This document shows, piece after piece, positions 1 through 64,000 of a stretch of 64,000 nt of DNA. The DNA lies in the NCBI GenBank assembly GCA_024743175.1, contig JANSXA010000003.1, forward strand, positions 372,001-436,000, read 5' to 3'. Numbering within the stretch: the first letter of the stretch is position 1; every line of letters begins with the position of its first letter. The position numbers and the translations under genes were made by a program. The notes below the pieces were generated by a model. That model saw only the letters and a list, made by a program, of their open reading frames with translations, was not told the DNA's origin and searched no databases. This DNA is from Pseudomonadaceae bacterium. Lineage in GTDB: Bacteria; Pseudomonadota; Gammaproteobacteria; Pseudomonadales; Azotimanducaceae.

Positions 1-1
1 G

Positions 2-727
<726 letters not shown>

Positions 728-739
728 TCGGAGAAGATA

Positions 740-3121
740 ATGAAATTCAGTGAAGCGTGGCTGCGCGAATGGGTTAATCCTGATCTGGCGCGTGATGACT
801 TATTGCAGCAGCTGACCATGGCGGGGCTTGAAGTGGATGGCGTTGAGCCGGTGGCAGGTGCATTTTCCGGTGTTGTGGTCGGCCGGGTGGACGCCTGCGA
901 AAAACATCCCAATGCGGACAAACTTTCGCTGTGTAGTGTTTTTGATGGACAAGACAGCCACCAGGTCATTTGTGGTGCCCCGAACGTACGACAGGGTTTG
1001 TATGTGGCGTACGCCAAAGTGGGTGCTGTGCTGCCAGACAATTTCAAAATCAAAAAAGCCAAACTGCGCGGTGTTGAGTCTTTTGGCATGTTGTGCAGTG
1101 CCGCGGAACTCGGCCTGGGAGATGATCACGATGGCATTCTTGAACTGTCTGACGAGCTTGCCGTGGGTGCGGATTTTTTCGCCGCTTATGGTCTGAATGA
1201 TGTCACTGTGGATGTTGATCTGACACCTAACCGGGGCGATTGCCTGAGCCTGCGAGGGCTGGCCCGGGAAGTCGGCGTGCTGAACAACCTGACGGTGGCT
1301 TATCCGCAGGTTGATGCGGTAACGGCGACCCATGATGAAACGTTTCCTGTTGAGTTAGCCAACCCTGAAGGCTGCCCGCGCTATCTGGGCCGCGTGATCA
1401 AAGGTATTGATCTGACTAAACCAACCCCGGGGTGGATGCGAGAGCGCCTGCGCCGATGTGGTCTGCGCAGTATTGACCCTGCGGTGGATGTCACCAACTA
1501 CGTGCTCTTAGAACTTGGTCAACCCATGCACGCGTTTGATCTGAACCAGATCTCTGAGGGGATCGTGGTCCGCAATGCAACAGCAGGGGACAAGCTGACG
1601 CTATTAGATGGACAGGACGTGGAACTCGATGAGCAGACGCTGTTGATCACCGACGCCAACGGCCCGGTTGCCATTGCAGGCGTGATGGGTGGCGAGCGCA
1701 GTGGGGTGCAGACAAATACAAAAGATCTGTTCCTTGAGTGTGCGTTTTTCAGCCCATTGGCCATTGCCGGTACAGCACGTCGTTATGGTTTACACACCGA
1801 TGCGTCCCATCGTTACGAACGTGGCGTCGACTACGACCTGCAGGCGGTGGCAATGGAGCGTGCAACACAACTTCTGCTGGATATTGTTGGCGGCGAGCCG
1901 GGTCCAGTGACCGAAGTGCTTGCCCGGGAACACTTACCCAGTGCTCAGCCTGTGACACTGCGTCAACGCCGACTGCAGCAACTGCTGGGTGCTGCCATTG
2001 AAGCGCAGCAGGTGGATGATGCTTTTGCACGCCTGGATTTCAAAGTGATCGAGCGCAAAGACCAGGACAATGATCTCAGCTGGACAATTGTGCCGCCAAG
2101 CCATCGTTTTGACATTGCCATAGAGGCTGATCTTGTTGAAGAAATCTGCAGAATCTTTGGCTACAACAATATTCCGAGTAAAAACCCAACCGCAGCACTT
2201 GAATTGCGTTCGATAGATATCGAGCAGAATTCAGAAGCCGCACTGAAGCAGCATCTGGCAGGGCTGGGGCTGCAGGAGGTAATTACTTACACCTTTGTAG
2301 ATCCGGCCCTGCAGGACTTGCTCGATCCCAATGTTGCACCGCTGGCGTTGGCCAATCCAATGTCCTCTGAACAATCTGTGATGCGTACCAATATGCTGCC
2401 CGGATTGGTGGATGCTGCACAGAACAACCGGGCACGACAGCAGGATCAGGTGCGGCTGTTTGAAGTCGGGCAGACCTTTGTGCCCGAAGCCGATGGTCTG
2501 GCGCAACAGCTGAAGGTGGCTGGCCTCTTGTGGGGGCGTCGCCAGGCACAAAACTGGCATGCAGGTAATGACGACATCGATTTCTACGACTTGAAAGGCC
2601 TGGTAGATGATCTGTGCAACTGGGCTGGGTTAACCCACGTGCGGGTAGAACGGGCAGATGACGCCGTGCTACATCCTGGGCAAAGCGCGAATCTGCTTGT
2701 CGAAGATCAGTTAGTAGGGCGCTTTGGTCGCCTGCATCCGGAAGTTGAAAATCGCCTGGAATTGAGTGGCGTGTTTGTTTTTGAGTTGGACGCTCAGCAG
2801 ATTCTCTTGCGGCCTCGCCGCAAATTTGCCGGTCTATCGCGTTATCCCAGCGTACGGCGGGATTTTGCGGTTGTTGTCGATAAGGCCGTTACCGCTGCTG
2901 AAGTAGAAAATGTGGTACGTGACGCGCTGGGTCAGATCCTGGTTGAGTTCAGGTTATTTGATGTCTATGAGGGCAAAGGCATTGATTTAAATGAAAAAAG
3001 TCTCGCGATAGGCTTGACCTTGCAGAGCCAAGAAGCCACCCTTACCGAGGAAGATATAGGACACTACGCCCAAGCCGCCGTAAGCGCACTGGAGTCTGCC
3101 GTTAAGGCTAGATTAAGGTAG
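740..3121 (+). CDS. pheT: Phenylalanine--tRNA ligase beta subunit
   Basis: Beta subunit of PheRS, carrying the editing and tRNA-binding modules. At 793 residues it is full length for the bacterial family. Visible order: N-terminal MKFSEAWLREWVNP, an EMAP/Trbp-like tRNA-binding domain (about residues 40-150, with HPNADKLSLC and ICGAPNVR), the B3/B4 editing domain (about 210-390), the B5 domain, the catalytic-like core, and a C-terminal ferredoxin-fold anticodon-binding domain (about 700-793, with SRYPSVRRDFA). A GGAG ribosome-binding site sits just upstream of the ATG. It lies between pheS and ihfA, as in enteric bacteria and pseudomonads. Confidence 0.98.
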   Translation: MKFSEAWLREWVNPDLARDDLLQQLTMAGLEVDGVEPVAGAFSGVVVGRVDACEKHPNADKLSLCSVFDGQDSHQVICGAPNVRQGLYVAYAKVGAVLPDNFKIKKAKLRGVESFGMLCSAAELGLGDDHDGILELSDELAVGADFFAAYGLNDVTVDVDLTPNRGDCLSLRGLAREVGVLNNLTVAYPQVDAVTATHDETFPVELANPEGCPRYLGRVIKGIDLTKPTPGWMRERLRRCGLRSIDPAVDVTNYVLLELGQPMHAFDLNQISEGIVVRNATAGDKLTLLDGQDVELDEQTLLITDANGPVAIAGVMGGERSGVQTNTKDLFLECAFFSPLAIAGTARRYGLHTDASHRYERGVDYDLQAVAMERATQLLLDIVGGEPGPVTEVLAREHLPSAQPVTLRQRRLQQLLGAAIEAQQVDDAFARLDFKVIERKDQDNDLSWTIVPPSHRFDIAIEADLVEEICRIFGYNNIPSKNPTAALELRSIDIEQNSEAALKQHLAGLGLQEVITYTFVDPALQDLLDPNVAPLALANPMSSEQSVMRTNMLPGLVDAAQNNRARQQDQVRLFEVGQTFVPEADGLAQQLKVAGLLWGRRQAQNWHAGNDDIDFYDLKGLVDDLCNWAGLTHVRVERADDAVLHPGQSANLLVEDQLVGRFGRLHPEVENRLELSGVFVFELDAQQILLRPRRKFAGLSRYPSVRRDFAVVVDKAVTAAEVENVVRDALGQILVEFRLFDVYEGKGIDLNEKSLAIGLTLQSQEATLTEEDIGHYAQAAVSALESAVKARLR

Positions 3122-3215
3122 CACCGCTAACCTAGCTGACATCAGTTGGCAAAAATAAAAAGGTAGCGATTCGGTGAACACAGAGCTTGCGGCACATTGG
3201 TCAAGGGAGGCAACT

Positions 3216-3563
3216 GTGAGTGCGCTGACCAAAGCGAAAATGGCTGACCAGCTGTTTGAGGAACTGGGCCTCAACAAAAGGGAAGCCAAGGAAATTGTTG
3301 AGCTTTTTTTTGACGAAATTCGTGACTCTTTAGAGCACAATACACAGGTCAAGTTATCAGGCTTTGGTAACTTTGATTTGCGTGAAAAAGGCGAACGACC
3401 CGGTCGTAATCCAAAAACCGGTGAAGAGATACCGATAACCGCCCGTCGTGTGGTAACTTTTCGTCCGGGACAAAAACTAAAAGCCAGAGTGGAAGCCTAT
3501 GCAGGCGAACCCTCAGATGGCGAGAAAGAGGCAGACACGGATTTAGATGCTGGAACCGAGTAA
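3216..3563 (+). CDS. ihfA: Integration host factor alpha subunit
   Basis: DNA-bending nucleoid protein that pairs with IhfB. It acts in site-specific recombination, replication and sigma-54 promoter architecture, which is relevant to the sigma-54 regulon in this window. I place the start at GTG 3216 because the protein then begins [18 protein letters not shown], matching family N-termini, and a GGGAGG ribosome-binding site lies 6 nt upstream; an in-frame start at 3174 would add 14 atypical residues. The DNA-binding beta arm is seen as [18 protein letters not shown]. The 115 residues exceed the usual length of about 100 through an acidic C-terminal tail. It follows pheT by 94 bp. Confidence 0.96.
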
Positions 3564-3903
3564 CAACAACGAGTTACCCCCGATACCGGGTAAACGCTAT
3601 TTCACCATCGGCGAAGTCAGCACCCTGTGTGAAGTAAAACCGCACGTTCTGCGCTACTGGGAGCAGGAGTTTCCTTCTCTGAATCCGGTCAAACGCCGAG
3701 GTAATCGTCGCTATTATCAGCGCCAGGATGTGATTGTTATCCGCCAGATTCGTGCGCTGCTTTACGATCAGGGTTTTACCATTGGTGGTGCGCGACAGCG
3801 TTTAACCAGTGAAGATGCCAAAGAAGATACGACGCAGTTCAAGCTTCTTGTGCGCCAGATGATTGTAGAATTGGAGGACGTCCTGCGCGTTCTGAAAGCG
3901 TAA
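3547..3903 (+). CDS. MerR-family transcriptional regulator downstream of ihfA
   Basis: A 118-residue protein with a MerR-type winged helix at about residues 14-82 ([20 protein letters not shown], then [13 protein letters not shown]) and a short C-terminal helix. This small regulator is conserved directly after ihfA in many Gammaproteobacteria; its target is not established. It lacks the Cys or ligand domain of metal-sensing MerR proteins. Its ATG overlaps the end of ihfA by 17 nt, suggesting translational coupling. In pseudomonads this gene is normally followed at once by tRNA-Pro; here the next tRNA-Pro is 5.6 kb away. Confidence 0.93.
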
Positions 3904-3932
3904 ATCACCCAAGACTCTTTGAGGGTCACATT

Positions 3933-4676
3933 TTGAAAAAGCCCTGCCAAGCCCTTTCAATCCTGTTACTGATCTACCTGCTGACACCTTCAGTGTTGGC
4001 AGCGGACTATCGTGGCGCGTTTCAATACGATGCCAAAATGGCCTGGCTGAAAGCAGGGGAGCTATCCCTGGAAATGTTCCGCACGGGCGCCAGTTACGAA
4101 GTGCTCGGAGAATTTCAAACCTCTCGAGCCATGAGTAATTATTACACCTGGAACGGGGTGTTTGCCGCCTCCGGTCGCTGGGAAGGCACCGGCCCCGTCA
4201 CTCGTGCTTACATGTCCAGAACCACCAGTAAAGATGATGACCTGAAAATTGTGCTGAACTATGAAAACTCAGCTCGCCTTCTGGATGGGCCTGACAGTAG
4301 TTTTGAAGACATTGAAAAACCTTCGGGTGTCGATTTGATATCCGCACTGTTTTTTACACCCAGCTGTTTTGCGGGTGGCGAGGTGCATGATGGAGAAGAT
4401 ACCTATCAGCTGAAGTTGCGCGCGAGTAGAACAAAAGATCTGAGGGGTGGGCAAGGCTATTACCAGGGGCCGGCAACGGATTGTGATTACAACATTCGCG
4501 ATCACAAAGACCGTAAACGCCGTGTAGTGGTGTCCCTTGCCGAAGTGGGGGATACCGTGATGGCCGTGCAGGTCAGAGCAAAAATTCCGGTCCTGCCTGA
4601 TGCTGTATTCAGATTGCGTATGCCTTCCACAGTCACCGGTGTCGCAACACCCGTAGTTGCGGCTGGGATGCGGTGA
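3933..4676 (+). CDS. Exported DUF3108-like protein
   Basis: A 247-residue periplasmic protein of unknown function. A signal peptide is clear: MKK, a hydrophobic core and a cleavage site after SVLA, before ADYRG. The mature sequence has the beta-rich pattern of DUF3108-type proteins: a YDAKMAWLKAGELSLEM opening strand, YTWNGVFAASGRW, and a C-terminal strand ending in VFRLRMPSTVTG. The single Cys pair (about residues 145 and 184) could form a disulfide. It overlaps the next gene by 4 nt (GTGA), so the two are probably cotranslated. Family assignment rests on pattern and is moderately sure. Confidence 0.7.
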   Translation: MKKPCQALSILLLIYLLTPSVLAADYRGAFQYDAKMAWLKAGELSLEMFRTGASYEVLGEFQTSRAMSNYYTWNGVFAASGRWEGTGPVTRAYMSRTTSKDDDLKIVLNYENSARLLDGPDSSFEDIEKPSGVDLISALFFTPSCFAGGEVHDGEDTYQLKLRASRTKDLRGGQGYYQGPATDCDYNIRDHKDRKRRVVVSLAEVGDTVMAVQVRAKIPVLPDAVFRLRMPSTVTGVATPVVAAGMR

Positions 4677-5503
4677 CGCCAACGCGTGTTTTTAGCCTCG
4701 TAGTATTTATGGCACTGCAGTATGGGTGCGGTGATATCAAGCAGGCGTGTGATAAGAACGTGGTTTTGATGGGCTACTGGCCGCCCACCAATAACATGCT
4801 CCGACAATGGAGTACCCACCCGGAACAGAATCCAGGCACCTGGCAGGGCCAGAACTGGCGAGGATTGGGTTATGACGTGTACGCCTTTTTCCCAGAGTTT
4901 CCGCCTGACGATGACCCAACCAACGATAGCATTGGTTCGCCTGGCTCTGTTGGTTCTCCTGACTTTGATCTTCAGATTGACTATCAGGCGACCTCGCAAG
5001 ACTTCTGGCGCATTGTTGATGCTTACCAACCGCAGATTCTGATCACCAACAGTCGTGGGGGTTCTATCGGTTGGGAGATTGAAGCGTATGAAGGGCGAGC
5101 TGAAATGGCGGCATCGCCTGAGCTCGACTGGCGATCAGATGATCACGGCGATGAGCATCAACCCAGTCAGGACACCATTGATGCGCGGTCCTGGCAGGCC
5201 ATCAGCACGTATCGCGGTGAAAATCTGTTGGCTTCAGCACTGCCGATGGATCAGATTTTCGATGTGGTCAGCGGTTTAAACCTGACAAACGTCGCCATTG
5301 ATGAAGCTACCAGCGGCAGCTATTTGTCCGGGTTTCTGGGCCTGCACGGCTTGTATTACCACGAAACCCATCGACACAACCTGGCCGCCGGGCATATCCA
5401 TGTTGGTGGTCATGTGTCTACGGAAGCAGCTACCGCAATGATGGAAGCGACGCTGGAAACGGTGTTAAAAGCCAATCCAGTAGCGACGTCGAACTGCCCT
5501 TAG
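4673..5503 (+). CDS. Exported pyroglutamyl-peptidase-I-like (C15 fold) protein, catalytic Cys replaced
   Basis: A 276-residue probable lipoprotein with a hydrophobic N-terminus ending in ALQYGC; Cys19 is the candidate lipid-modified residue, in an imperfect lipobox. The mature part follows the peptidase C15 plan: an N-terminal GYWPPTNNM in place of the usual GFEPF-like opening, ILITNSRGGSIGWEIEAY, a block aligning with the catalytic-Cys region (SGSYLSGFLGLHGLYYHE) and the His block AGHIHVGGHVS. Where C15 enzymes have the nucleophile in a YVCN-like motif this protein has YLSG, Ser instead of Cys. It starts at GTG inside the stop of the previous gene. Function unknown; it may be a Ser-dependent or non-catalytic homologue. 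Confidence 0.7.
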   Translation: MTPTRVFSLVVFMALQYGCGDIKQACDKNVVLMGYWPPTNNMLRQWSTHPEQNPGTWQGQNWRGLGYDVYAFFPEFPPDDDPTNDSIGSPGSVGSPDFDLQIDYQATSQDFWRIVDAYQPQILITNSRGGSIGWEIEAYEGRAEMAASPELDWRSDDHGDEHQPSQDTIDARSWQAISTYRGENLLASALPMDQIFDVVSGLNLTNVAIDEATSGSYLSGFLGLHGLYYHETHRHNLAAGHIHVGGHVSTEAATAMMEATLETVLKANPVATSNCP

Positions 5504-5558
5504 TCCTGGTTGGGATCCAGGCGCTTACGAAAGCCTCTTGTTTCGAACCCATTTACAA

Positions 5559-6602
5559 TCAGGGTGAAGACTTTGTTACAGCTCTGGAGTAGCCGGATTC
5601 TTCACCACTTGCGTTGTAAGCGGTCATGACAAACTCGTAAATGCCCGGTGGTTTGGCAAGCAGTATGGACCTGGCAGAGGGTGATTCGATGTCTGCTTCG
5701 AGGTTATAGCCTGATGTGGATGCGCTGTAGATGCGGAAACCGGCCAGGTCGGTCACAGGTGTGCCGTCGATATTCTCAATAGGCGCCTGCCAGGTAAGGT
5801 CCAGGTTTCTTACGGCAACGCCCACCATACGGGTGAGGGTTGTTTCAGCCTGCGAACAGGTCAGTGTGAATGTGGACCAGCGTTCTACGATAATGGTTTC
5901 GGCGCCGTTCAGTGTCTTGTTACCGGTCCAGTCACCACCCGCAGAACATTGACTAACGCCCGCGGTTTGCCAGCTTAGTTCTACTGCCCTGCCGAGGTCG
6001 ACCTCACTTGAATCAATGCTGAAGTTTATCGAAGCAGGCACTGGTTCGGGAGAAGGTGTTGGTTCAGGTTCGGGCGCAGGGTCCGGTTCCGGTTCAGGTT
6101 CGGGCGCGGGCTCTGGTTCAGGTGCGGGTTCTGGTTCCGGCAAAGGTTCTGGTTCAGGTGCTGGTTCTGGTTCAGGGCTAGGTTCCGGTTCGGGCGCTGG
6201 TTCGGGTTCGGGAACAGGATCTGGAGGCGGTGTTGCCGACTCAACAGATACTGCAACAGTCTGAGTTGTGCTTGCCCCCTTTGATTTGCAGGTGAGAATG
6301 AACTGAGCATCCTGGTTCAGTGGGGGTGTTGTGAATATTCCCTCGGTTGGGTGTTTACCTTCCCAGTCACCTGCGGCATTGCAGGATCTTGCACCGCTGG
6401 AAGCCCAGCTCAATCTAACCGTCTGACCGGAGTTAACGTTGGTGCTGTCAGCCTGAAAAGATACAAAGATCGCTGATTCCGGAGTTGTGTCCCCTCCATC
6501 ATTATCTCTTGGTTTACCCTTGCTGCCGTCGGGCCTTGCGGCAAGCGCAGGCATCGTAAACACGGCCAAACAAAGCGCGCTTAAGAACAGCGTGCGCAAC
6601 AT
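5559..6602 (-). CDS. Exported two-domain Ig-like protein with Pro-Glu linker and FnIII-like C-terminus
   Basis: I start it at the ATG at 6602 ([21 protein letters not shown], a clear signal peptide), preceded by GAGAGA; a TTG 15 nt earlier is less likely. The mature 347-residue precursor has two similar beta domains, each with VRLSW or VELSW, a Cys pair and a GDW motif (about residues 45-125 and 190-270). A linker of alternating Pro, Glu and Ala joins them, and a C-terminal FnIII-like domain follows ([24 protein letters not shown]). No catalytic motif is visible. The layout suggests a surface or periplasmic spacer or adhesion protein. Confidence 0.8.
6041..6231 (+). repeat. Coding minisatellite for the Pro-Glu/Ala linker
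   Basis: About 190 bp built from short variants of GGTTCAGG, GGTTCGGGCGC and GGTTCCGG in tandem. On the minus strand they encode [11 protein letters not shown]-type repeats in the Ig-like protein. Such arrays expand and contract by slippage in steps of 6 or 12 nt without losing frame, so linker length may vary between strains. Confidence 0.85.
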
Positions 6603-6853
6603 ATTGGTCTCTCTCAATTTGTCCCGGAGAAATCTTAGAAGTAAACATTTTGTGATTCCGTGACTGTCTTCTCATCAGCTGGGATCTTTCGCGGAATGGG
6701 GATTTCTGATCAATGGTGCACGTTTTACTACGACGGCAGATGCCGGGATCAAAATTCTGTTAAAATCGAACCGCTTTCGAGAAATGGATCTCCAGAAGTT
6801 GTTGTTTGTAACCCGGGATCTGCCGGGTTTTTGATGTTATTGGAGTGATCAGC

Positions 6854-8227
6854 ATGCGATTTTCTGCGGTTTTATTTTCATTGGTTCTAGTTCTATTTGG
6901 CTGTGGCGGTGGCTCCAGCAGCAGCGGTAACAACAGTGGCGCGCAGGGTACAGCACCACCCCAGTTTGGGGGCATCACGCTTCTCGTTGGAGATAGCCCG
7001 CTTGACGACATTGAGTCCGTGCTGATCGATATCCGTGAAATTCGGCTGTTGGGTGATGATGGGCAGGTCACTATTACGGACGGCCCGACGGGTGTAATTG
7101 ATCTGTTAAGCCTGAGAAATCTCACCGAACTCATCGCCAGTGATGAAGTTCCCGCAGGCGACTACTCCAAAATCCGGCTGTTGATCGACAGTCTTCAGAT
7201 TGTAGAAATCGATGCCCCATCAACGCCAGTGGATGTGCAGCTCCCTGCAAATGGCAAAATTGATCTCAATCCCCAAGGCGAGTTCGAAATTTCTCCCGGT
7301 GAAGATCTGGTTGTGCAGATCGACTTTGATCTGGCGCGTTCAATCAAAATTGTCGAGACGGGAAACAGTGAGTATCGATTCAGACCGGTTGTGTTTGTCG
7401 ATATTCTGGACCAGACCGAGAATTTACGCCTGACACGGCTCTTCGGCACCTTACAGGCAGACGATGATGAAGCTGACGACGAGATAGAAGGTGAACCTTC
7501 TGATTATGACTTATGCACTGAGTTGAATGACGATCCCTGCGTTGATGTAGAGACCAATGAAGGAACAGTATTCCTTGATGCCGATGGTAATGCAGTAGAT
7601 ATGCAAGACTTTATCGTCCCCCAAGACGTCCATGTGTTTGGTCACTATTTCATTGGGGTGGAAGGCGGCGAGTTTTTCCGCGCGAAACTTATTGTTGTCG
7701 CAGCTGAGGATGGGCTCACGCGTCGAGATGGTCTTGTGAACTCAACGGTGGTTGATGAAGCATTTGAACTGCTCGACGACTCAATTGCCGTTAATGTTCA
7801 GATCGGCGAAGCGCTCCTGTTGGAGGAGATTGGCAACGCCCTTGATATCGATATCGCGCCAGGACAGACAGCCGAAGCCTGGGCATTGAATACGCTGCTG
7901 GATATTGCTGAAGAGGGTGACTTTCCAGCTATTCTTGTGCAGATAGACGACACCAATGTCGAGGAAGATACGATTGAAGGAACGCTGGTTGATCTTGAAA
8001 GTAATACCCTGACAGTTCGCAATGACGAAGGTGACTTCTGTGTCACGATTGATGAAGACACAGACATACAACTGTTGTCAGATTACGCGGGTGATGCTGA
8101 GACAGATACCATTTCCCGAGTTGCGTTAGGTGACTTGATCACTGCTGGTGTCGAGGTCGAAGCGTTTGGACTTCAGAATGGCGATTGTCTGGAAGCAGAT
8201 CTGGTCGCTGCAGAAGTCGAAGACTGA
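6854..8227 (+). CDS. DUF4382 / DUF5666 lipoprotein
   Basis: A 457-residue predicted lipoprotein. I choose the ATG at 6854, with TTGGAG 8 nt upstream, over a GTG at 6845. The signal ends in the lipobox LFGC, followed by a flexible Gly/Ser stretch. Residues of about 35-180 match DUF4382 (GGITLLVGDSPLDDIESVLIDIREIRL, PAGDYSKIRLLID). The C-terminal third (IEGTLVDLESNTLTV, VTIDEDTDIQLL) resembles DUF5666 beta modules. The protein is very acidic with many Asp/Glu clusters, as expected for a surface lipoprotein of a marine or calcium-rich habitat. Function unknown. Confidence 0.85.
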   Translation: MRFSAVLFSLVLVLFGCGGGSSSSGNNSGAQGTAPPQFGGITLLVGDSPLDDIESVLIDIREIRLLGDDGQVTITDGPTGVIDLLSLRNLTELIASDEVPAGDYSKIRLLIDSLQIVEIDAPSTPVDVQLPANGKIDLNPQGEFEISPGEDLVVQIDFDLARSIKIVETGNSEYRFRPVVFVDILDQTENLRLTRLFGTLQADDDEADDEIEGEPSDYDLCTELNDDPCVDVETNEGTVFLDADGNAVDMQDFIVPQDVHVFGHYFIGVEGGEFFRAKLIVVAAEDGLTRRDGLVNSTVVDEAFELLDDSIAVNVQIGEALLLEEIGNALDIDIAPGQTAEAWALNTLLDIAEEGDFPAILVQIDDTNVEEDTIEGTLVDLESNTLTVRNDEGDFCVTIDEDTDIQLLSDYAGDAETDTISRVALGDLITAGVEVEAFGLQNGDCLEADLVAAEVED

Positions 8228-8236
8228 CAGGAAGCT

Positions 8237-8269
8237 ATGCCCGGCTTCAATCTGAGCCGGGCATCTTTT
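8237..8269 (+). terminator. Bidirectional intrinsic terminator
   Basis: Perfect 9-bp stem ATGCCCGGC / GCCGGGCAT with a 10-nt loop, followed by CTTTT on the plus strand. It lies in the 51-bp gap between two convergent genes (stops at 8227 and 8279) and can serve both. Confidence 0.85.
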
Positions 8270-8278
8270 GTCAGGGCG

Positions 8279-8890
8279 CTAATCCGACATGGACTTCAGC
8301 ATCTGTTTAATTGCAGCCTGCTTTGGTATCAGATCTTTGTTCACAAACCACCAGTTGTAACCAACAATGGCGATCATCAGGATCGCAGATGCCAACAGGT
8401 ATTCCAGCCTGAAAGCATCAAACGCATCGGACTTTAGAGCAACAAAGACCAGCGGTATTTCCATCGGCAGGCAGTACCACCAGAAAATATTCTTAAGCAG
8501 TTTGATCTGGTGGGAAACGCTCGCAAGATTTGTGGTCAACGTTTGTCTGATATCAAGACTTTCGTCGGTCTCCCACTGCTTTGCCTGTCTGCGTTGATAG
8601 ACAAACGCAATGGCAATGAACAGCGCACCAGCACTGAGTGTGAACCACTCCCAGTGATCCACCCAGTTTGTTTGATTTTTACTACTCCATAAAAATGGAA
8701 CCGTGGCAAAAAATATTGCAATGAGAAATCCCAGAATTCCTTCGAGGTAATCACGAAAGCGAATCTGTCGGCTGAACTGTTCGGCTTGCTTGTTAAGCAG
8801 GTTATGCATTGCTTGTTCATCAATGCTGAATCGGCCGCTCGATTGATCCTGTTGCCAGAGTAGTTCCATGGTGTTCAAATCCTTATTCAT
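8279..8890 (-). CDS. Four-helix membrane protein paired with an ECF sigma factor
   Basis: A 203-residue inner-membrane protein with an N-terminal soluble region of about 50 residues and four hydrophobic segments (about 52-70, 84-100, 137-155, 162-182). It overlaps the upstream ECF sigma gene by 4 nt (ATGA), so it is cotranslated with it. By position it is a candidate anti-sigma factor or signal partner, but I see no zinc-binding HxxxCxxC anti-sigma motif, so that role is inference from context only. Confidence 0.8.
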   Translation of the reverse strand: MNKDLNTMELLWQQDQSSGRFSIDEQAMHNLLNKQAEQFSRQIRFRDYLEGILGFLIAIFFATVPFLWSSKNQTNWVDHWEWFTLSAGALFIAIAFVYQRRQAKQWETDESLDIRQTLTTNLASVSHQIKLLKNIFWWYCLPMEIPLVFVALKSDAFDAFRLEYLLASAILMIAIVGYNWWFVNKDLIPKQAAIKQMLKSMSD

Positions 8891-9390
8891 GTTTGTGTTT
8901 CCTTGTTAAACAAGGCTTGGAGTTTGCCTTTCACTCGATTGATTTTGGCCCCCACAGAATTGGGTGAGATGCCGAGTATGTTTGCGATATCGTCATAGCT
9001 GTTGCCGTCCAGATACAGCAGCATTAGTGATCGCTCGACAACTTCGAGGGCGCGAATTTTTTCGTACACCCAGGAAATGTCTTCTGCAGGCGGCTGTATC
9101 TGTACCCAATGTGTAGTTTCATCAAACGGCGATGTTGTGGGCGCGCGCACGGCTTTGCGCGTGTGATCGATGGCGGTGTTGAGCGCTACCCGGTAGATCC
9201 AGGTGCTTTCTTTTGACTCACCTGCAAAACGGTCAATAGATCGCCACAGCGCAAGCGCAATATCCTGGAACAAGTCCTCACGTGTACTGTGGTCAGCCTC
9301 ATAACTCATCACTACCCGATAGATCAGCGCCTGGTAGTCGTGCAGCCAGCGCGTCATGGTTGTTGATTTGGCGTCTTTTTGCTTCGTCAC
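8887..9390 (-). CDS. ECF-type RNA polymerase sigma-70 factor
   Basis: A 167-residue alternative sigma factor. Region 2 is seen at about residues 15-85 (RVVMSYEADHSTREDLFQDIALALWRS, STWIYRVALNTAIDHTRK) and region 4 at about 108-160 (LDGNSYDDIANILGISPNSVGAKINRVKGKL). There is no C-terminal SnoaL-like or other extension. The GTG start at 9390 has no convincing ribosome-binding site; an ATG 33 nt downstream is possible. It is cotranscribed with the membrane protein that follows, the usual sigma plus membrane partner layout. Its target promoters cannot be told from here. Confidence 0.92.
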   Translation of the reverse strand: MTKQKDAKSTTMTRWLHDYQALIYRVVMSYEADHSTREDLFQDIALALWRSIDRFAGESKESTWIYRVALNTAIDHTRKAVRAPTTSPFDETTHWVQIQPPAEDISWVYEKIRALEVVERSLMLLYLDGNSYDDIANILGISPNSVGAKINRVKGKLQALFNKETQT

Positions 9391-9533
9391 GGTGAGTCTT
9401 AGCGCGAATTTCCTTCAATTTGACTCATTAGACGGTAACCATAGGATTTTCGTACAGGAAAATTGAAAAAGTTTGGATCCTGGGGTTTAGCGACTGTGCA
9501 GGGACTATTGCTTTGGGTATGATTCGCGTCCTT

Positions 9534-9610
9534 CGGGGCGTGGCGCAGTCTGGTAGCGCACTTGACTGGGGGTCAAGTGGTCGCAGGTTCAAATCCTGCC
9601 GTCCCGACCA
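9534..9610 (+). tRNA. tRNA-Pro (anticodon GGG), CCA encoded
   Basis: A 77-nt cloverleaf. The acceptor arms CGGGGCG / CGTCCCG pair with one G-U, the D-stem is GCGC / GCGC, the anticodon stem CTTGA / TCAAG encloses CTGGGGG (anticodon GGG), the T-arm is GCAGG-TTCAAAT-CCTGC, and the terminal ACCA is encoded. Two degraded partial copies of its 3' half occur at 10.4 and 16.3 kb, so it is a likely integration target marking the left edge of an accessory island. Confidence 0.96.
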
Positions 9611-9690
9611 ATAATCCCAGGTGCTGCCCGGACACATAGATAACACTGTATACCGAAGACATGGGATACAGTTTTGGTAGCTGGGTCGGC

Positions 9691-10095
9691 CTAATTTTCC
9701 ACTGTGTATTGTTGGAGAAAAGTCTCCAGTGACTCTTTCACACCAGTACGTTCCTCAATGATTTTGATAATCTTTCGGTGTGCGTCGTTTGCTTCTACTG
9801 CGATATGGAAGCCATTGATGCGCAGAAAGACATCGACAGCAAAAAAGGAGACGCGCTTGTTCCCATCCACAAACGGGTGGTTCATTAGTAGGGACTCGAA
9901 GAGTGCTGCTGCCATTTCGATGAGGTCCGCGTAGTACCCGGTACGGGGTCGAAACAAGGCGCTCTCCAAAAGCCCCAGATCCCGAACACCAGGCGGTCCG
10001 CCAAACTCCTTCAAGAGCGTGGCATGAATATCCAGCACCTCCTCAAGTGTGAGGAATGCAACGGTACCAGGCGGAGATTGCCCCTCACTTGGCAA
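9691..10095 (-). CDS. Doc/Fic-fold toxin (death-on-curing family)
   Basis: A toxin of the Doc family, whose studied members phosphorylate EF-Tu and so arrest translation. The Fic-like core motif reads [13 protein letters not shown], with the preceding helix [20 protein letters not shown] and [15 protein letters not shown] typical of Doc. I choose the TTG at 10095: GGGAGA lies 5 nt upstream and it overlaps the antitoxin stop by 11 nt, giving translational coupling. A TTG at 10125 would give 10 more residues but a 41-nt overlap. The product has 134 residues, close to phage P1 Doc (126). It lies just inside the island. Confidence 0.9.
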
Positions 10096-10297
10096 GCATT
10101 TCTCCCAACTTGCGATTTTTATCAATCGACTTTGCCAGTGCCGATCTGACTTCCGGGCGGACTCGTCTACGCTGCACGTATTCTGCGATGGCTTCAGTCA
10201 ACACACCGGAGATGCTTTGTTGCGATTCTGCAGCCAGCGCCTTGAGGTCCTCCCACGTATGTTCCTCCACCTGAGAGCTCACTTTTACGATAGCCAT
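10085..10297 (-). CDS. Ribbon-helix-helix antitoxin partner of Doc
   Basis: A 70-residue protein starting MAIVKVSSQVEEHTW. A basic, short beta strand is followed by two helices (EDLKALAAESQQSISGVLTE, then EAIAEYVQRRR), as in CopG/Arc-type ribbon-helix-helix antitoxins. The C-terminal half ([24 protein letters not shown]) would wrap the toxin. It precedes the toxin gene with an 11-nt overlap, the classical antitoxin-first order. The partner is RHH rather than the Phd/YefM type of the P1 Phd-Doc pair. A perfect inverted repeat lies 15 bp upstream of the ATG. Confidence 0.85.
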   Translation of the reverse strand: MAIVKVSSQVEEHTWEDLKALAAESQQSISGVLTEAIAEYVQRRRVRPEVRSALAKSIDKNRKLGEMLAK

Positions 10298-10311
10298 GTC
10301 TTTCCTGAATT

Positions 10312-10329
10312 ATCATGAAACTTCATGAT
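10312..10329. promoter_or_regulatory. Candidate toxin-antitoxin operator (inverted repeat)
   Basis: ATCATGAA-AC-TTCATGAT, a perfect 8-bp inverted repeat with a 2-bp spacer, centred 23 bp upstream of the antitoxin start. RHH antitoxins autoregulate by binding such palindromes; the assignment rests on position and symmetry. Confidence 0.6.
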
Positions 10330-10426
10330 TCTATCATAATGTTGAGTTGATACTCGTGTTGCAGTAATTCTCAACAAGTAAGCCCGCTGAGACACGCAGT
10401 CCTCAGCCTCATAATTCTAAGTTGTT

Positions 10427-10540
10427 GTTGTTACTTGTTGTGAGGTATTGGCAGTTGCTGTCATCACTGCCCTGGGGCTCAAGTACTGTCCTGCGGACAG
10501 TGGTCGCAGCACTGTGGTTGGAGGATAAGTCCTGCCGTCC
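10427..10540 (+). repeat. tRNA-Pro-derived repeat, copy 1
   Basis: About 114 bp, closely similar to the copy at 16252-16371. It keeps pieces of the tRNA-Pro 3' half (TGGGGCTCAAGT, GGTCGCAG, TCCTGCCGTCC). It is interrupted after the anticodon arm by the small hairpin CTGTCCTGCGGACAG (10486-10500) and by a second insertion before the T-arm. The acceptor end is replaced by a different hairpin (GTCCTCGC / GCGAGGAC). It cannot fold as a tRNA. Confidence 0.75.
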
Positions 10541-10593
10541 TCGCTTCGCGAGGACAGGGTCCTTTAAAGCAAGCGAATCTTTTGACCTGAGAA

Positions 10594-10634
10594 GGCATGC
10601 CCACGCGACGATCGTGGTTGCGTGGGCATGCCTG
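10594..10634. terminator. Perfect 14-bp inverted repeat after katG
   Basis: AGGCATGCCCACGC, a 13-nt loop and GCGTGGGCATGCCT, lying 8 bp beyond the katG stop. The position suits a katG terminator, although no long T-run follows in the katG direction; a small transposable repeat is an alternative. Confidence 0.55.
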
Positions 10635-10641
10635 TTTCAAG

Positions 10642-12822
<2,181 letters not shown>

Positions 12823-12947
12823 TTATTTTAAATTCCATGTCCGCAGCGGTGGCCATACAGCCTCACGCGTATTTAACTACCCAGCAGCTTTTGCCACATT
12901 TTTTAGCAGGAACCTTGCCGCTACACAGTCGCGACTTCCACTTAGTG

Positions 12948-13424
12948 TCATGCGGTCTGCAACATGGCACGTAACATCCAGGCAGTTTTTTCGTGAATGC
13001 GCATGCGATCCGAGATCAAAGCGATGGATGACTCGTCATTCCCTGCCTGTGCTTTCTTCAGCGCCTCACGACAGGAACGTACAACCTGTTCGTGAGATGC
13101 CGTCAGTATCTTGATCATATCCCGGGCGGGCGGCACACCATCGACTTCCTCAATGCTGCTCAATTCGGCGAACTGCTTGTAGGTTCCAGGTGCGATTACA
13201 CCCAGTGTGCGAATTCGCTCGGCGATGTCGTCAACGGCAATTGCAAGCTCTGTGTAGTGCTCTTCGAACAACAGATGCAATTCGCGGAACTGGGGGCCGG
13301 TGACATTCCAATGAAAATTATGCGTTTGCAGCTACAGCGTATAGCTGTCCGCCAGAAGATGTTTGAGTCCTTGTGCGATTTCGGCGCGGTGCTCGGAGTC
13401 AATGCCAATGTCGATGCTTTCCAT
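12948..13424 (-). pseudogene. dps: dps-like ferritin gene interrupted by an in-frame amber codon
   Basis: Reading from ATG 13424 (with ACGAGG upstream) gives MESIDIGIDSEHRAEIAQGL and LLADSYTL, then TAG at 13332-13334. The same frame continues with [20 protein letters not shown] and [20 protein letters not shown] to a normal Dps C-terminus. Dps homologues have Tyr at the stop position ([14 protein letters not shown]), so one base change made TAT or TAC into TAG. The total would be 158 codons, normal for Dps. The ferroxidase residues (HNFHW, and DDIAER with EEHY) lie after the stop. Restart at the TTG near 13280 would miss the first ferroxidase His. A sequencing error or amber suppression are the alternatives. 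Confidence 0.85.
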
Positions 13425-13623
13425 TTCAGACCTCGTTAAAACTTCAGGACTTATACCCTAGTGCAGAACGAATCATTTATAAAATAGATTGTTTCAATGA
13501 CATCGATTTATAAAATCTAACATCCGCCGCGCTTCCTTATCGATCAGACGAGATGGGGATATTGAACTTGATTTGGACAAAAGTAGCCTGATCTGGGGAG
13601 GCTACTTCTGCATTAGCCCGGCC

Positions 13624-13671
13624 TTATTTTTTTGGATGCAGAACAACCGGCAGGTCTGTATAGCCGCGCAC
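13624..13671 (-). pseudogene. C-terminal 15-codon tail of a second CYP153 gene
   Basis: On the minus strand the bases encode VRGYTDLPVVLHPKK and a stop. That is nearly identical to the end of the intact CYP153 gene at 36.5 kb (VRGYTDLPVILHPKK). The match breaks off about 6 bp before the start of the IS91-associated 191-bp repeat, so the rest of this P450 copy was removed at the element boundary. Confidence 0.8.
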
Positions 13672-13676
13672 CTGTC

Positions 13677-13867
13677 AAGGATAGGAAATATAAACGCTGT
13701 TTTGAAGGTGATATGAAAGTATCACTGTTATTCGATATTCGTTGGAAAAGAGACCGGCTAGATTCTGTGGCCATAGGCGTACGCAAAGGGTGGTGCTTCG
13801 CCGATACTGGGTGGGCGTTTGTCCTGCATGCGTGAATTTGAAGCCGAGAAGACCTGTGCAGTGTCTA
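13677..13867 (+). repeat. IS91-associated terminal repeat, copy 1
   Basis: A 191-bp segment repeated with high identity at 32855-33045. In this copy it ends exactly at the stop codon of the IS91-type transposase remnant, so it is the non-coding end of that element beyond the transposase gene. IS91-family elements have dissimilar ends and move by rolling-circle replication; which end this is cannot be decided here. Confidence 0.75.
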
Positions 13868-14900
13868 TGCGCTGCGGTTTGTGTGTCGAGCTGAGCCCGT
13901 TAAGGAAGTGCGCCCAGTCGTCTGCGCCGGTGGCGCGCGCGACTGGCGGATGTGGGAGAGGATCTTGTCGATGATAGCAGGGTCGGTAATGTCGGCAATG
14001 ACCCGCAATGTTCCTCCACACAGTGGGCATACGGTCACATCGAACTCGAAGGCACGTTTGAGTCGCTGCGCCCAGGTCAGTCGGTTTGGATCACGCAGTT
14101 CCGGTTGACTTGGACCGGACGGCTGATTTGAGGCAGGAGGTTTGTGGTTGCGCTTTTTTGGTGATTTGCCGGGTACGAGCCAGGCCCTCAATTTGCCGCG
14201 TATCGTAGTTTGCCCTCATCAGTGACCAATAGACGTTCCAGGGCAAGGGGCGGGCGCGCCACATAACGGCACAGTCGTTCGAGCTTTTTGCGCTGATGGA
14301 CCTGGCAGCTAACGGCTGCATTCAGCGAGAAGCCGTCGCGGGCGACGGTGAACGGTTTGACGCTGCCGGCGGGTGTAGCGCTCACCGGATTGCGTAGCGT
14401 CAGTACTCTGCTGCCTGTATTGGGCCCGAGAATGACCCGATATTGTAGCGAAGCGGCGCCGAACTGATCCAGCGTGTCTTCGATCTGCAGATCGAGATAG
14501 GGTTGTTCTGCTTCTTGCGCAAGCAGTCCGTCCCGGGTCAGTTGGCGGGTGATGCGGCGGATGATGTGATTGAGCAGGGTTGTGAGTTCACTTTGTGAAG
14601 GTGCTGTCACGGCATGGAAGCGTGGCTTGCCATGGCTGAGGGTATATATCCTATCCGGGATGAGCATGTGCAGGTGCACGTTGAGGTTCAGGGCAGAACC
14701 AAAGCGTTGTATGAAGGTGATGGCGCCGCTACGGGCGCCGCTGCTGCGGGTTAATCCTGCTTTTCTGATCAGGTGGGTTTCGATGGCGCGCAGCACGATC
14801 TTAAGCGTGCGCGTTAGGGCTTGCGGGTGTGTGCTGTAGAGTAGGCGCAGGGGCAATATTGGGCAAGACGGCAGCTTGGTGTCGTGGGTTGTTAATCTTC
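13865..14900 (-). pseudogene. IS91-family (Y2) transposase, decayed
   Basis: The minus strand carries pieces of an IS91 transposase in two frames. Codons from about 14880 down to 14188 give LPLRLLYSTHPQALTRTL, then SGARSGAITFIQRFGSALNL, NVHLHMLIPDRIY and VARPPLALERL, ending at LRYAAN-stop. A second frame from about 14110 to 13865 gives WAQRLKRAFEFDVTVCPLCG and GTLRVIADITDPAIIDKILS, the family C-terminus with its CPLCGG zinc pair. The stretch that normally joins them is missing and the N-terminal third is absent, so the gene is inactive by internal deletion, frameshift and 5' loss. Confidence 0.85.
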
Positions 14901-15266
14901 GCCGATTCTGCCCGGAAGTGATGTCGGCAAGATGAGCGATCAAGTGTGCGTGATTGAATCGCCCAACCCAAAATACCTCAGTACGCCTGGTATACGGGAC
15001 TGAGGTCGTCGGATTTACTCGTTCCGAACTGGTCGGACATAGGTAGACAGATGATGGCTTCCGGCTCGGTGCCAACGTGGTTGCCAAATAAATCCTACGC
15101 CGTTTGCGGCGGAAACCACCGACCGAGCAAATCCTAAATAAAAACAATGAGTTATGATTGTGCCAGCGTCTCGCATCTACCTCTAACCTGTGGTTATCAA
15201 CACATAGTGTGCATATATAAACACGATGTGTGTTAATAATCGTACATATTGTGTATGATTTTGTGC
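14901..15266. other. Non-coding interval between the IS91 remnant and the winged-helix gene
   Basis: I see no gene here. The left part may be worn IS91 sequence. The right part, before the divergent winged-helix gene, is AT-rich with alternating TGTGTGCATATATAAACACG-like sequence at about 15207-15245, a plausible promoter or operator zone. Confidence 0.4.
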
Positions 15267-15623
15267 ATGAATCAACAACTCGAAGCAATATTTGGAAACA
15301 AATCAGCAGCGCAGACGTTGATGTTTCTGCAGAACTATGGCGAAGGGCATGTGAATCGAATTGCGCGCACGTTTGCGGTTTCGCCGACAGCGATCAAACG
15401 ACAGCTTTTACGATTTGAAAGCGGTGGGCTCTTGGTGAGCCGAGTCGTTGGGAAATCCAGGGTATTCACATGGAACCCGCGCAGTTCTGCGGCAAAAAAT
15501 CTACGTGTGTTTCTCGAGGCAGAATTAGAGAAACTACCAAAGGAAATCCAGCAGCAATTCTTCAGACAAAGGCAGCGTCCGCGCAGAACTGGCAAACCAC
15601 TGGAGGGTACTGTTGGAAGTTAA
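15267..15623 (+). CDS. Winged-helix DNA-binding protein, partner of the nucleotidyltransferase gene
   Basis: A 118-residue protein starting MNQQLEAIFGNKSAAQTLMF. It has a winged helix-turn-helix at about residues 8-75: FLQNYGEGHVNRIARTFAVS, then PTAIKRQLLRFESGGLLVSR, with the wing RVVGKSRVFTWNPRS. A basic tail follows (FFRQRQRPRRTG). No ribosome-binding site is evident before the ATG at 15267; an in-frame ATG at 15255 is possible. It overlaps the next gene by 11 nt. In similar gene pairs the HTH protein represses the operon and may neutralise the enzyme; here that is inferred from layout only. Confidence 0.75.
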   Translation: MNQQLEAIFGNKSAAQTLMFLQNYGEGHVNRIARTFAVSPTAIKRQLLRFESGGLLVSRVVGKSRVFTWNPRSSAAKNLRVFLEAELEKLPKEIQQQFFRQRQRPRRTGKPLEGTVGS

Positions 15624-16161
15624 TGCGGACACGACGGATTTAGAGTTGGCTGTGTTGGTTAGCCAAACGCTTGAAGAAGCAGGTATAACTGCTACGCTGG
15701 TTGGCGGTGCAGCGGTAAGCATACATTCAGACAACGAATACAAGTCAATGGACTTGGATTTTGTCACAGCTGCAATGCGAGATAGTCTCGTTGCTGCACT
15801 CGCGCCACTGGGGTTTAATCTCTCCCAAGACAAACGCCACTTTTGTCACCCGAACACTAGCTATCACGTTGAGTTTCCGCCATCACCGTTGGAGTTTGGT
15901 AATCGAACGTTACAACACGATGAAATCCCAAGGCTGCAAACGGTGTGGGGTCCATTGCGTGTCATTACTCCGACACTTTGCGTAATGGATCGATTGGCAG
16001 CGTTTTGGCATTGGAACGATAGACAGTCTTGGGACCAGGCTGTGATGGTAGCTCGCCATTCTGGGATAGATTTCGATGATTTGGTGGCATTCGCACATGA
16101 AGAGGGTGCGAACCCCACCGATATTGAAAAGCTGCGGGTTGCTGCGCAAAGGTCAAGCTAG
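15613..16161 (+). CDS. Nucleotidyltransferase-fold protein
   Basis: A 182-residue protein. The N-terminal half fits the minimal polymerase-beta nucleotidyltransferase fold: a helix (LAVLVSQTLEEAGITATL), the motif LVGGAAVSIHS, then YKSMDLDFV, supplying the GG and the D-x-D metal pair (Asp53, Asp55). A helical C-terminal half follows with LCVMDRLAAFWHWNDRQSWD. The start is TTG at 15613, supported by a GGAGGG ribosome-binding site 5 nt upstream and an 11-nt overlap with the winged-helix gene. Related HTH-NTase pairs include toxin-antitoxin and abortive-infection modules; which of these applies is not decidable from sequence alone. Confidence 0.75.
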   Translation: MEVNADTTDLELAVLVSQTLEEAGITATLVGGAAVSIHSDNEYKSMDLDFVTAAMRDSLVAALAPLGFNLSQDKRHFCHPNTSYHVEFPPSPLEFGNRTLQHDEIPRLQTVWGPLRVITPTLCVMDRLAAFWHWNDRQSWDQAVMVARHSGIDFDDLVAFAHEEGANPTDIEKLRVAAQRSS

Positions 16162-16251
16162 CTAATTCGTGTTGCAATTCCTGTTGCAATAACGCACAAC
16201 AATTGAGCCTTCTGGAAGCCGCGCTCTGGGGCCCGGATTTCCTGTGTCTCT

Positions 16252-16371
16252 GTTGCTACTTGTTGTGAGGCGTTGGCAGTTGTTGTTTTCACTGCCCTGG
16301 GGGTCAAGTACTGTCCTGCGGACAGGGGTCGCAGCAACGTGGTTGGCAGTTAAATCCTGCCGTCCCGACCA
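16252..16371 (+). repeat. tRNA-Pro-derived repeat, copy 2
   Basis: This copy keeps more of tRNA-Pro than copy 1: TGGGGGTCAAGT, GGTCGCAG and a complete 3' end AAATCCTGCCGTCCCGACCA. The hairpin CTGTCCTGCGGACAG (16311-16325) is inserted after the anticodon arm and CAACGTGGTTGGCA before the T-arm. Another 40 bp beyond the CCA also resemble the sequence following the real tRNA. It marks the right edge of the island as a decayed, att-like copy. Confidence 0.8.
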
Positions 16372-16377
16372 ATAAAA

Positions 16378-16515
16378 TCAGGTGCTTTCCTGGCACACAG
16401 GTAACAGTTTAGGAGCAAAGGGGTTGTTACCCACTGGCTCCACCCGGTTGTGCTGTTGATCAAAGAATCCTAAATCATATTCCATGAACGATACCAGCCA
16501 TATGGTGCGGTCATG
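16378..16515 (-). pseudogene. C-terminal tail of an integrase-core (IS481-like) transposase
   Basis: Encodes HDRTIWLVSFMEYDLGFFDQ, then NRVEPVGNNPFAPKLLPVCQ, ending EST-stop. This is the characteristic tail of rve-type transposases (IWLVSFM.YDLGFFD, NPF.PKVLPM). Nothing upstream encodes the catalytic core. The 40 bp just after tRNA-Pro at 9.6 kb (VLSMCPGST in the same orientation) look like the last part of the same tail. Confidence 0.6.
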
Positions 16516-16574
16516 CAATGGGTATTCTGGTGGGTCAACTCCAGTTGGTCCTGTCCCAACATTCTCAGGGTCCA

Positions 16575-16682
16575 CTAATCTTCATCGGGATTGTCATTTC
16601 GTCCTTTCTGTTTCGATGCAATGAAAATAACAAGTACCGAAATGATAACTGCAACGACTCCACCAACGACTGCATTCTCCAT
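16575..16682 (-). CDS. Small single-span membrane protein (35 aa)
   Basis: ATG at 16682 gives MENAVVGGVVAVIISVLVIF, then IASKQKGRNDNPDED. It has one Gly/Val/Ile-rich membrane helix (residues 4-22), a basic stop-transfer (KQKGR) and an acidic tail. Positive charges after the helix suggest an outside N-terminus. Purines (AAAGAAG) lie just upstream, a weak ribosome-binding site. It precedes no obvious partner. The amphipathic order is unlikely by chance, but expression is unproven. Confidence 0.45.
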   Translation of the reverse strand: MENAVVGGVVAVIISVLVIFIASKQKGRNDNPDED

Positions 16683-16782
16683 ATCTTCTTTATACCTCGT
16701 TTCGTTTGCGTATTGATTTGAGCGGCTTGTGCATCTAACAGCGGATGAGCATTCACTTAAACCCCGCTAACGATGTAGAGTC

Positions 16783-17490
16783 TCAGCGCCTGCTCTTAAG
16801 TTCGTCGCGAATGACAGCTAATGCTTCATTCGTTAGCTGCAAGATTTCTTCTGAATCCAACAGGTCATAACGAAGGTTGGTGCGAATGATGCTCATGGCC
16901 ACGTAGAGCTCGCGAGGATCTTCTTCGACTAACTGCGCATCAAAGGTCAGTTTGTTTCCTTCTAGCGGTTTGACGTATCGGGTAATCACAGGGAAAGTGT
17001 GCCCTCGCAACATGTTCCTAATTTCACTGATTCTTGTAATCGAAAGGTGCTTTTGCCAAACGCGACCTAGTTTTTCCCTCAGTGCGGTGGACTCAATCAG
17101 ACGCATGTTACCGGTGTCTTTCAGTTCCTCAAAAGTAACAAAACTCACGGGAAAGCTGCCAGTAAGGGAGGAGCTCTGAAGAGCAGCGAACAGGCCTAGA
17201 TAATCAACTTTTTCTCTCTGGCTTTTCGCAAGTATCGTCAGACCAGACTCTAATCTGATAAGCGACTCTTTGAGCCTCACAATGCTCTTATCGATGGCTT
17301 CAGTGCTGACCGATAAGTCATCCTCTAAACGTTCCAGATACTGCAATTCAAGCTCGCGATCTTCCCGGTCATTTTGCCAATCGTTTACCTGCAAACTCAG
17401 GAAAAAGCCGAAAACCAGAATCATGAACTCGAGAATCAGCAGCGCGTAATTCCGATTGTTAACGTGATCTTTGACTCTTGAAAATATCAT
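16783..17490 (-). CDS. DUF6090-like single-span protein with periplasmic coiled coil
   Basis: A 235-residue protein of unknown function. A short basic N-terminus (RVKDHVNNRNYA) is followed by one membrane helix (about residues 16-36, LLILEFMILVFGFFLSLQV) and NDWQNDREDRELELQYLERL, the conserved post-membrane motif of DUF6090-type proteins. A long helical region with heptad character occupies about 45-95 and further helices run to the C-terminus. It is probably anchored in the inner membrane with the bulk outside. It is followed in the same direction by nothing close; upstream 43 bp away lies the DUF2306 gene on the same strand. Confidence 0.75.
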   Translation of the reverse strand: MIFSRVKDHVNNRNYALLILEFMILVFGFFLSLQVNDWQNDREDRELELQYLERLEDDLSVSTEAIDKSIVRLKESLIRLESGLTILAKSQREKVDYLGLFAALQSSSLTGSFPVSFVTFEELKDTGNMRLIESTALREKLGRVWQKHLSITRISEIRNMLRGHTFPVITRYVKPLEGNKLTFDAQLVEEDPRELYVAMSIIRTNLRYDLLDSEEILQLTNEALAVIRDELKSRR

Positions 17491-17533
17491 TCGAGCGCTC
17501 TGTTGTTATCGTCCGCCTATTCTAACAGGCCTA

Positions 17534-18376
17534 TCATAGCGCGGCTTGAACTCTAGGCATCCACATCATGGTGCTGGCAGCATAAACACCAAAGAGTGTG
17601 AGCAAAGCCATCAGCGATACGGTGATTGAAGCGACAAAAGATGTCCAGTTCGCTCGATGCTTCTCGGCCCAGAATACTAACTGTGCAATTGCCATGGGCA
17701 GTAGATAGGAAGCGAATGAAATGGCTATGTCAGCTGGTCCGTCGATCTGTCTGCTGTTGCCAAATGGACCCTGGTGAATCATGTACCAGGACATCAAATA
17801 CAAGCGAAAGCTCCATACGCCGTTGATTAGAATAAAAGCATGGACCGCATACCGCCTATGAAGGTCAAAGTTGCGGTTTACCGCTGTTCGCCAGGCAAGA
17901 TAAACGAAAACTGGAATCAAAATACCATTTAGCGTGACCCCGAGGGCGCCCAGGTCACTTAAACGGCTGCCAATAGCCCAGGTCATGTAGAGACCGCTGA
18001 TGGCCCCGAAAAAACCAACTGCCAGTAAGAGTCGGCCGTTCCAGCGGTGAAACACTGGGAATCGCTGGCGAACCATGGGTACGAATTGAAACGTGGCGCT
18101 CAGGCTAATCAGCATCACTGGAATCACGTGAAGCAGGAGCACCGCGTTGTTGATGGTTTCACCGTTTTTGTATCCCCTGATCATGTGTGTGAACTGGGAT
18201 TCGTCTATCTGCCCACTCAGCCACGGCAGGGTGAATTGAGCGAAGATATAGAGCGCGAACAGCCACTGGCCAAGAAAAATAACGCTGATCCAGGAATTGA
18301 TGGCGCCTGATAGCCAGGCCTGAGAAATCGAATGGATTGATGGCAGCTTTGGGTGGGAAATCGACAATTCGCTCAT
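17534..18376 (-). CDS. DUF2306 membrane protein
   Basis: A 280-residue inner-membrane protein with about seven hydrophobic segments. It has the DUF2306 pattern: a loop with HVIPVMLISLSATFQFVP, then FHRWNGRLLLAVGFFGAISG, and LHRRYAVHAFILINGVWSFR. Its His residues resemble those of membrane-bound redox or haem proteins, but the family's role is not established. It is divergently oriented from an AraC-type regulator 185 bp away, which may control it. Together with the DUF6090-like gene it could form a two-gene leftward unit. Confidence 0.8.
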   Translation of the reverse strand: MSELSISHPKLPSIHSISQAWLSGAINSWISVIFLGQWLFALYIFAQFTLPWLSGQIDESQFTHMIRGYKNGETINNAVLLLHVIPVMLISLSATFQFVPMVRQRFPVFHRWNGRLLLAVGFFGAISGLYMTWAIGSRLSDLGALGVTLNGILIPVFVYLAWRTAVNRNFDLHRRYAVHAFILINGVWSFRLYLMSWYMIHQGPFGNSRQIDGPADIAISFASYLLPMAIAQLVFWAEKHRANWTSFVASITVSLMALLTLFGVYAASTMMWMPRVQAAL

Positions 18377-18561
18377 AACGCATCACTTCAATATTGGACA
18401 AGAGCGGTCATTTTTGGGTTTTAGATGCCCAAGAACTCTGCAATTTCCGATTTTGAGCATAAGAATTCGTGAAAAACGTCGATCTTGTATGAGATTCACG
18501 CGCCTCAAGTAGCTCGCGTCGTTTTTTCAGTGGGTTTCTTATCTATGGTAGTGTTTCTGCC

Positions 18562-19617
18562 ATGTCTGCAAACACCGTTCATCTTGTGTTGCTTGTCACT
18601 TCCCTCACAAGCATCGGTGCCCTGACCGCCCTCAGGCCGATTCGTCTCGAACATATACTCTTTGCAGTTTTGGCGGGCTCTTTGCTGCTGCTCTCGATTG
18701 CGCAGTTGTTACCGGCATCATTTGCGGTGGAGCAGCAGTTCGTCGCTTTAGGCACTTTTGCCACCTGCAACGTGTTTTGGCTATTGACCCGCGCTCTGTT
18801 CAGGAAGGGTAACAACGTCCTGAACGCTTCCCACTATCTATTGGCGGGTTCAATTGCGCTCTTGATTCTATTCAGTCGCAGCATCGACCTACTGGTAACG
18901 CTCGGATGGATCGAACAAAGCACTCTGATTTGGTTAAAACGCTCTCTCGTGGAGATTCTCCAGCTGCTTTCCTCGGGCATTCTCCTTTTGTCTTTTTGGG
19001 AGATAATTCGCAGTTATGCATCAAGCAGTAAAGGTTTGCGTAGGCAAAAATTGATTCTTGCCGGTTCAATGCTGATAGCGGTTCTCAGCACGCGTGTTAT
19101 TGCTCCGGCGATTCCAGTTGAACCTGAAACCGGCAAGCTCATCTTCTTGTGGGTAAGGAGCATGGCTGCGTCGTTGATGCTTGTCTCCACTTTTCTGGTG
19201 CTGTGGTTTCAATTCAAGGACCGAAAGGCGCTTGAGTCAAACCGGGCATTAGACGATCTCAATGATGAAGATGCGGATCTGGCAGAAGCCGTGAAGCACC
19301 TCATGACAGAAGACAGGCTGTTCCTGAAAGCCGAATTGAAAATGATGGATATTGCCAATGCCCTTGGCGTCCCGGAGCACAAAGTGAGTAGGGCACTTCG
19401 AGAAAAAAACCAATCCGGCAACTTCAATCAATTTGTGAATGGCTTCCGCATAGAATTTGCAAAGCACCTGTTAATTGAAGAGAAGAGTAAGGATTGGACG
19501 ATTCTGGTTGTGAGTATGGAATCTGGATTTGCTTCCCTCGCGACCTTCAATCGCGTTTTCAAATCGCTGGAAGGATGCACGCCGAAGCAATATCGCCAGA
19601 GATCAAGCACGTGGTAA
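18562..19617 (+). CDS. AraC-family regulator with membrane-spanning N-terminus
   Basis: A 351-residue regulator. Residues of about 5-215 contain six or seven hydrophobic helices, so the protein sits in the inner membrane. The C-terminal 100 residues form the AraC/XylS double helix-turn-helix (MMDIANALGVPEHKVSRALR, then ESGFASLATFNRVFKSLEGC, TPKQYRQ). Such membrane AraC proteins usually sense an envelope or extracellular cue. It is divergent from the DUF2306 gene and probably regulates it. The ATG lies shortly after AGTGTTTCTGCC with no strong ribosome-binding site. Confidence 0.88.
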   Translation: MSANTVHLVLLVTSLTSIGALTALRPIRLEHILFAVLAGSLLLLSIAQLLPASFAVEQQFVALGTFATCNVFWLLTRALFRKGNNVLNASHYLLAGSIALLILFSRSIDLLVTLGWIEQSTLIWLKRSLVEILQLLSSGILLLSFWEIIRSYASSSKGLRRQKLILAGSMLIAVLSTRVIAPAIPVEPETGKLIFLWVRSMAASLMLVSTFLVLWFQFKDRKALESNRALDDLNDEDADLAEAVKHLMTEDRLFLKAELKMMDIANALGVPEHKVSRALREKNQSGNFNQFVNGFRIEFAKHLLIEEKSKDWTILVVSMESGFASLATFNRVFKSLEGCTPKQYRQRSSTW

Positions 19618-19844
19618 ACAGTATCGATGACCGAGATAAACTTGAGGCTTACAAGGCACGATTGCTTGCGTCGTTGGCCTCACACTCGGGCAAGAACATG
19701 TGGGGGAGTGAGCAACCGGAAGTCCCCGAAAACAGAATGCAGGAGCCGTATTACGCCTTGGGGAATTGGATTTTGGGCAACTTTGTTTCCAAGGAGCGCC
19801 TAAAACACATACTCAGCGAGTATCGAAAAATTCTGCTCTTCTAA
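19611..19844 (+). CDS. Hypothetical protein overlapping the end of the AraC gene
   Basis: A possible 77-residue helical protein starting at GTG 19611, overlapping the AraC gene's last 7 nt; an ATG at 19575 would extend it by 12 residues inside that gene. Composition is protein-like (IDDRDKLEAYKARLLASLAS, then EPYYALGNWILGNFVSKERL, KHILSEYRKILLF). No family recognised and no clear ribosome-binding site. It directly precedes an IS481-type remnant, so it may be a remnant itself. Confidence 0.4.
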   Translation: MVNSIDDRDKLEAYKARLLASLASHSGKNMWGSEQPEVPENRMQEPYYALGNWILGNFVSKERLKHILSEYRKILLF

Positions 19845-20212
19845 GCTGGAGTAGTTCCGATCTGATCTGACACATTGATTGAAAAATTGAGGGTTACCGG
19901 TTTTGATGAAGGTGCAAACCAATTCATTGAAACCAATCAGAGGTAACCCTCATGTTGAGTACTAACGATCAAATCATTCGACACAAAGTCGGATTGCTCA
20001 ATCTTGCCGAAGAGCTTGGTAACGTTTCGAAGGCCTGCCAAGTCATGGGACTGTCGCGAGATACGCTTTATCGCTACAGAGCGGCAGTCGATGAAGGCGG
20101 TGTGGGACGCGGTGACAAAAACTTAGTTGAGGCGTTGGGAGCATATTTCAGTCGGGCCGGCAGGTTAACTTGTCAACACTCGTGGGTGGGTGCAAATAAC
20201 CACCGCGGTTAG
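19843..20212 (+). pseudogene. IS481-family transposase remnant (N-terminal fragment)
   Basis: From ATG 19952 the product reads MLSTNDQIIRHKVGLLNLAE, then ELGNVSKACQVMGLSRDTLY, RYRAAVDEGG: the helix-turn-helix head of an IS481-type transposase. After the GG the sequence departs from the family and stops at 86 residues, so the rve catalytic core is gone. The bases 19850-19880 (GGAGTAGTTCCGATCTGATC followed by TGACA) look like the element's terminal inverted-repeat region. The insertion is decayed and immobile by itself. Confidence 0.8.
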
Positions 20213-20238
20213 ATCACGATCTGTTTGAGAATTTTCAA

Positions 20239-21804
20239 TTATTCAATACAGACTCGATCTATCACCGCTTGTTTGGTTGGTTCGATGAATCGTGTTTTAG
20301 TATCACAGAAGTACCCAGGATGACGGCTATCATATGGGCTGATGTCGTTGTCCTCACATCGGTTGCCCTGCCAGCCTTTGTCGCACTCGGAATAGTAATT
20401 GCAGCCAACAACGTCACATTCACCCATCCACACCGTACATTCGGCAACGCGCTTCTCGACATCCTGGTAGCAGGCAGCATATTCCGGGTCGAAGCGCTGG
20501 CCTGCTGGCGCGCGCGGCGCTGGTGGCGCTGGATCCGGTGAGAGAATGGCGTCAAGCCCTATCGCGAGCAGTCCGACCGCTGCGATTGTGACAACCGGAT
20601 CAATCTCATTCGACTGCTCAAGTTTAAACGGCTCCTTCGGTTGTCGTGCTGCCTCCGCCTGGGTGCGAATATTATCCCGCACAATTTCCAGATTTGCTTT
20701 GGCCTGTTTGTGCCCCCGCGTTGCTGCGCGTTCGAACCATTGTTGCGCTTCAAGGTAGTTGCGCGCGACACCTTCGCCGTTATTGAGCTGAGAGCCAAGC
20801 GCATTTTGCGCATCCGCCTGGCCCTGCTCGGCGGCTGCGCGATACCATTTTGCTGAAAGGGTGAAATTGCGCTCGACGCCGCGGCCATCGTAGTAGGCGT
20901 TTGCCAGGTTTACCTGGGCTGATTGATTTCCTTGCAGCGCCGCACGTTCAAACCATGTAACCGCTGCCATATCATCCTGCTGGACAACATGGCCCGCTTG
21001 CAAAAAGATGCCGACAGCGTTCTGCGCCAGTGCGTTACCTTGTTCCGCAGCCAGTTTGAACCACTTAAAAGCTTCGTTGTCATTGCGGGTAGTTACCCAG
21101 CCTTCAGAATACATCCGCCCCAGATTCATCTGTGCAACTGGATCGCCGAGATGACCAGCTTTTCGGTACCAGTATATGCGTCGCCCATAATCTTTCTCGA
21201 CACCTCGCCCATGGTGATACAAGTCTCCTAGATTCATGAGCGCCGTTGTATTGTTCTGTTTTGCTGACAATTGATACCAGTGAAGGGCTGCGACATAGTC
21301 TCTCTCTACGCCGAAGCCGTTGCTGTAAATTGCGCCCATGATGTTCTGAGCCTCATCATCGCCAAGGTCAGCAGCTTTGCGCGTCCATTTGATCGCTTCA
21401 GATCGATCCTCTGGGACACCTTTGCCCCTGGCGTACAGATCACCCAGGTTGATTTGAGCCTTGGTATTGTTTTGCAGGGCAGCGCGACGGAACAAGCCTG
21501 CCGCTTTGCGCAGGTCAGGCTTTACACCAGTACCGTCTCGGTAAAACACACCAAGAGCATTTTCTGCAGCAGGATATTTTTGCTCGGCCGCCAACTCATA
21601 CCAGAAATGGGCCCTAGCCTTATCTTCCGTAACCAGCTTCCCATGGTCGTAAAACCAGCCCATCTCATATTGAGATTTTGCGTCTCCAGCTGCAGCCAAA
21701 GTTCGCTTTTCATCCAGTGGGTCAGCAGCTACTGGGACTATGAGAAAGGCCATCATGAACGCCAGGCCTAATGTGGCTCGCAGTGAGATATCGATCAGTG
21801 TCAT
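20239..21804 (-). CDS. Exported Sel1-like repeat protein with Cys-rich C-terminus
   Basis: I choose the ATG at 21804 (MTLIDISLRATLGLAFMMAF, a signal peptide ending VAA/DP), preceded by GGAGA 9 nt upstream; the frame stays open further upstream without a good start. The 521 residues contain nine or ten Sel1-like repeats of 36 residues (about 25-360), each with A...LG.(L/I)Y..G.GV..D...A..W...AA. These form an alpha/alpha solenoid for protein binding. The last 85 residues carry eleven Cys in an EGF-like spacing (CTVWMGECDVVGCNYYSECD, then KGWQGNRCED), unusual for this family. Probably periplasmic or surface-exposed. Confidence 0.87.
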   Translation of the reverse strand: MTLIDISLRATLGLAFMMAFLIVPVAADPLDEKRTLAAAGDAKSQYEMGWFYDHGKLVTEDKARAHFWYELAAEQKYPAAENALGVFYRDGTGVKPDLRKAAGLFRRAALQNNTKAQINLGDLYARGKGVPEDRSEAIKWTRKAADLGDDEAQNIMGAIYSNGFGVERDYVAALHWYQLSAKQNNTTALMNLGDLYHHGRGVEKDYGRRIYWYRKAGHLGDPVAQMNLGRMYSEGWVTTRNDNEAFKWFKLAAEQGNALAQNAVGIFLQAGHVVQQDDMAAVTWFERAALQGNQSAQVNLANAYYDGRGVERNFTLSAKWYRAAAEQGQADAQNALGSQLNNGEGVARNYLEAQQWFERAATRGHKQAKANLEIVRDNIRTQAEAARQPKEPFKLEQSNEIDPVVTIAAVGLLAIGLDAILSPDPAPPAPRAPAGQRFDPEYAACYQDVEKRVAECTVWMGECDVVGCNYYSECDKGWQGNRCEDNDISPYDSRHPGYFCDTKTRFIEPTKQAVIDRVCIE

Positions 21805-22181
21805 GCCATTTGTTCTCCACATACCTGTCCAGCGCAATGAGTTGCTATGCCGCCGGTCAGTAATAATAACCCTACGCTCAACGCCACGGCAGATACAGCA
21901 ACCAATCCGGTTACTGCGTTGCTCGGACAGGCATTGGAGGAATACGAAATGGCGCTTTCTCAAACGCCAGCCCGGATCGTTTTTCACAAGTTGAGTAAAA
22001 TTCGTCAGTCTGAGTTAGATGGGTTTCATTTCTCCTTACCGAGTATTTATGACAAGGAATCCTCAAGAAATGGAAACGAACTCCGCACAGATCTTTACCA
22101 CTGACCAGTTTGGTCACCGGCAAAGTCGAACTGATTGAAGATGTTGGAGAACTCTGTTGTCCTGTTCTGCGATTGGTCGAT

Positions 22182-23066
22182 TCAGGTATCCTCGCCGAAG
22201 GTGTTCTCCAGCCAGTTCACTAACTTACGCACTTTGTTGCTTTCGGTAGTATTCGGCAGTGCTACGATGCGATAGGTCGCTCCCGTCAGCGCGATATCTT
22301 CCCTGAGAGGCTGCAGCAGTCCGCGGTTGACCAGGTCGGCTGCCAGCACGGAGCTGGCGAGTGCTATGCCATGCCCGGCCATCGCCGCCTGCAGCACGTA
22401 CAGCTCTTCATCGAACGCGAGTATGCGCTCCTCTCCCGGGGCGGTCAGTCCCGCGACGGCGAACCATTCCTGCCAGCTTACATGCTCTAACACCGGCTGC
22501 TGCCAGCGCGTATGCAGGAGAGTGGCCTCAGCCTCTAAGGCAGTGGCGTCTGTGCCTACCGCTGCCAGGGCGACGAACCGTTCTTCCATCAGCGGAATAT
22601 CCTCCAGGTCCGCCTGCGGGTTGCGACTGTAGCGGATAGCCAGATCAGTGTCTCGGTCCCGATGTAAATCCACCAACCTCGTAGAGGTATCGATCTTCAC
22701 CCGAATATCCGGCTCCTGTTGGTAGAAGCGCGGCAGTTCCGGTACCAGCCTCAGTGCCGCGAAGGCTGGGGTGGTGGAGACGTTGATGATCGAGGCCTGC
22801 TCAAGGACATCCTCGAGGCCGGATCGAATTTCCAGAAATCCGCGGGTCAATGCCGGTGCGAGGGCCTTGCCCGCCGGCGTCAGCTCTACCCGACGGGTTT
22901 TTCTGATGAAAAGGCTCGCCTGAAGCTGAGACTCAAGTGACCGAATCTGGTGGGAAATGGCGGTAGGGGTGACGAACAGCTCATCGGCAGCTTCCTTGAA
23001 GCTACCCAATCGCGCCGCAGCCTCAAAGGCACGCAATGCCCCTAGTGGAGGTAGTTGTGCGAACAT
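22182..23066 (-). CDS. LysR-family regulator (GcvA/AmpR-like)
   Basis: A 294-residue LysR regulator. The N-terminal winged helix (LPPLGALRAFEAAARLGSFK, then EAADELFVTPTAISHQIRSL) is of the GcvA/AmpR type, and a two-lobed effector domain follows (about 90-290). It is divergent from the quinone reductase gene 132 bp away, the usual LysR arrangement, and probably regulates it and itself. The effector cannot be predicted from sequence. Confidence 0.93.
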   Translation of the reverse strand: MFAQLPPLGALRAFEAAARLGSFKEAADELFVTPTAISHQIRSLESQLQASLFIRKTRRVELTPAGKALAPALTRGFLEIRSGLEDVLEQASIINVSTTPAFAALRLVPELPRFYQQEPDIRVKIDTSTRLVDLHRDRDTDLAIRYSRNPQADLEDIPLMEERFVALAAVGTDATALEAEATLLHTRWQQPVLEHVSWQEWFAVAGLTAPGEERILAFDEELYVLQAAMAGHGIALASSVLAADLVNRGLLQPLREDIALTGATYRIVALPNTTESNKVRKLVNWLENTFGEDT

Positions 23067-23198
23067 TTATAAATGAAATAATCTCATCAATGCGTGCAAT
23101 TTTCCCTTTTGTGCTGGGCTTATGTAAAGGCCAGTATCAGATTGAAGACAAAAGATGAATGAATACTTTTCACTCATAACGACTAAGAGGACCAGATC

Positions 23199-23864
23199 AT
23201 GAGCCATATCTTGCACTTAGATGCCAGTGCCCGGAGCCAACGCTCCATTACGCGACAACTCACTTCGGCGTTCGTAGCCCAGTGGCTGGACTGGCAGCCG
23301 GACGCTGTTGTCACCCATCGCGACGTCGGTAGTCATCCGCCGCCGATGGTGAGCCAGTCATGGATCGCCGCGGCCTTTGCCGGCGAGGCGCGCACCGACG
23401 AACAGCGCGAACTGCTTTCCGTATCAGACACCTTGATTGATGAGGTGGTCGCCGCGGATCTGGTTCTGATTGGCACGCCCATGTATAACTACGGCATGCC
23501 TGCGGCGCTCAAAGCCTGGTTTGACCAGATCATTCGCGTCGATCGGACTTTCACCTTTGACCTCGCCCGCGGCGACCAGCCGCTGGAGCCGGTCCTGGAT
23601 GGGAAGCAGGTCGTGGTGATGACGTCATCGGGCGAGTTCGGCTTCGGCGCCGGTGAACTTAATGCAGCGCACGATCATCTGGTACCCCATATTCGAAGCT
23701 GTGCTCGGTATCTGGGCGCTGAGACTTTTGAGCACCTGGCTGTGGAATACCAGGAGTTTGGCGACGAGCGCCACGACGCGTCAATGCGTGCTGCATTCGA
23801 CGCGCTTCCGACTCTGGTCAAACAATTGCAAGATTTCGCCTCGCGGCATGAGAAGGTTGCCTGA
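23199..23864 (+). CDS. FMN-dependent NADH:quinone/azo oxidoreductase
   Basis: A 221-residue flavodoxin-fold enzyme of the AzoR (AcpD) family, which uses NAD(P)H and FMN for two-electron reduction of quinones and azo compounds. Visible: the phosphate-binding loop near the start (HLDASARSQRSITRQLTSAF), the FMN loop TPMYNYGMPAALKAWFDQII and the later VVMTSSGEFGFG. AGAGG lies before the ATG. Divergent from the LysR gene, it probably answers to quinone or electrophile stress. An AzoR-like N-terminal fragment also occurs at 44.8 kb. Confidence 0.92.
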   Translation: MSHILHLDASARSQRSITRQLTSAFVAQWLDWQPDAVVTHRDVGSHPPPMVSQSWIAAAFAGEARTDEQRELLSVSDTLIDEVVAADLVLIGTPMYNYGMPAALKAWFDQIIRVDRTFTFDLARGDQPLEPVLDGKQVVVMTSSGEFGFGAGELNAAHDHLVPHIRSCARYLGAETFEHLAVEYQEFGDERHDASMRAAFDALPTLVKQLQDFASRHEKVA

Positions 23865-23996
23865 CGAGAACGGAGTAGAGAACATGCGGTGTTCGTCGCC
23901 AGCCACGGATGTCCGTTTGTACAGCGAACCCTGTTCGGGCTGCCGTCCAGGTTTCTAGAAGCCTTCGCAATGTGATTGAGCTTCACTACCTTGGAA

Positions 23997-24563
23997 TTAT
24001 TCGGAGTCCATAAGAACTTCTGAATACTCTCGTACCGTGTAGCGCGGAGTTATGTGCTGTGGGCAATTCCAGTCGAACGCAACCACCTGGATAATGGCGA
24101 GCCTCTCGACGTTGGCGACGTAATCTGATGGTAACAACCCCTCGATTTCTGACTTCGGCGCGTCTCGAACATCTTGCATAGTCAGGCGACCCAGGATTTT
24201 CAGACGGCGCCGGTTAGCGTAGTCAATGAATATTAGAGAACACCGGTCGTTTCTCGTCACGTTTCCCGCGCTGATCAATTGAGTATTCCCTCTGAAGTCA
24301 GCGTAGGCAATATGGGTCGAATCCAGAACGTTAGCGAACCCGATTGGCCCGCCGCGATGTTGAACATACGGCCAGCCGTTTTCATTCACAGTCGCAAGGT
24401 AGAAAGAGTCTCGTTGACCTATGAATTGGGCCTCTCGCTCGGTCAGCCGATCGTTTGGTCCGAACGCTGACTGGAGACGCTCGTTCTGTGGCCTCGATCC
24501 AAATTCATGTTGGGTCTGTTTTACGCCCTGGGTAAACATGTGGTCCGCGAATTGATGAGTCAT
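23997..24563 (-). CDS. Pyridoxamine-phosphate-oxidase-fold flavin-binding protein
   Basis: Start taken at ATG 24563 (MTHQFADHMFTQGVKQTQHE), with AGGA 9 nt upstream, rather than a start 23 codons further up. The 188 residues show the split-barrel flavin fold: EREAQFIGQRDSFYLATVNE, then NGWPYVQHRGGPIGF and LKILGRLTM. Members bind FMN or F420 and reduce or oxidise small molecules; the substrate is unknown. It is the last gene of a four-gene leftward set that starts with a sigma-54 promoter at 27.7 kb. Confidence 0.85.
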   Translation of the reverse strand: MTHQFADHMFTQGVKQTQHEFGSRPQNERLQSAFGPNDRLTEREAQFIGQRDSFYLATVNENGWPYVQHRGGPIGFANVLDSTHIAYADFRGNTQLISAGNVTRNDRCSLIFIDYANRRRLKILGRLTMQDVRDAPKSEIEGLLPSDYVANVERLAIIQVVAFDWNCPQHITPRYTVREYSEVLMDSE

Positions 24564-24655
24564 AAGTTGAGTTCCTAAGTTATGGTAGAAAAACAGCCGT
24601 GCACCGTTCGCACGAGCATGTTTGGCCAGCAAATGGCATTTAATGCGAATGAAAT

Positions 24656-25222
24656 TTAGGCTGCTTGACCATCAGATACAGTCCAGCGATTCGATTGAAA
24701 GGCAGTATCCACGGGCGTGTTGGCAACGTGATTTGTGTAGTTAGACATAATCTTCAGGCTCGTTCCCAGAATCACTTCCAGTACGGTTTGCTTGGTGTAT
24801 CCCGACGCAAAGAATTCGTCGAGGTCATCTTGGTCGACCCAGCCTCGGCCTGTGTTTACCGCAATCGCGAACTGGCGGAGGGCTTCCAGCTTTGTATCTG
24901 CAATTGGTGTATCGGTACGCAGTGACTCAATGACATCAGCGGGCACTTTCGCGCTTTGTGCTATTGTCGTGTGGGCTGCCATGCAGTAGGTGCAGCCGTT
25001 CAGACGGTTGTTGGTCATCAGGATGATCTGCCGCTCGGTTTCCGAAAGATCGGTTTTGTCGAATATTCCCGCCAGGGTCATGTAGCCCTCGAGCAAAGTC
25101 GGAGCCTCGGCCATCCCGGCGAGCAGGTTGGGCAGAAAACCATAGGTGCCTTTCGCGGCATCGATAAATGCCTTACTGGCTTCGGGTGCGCTGTCGTTTG
25201 TGTGTAAAGTAAAGTCGGTCAT
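24656..25222 (-). CDS. Carboxymuconolactone-decarboxylase / AhpD-family protein
   Basis: The ATG at 25222 (MTDFTLHTNDSAPEASKAFI) has ACGGAGA close upstream; an open frame extends 37 codons further but without support. The 188 residues carry the AhpD-like core ETERQIILMTNNRLNGCTYC, then MAAHTTIAQSAKVP, with a CxxC pair and nearby His, as in alkylhydroperoxidase-like enzymes. A second domain (about 120-180) completes the helical bundle. A thiol peroxidase role fits the adjacent disulfide reductase, but this is inferred. Confidence 0.87.
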   Translation of the reverse strand: MTDFTLHTNDSAPEASKAFIDAAKGTYGFLPNLLAGMAEAPTLLEGYMTLAGIFDKTDLSETERQIILMTNNRLNGCTYCMAAHTTIAQSAKVPADVIESLRTDTPIADTKLEALRQFAIAVNTGRGWVDQDDLDEFFASGYTKQTVLEVILGTSLKIMSNYTNHVANTPVDTAFQSNRWTVSDGQAA

Positions 25223-25311
25223 GTGTGTCTCCGTGGAGTGGTTTGTGAATGTCTTCTCTGTCGCATTTATCTGCGGGATCAAAACTTTTGACTCGGGTTG
25301 TTTGAGTAACG

Positions 25312-26217
25312 CTAGTTTGCTCGCGGTGTCCAACTGATGGTTAGGCTGCCCCAGACCTGGTGGCGCCCGCCTTCAAACTCTGCGCTCTGCGCACGAATCG
25401 AGTAACGGAAATTCAGGCCTCTCAAGGAGGTGGCCAGGCCCAGCCAGACTTCTCCGACAAGGCGTTTGAGTCTTCCAGCATCAATTGTGTGCGCGCTTTC
25501 ACGAAACTGGCCCTGCAGTAGGGCGTTGTAGCCAACGGCGCGGATGCGAAATCCGCCAAACACACCGTTCTGGCCGCGTCGCTGCGGCTCATCAAGATGA
25601 GGGAGAAACTCGTCGCGACCTTCTCCCCACCATCGGGGCTTTTTTGACAACTGCAGTGCGATGCCAACGGAAACGTCGGTTGCGTATCCAACCGAAGCGG
25701 CGGTTTCCGCTATCAAGGATATATTTGCGAACTGTGTGGAGGTGTCTGTCAGTAGTGTGTAACGGGTCCAACCCAGTCGGAATGTGGGTTCGCCGCCATC
25801 GGATAGCTGCTTATCGGAACCGTTAGGCTCCTGGGATCCTGTTACATCGTGGATTGCGCGATAGACCGAGCTGCCGAGACGAGAACCAATAATGCCGCTG
25901 CTGATTGTTTGCCTGGTGATTGCACGTTCGCTGACGTGCGCTTTGCTACGAGCGATAAAAAGTAGATTTGCATAGGGGCGGTCGCTGGTATCGACATCGC
26001 TTCGGCTGAGATCATCGGGCGTATAGAACAGCAACCCGCCTTGCCAGGTTTTGCTTCGACTTCGCTCGAAGGTTGCTCGGATACCGCCTGTGTAGTCGCG
26101 ATCATTATCGGAACCGGTCAAAATATCGTTATCGAACGATACTGTGGTGTTCGCGAGACTGTTGCAGGAGAGCAGTATCAGCCAGGTTGCGAGCACTAGG
26201 GATCGAGTCGTCTCCAT
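25312..26217 (-). CDS. LpxR-like outer-membrane lipid A deacylase family protein (DUF2219)
   Basis: A 301-residue precursor with a signal peptide (cleavage after SLA/N). The mature part is a predicted beta-barrel of amphipathic strands. It carries LpxR signatures: VSFDNDILTGSDNDRDYTGG near the N-terminus (the Asn, Asp and Thr positions of the active site), SVYRAIHDVTG (the catalytic-type His), and a C-terminal strand LTISWTPRAN. LpxR removes the 3'-acyloxyacyl chain of lipid A; whether this divergent member does so is unproven. It follows the reductase gene by 12 bp in the same operon. Confidence 0.82.
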   Translation of the reverse strand: METTRSLVLATWLILLSCNSLANTTVSFDNDILTGSDNDRDYTGGIRATFERSRSKTWQGGLLFYTPDDLSRSDVDTSDRPYANLLFIARSKAHVSERAITRQTISSGIIGSRLGSSVYRAIHDVTGSQEPNGSDKQLSDGGEPTFRLGWTRYTLLTDTSTQFANISLIAETAASVGYATDVSVGIALQLSKKPRWWGEGRDEFLPHLDEPQRRGQNGVFGGFRIRAVGYNALLQGQFRESAHTIDAGRLKRLVGEVWLGLATSLRGLNFRYSIRAQSAEFEGGRHQVWGSLTISWTPRAN

Positions 26218-26229
26218 GTGATCTCTCCA

Positions 26230-27573
26230 CTACAGATTTTTAATGTCGGAAGAGAATGTGGGGAAAGCGAATGCAGTGTTCTGCAGGCTCGATCTGCCGA
26301 TTTTGTGATTGATTGCGAGGGTGAACAGGTGGATGAGGTCATCGCCCCGGTGGCCAACTAAATGCGCGCCCACCAATTGGTCTGTTGCGCCATCGATAAG
26401 CACTTTGGCCCAGGCAGTGTCTTCGGCATAGGTCCTGCTGGAAAACCAGTCCTTCATGTCCGTGGTCTGGACGACCAGGTCGGGATAGCGCTGTCGGGCT
26501 TCGGTTTCTGTTAACCCCACGCTAGCTAGCGGCGGTATGGTATGCAGGGCTTGTGGGATTACGTCGGATGAGATCGTCTCTGGTATTCCTCTAACGATGT
26601 ATTCGCCCACCTGTTTGCCTTCGCGCGTGGCCAGAGGGGACAACTGGGCAGTACTGGATAAAGCGTCTCCCACTACCCAGATATATGGGTTGGAGGTTGA
26701 TCGAAAAAACGCATCCGTGGTAATCGTGCGACCGTTGTGTTCCACGTTGGCGGCACTTAGGTTCAGGTGGGCGACGTTGGGCACTCTGCCCGTACCGTTT
26801 GCTACCTTGTCAGCTGCAATCTCGACGACTTGGGTACCGGCCCGATACGTGACCCGTAGTCCGGAGTCTTCAGCGTGTATTCCTTCTACCGTGACATCCG
26901 TTACGATCGTCACGCCAATTGACTCGGTTGCCTCTCTCAGTGAAGCGACGGCGTCTGCGTCCATGCGCGGCAAGAGTTGAGGAAGTGCTTCCAGGATTGT
27001 GACGCTGGTTCCGGCACGGGCGAAAACGTGTGCGAACTCCAGCGCAATGACGCCGCCACCGATAAACACAAGATGAGATGGCAAGGTTGTGTTTGTGAGT
27101 AAGTCGTCGGAGTTAACGAGGTACTCGGCGCCAGGAATCGAAAGCTGGCGTGGTGATGAGCCCGTGGCGATGACAATGTGTTTTCCACGGATTCGCTGCC
27201 CGTTGACTTCAATGTCTTGTGGGCCAACAAACTGCGCTTGCCCACAAAACGTTTCGGCGAACGATTCGGCGGCCTGCTGCATGGCTTCGGGTATATGCGC
27301 AATCATGCCCTGTTGGCGTTGGATCAGTTGTGCCCAGTCGAGGGCTGGTACGGAAACGTCGATGCCGTGATGATGCGCGTGATTGATCTGGTCGAGTGCC
27401 TGTGCTGCTGCTACCAGGATCTTTTTCGGCGTGCAGCCTCGATTCGGGCAGGTCCCGCCGAAGGTGTCTGATTCAATTACCGCCACGCTCAAACCGGCTT
27501 GGCTTGAGGTCCGAGCGACGGCTAATCCCGCATTTCCGGCGCCAATCACAATGACATCAAATTCGTCGCGCAT
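26230..27573 (-). CDS. Pyridine nucleotide-disulfide oxidoreductase (glutathione-reductase-like)
   Basis: A 447-residue class I flavoprotein. AAGGAG lies 6 nt before the ATG at 27573. The FAD motif is VIVIGAGNAGLAVART, the redox-active disulfide is in GGTCPNRGCTPKK, the NAD(P) motif is VFIGGGVIALEFAHVFARAG, and the second FAD motif is YIWVVGDAL. At the C-terminus, where classical members have HPT with the catalytic His, it reads AFAFPTFSSD, so His is replaced by Phe. It may reduce a low-molecular thiol, a metal ion or a protein partner. It is the first gene after a perfect sigma-54 promoter. Confidence 0.9.
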   Translation of the reverse strand: MRDEFDVIVIGAGNAGLAVARTSSQAGLSVAVIESDTFGGTCPNRGCTPKKILVAAAQALDQINHAHHHGIDVSVPALDWAQLIQRQQGMIAHIPEAMQQAAESFAETFCGQAQFVGPQDIEVNGQRIRGKHIVIATGSSPRQLSIPGAEYLVNSDDLLTNTTLPSHLVFIGGGVIALEFAHVFARAGTSVTILEALPQLLPRMDADAVASLREATESIGVTIVTDVTVEGIHAEDSGLRVTYRAGTQVVEIAADKVANGTGRVPNVAHLNLSAANVEHNGRTITTDAFFRSTSNPYIWVVGDALSSTAQLSPLATREGKQVGEYIVRGIPETISSDVIPQALHTIPPLASVGLTETEARQRYPDLVVQTTDMKDWFSSRTYAEDTAWAKVLIDGATDQLVGAHLVGHRGDDLIHLFTLAINHKIGRSSLQNTAFAFPTFSSDIKNL

Positions 27574-27595
27574 GCTTGCTCCTTTGCTTGTAAGC

Positions 27596-27649
27596 AGTGC
27601 GGGACCCCGGGGGGGGTAGGGGGAGGGTGAGAACCCGGAGTCCCGCACT
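27596..27649 (-). promoter_or_regulatory. Long hairpin with C-rich loop in the reductase leader; G-rich opposite strand
   Basis: Arms AGTGCGGGACCCCGGG (27596-27611) and CCCGGAGTCCCGCACT (27634-27649) pair at 15 of 16 positions around a 22-nt loop. The plus strand of the loop region is G-rich (G9 TA G5 A G3), compatible with a G-quadruplex in the template strand. In mRNA this sits between the sigma-54 start site and the ribosome-binding site, ending 10 nt before AAGGAG. Confidence 0.6.
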
Positions 27650-27672
27650 TGTTGACTCTTGCTTGAGCTAAG

Positions 27673-27689
27673 AGCAAACGTCGTGCCAG
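27673..27689 (-). promoter_or_regulatory. Sigma-54 (-24/-12) promoter of the reductase operon
   Basis: On the minus strand CTGGCACGACGTTTGCT, which matches YTGGCACGrNNNTTGCW at every position, with GG and GC separated by exactly 10 nt. It points at the oxidoreductase gene; the predicted start is about 27662, leaving an 89-nt leader. Confidence 0.85.
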
Positions 27690-27731
27690 GTCAGTTCTGC
27701 AATAAAAACAAGGGGTTACGCAACGGTGCGG

Positions 27732-27766
27732 CCCGCAAAAATTTGTTTATCGCAAATTTTTGCGGG
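27732..27766. promoter_or_regulatory. Perfect 14-bp inverted repeat; contains a candidate activator site
   Basis: CCCGCAAAAATTTG, 7-nt loop, CAAATTTTTGCGGG. It lies 46 bp past the stop of the sigma-54 activator gene (possible terminator) and 45-75 bp upstream of the leftward sigma-54 promoter. Within it, ATCGCAA-ATTT-TTGCGGG (27749-27766) resembles the palindrome ATCGCAA-TTAT-TTGCGAT upstream of the rightward promoter. Confidence 0.65.
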
Positions 27767-27811
27767 TCGGGATCGCGGAAAGTTGGGAATAAGGGGGCGT
27801 GGAGGAGGCGT

Positions 27812-29266
27812 TTAGTTTGGCTTTTCGATACCAAACGTCTTCATTCGATAAGATACCGTGGATGCTTTCAGTCCCATCAGTTCGGCGACTCCGCCCTCAC
27901 CGGATACGCGCCACTCAGCGGCAGTCAGCGCTGCCAGCAGATTAGCCTTCTCAAGAGCGCGAAACTCTTCTTCGGTGAGAAATTCACTGTCTTGTTTTAC
28001 CTGCTTGGACTTCTTCGGTGCCTCTGGTGTCAATACGCGATCCAGACGTAGTCGTGAACCCGTGGACAGAATCAATGCGCGCTCAATGACGTTTTTGAGC
28101 TCGCGGATATTTCCGGGCCAGTCGTGCGCTTCGAGCATGGCCAGGTGCTGTTTGGTAATGGGCAGCTGCTCGCGGCCTAGCTCTTCGCCGGCGGTGGTGA
28201 CGAAGTACTGAGCAAGCTGCGGGAGGTCTTCCTTGCGCGCACGCAGCGGCGGAACGTCGATCGGGAAGACGCTGAGTCGGTAGTACAGGTCTTCTCGAAA
28301 TCTTCCGGCGTCTATTTCTTTTGCCAGGTTTCGATTCGTTGCGGCAACAATCCGAACGTCCACCTTTATAGTCTTGTCGTCACCGATGCGTTCGAACTCG
28401 TGTTCTTGTAACGCCCGCAGGAGTTTGCCCTGTTGGGAGATAGGAATTTCGCCAACCTCGTCTAAGAATAAAGTTCCGCCGTCTGCGAGTTGAAGTCTAC
28501 CCACGCGGTCGCGGTGCGCGCCGGTGAATGCACCCTTCACGTGTCCGAAAAACTCACTTTCAAATAGTTCTGAGGGGATGGAAGCGCAATTTACTTTTAC
28601 CATAGGTGCATCCGCACGCGGGCTTTGGTCATGGATCGCCCGGGCGATCGCCTCCTTGCCGACTCCGGATTCGCCCTGAATCAGCACGCTTGCCGGTGTT
28701 GCCGCGACAGCTTCAATTTGAGATAGCGTACGCTGCAGTGCGTCGCTGGTTCCGACGATGTCTCTGTAGCGCTTCTCGCTGCGAAGCTCCTCGCGCAAGT
28801 AGTCTCGTTCCTGTTCGAGTTGAACTTTCAGGGAACTGACTTCCTTTAGAGCCCGTTCTCGTTCCAGTTCCAGCTGACAGCGTTCCGATATATCCTTGAA
28901 AACCACGACAGCGCCAACGATCCCGCCTGCTTTTTTGACCGGGGTGGTGACGTACTCTACTGGAATCGCATCTCCATTCGCGTGCCAGAATACCTCGTCG
29001 TCAACCTCGTGGACTTCACCATCGGTTAGCGCCGCGTATATCGGGCATTCCTCGCGGGGATACGGAGTTCCGTTCACATGACTGTGGTGATGAATGTCAT
29101 GCAGCGGCTCGCCGATGATTTCGGATTCAGTCCAACCCATAATTCGCACCGCCGCTTCGTTGACAAACGTACAGCGGCCTTCCAGGTCTAGCCCGTACAC
29201 GCCTTCACCCAATGCCCCAAGAATGAGGTCATGGGGAACCTCGTTCGCCTTCTCCCGTCTAGTCAT
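27812..29266 (-). CDS. Sigma-54-dependent transcriptional activator with PAS sensor
   Basis: A 484-residue enhancer-binding protein. N-terminal PAS domain at about residues 10-125 ([20 protein letters not shown], with [19 protein letters not shown]), a coiled-coil linker (about 130-165), a sigma-54 interaction AAA+ domain at about 170-405 with Walker A GESGVGKE, the GAFTGA loop ([12 protein letters not shown]) and Walker [14 protein letters not shown], and a C-terminal Fis-type HTH ([20 protein letters not shown]). It has no receiver domain, so signals probably reach it through PAS. It lies between two divergent sigma-54 promoters, which it almost certainly controls. Confidence 0.96.
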
Positions 29267-29316
29267 GTCGTCTGCCAGATCAAAAAATTGATAGTCATGC
29301 GCTCAAAAAACTGAGA

Positions 29317-29334
29317 ATCGCAATTATTTGCGAT
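29317..29334. promoter_or_regulatory. Candidate upstream activator sequence
   Basis: ATCGCAA-TTAT-TTGCGAT, a perfect 7-bp inverted repeat, 50 bp downstream of (outside) the activator start and 44 bp upstream of the rightward -24 element. A related half-perfect copy lies at 27749-27766 near the other sigma-54 promoter, so it is the probable activator binding site. Confidence 0.65.
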
Positions 29335-29377
29335 GGTAGGATTTGTGTCAACCTATTGATTAATAAGACAAAAAAAC

Positions 29378-29394
29378 TTGGCACGTTATGTGCT
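29378..29394 (+). promoter_or_regulatory. Sigma-54 (-24/-12) promoter of the DUF1348 operon
   Basis: TTGGCACGTTATGTGCT, one or two mismatches to YTGGCACGrNNNTTGCW, with GG at 29380-29381 and GC at 29392-29393 (10 nt between). The predicted start is near 29405, 26 nt before the ATG at 29431. Confidence 0.78.
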
Positions 29395-29430
29395 CTCACT
29401 GCTGCATCAGCAACTTTGGCAGCAGCAAAA

Positions 29431-29859
29431 ATGTCCGACCCGATCTTACCCCCTTTTACCGCCGAGACGGCGTGCGAGAAGGTCCAACGCGCTGAAGACG
29501 CGTGGAACACAAAAGACCCTGAAATAGTGGCGCTTGCCTACAGCGAAGGATCTCACTGGCGCAATAGAGACGAATTCTTCCAAGGTAGAGATGCCATTCG
29601 TGCGTTTCTGTATCGCAAGTGGCGCAAGGAATTGCACTACCGTCTGATGAAAGAGCTCTGGGCGTTCGATGGAAACCGTATCTCGGTTCGATTCGAGTAT
29701 GAATGGCAGGACGCCGATTCCGGCAGATGGTATCGCACTCACGGGAACGAACATTGGGAGTTCAATGACCAGGGCCTCATGACCCGGCGCGACATGAGTG
29801 CAAACGACGTGTCGATTTCCTCCGCTGAACGCCGTATCGGCATGCAAGGTCAGCCATGA
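29431..29859 (+). CDS. DUF1348 (NTF2-like) protein
   Basis: A 142-residue NTF2/SnoaL-fold protein of DUF1348: MSDPILPPFTAETACEKVQR, then EDAWNTKDPEIVALAY, SHWRNRDEFFQGR, KWRKELHYRLMKELWAF and NEHWEFNDQGLM. I start it at ATG 29431 because family members begin just before LPPFTAETA. The open frame extends back to 29356, but that part overlaps the sigma-54 promoter. The fold binds small hydrophobic ligands; the function is unknown. First gene of the rightward sigma-54 unit. Confidence 0.88.
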   Translation: MSDPILPPFTAETACEKVQRAEDAWNTKDPEIVALAYSEGSHWRNRDEFFQGRDAIRAFLYRKWRKELHYRLMKELWAFDGNRISVRFEYEWQDADSGRWYRTHGNEHWEFNDQGLMTRRDMSANDVSISSAERRIGMQGQP

Positions 29860-30067
29860 ATCCAGTTTCACAGTTTTGGCAGGACCTCGGGAACTCCTCC
29901 CTCTCTCCCCACCTTGTCCGGGGCCTGCCTTTTTCTCCATCCGTCTGCGCCAGTGCAGACGGCATACCAGCGTTCACTCTTGGTGTGATCGGCAGCTACG
30001 CAGTACCAACAGCGCCATTGCATCAAGACGGACATTCCAAACCCTCGCAACTTCACAGGAACCCCAA

Positions 30068-30886
30068 ATGAAAAACAAACCTTCTAAACATAAACTGATC
30101 TGCGTGCAGGCAGGGCTCGCGATCGCAGCGGTCGTTGGCTTTGCCGCTGCGTTTGCGGCTAGTGGCGATGCCCGTCCGGTGACCGCCAGCAATCCGCCGG
30201 TGAATGACGGCCTACCGATGCCCGGCTTCGAAATCACCAAGCAAAACACTGCGATTGTGATCACCGATCCGCAGAATGACTTTCTGTCCCCCAACGGAGT
30301 GACGTGGGGGGTAGTAGGCAAAAGCATTACCGAAAACCGAACGGTCGAAAATCTGCACGCGCTTTTCAAGGCGGCCGATAAAACCGGGATGCCCGTGTTT
30401 ATCTCACCCCACTATTACTTCGAGCATGATCATAAGTGGCAGTTCGAAGGCACCTTGGAAACGCTTATGCACAGCATAGGCATGTTCGACCGTCCGCATG
30501 CGTTAACGCTGGAAGGTTTCGAAGGATCCGGTGCCGATTGGCTTGAGATCTACAAGCCTTACATCAACAACGGCAAGACCGTTGTGACGAGCCCGCACAA
30601 AGTGTACGGCCCGGAAAGCAACGACCTGGTTCTGCAACTGCGCAAGGCGGGTGTATCCAAAGTCGTACTCGGCGGCATGTCGTCGAACCTCTGCACGGAG
30701 TCTCACATGCGCGCCTTGGTCGAGGCGGGTTTTGAGGTGCTCGTGGTCACTGATGCAACGGCCGGCGCTATCACCGAGCACTACGATGGCTACGCCGCAT
30801 CACTGACCAATTTCCGCATGATCGCAAGCAAAGTGGACAACACCCGAAATACGGTGAAGGCCATTGAAGCTGCGTTTAAAAAATAG
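30068..30886 (+). CDS. Exported isochorismatase-family cysteine hydrolase
   Basis: The ATG at 30068 gives a 272-residue precursor with a signal peptide (KHKLICVQAGLAIAAVVGFA, AAFAASGDA), which is rare in this family. The catalytic triad is visible: Asp in IVITDPQNDF, Lys in TVVTSPHKVYG and Cys in GGMSSNLCTESH. Members cleave amide, ether or N-N bonds; the substrate is unknown. A spacer of 208 bp separates it from the DUF1348 gene, and 36 bp separate it from the YHS gene, so it is probably in the same transcript. Confidence 0.88.
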   Translation: MKNKPSKHKLICVQAGLAIAAVVGFAAAFAASGDARPVTASNPPVNDGLPMPGFEITKQNTAIVITDPQNDFLSPNGVTWGVVGKSITENRTVENLHALFKAADKTGMPVFISPHYYFEHDHKWQFEGTLETLMHSIGMFDRPHALTLEGFEGSGADWLEIYKPYINNGKTVVTSPHKVYGPESNDLVLQLRKAGVSKVVLGGMSSNLCTESHMRALVEAGFEVLVVTDATAGAITEHYDGYAASLTNFRMIASKVDNTRNTVKAIEAAFKK

Positions 30887-30922
30887 ACCAACCAACCAAC
30901 TAACCAAAAGGAAATTAATCCA

Positions 30923-31399
30923 ATGAAAAGTCTCGTTAACACAGTCGCTATACTTACCCTTAGTGTTGCCCTGCCGGTTTTGGCAGCGGACGAACACAAT
31001 GTCTCGAACGGCATCACCACGGCCGGCGTTCCGCTTGGTCTGCACGGCGTGGATGCCGTCGCTCTAACGACCATCCATGATGTGTCAGAAGGGTCCGCAA
31101 GACACACCGTCGTGGTCAATGATGTTGCTTACTACTTTGCGTCGGAAACCTCGGCAGAGCAGTTTGAAGCCCACCCGGATCAGTACCTACCGCAGTATGG
31201 TGGCTTTTGTGCATTCGCCGTAGCGCTGGGTAAAAAGTTTGATGGCGATCCGAGATATGCCGACATTGTTGACGGCAAACTCTACTTGTTCGTGAACGAA
31301 GAAATCTTCCTCAAGTACAAGCAGGATGCTCGAAATATTCTCCGCAAAGCAGAGAAGACCTGGCCTTCCATACGACACACCGCTGTCGAAGAGTTGTAA
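30923..31399 (+). CDS. Exported YHS-domain protein
   Basis: A 158-residue precursor with a signal peptide (cleavage after VLA/AD). It has a YHS-type domain at about residues 60-125: VNDVAYYFASETSAEQFEAH, then PDQYLPQYGGFCAFAVALG. YHS domains bind copper or haem-like ligands in some proteins; here a single Cys in GGFCA is present. It follows the isochorismatase-like gene closely and ends the rightward sigma-54 unit at a strong terminator. Confidence 0.87.
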   Translation: MKSLVNTVAILTLSVALPVLAADEHNVSNGITTAGVPLGLHGVDAVALTTIHDVSEGSARHTVVVNDVAYYFASETSAEQFEAHPDQYLPQYGGFCAFAVALGKKFDGDPRYADIVDGKLYLFVNEEIFLKYKQDARNILRKAEKTWPSIRHTAVEEL

Positions 31400-31405
31400 G
31401 GCCAT

Positions 31406-31441
31406 ATGCGGCTGAACATTGGTTCAGCCGCATTTCCTTTC
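31406..31441 (+). terminator. Intrinsic terminator after the YHS gene
   Basis: Perfect 12-bp stem ATGCGGCTGAAC / GTTCAGCCGCAT with the loop ATTG, followed by TTCCTTTCT. It closes the sigma-54 unit and isolates the following transporter. Confidence 0.85.
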
Positions 31442-31479
31442 TGGCTAAGCAACGATAACTAGATCAGAGGAGGTCAAAC

Positions 31480-32496
31480 ATGAAACTAAACATGCAACAT
31501 CTAAACTGGACTGGACGCGTTCTGCTTGCCTCGATGTTTCTCATTTCCGGTATCGGCAGATCCGTGCGACACAAGCTGTTCGTGTCCGGTAGCGGCGTTC
31601 AAAATCAACCTAAAGTCGTTCATCAATTGCCGGTGATTCAGATAGGGGGCCTTGCAGCGTTCGCTATGATTGCGTTTGCGGCGAACAGCCTGCTTGCGAG
31701 ACTTGCTTTAGCGGAGACAGAGATTGATCCGGCGAGTTTCAGTGCGATTCGGCTGGTGTCAGGTGCGGTCTTTATAAGCTTGTTCGCACTGGTGCGGTTT
31801 GGGACCGCACTTCCAAAACAAGGAAGTTGGCTCTCAGGGTTAGCGTTGTTTGCATACGCAGCTGCCTTCTCATACGGATACGTTCAACTGCACACTGGAA
31901 CAGGCGCCCTCATTCTGTTTGGGTCTGTGCAGATCTCCATGTTGGTATATGGGTTTGCGACCGGAAACCGACTCAATGTCACGCAATGGCTCGGCTTTAT
32001 CGTAGCTTTTATTGCTGTTGCCTATCTTGTGTCGCCTGGCGCCGTTGCTCCAGATGCCTCGGGAGCCACCATAATGATGCTTGCAGGTATTGCCTGGGCG
32101 ATATACACGATACGTGGTGTGGGCGGTGACCCTGTTCTGATGAGCGCAGGGAACTTCGCACGCACAGTGCCTATGTGTCTGATTCTGTGTCTTCTTGGAT
32201 GGCCATACGCAGAGTTCGACGCTCAAGGAGCGCTGTTTGCCCTTTGTTCAGGCGTTTTGAGCTCTGGATTTGGGTATGTAGTTTGGTATCAGGTGCTCCC
32301 CCACGTAAGTGTCGTCAATGCTGCAACCATTCAGTTGAGTGTGCCGGCGATAGCTGCCGGGATGGGTATTTTGTTCCTGAGCGAGCCAGTGTCTCTAAGA
32401 TTGGCTGTATCGACGACCGGGATACTGCTGGGGATTGCCGTTGTGTTGAGGGGCGGCGATGTTTCGCTGCGAAGACGCCAGTCAACTGAATCTTGA
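31480..32496 (+). CDS. DMT/EamA transporter with a DoxX-like N-terminal graft
   Basis: A 338-residue protein. Residues from about 52 onward are an EamA (DMT) transporter with ten membrane helices in two repeats (AAFAMIAFAANSLLARLALA, then LSSGFGYVVWYQVLPHVSVV). Residues 1-30 (MNMQHLNWTGRVLLASMFLI-like, then SGIGR) instead look like the start of a DoxX-family protein, joined in frame by a short linker. A strong AGGAGG precedes the ATG. The gene appears to be a deletion fusion of two genes and may still make a working transporter. The substrate is unknown. Confidence 0.82.
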   Translation: MKLNMQHLNWTGRVLLASMFLISGIGRSVRHKLFVSGSGVQNQPKVVHQLPVIQIGGLAAFAMIAFAANSLLARLALAETEIDPASFSAIRLVSGAVFISLFALVRFGTALPKQGSWLSGLALFAYAAAFSYGYVQLHTGTGALILFGSVQISMLVYGFATGNRLNVTQWLGFIVAFIAVAYLVSPGAVAPDASGATIMMLAGIAWAIYTIRGVGGDPVLMSAGNFARTVPMCLILCLLGWPYAEFDAQGALFALCSGVLSSGFGYVVWYQVLPHVSVVNAATIQLSVPAIAAGMGILFLSEPVSLRLAVSTTGILLGIAVVLRGGDVSLRRRQSTES

Positions 32497-32712
32497 AACC
32501 CGTAAAGCCAGATTTCACGGCTCTTTTGATGTCGGAACCCATCACTATCGCGAAGGCGGAGGTCATCGGACTCTCTCAATCCAAGCTGGTTGGAAAGGTA
32601 GGCGGAGGATGGCTTCAAGACGTGCGGAATCTGTGGGTTTGAAATCCTTCGCGAATTGTAACTGTTGGAGTGCGCGCTGTAACGCGCAGCCGGCGCCGTG
32701 CGCTTCGCTTAC

Positions 32713-32852
32713 TTAGGTAGGGTATAGGTAGGGTCAAAAGCTGTTGAGATTCTACCAATGGCGGCCACGCATTCCGACTCTCCGCAGTTTTCGCAGTCGA
32801 ACGGTCCTTCCGGTTGGGAATATTGTTCATCAAATGGTCCAATAAATTCTGC
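32713..32852 (-). pseudogene. C-terminal fragment of an unrecognised Cys-containing protein
   Basis: The minus strand encodes AEFIGPFDEQYSQPEGPFDC, then ENCGESECVAAIGRISTAFD, PTYTLPK-stop. The composition and CxxC...C spacing look like a real protein end. The frame meets a stop right where the IS91-associated repeat begins (32855), so the gene was truncated there. I do not recognise the family. Confidence 0.4.
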
Positions 32853-32854
32853 TT

Positions 32855-33045
32855 AAGGATAGGAAGTATTAATGCTGCATTGAAGGCGAAATGAAAGTAT
32901 TACTGTTATTCGATATTTGTTAGAAAAGAGACCGGCTAGATTCTGTGGCCATAGGCGTACGCAAAGGGTGATGCTTCGGCGATACTAGGTGGGCGTTTGT
33001 CCTGCATGCGTGAATTTGAAGCCGAGAAAACCTGTCCAGTGTCTA
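32855..33045 (+). repeat. IS91-associated terminal repeat, copy 2
   Basis: Near-identical to 13677-13867 over 191 bp and ending at the same base pattern (CAGTGTCTA), but with no transposase beside it. A solitary IS91 end, left by deletion or by one-ended transposition. Confidence 0.75.
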
Positions 33046-33114
33046 GTTGCTTTCATTGTCAGTCAGCCAGACCAGATAGCTGAACATCTCTTACAAACAA
33101 CGGAGGAATCTGCA

Positions 33115-33236
33115 ATGAAAATACCCCGAGGTCTCTATTTGCACTGGCCATTCTAAGTTCTTCTAAAGCCATGGAAGTTCAAGTCAGTACCAGTGAACCT
33201 GCCGTTTTAGGAAAACGCCAGACGATTCTCATCTAA
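33115..33236 (+). pseudogene. Truncated exported-protein gene with a frameshift
   Basis: A good ribosome-binding site (CGGAGGA) precedes an ATG, but the frame stops after 13 codons. Adding one A to the run after ATG would give MKNTPRSLFALAILSSSKAM, then EVQVSTSEPAVLGKRQTI, a signal-peptide-like start that ends soon after. Probably the head of a lost gene. Confidence 0.4.
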
Positions 33237-33294
33237 CGATAATACTAGCGGATGGCGCTGAATAGTCTTGAGCCCATGCTTCGTCCACTGGTTG

Positions 33295-34305
33295 CTAAGG
33301 CGCCGTGAGTCGATATGCCCTGGCTGCTGTGCCGCTGAAAACAGCCGTCTTTTCTGCTGGAGACAAGCCAAGTTCATTGGCAATCTTCTTAAACAGGTTC
33401 CATAAGGTTCGATAAGAGATGCAGTCTTTGTCCACTGGAAAGTTGCTTTCGAACATACAGCGTTCTGGACCAAATGCTTCCAGTGCATATTGATATCGTG
33501 GCATAAGTGTTGCCAAGAATGCGTCGGAGTGCCAGGGTTCCGCTGCGCGGTGCATGTGATAGGGCGGTTCCCAATCGCCAACGCGCATTTGTGCGCCACC
33601 TAATTTCATCACCGTGTTGGAACATGCGGCCACCGAATCAATGGCGGCCTGCCAGGCGCTCAGCTCGGATTTATCGGCGTCTGGATCGATCCTGCCACCA
33701 AGATGATTAACGATAACGGTAACCCCGGGAAACCGGTTGGCCAGGTCAGCCAGGCGCGGTAAGCGGGCAAAATCTGGTGACCAGTTGTCGTAGCTCAGGC
33801 CGTATTTTTCCAGCAGCTTAAAGCCCTTTAGAAAATCGTTGTTTAGATCACTGGGAAAGGCGGTACGGACCCCGCGAAAGTATTCACTTGCGTGTAAATG
33901 TGCTTCGAGTACTTCAGCTGCGGCGTCACCAAGGCGAAGATCTGCACTACTGAATATGCCGGTGCATAACCGCGTTGGACCATAAATGCCTGAACGGCTC
34001 ATGGCGGCGATGCCGTGGACAAACTCAGTTTCGCCTACGCACTTCAATGCCTCCGGACCATCTGCGCGATAGAAGGCTCCGCATTGGGCGAACACAGTTT
34101 GCACAACGTTGTGACCGCTATCGGTTATGTCTCGACTGATTTCCTCGCAGAGGTAAACCTCCTGTCGAAAGCCCATGCCGTTTCGTCCGCGCAAATCCCA
34201 CAAGTGATGATGGGGATCAATGATGGGTAAGTCCGGCTCCAGCACTTCTTCTGGTGTTTCTTTGCCGATCCAGGTTTCGATATCTGAATTTTCTGGGATG
34301 CTCAT
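33295..34305 (-). CDS. Amidohydrolase (Amidohydro_2 family)
   Basis: A 336-residue TIM-barrel metal hydrolase of the 2-pyrone-4,6-dicarboxylate lactonase / amidohydrolase-2 group. Motifs: DLPIIDPHHHLWDLRGR (metal-binding His pair), VIVNHLGG and CMFESNFPVDKD. There is no signal peptide, so it acts in the cytosol on a lactone or carboxylate; the substrate is not deducible. It lies 61 bp downstream of another amidohydrolase gene on the same strand, probably one operon. Confidence 0.9.
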   Translation of the reverse strand: MSIPENSDIETWIGKETPEEVLEPDLPIIDPHHHLWDLRGRNGMGFRQEVYLCEEISRDITDSGHNVVQTVFAQCGAFYRADGPEALKCVGETEFVHGIAAMSRSGIYGPTRLCTGIFSSADLRLGDAAAEVLEAHLHASEYFRGVRTAFPSDLNNDFLKGFKLLEKYGLSYDNWSPDFARLPRLADLANRFPGVTVIVNHLGGRIDPDADKSELSAWQAAIDSVAACSNTVMKLGGAQMRVGDWEPPYHMHRAAEPWHSDAFLATLMPRYQYALEAFGPERCMFESNFPVDKDCISYRTLWNLFKKIANELGLSPAEKTAVFSGTAARAYRLTAP

Positions 34306-34366
34306 TTGTGTTGCTGCTCCAACATTTTCGGTAGCTTATGGCTTGGCGTGTGACCGCAGCGGAAAA

Positions 34367-35821
34367 CTAGTTTTTAAGTCTGCCGTACACCGGTCTGCCG
34401 GGATAAGTGTCCTTGATCAGTTCGCCATTTTTTATCACCGACACCCCGTTCACCAGCACATGTTCGATGCCGCTGGAGAACTGCATTGAATCCGTGTAAG
34501 TCGCGTTATCGATGATCGTATCAGGGTCGAATATGGTGATGTCTGCATCGGCACCAACTTGTATACGACCTTTGTTTTGCATGTCTGGTGCAATGGCTTC
34601 GAGGCGCCGTGCCGGTTGGATGGTCATTTTGGCAAGCGCTGGCATGAGCCCGATAACACCTTTTTCGCGCACATACTCACCTAGAATTTTCGAGAACGTA
34701 CCTGCGCCGCGTGGGTGGGCGGGACCATTCGCAAAAGAAATACCGTCAGATGCCACCATCACATCGGGCTGCGCCACCAGCCAGGCGTTGGTTTCTTCCG
34801 AGCGTCCGTGAATGATCACCGGACCGCCAACTTTTCGATATTTTTGAAAAGTTTCTTCAGTGAGGCGTTCACCGGTTTCTGCCCATTGCAACAGGCTGTA
34901 GTCTGACTGCCAGTCATCGAACAGAGCACTTTCTATTAAGGTAGAGCCCGCTGTATAGGGATAAGACTCGGTAGTGATGTCGAGGCCGGCGCTATTGGCT
35001 GCACGAATCATTGCGAGTGCAGTTTTAGCTGACTTGCCTGTGCTCGAGTTTATATGAACGATATGTAGCGCAGCCTGAGTAGCAAACGCATTGGCGATCA
35101 CTTCCTGTACCGGGGCCAGCGGATCTCCGCCCATACTTGCGGGTGCGCGCATGTGCACAAAAACGGGGGCATCTAATTCTGCGGCAGCGTTGAAGGCGCG
35201 GAAGATCTCTTCATGGCTGGCGCCCGGGGTGTAGGTAATGCCGAAGCCAAAACCGAGTGCGCCATCACGCATGCCTTCGCGGAGTAGCTCCAGCGTGTAG
35301 GTCACCTCGTTGTCTGAAAGCGATCGTCTGGCTGATGGTGTGCCAAAGGCTTGTTGAAAGTAGCTGGTGAAATCCGTGGATATATCTTCATGCCCCTCGA
35401 CGGCTGCATGTCGTGAGACAACATGGCTCACCGTGGATCCGAAGTTCAAAAGTGCTTTGCCTTTTCTTTGCGCGTAGTAGCGTGATACTGGCCAGGTACC
35501 AATTTCAAGTTCGAGGGCTGTGGTGACACCGTCTGCTGCCTGGAACTGATTGCTGGTGTTGTCTTGTCCGTGGGCGTGAAGATCAATGAAGCCTGGCGCA
35601 ACAACCATTCCGGAAGCATCGATTATGTTGTCAGCTGATAGCGGTTTTTCGCTGATGAGGGTAATTTGGCCGTTTTCTATAAGAACGTGACGTTGCGCAT
35701 CCAACCCTGTTTCAGGGTCCATAACCCGACCATTTAAAATAGCCAAGCTATCTGCATGGGTAACGACAGGAATCAGGAGAATGCCGAGGGTAATTAGAAA
35801 ACGAAAACCAGGTTGTTTCAT
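34367..35821 (-). CDS. Exported N-acyl-D-amino-acid deacylase-type amidohydrolase
   Basis: A 484-residue precursor with a signal peptide (cleavage after THA/DS). It is a composite-domain amidohydrolase: an N-terminal beta sandwich (LAILNGRVMDPETGLDAQRH), the metal motif PGFIDLHAHGQDNTSNQFQA, HMRAPASMGG and HIVHINSSTG, and a returning C-terminal sandwich ADADITIFDPDTI. This arrangement is that of D-aminoacylases and related dihydroorotase-like enzymes. Periplasmic location would suit recycling of D-amino acid derivatives. Divergent from the PPOX gene, with 153 bp between their starts. Confidence 0.9.
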   Translation of the reverse strand: MKQPGFRFLITLGILLIPVVTHADSLAILNGRVMDPETGLDAQRHVLIENGQITLISEKPLSADNIIDASGMVVAPGFIDLHAHGQDNTSNQFQAADGVTTALELEIGTWPVSRYYAQRKGKALLNFGSTVSHVVSRHAAVEGHEDISTDFTSYFQQAFGTPSARRSLSDNEVTYTLELLREGMRDGALGFGFGITYTPGASHEEIFRAFNAAAELDAPVFVHMRAPASMGGDPLAPVQEVIANAFATQAALHIVHINSSTGKSAKTALAMIRAANSAGLDITTESYPYTAGSTLIESALFDDWQSDYSLLQWAETGERLTEETFQKYRKVGGPVIIHGRSEETNAWLVAQPDVMVASDGISFANGPAHPRGAGTFSKILGEYVREKGVIGLMPALAKMTIQPARRLEAIAPDMQNKGRIQVGADADITIFDPDTIIDNATYTDSMQFSSGIEHVLVNGVSVIKNGELIKDTYPGRPVYGRLKN

Positions 35822-35974
35822 GCTAGCGCTCCTAAAGGTAAAGCAGACTGGGCCTTAGGGTATCTCATAATTGATGACAAACCCCATTTATCTCCAACCT
35901 GCAAATCTGGCGCAGATAGACAATCAAAGCTGACCGGACCAGAATTGGAATCCCAATCAGTTCAGGTGTCCCAC

Positions 35975-36463
35975 ATGCCCCTATCGCGAAAGCTAGCCCT
36001 CGACGATGCTCAGATTGAAGAGATTATGACCACTTGTTGGAACTGTCGTATCGCGACTATTGGTCCTGCGAATCGTATCAACCTCACCCCTATGTGGTTT
36101 GGTTGGGCAGGTGGGCAGATATACATCTACGGCCGAGGTCAGAAGGTGGTTAACCTGCGTCGCGACCCAACCTGCACAATCATCGTCGACCGTAACGAAA
36201 AATTTCCGGAGTTGCAGGCGATCATGCTGCAGGGTGAGGCGCAGGTGCTTGAAGACGCTGATGCTGAAGCTGCAGATCCTCACCTTGCACAAGCAAGAAT
36301 ACAGATGGGGCGGAAATACAACGGCGGCCACGGTCAGCCCGCTGTTGAAGATCCTCCCCCAAACACCGCAACCGCGCGGAGTAAACACGGTCGTTGGATC
36401 GTTTTTAAACCAGACGTCAGCTTAACCTGGGACAACTTCAAGCTGGCGAGTTTGAGTCGATGA
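35975..36463 (+). CDS. PPOX-class flavin/F420-type oxidoreductase
   Basis: A 162-residue split-barrel protein starting MPLSRKLALDDAQIEEIMTT. Core: CRIATIGPANRINLTPMWFG, then GQKVVNLRRDPTCTIIVDR, ending with VFKPDVSLTWDNFKLASL. The ATG at 35975 has no clear ribosome-binding site; the frame is open to 35813 upstream. Family members reduce small substrates with flavin or F420. A truncated copy of its C-terminal third lies at 45.8 kb. It converges on the CYP153 gene. Confidence 0.8.
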   Translation: MPLSRKLALDDAQIEEIMTTCWNCRIATIGPANRINLTPMWFGWAGGQIYIYGRGQKVVNLRRDPTCTIIVDRNEKFPELQAIMLQGEAQVLEDADAEAADPHLAQARIQMGRKYNGGHGQPAVEDPPPNTATARSKHGRWIVFKPDVSLTWDNFKLASLSR

Positions 36464-36510
36464 CTGAAATGAGGGCCGGGTGAAGCGACGACTTCGATAT
36501 CGTCCTGGCC

Positions 36511-37767
36511 TTATTTCTTCGGATGCAGGATAACCGGTAGGTCCGTATAGCCGCGCACCAGATTTGATCGAATCCTGACGGGTTCACCGGTGACCTCAAC
36601 ATGATCGAAACGTTTGAGAATTTCTTCCCAGAGGATTCGAATCTGTAATTCGGCCAATCGATTACCCATACAGCGATGGATGCCAAATCCAAACGAGATG
36701 TGTTGTCGGGCGTTTGGCCGATCGATGATAAACCTGTCCGCTTCTGCGAAATGTGAATTATCGCGATTACCAGATGCGTACCACATGACAACCTTGTCAC
36801 CTTTGCGGATTTGTTTGCCTTTGATATCGACATCTTGCAGTGCAGTTCTTCTCATGTAGGCAAGCGGTGTTTGCCAACGAATAACCTCTGCAACCATATT
36901 AGGAATGAGGGAATGATCGTTGTGCAACTTGTCGAACTCTTCTGGAAACTGGTTTAACGCCAGAACGCTGCCCGACATTGAATTTCGAGTTGTGTCATTA
37001 CCACCAACAATCAATAACAGGAGGTTACCCAGGTATTCCATTGGATTGTCGATCATGTCCTTAGTGTTTTCGCCATGTGCAAGCATGGAGATCAGATCGA
37101 GGCTTGGTTCCATCTGCTTACGTTCATGCCAGAGCGATTGAAACCACTCCAGGCATTCGAAAAGGGCGCGCTTTCTTTCGTCGTCTGACATTTCTGTGCT
37201 GGTGGTCGCGTCTGACCAGTAGGTCAACTTGGCCCGGTCTTCAAATGGAAAGGCAAAAAGTGTTGCCAGCATCCGCGTAGTCAGCTCGATAGAGACGTCG
37301 TCGACCCAGTTGAATTCCTGGCCGACAGGTAGGCCATCAAGCACAAGTTCGGTGCGTTCTCGAATCAGCGATTCCATAGCAGCAAGATTGCGCGGGCCAA
37401 CAACTGGGCTTACCGCTTTGCGCTGCACGTCGTGCTTCGGCTGGTCCATGGCGATAAACATCGGCAACTGAAAGTCTTCCGGTGCATCAATGATGGAAAT
37501 CGAGGGCTCTGAGGAAAAAGCGCCATGATTGGTATCGATGGCTTTGATGTCATCGAAGCGAGTGATTGACCAGAAAGGTCCATAACGGCTTTCGCTATGG
37601 TAGTGAATCGGATCTTCGCGTCGCAGACGTTCGAAATAGGGCCAGATTGCATCCTCAACGAACAGGTTGTAGTTGCTGACGTCGAGCTGATCGATTGGTA
37701 GCTCTTCAGCCTGTCGCAACATCGCTTCTCGGACAGTTTCGGGTTGTCGTGCCAGTTGTGAGTTCAT
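36511..37767 (-). CDS. CYP153-family cytochrome P450 (alkane/fatty-acid terminal hydroxylase type)
   Basis: A 418-residue soluble P450. The ATG at 37767 has GAGG 8 nt upstream. CYP153 features: PIHYHSESRYGPFWSITRFD, then LPMFIAMDQPKHDVQRKAVS, I-helix LLLIVGGNDTTRNSMSG, RRTALQD, and the haem loop FGFGIHRCMGNRLAELQ with the thiolate Cys. CYP153 enzymes add oxygen to the terminal carbon of medium-chain alkanes or fatty acids. No ferredoxin or ferredoxin reductase gene is adjacent, so electrons must come from elsewhere. Divergent from a LysR gene with a palindrome between them. Confidence 0.95.
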   Translation of the reverse strand: MNSQLARQPETVREAMLRQAEELPIDQLDVSNYNLFVEDAIWPYFERLRREDPIHYHSESRYGPFWSITRFDDIKAIDTNHGAFSSEPSISIIDAPEDFQLPMFIAMDQPKHDVQRKAVSPVVGPRNLAAMESLIRERTELVLDGLPVGQEFNWVDDVSIELTTRMLATLFAFPFEDRAKLTYWSDATTSTEMSDDERKRALFECLEWFQSLWHERKQMEPSLDLISMLAHGENTKDMIDNPMEYLGNLLLLIVGGNDTTRNSMSGSVLALNQFPEEFDKLHNDHSLIPNMVAEVIRWQTPLAYMRRTALQDVDIKGKQIRKGDKVVMWYASGNRDNSHFAEADRFIIDRPNARQHISFGFGIHRCMGNRLAELQIRILWEEILKRFDHVEVTGEPVRIRSNLVRGYTDLPVILHPKK

Positions 37768-37828
37768 TGGGGTGCCTCGATTGGATGCGCGCATTCTCGG
37801 CAATTATTGTAATTCCATCCAATGGAAA

Positions 37829-37859
37829 ATATTCTATATGCTATTCCTATAGAGAATAT
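37829..37859. promoter_or_regulatory. Operator-like inverted repeat between CYP153 and LysR
   Basis: ATATTCTATA, 9-nt spacer, TATAGAGAATAT: symmetrical apart from one extra base in the right arm, 15 bp before the LysR start. A smaller inverted repeat, TTCCAT-CCA-ATGGAA, lies beside it at 37813-37827, nearer the P450. Both are candidates for LysR binding. Confidence 0.55.
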
Positions 37860-37873
37860 CAGGAGATTGCTTA

Positions 37874-38806
37874 GTGAGTCTTACCACAACTCGACTCCCC
37901 GAAACCCGCAAATTGCGCCACGTAGTTGCTGTTGCGCGAGCGGGGAGCTTCACCGGAGCTACGCAACTGCTTGCGATAACACAATCGGCACTGACAAAGA
38001 GCATTGCCGATATGGAAGCTCAGCTTGGCTATCCATTGTTTGAGCGACTACCCCGAGGTGTCAGGTTAACGCAGGCGGGAGAGCATTTTGTGCAGCGAGC
38101 CGAGCGGTTGCTGTCGGAAATGACTGATCTGATGACAGAAATGCAGGAGATCGCTGATTTGAAGAGTGGTCGCTTGAGACTTGGGGTCGGTCCAGCTGCA
38201 TTCATGGCTTTTCTCGATGACAGCATTCCGACCTTTGCTCAAAACTACCCTGGCATCGAAATCGAAATAAGTACAGGGACGGTTGATGAGATGGCGCGCG
38301 CAGTGATCAATCGTGATGTTGATATCTGTTTTGGTGCAGCCAACTATCTGAAACTCTGGCATGAACTTGAGACAGCAACGCTGGGACCATTGCAGACTTT
38401 TTTTATCGGCAGAAAGGATCATCCTGCCGGTGTAAATCCTTCAGCCGCGAACCTGCTGCAATATCCCGTGATTTTGCCCGCCACTGGTTTGAGTACCGAG
38501 GTTAATCTGGCAGGTGCGTATCGAGCGGCTGGGCTGGCGACGCGCGCACCACACTATATCTGTGACCACTTTCCCGTGATTTTAGAACTGGTGGCGAAAA
38601 CTGATGCCATCTCGCCAGTCGTAACTTTGGGTCCACCTGGTCGTCGATTACGCAGCGGCTATTCCATCTATGAAGATATTGTCGAGCTCGAGCAGCATGA
38701 CCTTGGTTACGCAGTGTCTTCCAGAGATGTTTTGTCGCCACCTGCTGCTGTGTTTTGCGATTTGTTTCTGTCTCAACTCTCTAGTGGGCGTCAGCTTGTA
38801 GTTTAG
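37874..38806 (+). CDS. LysR-family regulator, divergent from CYP153
   Basis: A 310-residue LysR regulator. Helix-turn-helix at about residues 12-70 (LRHVVAVARAGSFTGATQLL, then AITQSALTKSIADMEAQLGY), effector domain at about 95-300. It starts at GTG 37874 with AGGAG 9 nt upstream. Divergent orientation and an intergenic palindrome point to control of the P450 gene. It precedes an acyl-CoA dehydrogenase in the same direction by 46 bp. Confidence 0.92.
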   Translation: MSLTTTRLPETRKLRHVVAVARAGSFTGATQLLAITQSALTKSIADMEAQLGYPLFERLPRGVRLTQAGEHFVQRAERLLSEMTDLMTEMQEIADLKSGRLRLGVGPAAFMAFLDDSIPTFAQNYPGIEIEISTGTVDEMARAVINRDVDICFGAANYLKLWHELETATLGPLQTFFIGRKDHPAGVNPSAANLLQYPVILPATGLSTEVNLAGAYRAAGLATRAPHYICDHFPVILELVAKTDAISPVVTLGPPGRRLRSGYSIYEDIVELEQHDLGYAVSSRDVLSPPAAVFCDLFLSQLSSGRQLVV

Positions 38807-38852
38807 TATTCTTCGCGTCAAACGCAGATGACAAGATGCAGGAGAACAGCTG

Positions 38853-40034
38853 ATGAATGAAGTGGTAACAAACAGGGATGGTGAGTCGATTACAGTTGAG
38901 CAAGAGCGCCAGATTCTGGATTCGATCAATCGATGGCTGGATCGGGATGTTAGGGACAACGTGCTGGAACTCGAACACGCTGACGAATACCCACATGCCA
39001 TGGTTGAGCAGATGAAGGATCTTGGCCTGTTTGGAGCGACTATCTCGCAGAAGTATGGCGGCCTCGGCTTGCCCAGCAGAACCTACTCCAAAATTGTCAG
39101 TACGATTGCAGAAGTCTGGATGTCTCTGACTGGTATCTTTAATTCACATCTGATTATGGCTGCGGCGGTTGAACGTTTTGCCACAGATGCGCAGAAAGAT
39201 CGATTGTTGCCTCGAATTGCCACTGGCGAATTGAGAGGCGGACTTGCGCTGACGGAACCTGATTGCGGTACAGACCTGCAGGCCATTCGCACAGTTGCCC
39301 GACGCGACGGAGATGATTATGTCATCAATGGCACCAAGACCTGGATATCCAATGGTATCGAAGGCAACTGTGTCGCTTTGATGGTTAAAACCGACACTGA
39401 CATTCAGCCGCGCCACAAAGGCATGAGCCTGTTCCTGGCGGAAAAGGGACCAGGGTTTACAGTTGGACGCAAGCTCGAAAAGCTGGGTTACAAAGGTATC
39501 GATTCAGGTGAACTGATTTTTGATAACTACCGGATCTCCGCCGCAAACCTGATCGGTGCGCAAGAAGGTCAGGGGTTTGTGCAGACCATGGGTGGGCTTG
39601 AACTAGGGCGCATCAACGTGGCGGCGCGGGGTGTAGGGGTTGCCAACGCGGCGCTGAAAGATGCAACCAGCTATGCACAGGTGCGAGAAACCATGGGCAA
39701 GCCGATAGGGCAACACCAGGCGATACAGCTGAAGCTAGGTGATATGGCGACGCGCTGCGAGGCTGCAAGGTTGCTCGTTGAAAGTGCAGCAACAGCTTAT
39801 GACCGCGGCGAGCGTTGTGATATGGAAGCCGGCATGGCGAAGCTGTTTGCTTCTGAAGCGGCTATGGAGAACGCCTCTGAGTGCATGCGAATTCACGGGG
39901 CTTACGGTTATTCCAAGGAATACCATGTGGAGCGCTATTATCGTGATGCGCCACTGATGTGTATTGGTGAGGGCACCAATGAAATGCAGCGCATTATTAT
40001 TGCCCGCCAGCAGATGGCAAGAAATCCTGTCTGA
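38853..40034 (+). CDS. Acyl-CoA dehydrogenase
   Basis: A 393-residue flavoenzyme that introduces the 2,3-double bond in acyl-CoA. Signatures: LTEPDCGTDLQAIRTVARRD, then YVINGTKTWISNGIEGNCVA, and at the C-terminus YRDAPLMCIGEGTNEMQRII, where Glu in GEGTNE is the usual catalytic base position of several ACAD subfamilies. CAGGAGA lies upstream of the ATG. It follows the LysR gene and could be cotranscribed; with CYP153 it fits aliphatic oxidation. Confidence 0.94.
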   Translation: MNEVVTNRDGESITVEQERQILDSINRWLDRDVRDNVLELEHADEYPHAMVEQMKDLGLFGATISQKYGGLGLPSRTYSKIVSTIAEVWMSLTGIFNSHLIMAAAVERFATDAQKDRLLPRIATGELRGGLALTEPDCGTDLQAIRTVARRDGDDYVINGTKTWISNGIEGNCVALMVKTDTDIQPRHKGMSLFLAEKGPGFTVGRKLEKLGYKGIDSGELIFDNYRISAANLIGAQEGQGFVQTMGGLELGRINVAARGVGVANAALKDATSYAQVRETMGKPIGQHQAIQLKLGDMATRCEAARLLVESAATAYDRGERCDMEAGMAKLFASEAAMENASECMRIHGAYGYSKEYHVERYYRDAPLMCIGEGTNEMQRIIIARQQMARNPV

Positions 40035-40139
40035 CAGGGGGTGTTCGTATGCAGCCACTACTCTACAGCAATGATGTTCCATGTTCGTGTGCAGAGAGGT
40101 AGCATTAAGTCCAGCTAACAAGCGGCGCGCCTTTTACCC

Positions 40140-41438
40140 GTGAGTAAACACAACCGACAGATCCGACAGGAAATCAGTCAGTGGCAGCGGGAAGGTCTGA
40201 TTACCGCACAGCAGGCGGATGTGCTGCTGTTGCGCTATCCACAGGGTGATACTCGAGAGTGGAGCCGGATTGTGCCGATGGCAGCTGGGGCGGTCATTTT
40301 CGGTTTAGGTGTCATCCTGTTTTTCGCCTACAACTGGGAAGCCATGCATCGCCTCATCAAGCTGAGTTTTATCGGTGCAGGCCTGGCTGCTCTGCATGGC
40401 GCTGGTATCTACTACGGTCGGCGTTCGAAAAGTCGTGCCTTGAGCGACAGCCTGCATCTCGCCGGAACGATGTTCTTCGGCGCCGGTATATGGTTGATCG
40501 CGCAGATTTACCACATCGACGAGCACTATCCCAACGCGTTTTTATTGTGGAGCGGCATCGCGCTTGCCATGGCCTGGACAATGCCGTCGGTCGCGCATGG
40601 ATTGCTAGCGGTGGCGCTGGCTTTCATGTGGGGGTGTTTTGAGATTTTTGATTTTAGCCATGCGCAGCATCCTGCCAGTTGGGCGGTCGCGTTGGGCACC
40701 ATACCGTTAGCACTCTGGTTGCGCTCGAACGTGCTGATGTTCTTCTCAGTGACCGCCTTCGTGCTGTTGCATGGATTCAGCTTAATCAACGTCGACGACG
40801 ACCTGGTGTTCACCGCCATGGTGATGCTGGGTTCGGCTATGCTGGCGGGCGCAAAGTTGATCCAAGACCAGCGCAGCCTGGACGCTTTCAAACCCGAAGA
40901 AGTTTTGCGCAGGTTGGGGCTGGTGGTCTGGATTCTGATGGTGTTCATAGGCACATTTGCGAACAACAGTTTTGGTGGCATGAATGATCTACCTGGTGAG
41001 TTCTGGGGTTGGGTGTTCTGGGGCGGACCGGTGTTGCTGGCTGTTGTCTCGTGGATCTGGGTTTACGCCGCAGGGCTTGCCAGTAAAACTCCGTCGGAGG
41101 GGATCGAATCCGCGACGGTAGTTGCGGCCATGGTTGTGCTTTTGATGGCCAACTTCAGTGCAGACATGGAAGGATTGGCCTGGGTTGTATTCAATCTGGC
41201 CTTCCTGGTTTTCGCTGGCGTGATGCTCAGTCGCGGACTGAACGAAGTGCGCTGGGGGCTGACCTCTGTGGGTACGCTGATGCTGGCTGCTTTTGTGTTC
41301 GCCCGATTCCTGGATTTGTTCGATAGTCTGCTGGCGCGTTCTGCGGTATTTGTTGTGGTTGGCGTCGGCTTGTTTGTGGTTGGTCAGATGTTCAGCCGCC
41401 GCAAGCAGCGTCTGCAGGAGCCTGCTGCCGATGCTTAA
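40140..41438 (+). CDS. DUF2157 membrane protein
   Basis: A 432-residue inner-membrane protein beginning with a soluble helix-rich stretch of about 40 residues (QEISQWQREGLITAQQADVL), then about twelve hydrophobic helices. This is the DUF2157 pattern. Start GTG 40140. Its last 8 nt overlap the GDYXXLXY gene, with which it occurs widely, so the two products probably work together. Function unknown. Confidence 0.88.
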   Translation: MSKHNRQIRQEISQWQREGLITAQQADVLLLRYPQGDTREWSRIVPMAAGAVIFGLGVILFFAYNWEAMHRLIKLSFIGAGLAALHGAGIYYGRRSKSRALSDSLHLAGTMFFGAGIWLIAQIYHIDEHYPNAFLLWSGIALAMAWTMPSVAHGLLAVALAFMWGCFEIFDFSHAQHPASWAVALGTIPLALWLRSNVLMFFSVTAFVLLHGFSLINVDDDLVFTAMVMLGSAMLAGAKLIQDQRSLDAFKPEEVLRRLGLVVWILMVFIGTFANNSFGGMNDLPGEFWGWVFWGGPVLLAVVSWIWVYAAGLASKTPSEGIESATVVAAMVVLLMANFSADMEGLAWVVFNLAFLVFAGVMLSRGLNEVRWGLTSVGTLMLAAFVFARFLDLFDSLLARSAVFVVVGVGLFVVGQMFSRRKQRLQEPAADA

Positions 41439-42420
41439 ACGCGCGTTCTATGTGGTTGTCGCACTGCAGTTTGCCGTGCTGGCATACATGGCGGGTAACC
41501 GTGAGTTCATCCGCACTTACGGCGACGAAGTGTGGCTGCCTACAGCTCCGATTGACCCGCGCGATCCGTTCCGCGGCGACTTCGTGCGGCTGAGCTATGC
41601 CATCAACAAAGCGCCGGCTCCGGCAGCCCTACAGCACGACAACGAGTCGCTCAAGGGTTCTGTTGTCTACGCGCAGCTGCAGGAAGCTGCACGCGGTACC
41701 TTTGAGTTTGTTGGACTTCGATCCGACCCGCCGTCGACGGGAACTTACCTGAAAGGCAGGTTAACCGGACAGCAGTTGTGGCGTGGTACCCACGCCGACG
41801 TCAGATACGGCATAGAGCAACTCTTTGTGCAACAAGGGCGTGGACGGGAGATAGAAGCGAAGCGGGGCACCCGGAACGAAATACAAGTGCCGATGGAGGT
41901 TTTGGTGGCTATCGGTGGCGACGGCAGCGGTCTGATCAAAGACTACCGCTGGGGTCAGCTGGGCGCGCAGCTCCAGGTTGTTCGCAGCAATCGGCGTGAT
42001 CCTTCTGGTGGCCCGCAAGATCCGGACCTGCCGCTGAGTCCGAAACTTCGATATACCCTGGCCAATGTCTCAAACGAGCCCGTTGTGATTAATGAATCTC
42101 CAGAGTACTGTCAATTTGTACTGGTCTCAGCGTTCGATCCGACCCATACGCCAATATCGACTCCGCAGAGATGTGTCGATAGGTTTCCAGCCACTTCACG
42201 ACGTCTGGCGCCTGGTGAGGAAGCCAGTTATGACATTGATCTCGCTTTGCCGCTCTGGCGAGTGCAGATCGAAGGCCGTAGAGGTGAATTAGGTGTGCTT
42301 TTCGACGACTGGAATGAGCTGTTCCGGCTGGTTTATCGCTCGGCTGATGATGATGACGCTGATGTGTGGCAGGGGCAGTTGCCGTCTCAGGCGTTCAGCG
42401 TGATGGGACGGATTGACTGA
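41431..42420 (+). CDS. GDYXXLXY-domain exported protein
   Basis: A 329-residue protein with one N-terminal membrane helix (AFYVVVALQFAVLAYMAGN) and the family signature DPRDPFRGDFVRLSYAI. It starts at ATG 41431 inside the end of the DUF2157 gene. The second half (about 170-320) is beta-rich and resembles no family I can name; the protein is longer than many GDYXXLXY proteins (about 180). Probably periplasmic and anchored. Confidence 0.85.
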   Translation: MLKRAFYVVVALQFAVLAYMAGNREFIRTYGDEVWLPTAPIDPRDPFRGDFVRLSYAINKAPAPAALQHDNESLKGSVVYAQLQEAARGTFEFVGLRSDPPSTGTYLKGRLTGQQLWRGTHADVRYGIEQLFVQQGRGREIEAKRGTRNEIQVPMEVLVAIGGDGSGLIKDYRWGQLGAQLQVVRSNRRDPSGGPQDPDLPLSPKLRYTLANVSNEPVVINESPEYCQFVLVSAFDPTHTPISTPQRCVDRFPATSRRLAPGEEASYDIDLALPLWRVQIEGRRGELGVLFDDWNELFRLVYRSADDDDADVWQGQLPSQAFSVMGRID

Positions 42421-42527
42421 AGTGAATCGATCCTGACACACGCCCGGAACATGCACAGTGTTGTCACCATCAAAATTAACAGCAGTCCAAACATAACAAC
42501 TATCATGACCGCGATCTGAGAGCTCAT
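42387..42527 (-). CDS. Possible small membrane protein (46 aa)
   Basis: Minus-strand frame from ATG 42527: MSSQIAVMIVVMFGLLLILM, then VTTLCMFRACVRIDSLQSIR, PITLNA. It has one membrane helix followed by Arg/Cys residues. There is no good ribosome-binding site and it overlaps the 3' end of the opposite gene by 34 bp, so this is tentative. Confidence 0.3.
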   Translation of the reverse strand: MSSQIAVMIVVMFGLLLILMVTTLCMFRACVRIDSLQSIRPITLNA

Positions 42528-42580
42528 TCTGTTTTGCCGTCCTCTATGCAACCAACAAAGCGCATATGCTAATCCTGATT

Positions 42581-42958
42581 CTAAGCTTCAGGATTAGCTT
42601 GTTCAGATGAGGGCGGACTCGGAAGTCTTGCCGAGTCGAAAATCAACGTGACAGAAGTCAATGCACCGTTTTCTACACGCAATCGCTCGGCCATGGAAAT
42701 CGGTCCTCCCGGCGCACCCAAATCAAGATCGTAGAAAGTCGAAACGGTTTCACCTTGAAAAATCTGGTCGTTAATATGCAGACTTTTAACACTCTTAAAA
42801 AGAGCGGTGAGTGCTGATCTAAAAGCGTCTGCATCCGTCAGGGTGAATCTGGGTGAAACGAATGTGAGGTCGTTGTGCATAGGTACTTCATCAACTGAAT
42901 GAGTGCCTTCAAACGCTGCATAGTAAGTGTTAGCTACCGAAGTTGTATTGTGCTGCAT
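42581..42958 (-). CDS. NTF2-like (SnoaL-fold) protein
   Basis: A 125-residue cytosolic protein with the cone-shaped NTF2 pattern: VANTYYAAFEGTHSVDEVPM, then DLTFVSPRFTLTDADAFRSA, ending MAERLRVENGALTSVTLIFD. Such folds act as small isomerases or hydrolases or just bind ligands; no catalytic residue is assignable. It follows the MAPEG gene by 49 bp in the same direction, so it may share its TetR control. Confidence 0.82.
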   Translation of the reverse strand: MQHNTTSVANTYYAAFEGTHSVDEVPMHNDLTFVSPRFTLTDADAFRSALTALFKSVKSLHINDQIFQGETVSTFYDLDLGAPGGPISMAERLRVENGALTSVTLIFDSARLPSPPSSEQANPEA

Positions 42959-43007
42959 AGTTATGGTCCCTAATCTAATTGTGTTTTAACAATGTTCTTG
43001 GTCGCGA

Positions 43008-43412
43008 CTACGGAGAAAACGGCAGCGCGAAGAAGCTGGCTGCCAGCAGTACCGCCCACGTAGAGAAAGCACCACAGATGCGGCCCACAAAATACATCCG
43101 TGTGCCAACCGCAGAAAGCATGCCGATGGGGTGGAGCACTCGGGCAGCCAACAAAGTCCCCATTAACATGTGAATGCGTAGCTCTGGTTGCCCCAACATT
43201 TCTAGTCCCGCGACAAGCAGGCAAATTAGAGGCACCCATTCAGCGAAGTTACCGTGCGCGCGAATTGCATGAAGCAGGTGTTCATTGCCGCCGTCGCCAT
43301 ATGGGGTGTCCAATTTTATGCGAAGCACAACCACAACGAGTGAGAGAGCGGCATAAAGGACGCCAAAGATGGCGAGATAAGCCAGCGTGAGCTCCGGAGC
43401 TTGGATTGTCAT
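43008..43412 (-). CDS. MAPEG-family membrane protein
   Basis: A 134-residue protein with four membrane helices and the MAPEG signature in the second (EHLLHAIRAHGNFAEWVPLI). The family includes glutathione-dependent membrane enzymes, but bacterial short forms are mostly uncharacterised. It is divergent from a TetR gene with 72 bp between, holding a palindrome. Confidence 0.88.
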   Translation of the reverse strand: MTIQAPELTLAYLAIFGVLYAALSLVVVVLRIKLDTPYGDGGNEHLLHAIRAHGNFAEWVPLICLLVAGLEMLGQPELRIHMLMGTLLAARVLHPIGMLSAVGTRMYFVGRICGAFSTWAVLLAASFFALPFSP

Positions 43413-43442
43413 GAGTTTATCAATTTATAATATGATGAATAA

Positions 43443-43459
43443 CATATAATAGATATATG
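43443..43459. promoter_or_regulatory. Candidate TetR operator
   Basis: CATATA-ATAGA-TATATG, a perfect 6-bp inverted repeat in the middle of the 72-bp gap between the MAPEG and TetR starts. AT-richness makes chance symmetry likelier than at GC-rich sites. Confidence 0.45.
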
Positions 43460-43484
43460 ATACATAACATGCAACACTGGCAGT

Positions 43485-44066
43485 ATGAGATATTCCAAGG
43501 AACATAAGTCGGAAACACGAGCGCGAATCGTTGCAACCGCAGCGCCGTTGTTTAGGAAATTTGGTTTCAGCGCGGTTAGCGTTGACAAATTGATGAATGC
43601 AGCCAACTTAACGCGTGGTGGCTTTTACGCTCACTTCGAGTCAAAGGAAGCGCTCATCGAAGAGCTTCTGTCCCGTGATGCCGGACTGGTTCGAATGCTC
43701 GGAGAGCGTGAAGGGAAAGCCCGCCAGTCCCTGAACGCAGACGCGCTGCGCATTTTGAGTGACTATCTAGACGCTGATAACCTCGAAGAAATAGTCGAAG
43801 GGTGTCCTCTTGCAACAATGCCTGTTGATGCATCTCGCAGCTCACATCGACTTCGATCAGCATATGGGAATCGTTTTCACAAGCTGATAGAGCAACTGAG
43901 GCGTGGTCTTGGGAAGAGCAAAAGAGACGAGGAAAAGGCGATTGCAGTGGCTGTGCTTGCTGTTGGTGGAGTTCTGTTCGCAAGAGCGAGTGCCTCAAAC
44001 AAGGAAGCAGTTAAGATAGAAGAAGCTTGTTACAAACAGATTTCGCGACTCCTGGGTGATTCTTAG
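43485..44066 (+). CDS. TetR-family regulator
   Basis: A 193-residue repressor-type protein. HTH at about residues 10-55 (ETRARIVATAAPLFRKFGFS, then LTRGGFYAHFESKEALIEEL), C-terminal ligand-binding helices with GCPLATMPVDASRSS. Divergent from MAPEG/NTF2-like genes, which it probably represses, and 12 bp upstream of a lipoprotein gene. Confidence 0.93.
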   Translation: MRYSKEHKSETRARIVATAAPLFRKFGFSAVSVDKLMNAANLTRGGFYAHFESKEALIEELLSRDAGLVRMLGEREGKARQSLNADALRILSDYLDADNLEEIVEGCPLATMPVDASRSSHRLRSAYGNRFHKLIEQLRRGLGKSKRDEEKAIAVAVLAVGGVLFARASASNKEAVKIEEACYKQISRLLGDS

Positions 44067-44078
44067 GCCTTCTGATTT

Positions 44079-44645
44079 ATGCGCCTATCACTTCTTATAT
44101 TACTAACACTCCTCGTAGTTGGCTGTTCGTCTCAAAAACACTTCAGTCAGGAACCCGAGGCAACCCGAGAGGTCATCCTGGGAACGGAAGTCTCCATCGA
44201 GTCCTGCAATAGCTACTTGTTCATTCCGCGAATCGAGCTTGGTCCTGACGCGATTTGCGTGAACGTGTTTTCCCCAGAGCGCTCTAAGGAGTTTGGGGTA
44301 GATCTCTCGGCGTCGTCGATAGCGTTCGACGATGAACCTGCACAACAGTTGGTAGAGCTGCTGCCAGAGAACAATGTAAGCAGTAAATCCAATCTTTTGA
44401 CCGCCAAGATCAGGCGCGGCCACATTGCTCGCTATAGTGCTGTAAGAGACGGTGTGCCGAGAGTAGTTGTTCTGTTTCCAGCGGATGCAGTCCATAGCAG
44501 CGCGGAGCAAGTGAAAGTGAGTCCAATCGGAACAAGAACAGTGAACCTCGAGTTGTTGTTTACCGATGGTGAACAGCAGCATCTAGACCAGCGCGTTTTT
44601 TCGATTGTCAGCCAAAGAAAAAGTTATTCTCTTTTAGACCTGTAA
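44079..44645 (+). CDS. Putative lipoprotein
   Basis: A 188-residue precursor with a lipobox LVVGC (Cys16) followed by SSQKHFSQ, so outer-membrane anchoring is likely. Beta-rich mature part with no family recognised. It starts 12 bp after the TetR gene and is probably cotranscribed. Confidence 0.75.
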   Translation: MRLSLLILLTLLVVGCSSQKHFSQEPEATREVILGTEVSIESCNSYLFIPRIELGPDAICVNVFSPERSKEFGVDLSASSIAFDDEPAQQLVELLPENNVSSKSNLLTAKIRRGHIARYSAVRDGVPRVVVLFPADAVHSSAEQVKVSPIGTRTVNLELLFTDGEQQHLDQRVFSIVSQRKSYSLLDL

Positions 44646-44803
44646 ATGTCGGTTCGAGGGAGTTCTACTTCTTTTACTACGCCGGCCCATCTATAGTACG
44701 CTTCATTACCAGTGCCGCCGGAAATCATGTCGACACTCTGCTGCATTTTCTGATTATCCGAGTGCTCCTTACGCGGACTGGCTTCGATAAACAGAAGTTT
44801 CAT
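44624..44803 (-). CDS. Short protein with an AzoR-like N-terminus (59 aa)
   Basis: ATG 44803 (AAGG upstream) gives MKLLFIEASPRKEHSDNQKM, then QQSVDMISGGTGNEAYYRWA, GVVKEVELPRTDIYRSKRE. The opening MKLLFIEASPRKE is that of flavodoxin-like quinone reductases of the AzoR type, but the remainder does not continue the family. It follows the VOC gene by 27 bp. It is either a gene fusion remnant or a short protein of unknown role. Confidence 0.45.
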   Translation of the reverse strand: MKLLFIEASPRKEHSDNQKMQQSVDMISGGTGNEAYYRWAGVVKEVELPRTDIYRSKRE

Positions 44804-44830
44804 AGCTGACCTTAATCTCTCTGCCAGGCG

Positions 44831-45526
44831 TTACAGACCGCTTGGGCTGGGTGGTGCGCTCTCTACGCTGTTGAGCATCGCTTCATCTGGCGCTTGAGCA
44901 ATCATTTCCAGTGCACCTTTGGGGTAGACCATCTGTGGTTTGCTCGGATCAACGGCTGGGTTGGGTAGCGGATCATTGTCGTTGCTGTATTCGGCGGGTG
45001 CCATGTAACGCTTGAGTTCGTCTTCATTGATACCGGCGAGGCCAACAACTTCCGGGTCGATCCAGGTGCCTTTCAGATCCAGCGGTGAGTCGGCCGCACC
45101 ACTAGTAGATATTTCCAGGGCCAGGTTTTCAGGGCCGGCAAAATAAATGGAATGACACATGCCGTGATTCAACGGACCCATGACGACAATGCCACGAGAA
45201 CGGATGCGGTCCCGCATCGCTAACAAGTCCTCCAGAGTATCAACGTTGAAGGCAATGTGCTGCATGGTGCCCGGCGCAGAAGCATTGCCGGCATTTCCAG
45301 AGTGGGTTTGCCCAATCACAGTTTCAATGTCTTTGTTCTCTTCTTTGAAGACAAAGGCAACGGCCGCCTCACCCATCTTCATGAAGCCGTGAAAAGTGTT
45401 TTCTACACCGTGCATCCAGTACAGGGCGACCAACTCCATACCCAGGACGTCGGAAAAGTATTCGATCTGTCCTTTCATATCGCCGGTGGAAATGGCGACG
45501 TGGTGCAGTCCATTTGGTTGAAGCAT
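44831..45526 (-). CDS. VOC-superfamily metalloenzyme
   Basis: A 231-residue protein of the glyoxalase/extradiol dioxygenase superfamily. Metal-ligand positions fit LHHVAISTGDM (His near residue 9), MQHIAFNVDTLED (second His) and LALEISTSG (Glu). The unusual C-terminal tail of about 80 residues (Pro-rich, KGALEMIAQAPDEAMLN) is not part of the VOC core. The substrate is unknown. Confidence 0.88.
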   Translation of the reverse strand: MLQPNGLHHVAISTGDMKGQIEYFSDVLGMELVALYWMHGVENTFHGFMKMGEAAVAFVFKEENKDIETVIGQTHSGNAGNASAPGTMQHIAFNVDTLEDLLAMRDRIRSRGIVVMGPLNHGMCHSIYFAGPENLALEISTSGAADSPLDLKGTWIDPEVVGLAGINEDELKRYMAPAEYSNDNDPLPNPAVDPSKPQMVYPKGALEMIAQAPDEAMLNSVESAPPSPSGL

Positions 45527-45830
45527 TTTTTTGCTCTCCTCGATAGTGGTTTGGCTCAGGCTATAACATCGGTGCAGAACTCGTACACCGTTGTCGAAAA
45601 ATCTTCAGTAGCGAACAACATCAGCTGGTGATCTGCATCTGTAAACAGCATTCTTTTCACTGAGGGACGTGTATTGGAGAATGCATGCTCAGGATTCCAG
45701 CTCGGTAGATGATTCGGCTCCCAATTACACCGATAGCTGAAAGAGATATATCAATCATTTTGTGACACCGGAAAAACTACAACACAGGTCACTACTGGTA
45801 CTCGGTCAGTAATGAGTATGCGGAACCGAG
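45527..45830. other. Non-coding interval
   Basis: I see no gene in this 304-bp stretch between the VOC gene and the PPOX fragment. It contains short frames only, and probably the VOC promoter. Confidence 0.4.
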
Positions 45831-46035
45831 CGCTGATGCTGAAGTTGCCGGTGCTCACCTTGCGCAAGCAAGATTGCAGATGGGGCGTAAATACAACGTC
45901 AGCCATGGACAGCCCGCTGTCGAAGACTCGCCGCCAAATAGTGCAACCGCGCGGGGTAAACACGGCCGTTGCATAGTCTTTAAACCAGACGTTCGCGTAA
46001 CCTGGGATAACTGCAAGGTCGCGAGTTTGGGTTGA
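45831..46035 (+). pseudogene. C-terminal fragment of a PPOX-class protein
   Basis: Encodes ADAEVAGAHLAQARLQMGRK, then YNVSHGQPAVEDSPPNSATA, RGKHGRCIVFKPDVRVTWDN, CKVASLG-stop. This is clearly homologous to the last 68 residues of the PPOX gene at 36.0 kb (about 70% identical by eye). The flavin-binding core is absent, so this is a broken paralogue. Confidence 0.85.
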
Positions 46036-46057
46036 TGGCTGAGTTGTGACTTGGGGT

Positions 46058-47509
46058 TCAGCTGTTCCTGTCTACCATATCCCTACCAAGCCGACGCCAG
46101 GTCAGCAGGAAGAACAGCGAACTGGAAGCGTACAGCAGAGCCATAATGACCATCGCCGACTGTAAGCTCTGAGAGTAAACCTCGCCGCAGACATTCTGCA
46201 GATTGTCACTCAACGCACCAATAACCGACGGATGACATTGATTTCGCAGCAGCTCGTCAGCTGCCACGCCAAGCTCGGCAGCGCCGCTGACAAAGAAAAT
46301 ATCCGAGATGGCACCAATGAAAAGAGGACCAAACCCATAGCCGATCAGGTTGGCAACAAACAGGAGTACAGCCGTTGCCATGGCGCGAACACGCATGCTC
46401 ACAACACCCTGGCCAATCGTGTATTGCGCAGCAAGATAGCCGTATTTGACGAAACCGCCAATAATCAGTCCGAAAGCAGCAAACAGTAGACTCTGTGTGG
46501 TGAAGGCAAAGATATAAAATGGTATCGACAAGGCCAAACCAATGGCCGGCACCCAGGCGATTGCCCCCGGGTGCTTCTGGTAAAGTTTTGTTGCCAGCCA
46601 GCCACACGCGAAGGTACCGATGGCGGATGACAACGATACCGGCGTGTTGATCCAGATGGCGGCCTGGCCCGTGGTGATTTCGTGAGCTCGGACCAGAAAG
46701 ATGGACTGGAAAGAGGAGATGCCGTAACCACAGAAAGCAGCCACAGTTGCGCCAGCCGTCATGTACCAGAACGCGGGTTTGGTGGTTAGTTCGTTGATGG
46801 CCTCGCGCAGCGAAACCTGCTCTTTGGATTGAGTTCCAGCTGGATCGGTATAGCCGCGTGGTGGTTCTTTGACCGTCAATTTGAAAACAATGGCAATCAA
46901 AAGGCCGGGCAAACCGACGACGAAAAACGCGGTGCGCCAGTCGAACATATCGGTCACCCAACCACCAATCAGGTTGGCGAACATCGTGCCCAGGGTTACA
47001 CCCATGGCGTAAACACCCAGCGCTTGGGACCTGTCGCGCGGTGCGTAGTAGTCGGCAATCAAAGAATTAGCCGGTGGTGTACAGCCTGCCTCACCAATGC
47101 CTACGCCGACGCGACACATCAGCAAAATCCAGAACGCGCCGATGGTGAGCGAGCCAATGGTGACATCGGTTGCAAGCCCACAGAGCGCCGTCATTAGAGA
47201 CCACAGGGCAACACAGACAGTCATGATCCAGACACGATTAGCCCTATCGGCAAACCGGGCCAGAGGAATGCCCACAATCGTATAGAGAAGGGCAAAACCG
47301 AAACCGGTCAGAAGCCCGAACTGGGTGTCGGAAATGCCCAGCTCCGGCACAAGATCCGGACCGACAACGGCGAGCAGGCCGCGGTCTACAAAATTCATAA
47401 TGTAGATAAGTGTCAGAGCTGAAAGAACGTAAGTTCGGTAACGTTTGGTACCGAAACCGGTGTTTTTACCCTGCGCTTCAGCTTCTTCGGATGCGGTGGC
47501 GGCTGTCAT
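46058..47509 (-). CDS. MFS transporter (spinster-like group)
   Basis: A 483-residue transporter with twelve membrane helices. The N-terminal motif RTYVLSALTLIYIMNFVDRG, then GFALLYTIVGIPLARFADRA, resembles spinster-like MFS proteins common in catabolic clusters of marine Gammaproteobacteria. An extra loop of about 40 residues before the last helix contains Cys residues (RNQCHPSVIGALSDNLQNVC). The substrate is unknown. Confidence 0.9.
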   Translation of the reverse strand: MTAATASEEAEAQGKNTGFGTKRYRTYVLSALTLIYIMNFVDRGLLAVVGPDLVPELGISDTQFGLLTGFGFALLYTIVGIPLARFADRANRVWIMTVCVALWSLMTALCGLATDVTIGSLTIGAFWILLMCRVGVGIGEAGCTPPANSLIADYYAPRDRSQALGVYAMGVTLGTMFANLIGGWVTDMFDWRTAFFVVGLPGLLIAIVFKLTVKEPPRGYTDPAGTQSKEQVSLREAINELTTKPAFWYMTAGATVAAFCGYGISSFQSIFLVRAHEITTGQAAIWINTPVSLSSAIGTFACGWLATKLYQKHPGAIAWVPAIGLALSIPFYIFAFTTQSLLFAAFGLIIGGFVKYGYLAAQYTIGQGVVSMRVRAMATAVLLFVANLIGYGFGPLFIGAISDIFFVSGAAELGVAADELLRNQCHPSVIGALSDNLQNVCGEVYSQSLQSAMVIMALLYASSSLFFLLTWRRLGRDMVDRNS

Positions 47510-47675
47510 GTAGGAACTTCCCCAGAATGTGCAAAAATTATTATAGCGGGAACTGCGATTGCTTCAGTTCGCTTTGTTTTCCGGTACAGAAGATATCAGT
47601 GTATAGCCAGACGTGCATGGTTCTTTCTGATTGAATCGAGACACCCTTCGATCGCCTCAGGGTTGCGGGGGCGAC

Positions 47676-50600
47676 TTACTGCTCGCCGGCCCTCAGCAAT
47701 ATGATGCGTAATACGGCACTCGACGCACAGGCACTGGGAGGACAGTCGCCATTGCTGAGCGGGTTGGAGCCTTCAGCAATTTCTTCCCCGTCGCTGAACC
47801 CATCCCCATCTGTGTCTGCGTTGTTGGGGTCGGTTCGCACCAGGGGGTTATCGTTGCCTTGGAACAAAGTAAGATCGGTGTCGGCGTTTGGTGTGACAAG
47901 GCCGCGTTCTGCACCATCCTGCAACCCATCATCGTCACTGTCAGCATCACACGGATCCGTCTCACCCAGGTCTACTAAACCATTGCGATTGAGATCCTCA
48001 ATGCCATCGGGTAACCCGTCGTTGTCAGTATCTGCATCGTTCACAGCAGTACAACTGGCATTCTCGAGATCGTCTTGAATGCCATCCCCGTCACTATCGG
48101 TGCCTGCATCAACAATAGTCAACGTAGGTCCGGGGAATGATGTCGCTGTAGCCATGGTGTAGCTGCTTGCCAGTGTTTGAGCTGGGATTGGCGGCGCTTC
48201 GGTAATCACATTCAGTAAACCGAACTGTAGAGGCACGCCAACGCCTAACTCGAAAAGGTCGCCTAGCGCGCCGCCCACGCTGGCTTTCATATAGCTGGTT
48301 TCCGCGGCGAGTTTAACGGCGTACTCCGAGGTGCTGGTGAACTGGTTGTTGGCAAAAGAGTATTCAACACTCACCTCTGTACCACCTTCTGGTTGTAAGA
48401 CCTGCACCGAGGTTAACCCATCACCGTTAGCGGGTACCTCTACCGGATAAGGGGCGCCAGCCGCTACTTGCATATATTGTCCCTGGTTAAGATCCCAAAC
48501 CTGCACTGGGACGCTGAAGCGCAATATGGCTTGCAGATTCGGTTCAAATGTTAAAGAAGAATCCCAACCCGTCCATAACACCAGGTCGAGGTCAATGGCG
48601 TCAACGCTGAAGGTGGCGATAAGGGGAATGCCTAAAGAAGCGCCCAGGCAGGCGGTACCGGCTGAGTTGACACAGACGATACCGTCCAGATCCAGTTCGT
48701 ACCTGAACACGTCCGAACTCAAATCCGAATTGTTCATTATGAATGAATCGATGAAACTCTCGGCTGAACCATCGAGGGCTGCCAGATTCAACGTTGGACG
48801 AAACTTGTTAGGCACCGTGTTGATCAGGTGACCCTGGTCATTTAGAAAATGACGCCTGGGTTCCACCGTGTCCAGGCTGAAGTTACTTGGCGCACCCCCG
48901 TTGAAACCCCGGGAACCCACATCACTGGGATCGCGCAGGCTTACAGGAGAGCTCAATTCAGGGATCTGTATCTGGAACTCCATCAAGTTGGTATCAAAGC
49001 TCAGTTTCTCGGGCATACCAAACCTGATGCAGAGGTTCGGGTTGATTTTTTTAAGCGTACAGCCGAACGGAATGTTGATAGAAACCGGCAGTTGGGTGCC
49101 CGGCGACCACAATCCGAAAACATCCGCGTCGGTAATGGAGACGTCTGCTTGAATAAATGACGGTACCCCGGGCACATCGTTGAGCATGCGAAAATCCAGC
49201 GCATCGCCAATTCGCCAATCAATAGCAGCCAGTTCGAAGCTTCTCTGTTCAGTGAGGTCAATCAAATTTCGGGTTGTATGCAACTGATCACCGTTTTCAG
49301 GATTGATAGACCAGATTTCTGCGTCGGTGGTGAAGCCCATATTGACGTCTAAAGAAAGCGACGTGAGGAAATTTGGCCAGCGAGACGACATGCATGATCC
49401 GACACTTAAAGCCTGCTGAGCAGTGCAGTCAGAGGTTGTACCGTCAAAGCGTGGACCCACAAAAGACTGCGGTATGTGATCCAGGTGCAGAGTGAAAGGC
49501 GCTCCCGGTGCCACAACCGAGTTGTCGACGCGTACATATGCGTCGGTATTGTAGTAGACGTCTACCTCGCCGGGATTTGCACTCGATAAACCAGGCGTGA
49601 TGGTCAGCCCGCCTGTAACGCCTACGGTCTGGGTCACTTCCGCACCTATCTGGTACTCTCGATCGGGTAGCGGTGTACCCGTAGCCGGGCGTGGGCCAAA
49701 GCCTTCGCCGACGTAAATGGATGTTGGGCTTACGTAGGGGCCGCCGATAAGATTGTTAACATCATTGATAGAAAAGCTTTGCTCAGAATTTATGGCCACC
49801 CCAAGCACTTCGGTACAACCGTTGGTGTAGTCATCCAGGGGCGCGATCACACCTGTGGTTATACTGGCGCAACAGGAAATAGTTCGACTCGCGAAACTGA
49901 CGTTGCCGCCGTTTATGCATTCGTTACGAGTGGGCGTTACAGTAAGGTTGCGACAAGCGACAATTTCGTCATGCACTGGAATAGTCGTCGAATTCGCCTG
50001 ACACTGCGCAACGCCTTCATCCCATATGTCCTGGCTGGTGATTGTACCGGGGGAGCGGGTTAGCGTGATGACGTTTCCGTCGCGGATCGTACCGCCGGTT
50101 TGTTCAGCGACCAGAGGCGCTAGATCGACAAACGTCGGATCAGGCAAGCTGTTGAATAGGGGCTGATTGGTAGCTTCAAACGCCAGCCGATTGAGTTGTG
50201 TCAGTGGTAAACCACCGGCGTTAGGTTGATCGGGTACGGTGCCGAAGATGTACGTTTCTTCACCGTCTAAAAAGCCATCGGCGTCACTGTCTGCTAGTGT
50301 CGGGTCGAGCCCCAGACGTTGTTCGTCGCTGTTAGATAACCCATCATTGTCAGCGTCGCGAGATGCGTCGCCAGCCTCCCGAGGATTGAAACCGTTAGTT
50401 ATTTCAAAGCCGTCCAGCAAGCCATCTCCGTCGGTGTCTGAGCTGTTCGGGTTGCTGTTATGCACGTTAACTTCAGCCTGATCAGATACGCCGTCATCGT
50501 CGGTATCGGGGAGGCTGGGGTTAGTGCCGGCAAGTTGCTCCTCGAGGTTTGTCAGACCATCGTCATCAGGGTCGTCATTTGCGCTTTCTGCCACGCCAGG

Positions 50601-52679
50601 ATCGAAACCGAAGTCAACTTCAAAACCGTCGTTCATACCATCGCCGTCACTGTCCGCGATGAGCGGATTTGTACCGTTCGGCTCTTCCAGGCCATCAGCC
50701 AGGCCGTCGTTGTCGGAGTCGGCGTTAAGGGGGTCGGTGCCTGCGGTGAGCTCTGCAGCATCGTATAAGGCATCGCCGTCGGTGTCGGCGCGCAATGGAT
50801 TGGTGTTATAGGTATTGACCTCCTCGGCATCTGTCAGAGTGTCGCCGTCTGTGTCGGGCGACAATGCGCTGGTTTCGAGGGTCAAAACTTCTTCACCATC
50901 ATCCAGGCCGTCGCCGTCGGTATCTGCAACCTGGGCCTGGGTGCCAAGCTCCTGTTCTTGTGCGTTAGTCAGACCGTCCTGATCCAGATCACCTTGTGCA
51001 TCGCTGCTGTTGGGGTCGAGACCGTTGGTAACTTCATAGCCATCAAGCAGACCATCACCGTCTGTATCATCGTTTAAGGGGTCGCTTGCGACGGCAAGTT
51101 CCGCTGCATCGCTCAGGCCATCATCGTCGCTATCTGCATTGTAGGGGTCTGTACCGGAGGCTGGTTCTGCGATATTGGGCAGACCGTCATTGTCACTGTC
51201 AGGGTCCAGCTCCAGGGAGACAAGCTGCCAGTGGGTGCGACCGGTTCCGGTGGAAAAACCGGAACCCCACTCAACTGTGGGCGTCGAGATAGAAGCAACG
51301 TATCGTCCGGCCAGGTTTTCCGCCAGGACTGCGCCATCGACCAGGATGTCGGCGGTACCGGAAGAGGGGTCGTAGACAACTTGTATATCATGGTAATCGG
51401 TTGTGGCCCCGATGTTGTGTTGCGTGCTTTCTCCGGAAGGCTGAAGCAGCATGTCGCCATCTGCAGTTACCCCAAACAGAGCGCCAAACTCGCGCACACC
51501 ACCACTGACCAGGATACGGACGAACATCGTTCTGGAATATGATGTGGCTTCAGCAACGCCGTTGTTAAAAGGTCGAACTCGAACACGGGCACGCATTTCC
51601 CAGTGACGGTCGTTGCTGGCAGGGGAGGGATTAAGCGAGTAAACGCCTCGATTTGCACTCCCGGTACCGGCGTCAGTGATGCGCCAGAACGGACAGGGGA
51701 ATTCGCAATTGCCTGCGCCAAGATCTTCATCACCTGGTTGCCATGACTGGCCGACGGTGGTTGTTGGCCTGAGCCATCCCGCCAGTACCGGGTCCGCATC
51801 CAGTTGGGTGAGCGCGACGATATTCTCACAAAAACCGTCGTTGTCGACGTCTTGTCCTGTGGGACAGTAAACACCTTCAGTTGTATCCAGAGCGCTTTGA
51901 CAATCGGTATCGGCGCCGCTGAAATCAGTTAAGCCGTCGCCATCATTGTCGATACCGTCGCTACATGCCGCGTCGCCGCTTGTGAAGCTCACTCGTGCGT
52001 AGCGGCCGACACCTACAGGGGTGGTTCCACCATCGCCGAAGTTAACTCGCCGTAAAGTGCTGCTTAAACCAGACCATGCGGCGGCTTGCAGTTGCCCGTT
52101 AATGTAAACCTCAGCAAGGTCGGTATTGGCATCAAAGCTGATAGCCACGTGCAGGTAATCTGTGCGACCAACCTGGCTGGGTTCAATCGAGATGTCCACC
52201 GGGTCTGGGAAGCTGCCACCAGTCAGGTCGATGAGGGTGGCGCCGTCAGCGTTGCTGCCGAAGTTCATTAAAAAGCGCTGCTCGCCATTGGCAGCCTCCA
52301 ACAACATGCCACTGTCCACGGCATCAGACAGATTGACCACCCGCACCCGTGCCTCATAGGTCCAGGATTCTGTGTTGGCAGGCCCAGCAATTTCGTAGCG
52401 TAAACGTCCGCTTGAGTTGCTGTTGATCTGCCACGATCGGATATCTGGAAAATCTGGATCAGGAAATATCGAAGTGCCGCCCACGCCGCTATCGCCTGAA
52501 GTCACCACCCAACTTGCTGACAATGGGTTTTGTGCGCCAACGTGGACCGCAGCTCTGCTCAGACCGGGCAGCAGGATAAGAAGCAGAAGTAGCAGGAAGG
52601 AGCGTTTTCCCGAGCGTAAAAATCGCACGGACAATCTGTGGCTGTTCATCCTACGGTCATGCATTCGTCGCCCGGTCAT
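47676..52679 (-). CDS. Giant exported protein with LamG-like domains and thrombospondin type-3 repeats
   Basis: A 1667-residue precursor. ATG 52679 has AAGGG 6 nt upstream; the first 33 residues are basic and precede a hydrophobic signal (FLLLLLLILLPGLSRAA). Two LamG-like jelly-roll domains (about 45-225 and 295-485) flank a Ca-type spacer (CSDGIDNDGDGLTDF). About ten TSP3-like calcium repeats follow (about 490-815, D.D.DGL.D..E), then a 700-residue beta-rich region of no recognised family with several Cys, and three or four more TSP3 repeats near the end (about 1535-1645). It is probably secreted or at the outer surface, rigidified by calcium. No catalytic motif. Confidence 0.88.
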   Translation of the reverse strand: MTGRRMHDRRMNSHRLSVRFLRSGKRSFLLLLLLILLPGLSRAAVHVGAQNPLSASWVVTSGDSGVGGTSIFPDPDFPDIRSWQINSNSSGRLRYEIAGPANTESWTYEARVRVVNLSDAVDSGMLLEAANGEQRFLMNFGSNADGATLIDLTGGSFPDPVDISIEPSQVGRTDYLHVAISFDANTDLAEVYINGQLQAAAWSGLSSTLRRVNFGDGGTTPVGVGRYARVSFTSGDAACSDGIDNDGDGLTDFSGADTDCQSALDTTEGVYCPTGQDVDNDGFCENIVALTQLDADPVLAGWLRPTTTVGQSWQPGDEDLGAGNCEFPCPFWRITDAGTGSANRGVYSLNPSPASNDRHWEMRARVRVRPFNNGVAEATSYSRTMFVRILVSGGVREFGALFGVTADGDMLLQPSGESTQHNIGATTDYHDIQVVYDPSSGTADILVDGAVLAENLAGRYVASISTPTVEWGSGFSTGTGRTHWQLVSLELDPDSDNDGLPNIAEPASGTDPYNADSDDDGLSDAAELAVASDPLNDDTDGDGLLDGYEVTNGLDPNSSDAQGDLDQDGLTNAQEQELGTQAQVADTDGDGLDDGEEVLTLETSALSPDTDGDTLTDAEEVNTYNTNPLRADTDGDALYDAAELTAGTDPLNADSDNDGLADGLEEPNGTNPLIADSDGDGMNDGFEVDFGFDPGVAESANDDPDDDGLTNLEEQLAGTNPSLPDTDDDGVSDQAEVNVHNSNPNSSDTDGDGLLDGFEITNGFNPREAGDASRDADNDGLSNSDEQRLGLDPTLADSDADGFLDGEETYIFGTVPDQPNAGGLPLTQLNRLAFEATNQPLFNSLPDPTFVDLAPLVAEQTGGTIRDGNVITLTRSPGTITSQDIWDEGVAQCQANSTTIPVHDEIVACRNLTVTPTRNECINGGNVSFASRTISCCASITTGVIAPLDDYTNGCTEVLGVAINSEQSFSINDVNNLIGGPYVSPTSIYVGEGFGPRPATGTPLPDREYQIGAEVTQTVGVTGGLTITPGLSSANPGEVDVYYNTDAYVRVDNSVVAPGAPFTLHLDHIPQSFVGPRFDGTTSDCTAQQALSVGSCMSSRWPNFLTSLSLDVNMGFTTDAEIWSINPENGDQLHTTRNLIDLTEQRSFELAAIDWRIGDALDFRMLNDVPGVPSFIQADVSITDADVFGLWSPGTQLPVSINIPFGCTLKKINPNLCIRFGMPEKLSFDTNLMEFQIQIPELSSPVSLRDPSDVGSRGFNGGAPSNFSLDTVEPRRHFLNDQGHLINTVPNKFRPTLNLAALDGSAESFIDSFIMNNSDLSSDVFRYELDLDGIVCVNSAGTACLGASLGIPLIATFSVDAIDLDLVLWTGWDSSLTFEPNLQAILRFSVPVQVWDLNQGQYMQVAAGAPYPVEVPANGDGLTSVQVLQPEGGTEVSVEYSFANNQFTSTSEYAVKLAAETSYMKASVGGALGDLFELGVGVPLQFGLLNVITEAPPIPAQTLASSYTMATATSFPGPTLTIVDAGTDSDGDGIQDDLENASCTAVNDADTDNDGLPDGIEDLNRNGLVDLGETDPCDADSDDDGLQDGAERGLVTPNADTDLTLFQGNDNPLVRTDPNNADTDGDGFSDGEEIAEGSNPLSNGDCPPSACASSAVLRIILLRAGEQ

Positions 52680-52854
52680 ACAATCCCTTCTTTCAATTTG
52701 GACTTACTCTATATAAGACGCGATTTGTCATCGAATCTGCTAAAACTATCTGCAGGGTTAAATGTTGCTGCTTATTTGCATAGCAATAATTAATTGACAA
52801 AAAGACTGTTATTGGTCTTATACGGGTAACTCCTGGTACATGCTAGAGAAGACT

Positions 52855-54084
52855 ATGTTTGAGCGCACCGGTCCGCTGAAGGACATCACCATCATCGATT
52901 GCACAATGGCGCTGGCTGGTCCGTTTGGCACGGCCATGCTGGCTGATCTGGGTGCCAACGTGATCAAGGTGGAACCACCCCGCGGAGATGGTGCAAGGCC
53001 GTCACCGCCGCTGCCACCGGATTATGCCAATGTCGGCGCTGAAGAATCAGCAGGTGTCGACTATGGTGGCTACTTTGCGTCTATTAATCGCAACAAGCGC
53101 AGCATCGTTCTGGACTTAAAGCTGGATAAAGACAAGGAAACGCTGTTATCCCTTTGTGAACACGCGGATGCCATTGTCGAGAACATGCGCGCCGGAGTGA
53201 TGGACAAGTTGGGTGTGGGTTACGACGCCGTGAAAACCAGGAACCCCGCGATTGTATATGGCTGCATTCGTGGGTTTGGTGACCCAAGAACCGGCGAGAG
53301 CCCTTATGCGCAGTGGCCAGCTTATGACATCGTCGCTCAGGCGATGAGCGGGCACGCGCACATAACGGGTCCTGAAGATGGTGAAGGCGGTTATCCAAGT
53401 GGTGTCAGTGTTGGGGATATTTATCCGGGTACGTTGATGGCTTTGGGTGTGGTATCAGCCATTCACAATGCCCGTGCCACTGGCGAAGGGCAGTTTTTTG
53501 ATGTGGCGATGTACGACGCCATGCTGGCTTTTTGTGAAACGGTGGTCTGCAACTACGGTTACCGGCAAAAATCCCTAGGACCGCGGGGGCAGCATCATCC
53601 CAACCTCATGCCATTTGGTATCTTTCCAACCAGCGATGGTGGCGTGGCCCTGGCGTGTCCAGGTCCTAATCATTGGCAATTGCTCTGCAGCGCAATGGGT
53701 CGCGAAGATCTGGTCACAGATGAGCGGTGTAAGAACACCTATGTCAGGAGAAGGAATCAGGTCTTCGTGGAAGCGCAGATCTCGGCCTGGACCTCGTCGC
53801 TCAGCAAGCAGGATGTCATGCAGGCATTGGGTGGCAAGGTGCCCTGCGGGCCGGTAAATACCGCAGAAGACATCTTCAATGACCCTCATGTAGAGGCGCG
53901 AAACATGATTACGCGTTTCCAGTTACCAGGAGATAACCCTGAAGTCGCAATTGTCGGCACGCCACTGAAATTCACCCGAACAAAAGCAGGGTTCTACCGC
54001 CCGCCGCCGAGACACGGTGAACACACTGAAGAGGTGCTAAAAGAGTTCAACATAACAGGCCAATCAGAGGTGCGGACAAGTTAA
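52855..54084 (+). CDS. CaiB/BaiF (family III) CoA-transferase
   Basis: A 409-residue enzyme from ATG 52855 (GAGAAG just upstream); an ATG at 52840 would give 414. Family III CoA-transferases exchange CoA between carboxylic acids via an Asp-CoA anhydride. Seen: GPFGTAMLADLGANVIKVEP, then RNKRSIVLDLK, GVMDKLGVGYDAV and PAYDIVAQAMSG with the catalytic Asp. It is divergent from the giant gene (161 bp to its start). Substrates not deducible. Confidence 0.92.
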   Translation: MFERTGPLKDITIIDCTMALAGPFGTAMLADLGANVIKVEPPRGDGARPSPPLPPDYANVGAEESAGVDYGGYFASINRNKRSIVLDLKLDKDKETLLSLCEHADAIVENMRAGVMDKLGVGYDAVKTRNPAIVYGCIRGFGDPRTGESPYAQWPAYDIVAQAMSGHAHITGPEDGEGGYPSGVSVGDIYPGTLMALGVVSAIHNARATGEGQFFDVAMYDAMLAFCETVVCNYGYRQKSLGPRGQHHPNLMPFGIFPTSDGGVALACPGPNHWQLLCSAMGREDLVTDERCKNTYVRRRNQVFVEAQISAWTSSLSKQDVMQALGGKVPCGPVNTAEDIFNDPHVEARNMITRFQLPGDNPEVAIVGTPLKFTRTKAGFYRPPPRHGEHTEEVLKEFNITGQSEVRTS

Positions 54085-54108
54085 GTGACACTCTGGCAGC
54101 CTATCGAG

Positions 54109-54555
54109 ATGAAAAACATCTATAAACGACATCGACTCCCACCTTCAGTCTTCCACTATACGCAATCATCCAATATGCGGTTTGGCTCTACTACCGCTTC
54201 AATCTCAGTATTCGTGAAGAGTCGTGGCAAGCAGCACTATCTCTGGCGTGCAGTCGATCAAGATGGCGGATTTGTAGATGTCTATTTGCAAGAGCGACGA
54301 GACACCCAGGCAACGAAACGCTTCTTCCAACGTTTTCTGAAATCCGGCGGCACTCCCAGAGAAATCATCACGGACAAACTGGGAAGCTATGGTGTAGCAC
54401 ACGGAGAATTGACTCCTGAAACAAGACACAACACGGACCAATGTGGCAACAATCGAGCAGAACTTTCTCATCAACCCACCCGCGTCCGGGAACGAGTTAT
54501 GCGTCGGTTCAAATCAATTAAGCAGGTACAACTTTCAGTCAGTCCGGGAGGTTAA
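54109..54555 (+). pseudogene. IS6-family transposase, frameshifted and truncated
   Basis: Two frames together spell an IS6 transposase: YKRHRLPPSVFH, then in the next frame QYAVWLYYRFNLSIREE, then back to SRGKQHYLWRAVDQDGGFVD and SHQPTRVRERVMRRFKSIK. The HTH-to-DDE linker is deleted, and the protein ends early. It sits directly between the CoA-transferase and the second giant gene. Confidence 0.85.
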
Positions 54556-54668
54556 CTTTTTAGCACCGTTTTTACCTCACATCCCCAACTTATTGTCAGT
54601 TTTGTTAGCAGATTTGCTGTGCTTTATCGTCTTAGGAGTTGAGCTGGAACTGACTATTTGGATTGTTG

Positions 54669-57600
54669 ATGAGAGTTAAAGGCACCCTACTTTTGTTACT
54701 CTGGACAGGGAGCTTGAGCCCCTCTGTGTTCGCGGATCATGAAGCGCAGGAAGCTGCACATGCAGCCGTCCTTGGTGCATTGGGCAGCACGTATCTTTCC
54801 AGCAGTCTGATCGGTGCCGTATCCAGCGGCCCTACCGCGGTGGCGGCGGAATCAGTGTCGATGGCTGCCGGCATATCTTTGAAGTTGTTACCACCGGCCT
54901 TTAACACGCCCCATGGTTTTGAGGTCACACCCGAATCACAAGGCCAGTGCACCTGGCGCTTGGACGTGCCTAAAACGGATCATTACTATGCCAGCATCTA
55001 TGGCTTGCCCGTCAGAGATCTGCCACGTGACTGGGGACAGCTGGGCAATGCTGAACTGTTCCACTTCGACACCCCCGTTTCGATGACACTGCGTGGTGCT
55101 AATCTGTTCAGTACAGAGCAACCCACCACTTTTTACGTCCCTGCGGGCAACCACCAGTTTCGCTGGCGCGCAGGCACCCAGACAAATGTTGTAACAGATT
55201 ACCTTGTTCCAACGGCATTGCTGGCCTACGCCGGATACAGCAAGATAAAAGCGGCGAGAAATGCGCCGGCTGCGGCCACCGGCGACCCGGAAACCGCAGT
55301 TAAAGCGGCTGAAGCGTTCAACGAAGCGTTGCGTAAGTGGGTACTTAAAAAACGTGCCCTCGGTTGGGCCAGGTATTCGTATCTGCTGTACAGCGAAGCA
55401 CAGGGCAACGAGCCCAGTGAGAGTGCACTTGCTCAGCTGGTACGAAACACCTCTGACCTGATTGGCCTTAACGGTCCAACGCCGTTTACCTTTGAGTCGG
55501 CGGTCAAAGAGCACATTCAGGACGTCACAGTCTACGACCTGTTTCCCCCGGTGATCACCTACAACGGCGTTGATCAGGTCGACAATGCTGTGCTGCCCAC
55601 GCTGGTGCTGGAGGCAACCGATTTCGGTGGTGTGGCTCGTCAGCGGGTCATTGGTGAAATTCTGCAGCGAACCAACGCCTACGACCCTTGTGACCGAACG
55701 GCTTTGCTGGGTCATGACATACCAGACCTCATTCGTGTCGGGCAAACACAGGTGACCTGGAGTGCGCTGGATTCAGGACCAACGCCGTCAGGAGATCGTC
55801 ATCAGGTAGGGGCGCGGCAGACCATTATCGTCGAGGATACGCAAGCGCCGATTATGATTACGCCGCCAGGCAAAGTCATAGAGATAGATCCCGCCGAAGA
55901 CAGCGTGGCATTGGAAGAGGTCGATTTAGGGGCTCCACGGGTGGTGGATCTTGCGGACCCAGCGCCTCGCATCTACAACACCGCACCCGCGGTGTTTCCA
56001 ATCGACCGGAGAACACCGGTAGTGTGGACGAGCGAAGACCAGAGTGGCAACCAGAGCACCGGTGAACAGCTGATCACTGTGAAAGCCACGGGGACCAATA
56101 CAGCGCCCCTGGTTGCAGATCTCACTCTGCAGACGCTCACCTCAGAGCCGATAGATATTCTGCTCAGTGGTGTCGACAACGACGAGCTGGACGGAGTTTT
56201 CGATCCGCTTGCCATTCAACTTGAGTCGTTCCCCCAACAGGGTGAATTTGTTGCACCGTTGTTGCCTTACTTTATCGAAGACTTTCGAACGTCACCTGCA
56301 GGCCCGTTTGGTGAAGACTTTGCCATCGCGGTTGCCAACGGGCTGGGAGGGTCCTGGTTACGGGAAAACGTGTGCGCAAACGGCAGTCCCTGGGCGCAGG
56401 ACGCTGAAGGCAACAGCATTTCGGAACCGTATCGGATCCCACGGAACTGGGCTTACGCGCCAGAGTTTATAGATGTTCTGGACAGCGGTGAGTACTACCT
56501 GATTGATCGATACTGGCGGTGTGATTCAGGCTCTCCAGCCATCACCATTCGACGCATTTCCAGATGGTCTGCTGAGCACGAATTGCTGGGATATGTGGGC
56601 TTCAATGATGCAAATCTGAACAGTGTGTCAACATTTTTACTGGACCGGGATTTTGTGCACATCTCAAGTCGTGGTTCGCAGAACTTCACTTTTCGCCAGT
56701 ATCACGCCAACTTTCAACCGGAAGATTCCCTTGCAGATCTGAGTGCGGATGCCTGGAGTTTCAATACATCCGCATTTCCTTCCGGCTCCAGTTATATAAA
56801 CGCCTGGGAGAACATGAGATACGGCCGCATCGATTATGAACGCGGTATTCTGTACGTAGCGGACAATCGGCGCGTGTATGTTTTTGATGTCAGTGCTGAT
56901 CTTTCTGATGGTCAGGATCGCAGCGAAAACCAAATGGCAGACAGGTACCTGGGCGTGCTCAATGAAGGTGCTCAGTTTCTTTGCAATGATGGTGTTAATG
57001 GCGACATCACCATGGAGGTAGACAGCCAGGGCAATTTATATGTTGCGGATGGCTGTGATCACCAGCTGCATAAATTCATGCCATCATCGCCGGACACAGA
57101 TGGAGAATTTGTCGCTGGCGACTATGTGGGTTGGTTGGGTCGCTGTGACAGCAGCACAAACAACGCCTGTGATGTGGAAAACCAACGTTCGCGGGGTTAC
57201 AGCTGTACCGATGCTACCTGTGCAGTGGAGACAAACCGATCCGGGTCGGATGCCGGGCAGCTGGACGACCCCAGGTTTCTGGACCTTGATCCGAATGATG
57301 TGCTCTACGTCGCGGACCGCGCCCGCGTACAGCGCTTTGCGCCAGATGGCACCTACGGTGGTCAGGCCAAATCCACGGGTACTGGTATAAATCAGGGCGA
57401 TAATCCAGGTTTTGTGCTGGGCAATCTGGGTACAGTGAAAGCGGTGACAGTGAATGCAACAAACTTTTACGTCACCGACGTAGACGAATCTTTTGTACAT
57501 GTCTTTGCAACCACACCTTTAAAAGACATAACGGATTCGTCAGCGACTGTCACCTATGTGTCTGATTTTGCATTTCATGGCGGCTCAGACGCTTTCACCT

Positions 57601-59033
57601 ATCGTGCAACAGATGGGCTGGCAACCAGCAATCTGGGTACCGTAACAATTCAGGTAGATCGGAATTTCAGACCGCCGCAGGCGTTTGCTGCCGAAGCCGT
57701 CACTGAAGAAGATGTGCCACTTGAGATAACGCTATTGGCTGACGATCCTGATGGGGTTATCGGAACGGACGATGTTTTCCCGCTTGATCAGTTGACTTAC
57801 CGGATTGTTCAGCAACCTGCGCATGGCAACGTGTCACTAAGTGGAACTACCGCGACCTACACGCCGGATACGGATTATTACGGCGAGGATGCGTTTGCAT
57901 TTGTTGTGAATGACGGTGTCCTGGATTCAGAGCCAGCTGCTGTGCAGGTGAGCATCAATCCGGTGGATGATGCGCCGTTTTTCAGAGAGGTTGTATTGCC
58001 GAACCGCATCGGCAGGGGTTTCCCTGTAACCATGATCGCTTCTTATGAGGACGATGGTGCAACTGCCGGTACGGTAGCCTGGGTACGTTGGGGCGCGGCT
58101 TATGATTACCAGGGCGATTTTTTTGACCCAGATGGAGAAGCCGGCCCGGAACCGCCTGTTTTGCAGGGTGTGAAACTAAACGAGCCGCCTGACGGAGCAG
58201 GACATGGCAACCTGATTGCCGATCACGTGTTTGACAGCATTGGTCCCGTGGATATTCAGGCCTGTTTTTTCTCGGGTCAGGACACGCCACCCTGTCAGTT
58301 GCTGACTGCTGAAGTTGAAGAACTGGTAAACCTGCATACCTGGATGAGTGACAGCCCTCTGGAGACAGAAGGCAATTACATGGATGTACAACTGAGGGTC
58401 GAAAACATGCAACCCCAGGGCTGGGCCGGATTGCCCGCTGCAAATGTCCAGCTGAATCAGGTTACCGATCCGGAAATTGTTGTGCCTGGCGCAGAGATCT
58501 CCAGCATCGTGTCACAAAGCGGTGCGTGTGTATTGACGTCGGGCACCTTGTTTTGCAGTGATACCAGTCTTGCGCCGGGGGAGTTCTTCGACGCAACGGT
58601 GCGTGTCACGAGAACAGATTCATCACCGTTGATTTATGATCTTGGGCTGCCGGTCGTGTTTGACGTCACCACCAGTTCTCAGGCACTTGAGGATGAATAC
58701 ATCATGCTGCGATGGCTGACGTTTACCGCAGACGCCACGGACACCGATATGGACGGTATGACCGATGTGTTTGAACAGGTTTACGAACTGGATGCAAACA
58801 ACCCAGGTGATGCCGCGGCTGATGCGGATAACGATGGCCTTTCAAATCTCGAAGAGTTTGAACAGCGCACCAATCCACGCAATCGTGATACAGACGGTGA
58901 TGGCATTGAAGATCCTCAAGACTATTGTCCGCTGGATTCTGACGGGTCCATTGAGGGTCAGGGTGGTCTCTGTGAGGCCGAATACAGATCCAATCCCCTG
59001 CTGCGGATCTTACCCCTGCTGGAGCGACTTTAG
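54669..59033 (+). CDS. Giant exported protein: beta-propeller nested in tandem Ig-like repeats, TSP3 tail
   Basis: About 1454 residues from ATG 54669 (signal MRVKGTLLLLLWTGSLSPSV, FA/DH). A unique N-terminal half of about 270 residues is followed by HYR-like beta modules (about 270-480). An Ig-like repeat then starts (APLVADLTLQTLTSEPIDIL) and is interrupted for about 420 residues by an NHL-type propeller (repeated D..G.LYVAD, LDPNDVLYVADRARVQRFAP). It resumes at SDFAFHGGSDAFTYRATDGL. A complete repeat of the same type follows (EEDVPLEITLLADDPDG to YYGEDAFAFVVNDGVLDSEP), then a CARDB-like part and two TSP3 motifs (DTDMDGMTDVFE, DADNDGLSNLEEFE). Surface-exposed; binding role likely. Confidence 0.85.
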   Translation: MRVKGTLLLLLWTGSLSPSVFADHEAQEAAHAAVLGALGSTYLSSSLIGAVSSGPTAVAAESVSMAAGISLKLLPPAFNTPHGFEVTPESQGQCTWRLDVPKTDHYYASIYGLPVRDLPRDWGQLGNAELFHFDTPVSMTLRGANLFSTEQPTTFYVPAGNHQFRWRAGTQTNVVTDYLVPTALLAYAGYSKIKAARNAPAAATGDPETAVKAAEAFNEALRKWVLKKRALGWARYSYLLYSEAQGNEPSESALAQLVRNTSDLIGLNGPTPFTFESAVKEHIQDVTVYDLFPPVITYNGVDQVDNAVLPTLVLEATDFGGVARQRVIGEILQRTNAYDPCDRTALLGHDIPDLIRVGQTQVTWSALDSGPTPSGDRHQVGARQTIIVEDTQAPIMITPPGKVIEIDPAEDSVALEEVDLGAPRVVDLADPAPRIYNTAPAVFPIDRRTPVVWTSEDQSGNQSTGEQLITVKATGTNTAPLVADLTLQTLTSEPIDILLSGVDNDELDGVFDPLAIQLESFPQQGEFVAPLLPYFIEDFRTSPAGPFGEDFAIAVANGLGGSWLRENVCANGSPWAQDAEGNSISEPYRIPRNWAYAPEFIDVLDSGEYYLIDRYWRCDSGSPAITIRRISRWSAEHELLGYVGFNDANLNSVSTFLLDRDFVHISSRGSQNFTFRQYHANFQPEDSLADLSADAWSFNTSAFPSGSSYINAWENMRYGRIDYERGILYVADNRRVYVFDVSADLSDGQDRSENQMADRYLGVLNEGAQFLCNDGVNGDITMEVDSQGNLYVADGCDHQLHKFMPSSPDTDGEFVAGDYVGWLGRCDSSTNNACDVENQRSRGYSCTDATCAVETNRSGSDAGQLDDPRFLDLDPNDVLYVADRARVQRFAPDGTYGGQAKSTGTGINQGDNPGFVLGNLGTVKAVTVNATNFYVTDVDESFVHVFATTPLKDITDSSATVTYVSDFAFHGGSDAFTYRATDGLATSNLGTVTIQVDRNFRPPQAFAAEAVTEEDVPLEITLLADDPDGVIGTDDVFPLDQLTYRIVQQPAHGNVSLSGTTATYTPDTDYYGEDAFAFVVNDGVLDSEPAAVQVSINPVDDAPFFREVVLPNRIGRGFPVTMIASYEDDGATAGTVAWVRWGAAYDYQGDFFDPDGEAGPEPPVLQGVKLNEPPDGAGHGNLIADHVFDSIGPVDIQACFFSGQDTPPCQLLTAEVEELVNLHTWMSDSPLETEGNYMDVQLRVENMQPQGWAGLPAANVQLNQVTDPEIVVPGAEISSIVSQSGACVLTSGTLFCSDTSLAPGEFFDATVRVTRTDSSPLIYDLGLPVVFDVTTSSQALEDEYIMLRWLTFTADATDTDMDGMTDVFEQVYELDANNPGDAAADADNDGLSNLEEFEQRTNPRNRDTDGDGIEDPQDYCPLDSDGSIEGQGGLCEAEYRSNPLLRILPLLERL

Positions 59034-59217
59034 ACAACTGGACGTACAGCGGCGACGCATACCGTACGTCCAGGTAAGCTCTGAGCACATCGTTTTAGCT
59101 TCAATGAGCCCCCCGAATATCACGCCATCGCCTGACCATGGACAAGCAAAGTCTGGTGCGGCAATGTTTAAAGGATCACCGGATCAAGAATCAGGTGATC
59201 ACCCCTTAAAACAGCTG

Positions 59218-60465
59218 CTACCAGACGTTGTGACTCTGCAGCTCAGCGCGACCCACAACCATGTGATGCACCTCGTCAGGGCCATCAGCGAAACGCAGAT
59301 AGCGTTGCGTGGCGTACATTTCTGCCAGCGGTGTCCACTTCGATAAACCCATGGCGCCGTGCATCTGAATGGCGGCATCAATAATCACGCAACATTTCTC
59401 TGGCACCATGGCTTTGACGGCGCTGATGTAAACGCGAGCTTCTTTGTTGCCCAGTACATCCATGGCTTTAGCAGCTTGCAGTACTGAAAGCTTCATGGCG
59501 TTAATCTCAATGCGTGCGCGTGAGATGACTTCCACATTCTTGCCGAGTTTTGCAATGGGCTTGCCGAAGGCTTCCCGCGTACCCGCACGGTTTACCATCA
59601 ACGCGAGTGCTTTTTCTGCTGAGCCGATCGAGCGCATGCAGTGATGGATGCGACCTGGTCCCAGGCGCAACTGAGAGATTTCGAAGCCCCGGCCTTCGCC
59701 AAGAAGAATGTTTTCTTTTGGCACTCTCACGTTATTGAATCGCATGTGCATATGTCCACGTGGCGGGTGGGTATCACCAAAGACATCCATGGGCCCGATA
59801 ATTTCCACACCTTCCGTGTCTGTTGGCACCAGTATCTGTGACTGCTGCTGGTGGGAGGCTGCGTTAGGGTCGGTCTTCACCATGACAATCATGATTTTAC
59901 AGCGTGGATCTGCCACGTTGGAGATCCAGTACTTCTCGCCATTGATCACATAGTCATCACCATCAAGTATCGCACTGGTGCTGATGTTACGGGCATCGGA
60001 GGAGGGTAGCGCGGGTTCGGTCATCACATAGGCCGAACGGATATCACCATTGAGAAGTGGCTCCAGCCACTGTTCTTTCTGTGCGGGTGTACCACAATGC
60101 TCCAGTACTTCCATGTTGCCGGTGTCTGGCGCGGAGCAGTTGAGGGTTTCCGAAGCCAGCGAATATTTGCCGAGCTCAGCGGCGATGTAGGCATAATCCA
60201 GATTGGTCAGACCCTGGCCGATTTCGGAATCCGGCAGAAAGAAGTTCCACAGTCCTGCTTGTTTGGCTTTGTCTTTAGCGCCATCCAACAATTCCAGTTG
60301 TCGCGGGTGCCAGGTCCATTCATCGTCCTTTTCCTCATTGAGGGCTTCGAACTCGTCCGTGATGGGTATGACGTTGTCATTGATGTGTTGTTGCACGGCG
60401 GCCATCAGGGGCTGTGCCTCTTCAGACATGCCGAGATTAAAAAGATCTACATCTAGATCGGACAT
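59218..60465 (-). CDS. Acyl-CoA dehydrogenase, ACAD10/11-like
   Basis: A 415-residue flavoenzyme. ATG 60465 has GGAG 7 nt upstream. Seen: VMTEPALPSSDARNISTSAI, then YVINGEKYWISNVADPRCKI and RLGPGRIHHCMRSIGSAEKA. The C-terminal RFADGPDEVHHMVVGRAEL is typical of the ACAD10/11-type subfamily rather than short-chain ACADs. In that group the enzyme works with a phosphotransferase to remove a 4-phospho group from 4-hydroxyacyl-CoA. A kinase of this type lies 1.1 kb away beyond a LysR gene. Confidence 0.93.
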   Translation of the reverse strand: MSDLDVDLFNLGMSEEAQPLMAAVQQHINDNVIPITDEFEALNEEKDDEWTWHPRQLELLDGAKDKAKQAGLWNFFLPDSEIGQGLTNLDYAYIAAELGKYSLASETLNCSAPDTGNMEVLEHCGTPAQKEQWLEPLLNGDIRSAYVMTEPALPSSDARNISTSAILDGDDYVINGEKYWISNVADPRCKIMIVMVKTDPNAASHQQQSQILVPTDTEGVEIIGPMDVFGDTHPPRGHMHMRFNNVRVPKENILLGEGRGFEISQLRLGPGRIHHCMRSIGSAEKALALMVNRAGTREAFGKPIAKLGKNVEVISRARIEINAMKLSVLQAAKAMDVLGNKEARVYISAVKAMVPEKCCVIIDAAIQMHGAMGLSKWTPLAEMYATQRYLRFADGPDEVHHMVVGRAELQSHNVW

Positions 60466-60532
60466 GGTTGTCTCCAATATGTGTGGTGGGTATTGAGTTA
60501 TGTTAAGGAACTGCTTTTCATTTGATAAATTG

Positions 60533-60549
60533 ATTGTTGAAATAACAAT
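60533..60549. promoter_or_regulatory. Candidate LysR binding site
   Basis: ATTGTT-GAAAT-AACAAT, a perfect 6-bp inverted repeat with the T-N11-A form of LysR sites, 23 bp before the LysR start and 68 bp before the divergent ACAD start. Confidence 0.55.
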
Positions 60550-60571
60550 TCATTGCCCTGGGGAATAGTTT

Positions 60572-61450
60572 ATGCGCCTGGACCGATTCGATCTAAATCT
60601 ACTGGTGATTTTTGAGGCTATTTATTCTGAAGGCGGGCTTACGCGTGCGGCGCAGCGCCTGAACATGGCGCAACCTACTGTCTCCAACTCTCTGGCACGA
60701 TTGCGGGAAGCCTACAACGATCCGCTGTTTGCGCGTGCCGGGCGCGGTGTGGTGCCAACGCCTTTTGCCCGCCGCATGATTTCGCCGGTGCGCCAGGCAT
60801 TGCGGCAAATGCAGGCGACCCTTGACGGCAATCTGCAATTCGATCCTGCGACTTCAGACAGACTCTTCCGTATCAGCATTGGCGAGATACCTGGCGTTTC
60901 CATATTGCCTCCGCTGATGCAGGCACTCCGGGAACAGGCTCCGGGTGTAAGGCTGCAGGTTTATCAGACTGACAGGCGGGAAATAAAAGAAGCGCTTGCG
61001 CTTGGCACGCTGGATCTTGCCATCGACATTCCTCAATTGTCTGCTCGGGCGCTTAACAGCCATACCCTTGGTGGGGGTGACTATGTGTGTGTTCTGCGCA
61101 AAGGGCATAAATGTGCCAGGGGGAAGATGACGCTTGAACGGTTTCTTTCGTTGCAGGTGATATCGGTATCCAGTCGTCCAAGCGGATCCAGCATGCTGGA
61201 GCTTGCACTTAACCGTATCAACCGGCGCATGGAGCCGGTATTGCGCACGCAGTATTACCTGCCTTCGTTCAAAATAGTGGAATCCACCGACTACGCCATG
61301 GTGGCCCCACGCAGTCTGGCCCAGCAGTTTGATGTTGCGATAAAAGAGCTGCCCTTCGAGACAAATGTGTCCAGTTCCTGTGTGTACTGGCATCGCAGTG
61401 CGGAGGACGATCCAGCCAATCTCTGGCTGCGCTCTCAAATCATTCCATAA
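60572..61450 (+). CDS. LysR-family regulator (NodD/LeuO-like group)
   Basis: A 292-residue LysR regulator with DRFDLNLLVIFEAIYSEGGL, then TRAAQRLNMAQPTVSNSLAR. The head of this type (FDLNLL) is typical of the NodD/LeuO-like group. It is divergent from the ACAD gene and upstream of the kinase-SDR operon, so it probably controls both. Confidence 0.92.
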   Translation: MRLDRFDLNLLVIFEAIYSEGGLTRAAQRLNMAQPTVSNSLARLREAYNDPLFARAGRGVVPTPFARRMISPVRQALRQMQATLDGNLQFDPATSDRLFRISIGEIPGVSILPPLMQALREQAPGVRLQVYQTDRREIKEALALGTLDLAIDIPQLSARALNSHTLGGGDYVCVLRKGHKCARGKMTLERFLSLQVISVSSRPSGSSMLELALNRINRRMEPVLRTQYYLPSFKIVESTDYAMVAPRSLAQQFDVAIKELPFETNVSSSCVYWHRSAEDDPANLWLRSQIIP

Positions 61451-61532
61451 AAAATAGTATGGCATTCATAAATCGAATTTTCCGAATTCAATGTGACGTA
61501 ATATCCTTGGGGTTAAAGGGAGCAGGTGGGAT

Positions 61533-62591
61533 ATGGATAACTTTTCTGAAGTAATTGAACTGCAGGCGCTTACCCATTGGATGACAGCGCAGGGCCTGGG
61601 CAGTGGACCCATTGAAAATGCAGCCTTGCTCGAAGGTGGTACGCAGAACTTTCTATTGAAGTTCACCCGAGACAGTCGCGATTACGTGCTGCGACGACCG
61701 CCACAGCATCTGCGTAAGAACTCTAACAGCACCATGTTGCGCGAGGCGCGGGTCCTCGAAGCGTTAGCAGGTAGCGCTGTGCCCCATCCGGGCTTTATTG
61801 CGGTGTGCGACGACGAGTCGGTACTAGGTGCCAGTTTCTATCTGATGGAGCCCATTAACGGATTTAACGCCGCCAATGGTTTGCCGGAGTATCACGCCAG
61901 TGACCCCGCTATCCGCCATCGCATGGGGTTGGCTATGGTAGAAGGCATCACCGCGCTGGGCGCTGTTGACTACAAATCTGTCGGTCTTGAAGGATTTGGT
62001 AAACCGGAAGGATTTCTGGAACGGCAGGTACCCCGCTGGGTGGCGCAACTTGAGAGTTACAACCAGCTCGAAGGCTGGCCGGGTCTTTCTTCTCTGCCCG
62101 GAATGGATGTCATTCCAGGTTGGCTTGAAGCGAACCGGCCCGCTGAGTTTACGCCCGGCATCATGCATGGCGACTACCATCTCGCCAATGTCATGTTTTG
62201 CCATGACAGCGCTGAACTCGCTGCCATTGTTGACTGGGAGCTGTGCACGATTGGCGACCCTTTACTTGACCTCGGCTGGCTGATGGCGATGTGGCATGAT
62301 CCGGAAGAGCAGGAGCGGCACGATCAACGGGAAACAAAGTCAATTCTGGCTGATGGCTTCCCCACCATAGAAGAAATGGTTGATCACTATGCGCAACGCA
62401 CCACCCGCAATCTCGATTTACTGGGCTGGTATGGCGTGCTCGCATGTTTCAAGCTGGGTGCGATTCTGGAAGGCACCTACGCCCGGGCATGTGCGGGTCA
62501 GGCGCCGGTGGAGACCGGTGATGCTCTGCACGCACATACTCTGGACCTGTTTAATCGAGCACTAAGAATGATAGGAAAAACAGATGGATAA
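61533..62591 (+). CDS. ACAD10/11-type phosphotransferase (APH-fold kinase)
   Basis: A 352-residue aminoglycoside-phosphotransferase-fold protein. N-lobe LLEGGTQNFLLKFTRDSRDY, then VLRRPPQHLRKNSNSTMLRE; catalytic loop GIMHGDYHLANVMF (Brenner HxDxxxxN) and metal loop VDWELCTIGDPLLDLGWLM. Kinases of this sort phosphorylate 4-hydroxyacyl-CoA in levulinate and 4-hydroxy-acid catabolism (LvaA, N-domain of ACAD10/11). First gene of an operon with SDR and luciferase-like genes; overlaps the SDR by 8 nt. Confidence 0.9.
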   Translation: MDNFSEVIELQALTHWMTAQGLGSGPIENAALLEGGTQNFLLKFTRDSRDYVLRRPPQHLRKNSNSTMLREARVLEALAGSAVPHPGFIAVCDDESVLGASFYLMEPINGFNAANGLPEYHASDPAIRHRMGLAMVEGITALGAVDYKSVGLEGFGKPEGFLERQVPRWVAQLESYNQLEGWPGLSSLPGMDVIPGWLEANRPAEFTPGIMHGDYHLANVMFCHDSAELAAIVDWELCTIGDPLLDLGWLMAMWHDPEEQERHDQRETKSILADGFPTIEEMVDHYAQRTTRNLDLLGWYGVLACFKLGAILEGTYARACAGQAPVETGDALHAHTLDLFNRALRMIGKTDG

Positions 62592-63336
62592 ACTATTCGA
62601 CTTTACCGATCAGGTGGCTGTGATCACCGGTGGCAGTCGGGGTCTTGGTCGGCAGATGGCGCTAGCCCTGGCTGAGCGAGGTGCGGATGTGGTCATTGCC
62701 AGCCGTAAGCTGGACGCCTGTGAGGAAGTGGCAGGTGAAATCGAAGCCATGGGTCGCAAGGCAATGGCCCATGCCTGTCACGTCGGTCACTGGGATGAAC
62801 TGAGTGGTCTGGTTGATGCGGTGTATGAACGTTTTGGTCGCATCGATGTTCTCATCAACAATGCTGGATTGTCGCCACTCTATCCGAGTCTGGGAGAGGT
62901 GACTGAAGACCTGTTCGATAAAGTGGTAGCGATTAATCTGAAAGGGCCATTCCGCCTCATGGCACTGGCTGGTGAGAAGATGGCACAGGCGGGCGGGGGC
63001 AGCATTATCAATATTTCCAGTGTAGCCTCGCTGCGACCGTCACCCACCTCCGAACCCTACGGTGCAGCCAAAGCCGGGCTAAATGCATTGACGGGTTCTT
63101 TTGCATCAGCCCTCGGCCCGAAGGTTCGCGTGAACTGTATTGTTGCGGGGCCGTTTCTCACGGATATTTCGAAAGCCTGGGATATGGAGGCATTTGCTGA
63201 GCGTGCTGAGAACAATATCGCTCTGGAGCGTGGTGGGCAGCCTGACGAAATTGTTGGTGCGGCACTGTACTTTGCGAGCAAGGCAGGCTCCTTCACCACC
63301 GGCACAACCGTTACGGTGGATGGTGGCGTCAAGTGA
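62584..63336 (+). CDS. Short-chain dehydrogenase/reductase
   Basis: A 250-residue NAD(P)-dependent oxidoreductase. Cofactor motif VAVITGGSRGLGRQMALALA, NNAG (VLINNAGLSP), Ser in IINISSVASL, and YGAAKAG (Tyr-x-x-x-Lys). Loop GPFLTDISKAW. FabG-like classical type. Overlaps the kinase gene by 8 nt and is overlapped by the next gene by 4 nt, so the three are cotranslated. Confidence 0.94.
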   Translation: MDKLFDFTDQVAVITGGSRGLGRQMALALAERGADVVIASRKLDACEEVAGEIEAMGRKAMAHACHVGHWDELSGLVDAVYERFGRIDVLINNAGLSPLYPSLGEVTEDLFDKVVAINLKGPFRLMALAGEKMAQAGGGSIINISSVASLRPSPTSEPYGAAKAGLNALTGSFASALGPKVRVNCIVAGPFLTDISKAWDMEAFAERAENNIALERGGQPDEIVGAALYFASKAGSFTTGTTVTVDGGVK

Positions 63337-64000
63337 AATACTCCGTCGCATTTGCCTCAGAAGTCGATTCATGGCGTTGGGCCAAGCGGGCTGAAGCGCT
63401 GGGTTTTTCTACGGCGTGGTTTTATGACACACAGTTGCTTAATCCTGATGTGTTTATCTGCATGGCCCTCGCTGCGCATGAAACTTCAACCATACGGCTG
63501 GGCACCGGCGTGTTGGTGCCTTCCAACAGGATTGCTCCGGTTGCTGCAAACGCGTTTGCGTCGCTGAACAAAATTGCACCCGGTCGAATTGATATTGGCA
63601 TTGGTACAGGTTTTACGGCGCGTCGTACGATGGGGCAAGGTGCTGTTAAGTTAAGCGAAACACGAGATTATATTGTAACAATGCAGGCGATGTTGCGCGG
63701 TGAAATCGCCGATTGGCGTGACGCAGACAAGATGCATAAGGTGCGATTTCTGGATCCTGAATTTGGATTGATTAACATCGAAGATGAGATGCCGCTTTGG
63801 TTCTCTGCCTTTGGCCCCAAGGCGCAAGAGTTGACTGCAGAGCTCGGCGCGGGCTGGTTGAATTTCGGCGTGCACAAAGCCGATTTAGCGATTGAGAATA
63901 TGCGGTCCGCCTGGCAGGCGGCGGGGCAGTCGCCTGAAAGTTTGCAGGCCAACCTGTTCTTCTTAGGGGCAGTGCTCACGGGTGACGCGGAAGAAGACAC
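63333..64000 (+). CDS. Luciferase-like flavin/F420 monooxygenase, 3' end outside window
   Basis: Starts at GTG 63333 in a GTGA overlap with the SDR stop and stays open to the window end (about 222 residues seen). Luciferase-like TIM barrel: MKYSVAFASEVDSWRWAKRA, then GFSTAWFYDTQLL, TIRLGTGVLVPSNRIAPVAA and RIDIGIGTGFTARRTMG. It uses FMNH2 or F420; substrate unknown. Third gene of the kinase-SDR operon. Confidence 0.88.
   Translation, partial: MKYSVAFASEVDSWRWAKRAEALGFSTAWFYDTQLLNPDVFICMALAAHETSTIRLGTGVLVPSNRIAPVAANAFASLNKIAPGRIDIGIGTGFTARRTMGQGAVKLSETRDYIVTMQAMLRGEIADWRDADKMHKVRFLDPEFGLINIEDEMPLWFSAFGPKAQELTAELGAGWLNFGVHKADLAIENMRSAWQAAGQSPESLQANLFFLGAVLTGDAEED

What the first reader, a model, noticed from the sequence alone, without database searches (positions are those of the whole stretch)
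27596..29431. A sigma-54 activator flanked by two outward-facing -24/-12 promoters with matched palindromes
Seen: the leftward promoter CTGGCACGACGTTTGCT matches the sigma-54 consensus at every position, and the rightward TTGGCACGTTATGTGCT nearly so; both have GG-N10-GC. A PAS-AAA+-Fis activator lies between them. ATCGCAA-N4-TTGCGAT stands upstream of the rightward promoter and a close variant upstream of the leftward one. Inference: one regulon of about seven genes in two operons: disulfide reductase, LpxR-like barrel, AhpD-like, PNPOx-like, DUF1348, exported isochorismatase-like, exported YHS protein. This gene set as a sigma-54 unit is not one I recognise.
Basis: partly seen in the sequence, partly recalled or inferred. 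Interest (0 to 1): 0.8.

Follow-up and report, generated by a model that had tools for sequence, protein, structure and literature searches.

The report
Sigma-54 switch for two detox operons
A bacterial gene switch related to the cyanate and cyanide regulators CynF and NitA sits between two sigma-54 promoters that carry the same evenly spaced docking sites, and it very probably turns on two small sets of redox and detoxification genes; the chemical it senses is unknown.

Summary
Upstream of each -24/-12 promoter lies the same array: three palindromic sites (consensus TCnCAAATATTTGnGA, some degenerate) 17 and 23 bp apart, the nearest 61-62 bp before the -24, then an IHF-like element. A matrix trained without the window ranks these promoters first and second of 652 GG-N10-GC sites (33.4, 29.6; next -13.3; 15 shuffles at most -2.4). 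A model of the array gives full-length hits in 21 of 21 genomes with the activator (7 of 7 outside its training set), in 0 of 20 chosen family genomes without it, and only at these two promoters in the window's genome. The activator forms its own clade beside CynF (cyanate) and NitA (cyanide) regulators, whose loci mostly show the same spacing with ACGA half-sites. Elsewhere such promoters precede DUF1348, glutathione transferase, PNPOx-reductase, ChrR-cupin, isochorismatase, YHS and disulfide-reductase genes. Best reading: a PAS-sensing, probably self-limiting sigma-54 activator of a redox/electrophile detox regulon. Binding, sigma-54 dependence, signal and role are untested; LpxR and AhpD membership rests on operon position.

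The parts
27812..29266 (-). activator: PAS domain, sigma-54 AAA+ domain (GAFTGA present), Fis-type HTH by homology
   Evidence: Pfam PAS 1.4e-10, Sigma54_activat 4e-72; clade
29378..29394 (+). rightward sigma-54 (-24/-12) promoter
27673..27689 (-). leftward sigma-54 (-24/-12) promoter, full consensus
29317..29334 (.). operator R1 (proximal, perfect palindrome), starts 62 bp before the T of TGGCAC
   Evidence: 20.6 bits, best site in the window
29300..29317 (.). operator R2, 17 bp further out
   Evidence: 14.4 bits
29277..29294 (.). operator R3, weak, 40 bp from R1
   Evidence: 3.1 bits
27732..27749 (.). operator L1 (proximal, degenerate), 61 bp from the leftward promoter
   Evidence: 7.2 bits
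   Evidence: 16.8 bits, second best site in the window
27772..27789 (.). operator L3, 40 bp from L1
   Evidence: 9.7 bits
29349..29361 (+). IHF-like element CAACCTATTGATT (inferred)
   Evidence: 0 mismatches to YAANNNNTTGATW; the consensus is recalled
27706..27718 (-). IHF-like element TAACCCCTTGTTT (inferred)
   Evidence: 1 mismatch
29323..29351 (-). sigma-70-like promoter of the activator; -10 hexamer 29323-29328 lies inside operator R1
   Evidence: TTGACA-17-AATAAT, 11 of 12 (2 promoter-like sites found in the region, 1.1 expected)
29431..29859 (+). DUF1348 (NTF2/SnoaL-like) protein; start ATG 29431, about 26 nt after the predicted start site
   Evidence: Pfam 9.1e-61 on the longer ORF 29356-29859
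30068..30886 (+). isochorismatase-like hydrolase, probably exported (by eye)
   Evidence: Pfam 9.8e-22
30923..31399 (+). YHS domain-containing protein, probably exported (by eye)
   Evidence: NF041384, 107 bits, cut-off 70
26230..27573 (-). FAD pyridine nucleotide-disulfide reductase, first gene of the leftward operon
   Evidence: Pfam 1e-55
25312..26217 (-). LpxR-like outer-membrane barrel
   Evidence: Pfam 4.8e-36
24656..25222 (-). CMD/AhpD-like protein
   Evidence: Pfam 7.2e-07; NCBIfam peroxid_rel below cut-off
23997..24563 (-). PNPOx-like flavoprotein
   Evidence: Pfam 1.3e-11

Best explanation
The locus is a two-promoter sigma-54 switch. The activator, made from its own sigma-70-type promoter, binds as an oligomer to three palindromes (TCnCAAATATTTGnGA; 17 and 22-23 bp apart) 60-100 bp upstream of each -24/-12 promoter. 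When its PAS domain senses a small stress molecule the AAA+ ring, brought to the promoter by an IHF-type bend between array and promoter, opens the sigma-54 complex on both sides. Rightward this makes DUF1348, an isochorismatase-like hydrolase and a YHS protein (the last two probably exported); leftward a disulfide reductase, an LpxR-like barrel, an AhpD-like protein and a PNPOx flavoprotein. Binding to the central site covers the activator's own -10 and so limits its synthesis. The regulon works as a redox/electrophile detoxification set. Shown by sequence: promoters, arrays, their conservation and co-occurrence with the activator, kinship. Inferred: binding, IHF, sigma-54 dependence, autorepression, signal, and the physiological role.
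For: Promoters and array. Co-occurrence: full-length array hits (35 bits or more) in 21 of 21 genomes with the activator, among them 7 of 7 that gave no sequence to the model (G019, G425, G367, G220, G253, G714, G826; G253 is a near-copy of trained G360), and in 0 of 20 family genomes without it (picked by me from the list), whose best partial hit is 27.7 bits. In its own genome only the two window promoters. The leftward array was not used to train the matrix and still shows all three sites at 61, 78 and 101 bp. Activator clade supported 98/97. Recurrent target genes within 7 kb downstream on the same strand, of 28 promoters: DUF1348 13 (one partial, L132), glutathione transferase 9 (10 with L064 by Pfam), PNPOx-FNR fusion 9, ChrR-cupin 7, isochorismatase 5, small PNPOx 4, disulfide reductase 3 (two of them only 30-34% like the window's), YHS 3 (two on a near-duplicated stretch of L210). 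Self-promoter overlapping operator. Protein kinds.
Against: No expression, binding or mutant data. 5 of the 28 promoters show none of these genes by BLAST: L007 (contig end), L064 (a GST by Pfam), L135, L214, L215. The IHF-like motif can arise by chance in AT-rich spacers (shuffle odds 0 to 0.69 per group-A promoter), and in 3 of 27 promoters (L066, L210 twice) the best match lies elsewhere. The sigma-70 overlap is seen in the window; the scan found 2 promoter-like sites where 1.1 are expected by chance, and matches in orthologs are weaker (6-9 of 12). LpxR and AhpD do not recur behind such promoters. The automatic calling gave no promoter in 10 of 22 group-A regions, and 6 of 21 group-A loci had no array above threshold (L065, L124, L125, L126, L133, L136); the model does find one in each of these six genomes (for G220 on another contig, C48). 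The detox role is read from gene families, most of them without known substrate.
Confidence: 0.78

Rival explanations
1. The activator controls only the rightward operon; the leftward promoter serves another sigma-54 activator or none.
For: In most ortholog loci only the divergent promoter next to the activator is seen; the proximal leftward site is degenerate (7.2 bits).
Against: All three leftward sites stand at the conserved spacings and the promoter ranks second of 652 with a matrix that never saw the window; second promoters with the array also exist elsewhere, e.g. L131 before GST-PNPOxFNR-cupin-disulfide reductase.
Confidence: 0.08
2. It is a CynF- or NitA-type nitrogen-assimilation switch that responds to cyanate or cyanide as a nitrogen source.
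For: Nearest characterised relatives are CynF and NitA; PAS residues H56, H60, H61, H63, C74, H86 are largely shared; DUF1348 genes also lie in cyn loci L145, L149, L055 (59-63% like the window's; L055 also by Pfam); NrtS lies in two group-A operons (L128, L131), and formate/nitrite transporters and HPP proteins recur in group-B loci.
Against: No cyanase in the genome (0 of 1) and no cyn or nit genes in any of the 21 group-A loci as fetched, 3 to 18 kb each; different half-site (CAA, not CGA) and a separate clade. Nit1C was not searched in the whole genome.
Confidence: 0.12
3. The palindromes and GG-N10-GC motifs are chance resemblances.
For: Simple pattern counts in window and genome are near control values.
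Against: Ranking, spacing, held-out recovery and co-occurrence.
Confidence: 0.01

Closest known systems
CynF, sigma-54 activator of cynABDS (Pseudomonas pseudoalcaligenes CECT5344; PMC6627978, passages seen)
   Same: divergent from its target operon, Fis-type sigma-54 regulator, sigma-54 promoter predicted before cynA and a sigma-70 site before cynF; in the cyn loci fetched here the same palindrome spacing, three sites in 14 of 17
   Different: half-site ACGA instead of CAA, array about 23 bp further from the promoter (medians 77 and 53.5 bp), cyanate transporter and cyanase as targets, separate clade, usually a longer N-terminus
NitA, putative sigma-54 regulator of the nit1C cyanide cluster (PMC11049912, passages seen)
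   Same: same family, divergent position, similar PAS residues, related palindromes, three sites in 4 of 6 regions
   Different: separate clade (100/100), nitrilase cluster as target, ACGA-type half-sites
RpoN-dependent genes of Bradyrhizobium sp. DOA9 (PMC13207237, passages seen)
   Same: isochorismatase genes fall in an rpoN mutant, and isochorismatase and glutathione transferase genes are listed with predicted sigma-54 sites
   Different: single genes in a long list; the passages name no activator, DUF1348, array or operon like this one
71cR, a fungal DUF1348 protein (PMC4608573, passages seen)
   Same: same Pfam family as the first rightward gene; expression in Neurospora raised resistance to the photosensitiser cercosporin
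   Different: a single fungal protein, no regulon; disruption in Cercospora gave no change in resistance
NorR and NifA (NCBIfam models)
   Same: highest-scoring curated activator models (363 bits each)
   Different: below their cut-offs (476 and 528.85), only about residues 122-441 aligned

Membership tests
sigma-54-dependent promoter | GG-N10-GC with TGGCACG-N4-TTGC-like context | tested here: met
sigma-54-dependent promoter | loss of transcription without RpoN | not testable with these tools
   needs experiment
bacterial enhancer-binding protein | sigma-54 AAA+ domain with GAFTGA loop | tested here: met
   Pfam 4e-72; GAFTGA read in the translation
CynF | falls in the CynF clade | tested here: not met
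   CynF clade 98/84, group A 98/97 apart
CynF | next to cynABDS; cyanase in genome | tested here: not met
CynF/NitA superfamily | triple palindrome array with 17/18 and 39/40 bp spacing (a feature found here, not a published criterion) | tested here: met
NitA | falls in the NitA clade, next to nit1C | tested here: not met
NorR | NCBIfam equivalog cut-off 476 bits | tested here: not met
   363.4 bits
IHF-assisted promoter | IHF consensus between enhancer and promoter | tested here: met
   0 and 1 mismatch at the two window promoters; 24 of 27 promoters have their best match (0-3 mismatches) 28-31 bp before the -24
IHF-assisted promoter | IHF binding and bending | not testable with these tools
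   needs experiment

The most novel reading that the evidence does not exclude
This is the founding case of a third branch of a regulator family whose PAS domain, rich in conserved His and Cys, senses small reactive cyano-type or electrophilic molecules (cyanide, cyanate, isocyanate or isothiocyanate-like). All branches use one enhancer plan, three palindromes at fixed 17 and 22 bp steps with an IHF bend about halfway to the promoter; branches changed the half-site (CGA to CAA) and shifted the array by about whole pairs of helical turns (medians 53.5, 77 and 108 bp from array centre to -24), and thereby moved from cyano-nitrogen use to electrophile defence, with DUF1348 as a shared enzyme of that chemistry.
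Probability: 0.22. Interest if true: 0.72.

Novelty: new variant of a known kind. Interest (0 to 1): 0.52.

Why it matters
It ties a set of proteins of mostly unknown function (DUF1348, ChrR-type cupin, PNPOx-reductase fusion, isochorismatase-like hydrolase, YHS protein) to one activator and a readable DNA code, so the regulon can be predicted in further genomes and its inducer screened with one reporter. It also gives CynF and NitA a common operator layout, which I did not find in the papers searched, and offers a natural series for testing how enhancer distance, IHF bend and half-site evolve together.

Tried and rejected
Simple consensus counting was not informative: palindrome and operator patterns in the window and genome occur at about control frequency; only the combination of three sites with a promoter separates signal from noise.

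Further regulon members in the own genome: of the operator-like sites, 16 loci were examined (L002-L004 and L164-L176; L170 and L171 are the window's own sites; places listed without a locus were not read); none but the window's has a full array. L175 has one good site (16.3 bits) 62 bp from a poor promoter and was not pursued. The whole-array model finds only two full arrays there.

A plain cyanate system: rejected for lack of a cyanase and of cyn/nit neighbours. NorR/NifA membership: below cut-offs. A published description: searches showed no sigma-54 unit of this gene set; of the papers listed I looked at passages of six (PMC6627978, PMC4608573, PMC11049912, PMC12316311, PMC13207237, PMC2121137) and saw the rest only as listings. 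The main text of PMC6627978 holds no mention of palindrome, enhancer, UAS, IHF, inverted repeat or PAS domain; its supplement, which holds the promoter figure, was not looked at. The library lacks most subscription papers.

PAS cofactor: the PAS model (pLDDT 88, 10 sequences) matches PAS folds in general (3lyx, PA0861, DosP, LOV, NifL), which does not tell the ligand. The HHSH...C type of PAS also occurs in proteins matched only over the PAS (L051-L054), so it is not specific to this family.

A midpoint rule for the IHF-like element: clear in group A (11 of 12 called promoters with 2 mismatches or fewer at 24-25 bp), only partial in cyn loci (8 of 14 at 35-37 bp), too few nit loci (4, at 37, 48, 55 and 88 bp); I keep it as an idea.

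The control sets were single-base shuffles with fewer rounds (8 against 15) than the real run; the stricter control is.
Full report
What is there. Between 27812 and 29266 (minus strand) lies a 484-residue activator with a PAS domain and a sigma-54 AAA+ domain. To its right, reading right, stands TTGGCACGTTATGTGCT (29378-29394); to its left, reading left, CTGGCACGACGTTTGCT (27673-27689). They are the only exact matches to TGGCACG-N5-TGC in 64 kb.

Orthologs. Pattern counts alone prove nothing, so I fetched orthologs. The activator is patchy. At 58% identity or more it was found in 6 genomes besides the window's own in the family search (200 genomes, own included: G012, G069, G187, G001 with two copies, G019, G106), in 8 further ones in the order search (390 genomes, some repeated: G425, G367, G220, G569, G260, G360, G253, G256; G315 has a partial one that I did not use) and in 6 further ones in the class search (369 genomes: G911, G714, G708, G765, G826, G736). 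This gives 21 loci, called group A.

Motif. In the first 420 bases before the activator a symmetric motif search gave TCnCAAATATTTGnGA; 20 of 22 regions (window included) score about 12 bits or more, mean best score 17.4 against 8.5 in 20 sets of shuffled regions. The two low ones are L132 and L135; an array was found at each later with the promoter as anchor.

The array. Around the best site, further sites recur at 17 bp and at 39-40 bp, and the proximal site starts 60-63 bp before the T of TGGCAC. The window's rightward promoter has sites of 20.6, 14.4 and 3.1 bits. The leftward region was not in the training set, yet shows sites of 7.2, 16.8 and 9.7 bits at 61, 78 and 101 bp. With a matrix trained on the 21 orthologs only, the two window promoters come first and second of 652 GG-N10-GC sites (33.4, 29.6, next -13.3), and 15 dinucleotide shuffles reach at most -2.4. 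Spacings in that test were set, which had included the rightward promoter. Between array and promoter lies a conserved YAANNNNTTGATW-like element (alignment); in 24 of 27 promoters its best match, with 0 to 3 mismatches, lies 28-31 bp before the -24, in L066 and two L210 promoters elsewhere. That this is an IHF consensus is recalled, not from a call.

Co-occurrence. A sequence-only model of 17 promoters from 14 genomes was searched in 41 genomes: 21 with the activator, and 20 family members without a full-length one that I picked. Full-length matches of 35 bits or more occur in all 21, seven of which gave no sequence to the model, and in none of the 20, whose best match (27.7 bits) covers only model positions 69-120, the IHF-like and -24/-12 part. 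The window's own genome has two, the promoters described, and then falls to 20.0 bits. That search used stricter filters because it held more than 40 genomes, so weak arrays may be missed.

Target genes. Of 28 promoters examined for genes within 7 kb on the same strand (L129/L130 and L211/L213 come from near-identical genomes), DUF1348 follows 13 (one partial, L132; the window's own is hidden in that listing by an antisense ORF and counted), glutathione transferase 9 (10 with L064 by Pfam), a PNPOx-FNR-ferredoxin fusion 9, a ChrR-type cupin 7, isochorismatase 5 (once fused to DUF1348), a small PNPOx 4, disulfide reductase 3, YHS 3 (two on a near-duplicated stretch). L007 (contig end), L064, L135, L214 and L215 show none of them by BLAST. 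NrtS follows in L128 and L131, DoxX in L211 (Pfam; L213 by likeness). Counted by activator instead, DUF1348 lies in 12 of the 21 group-A loci. In L124 and L125 the activator neighbours YHS genes, in L124 with a MbnB/TglH/ChrH-type gene (L125 by clustering). These are mostly redox and conjugation enzymes, hence the detox reading, which is inference.

Kinship. Plasmid matches of 45-52% identity over nearly the full length include regulators beside cynABDS or the Nit1C cluster (the 6 opened of 20 listed, of 640 records, all lie beside such genes). In a tree of 57 proteins, midpoint-rooted, the window's group (22 rows) is one clade (98/97), with CynF (17 rows, 98/84) and NitA (6 rows, 100/100) apart. 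The CynF and NitA upstream regions have TTACGA-N4-TCGTAA palindromes (clear best site in 16 of 17 cyn and 5 of 6 nit regions), with three sites at the same spacings in 14 of 17 and 4 of 6. H56, H60, H61, H63, C74 and H86 of the PAS are kept in 22, 21, 22, 19, 22 and 21 of 22 in group A and in most cyn and nit members, but the same kind of PAS also occurs in other proteins (L051-L054).

Mechanism. The activator has a sigma-70-like promoter (11 of 12 matches) whose -10 lies inside the central palindrome, so binding should limit its own synthesis; the scan finds 2 such sites in the region where 1.1 are expected, and in orthologs the matches are weaker. With signal, the bound activator would open both sigma-54 promoters. 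CynF offers the precedent: a cynF mutant fails to express the cyanase, with a predicted sigma-54 site before cynA and a sigma-70 site before cynF (PMC6627978, passages). What the window's PAS senses is open; kinship suggests a small cyano-type molecule, gene content an electrophile or oxidant. DUF1348 touches both: it lies in cyn loci L145, L149 and L055, and a fungal member raised resistance to cercosporin when expressed in Neurospora, though the knock-out had no phenotype (PMC4608573, passages). In Bradyrhizobium, isochorismatase genes fall in an rpoN mutant and isochorismatase and glutathione transferase genes carry predicted sigma-54 sites (PMC13207237, passages), an independent hint that such genes can belong to sigma-54.

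Verdict. A conserved two-promoter sigma-54 switch by all sequence tests; a new clade of a known kind of activator with its own operator code, and a regulon that I did not find described.

Noticed in passing
27596-27649 (minus strand RNA): The predicted 5' leader of the leftward transcript folds into a GC-rich hairpin of 16 pairs (-36 kcal/mol for the leader, z -3.6) between promoter and the disulfide reductase gene; role unknown.
   Followed up: partly
31480-32496: The EamA-transporter ORF begins with about 27 residues that look like a DoxX start (by eye), as if a DoxX gene had been fused or overwritten; DoxX follows an array promoter in L211.
   Followed up: no
CynF/NitA loci L140-L160, L055-L059: Cyanate and cyanide regulators have a triple palindrome TTACGA-N4-TCGTAA upstream of the sigma-54 promoter with the same spacing as in the window; not found described in the papers searched.
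   Followed up: partly
IHF-like centre and array move away from the promoter together: about 25 and 53 bp (group A), 35-37 and 77 bp (8 of 14 cyn promoters); nit values (108 bp array) rest on four promoters only.
   Followed up: partly
L124 3252-7321, L125, L038: Relatives of the activator lie beside MbnB/TglH/ChrH (DUF692)-type genes, possibly copper- or oxidant-related (Pfam on L124 only; others by clustering).
   Followed up: partly
window 22182-23864: LysR-type regulator (by eye) and FMN-dependent azoreductase-like gene just beyond the leftward operon; may be a separate electrophile-response pair.
   Followed up: no
L141, L148, L138, L139: A further branch with ACGA-type sites sits near ChrR-cupin, amine oxidase, nitroreductase, HPP and MlaC genes.
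   Followed up: partly
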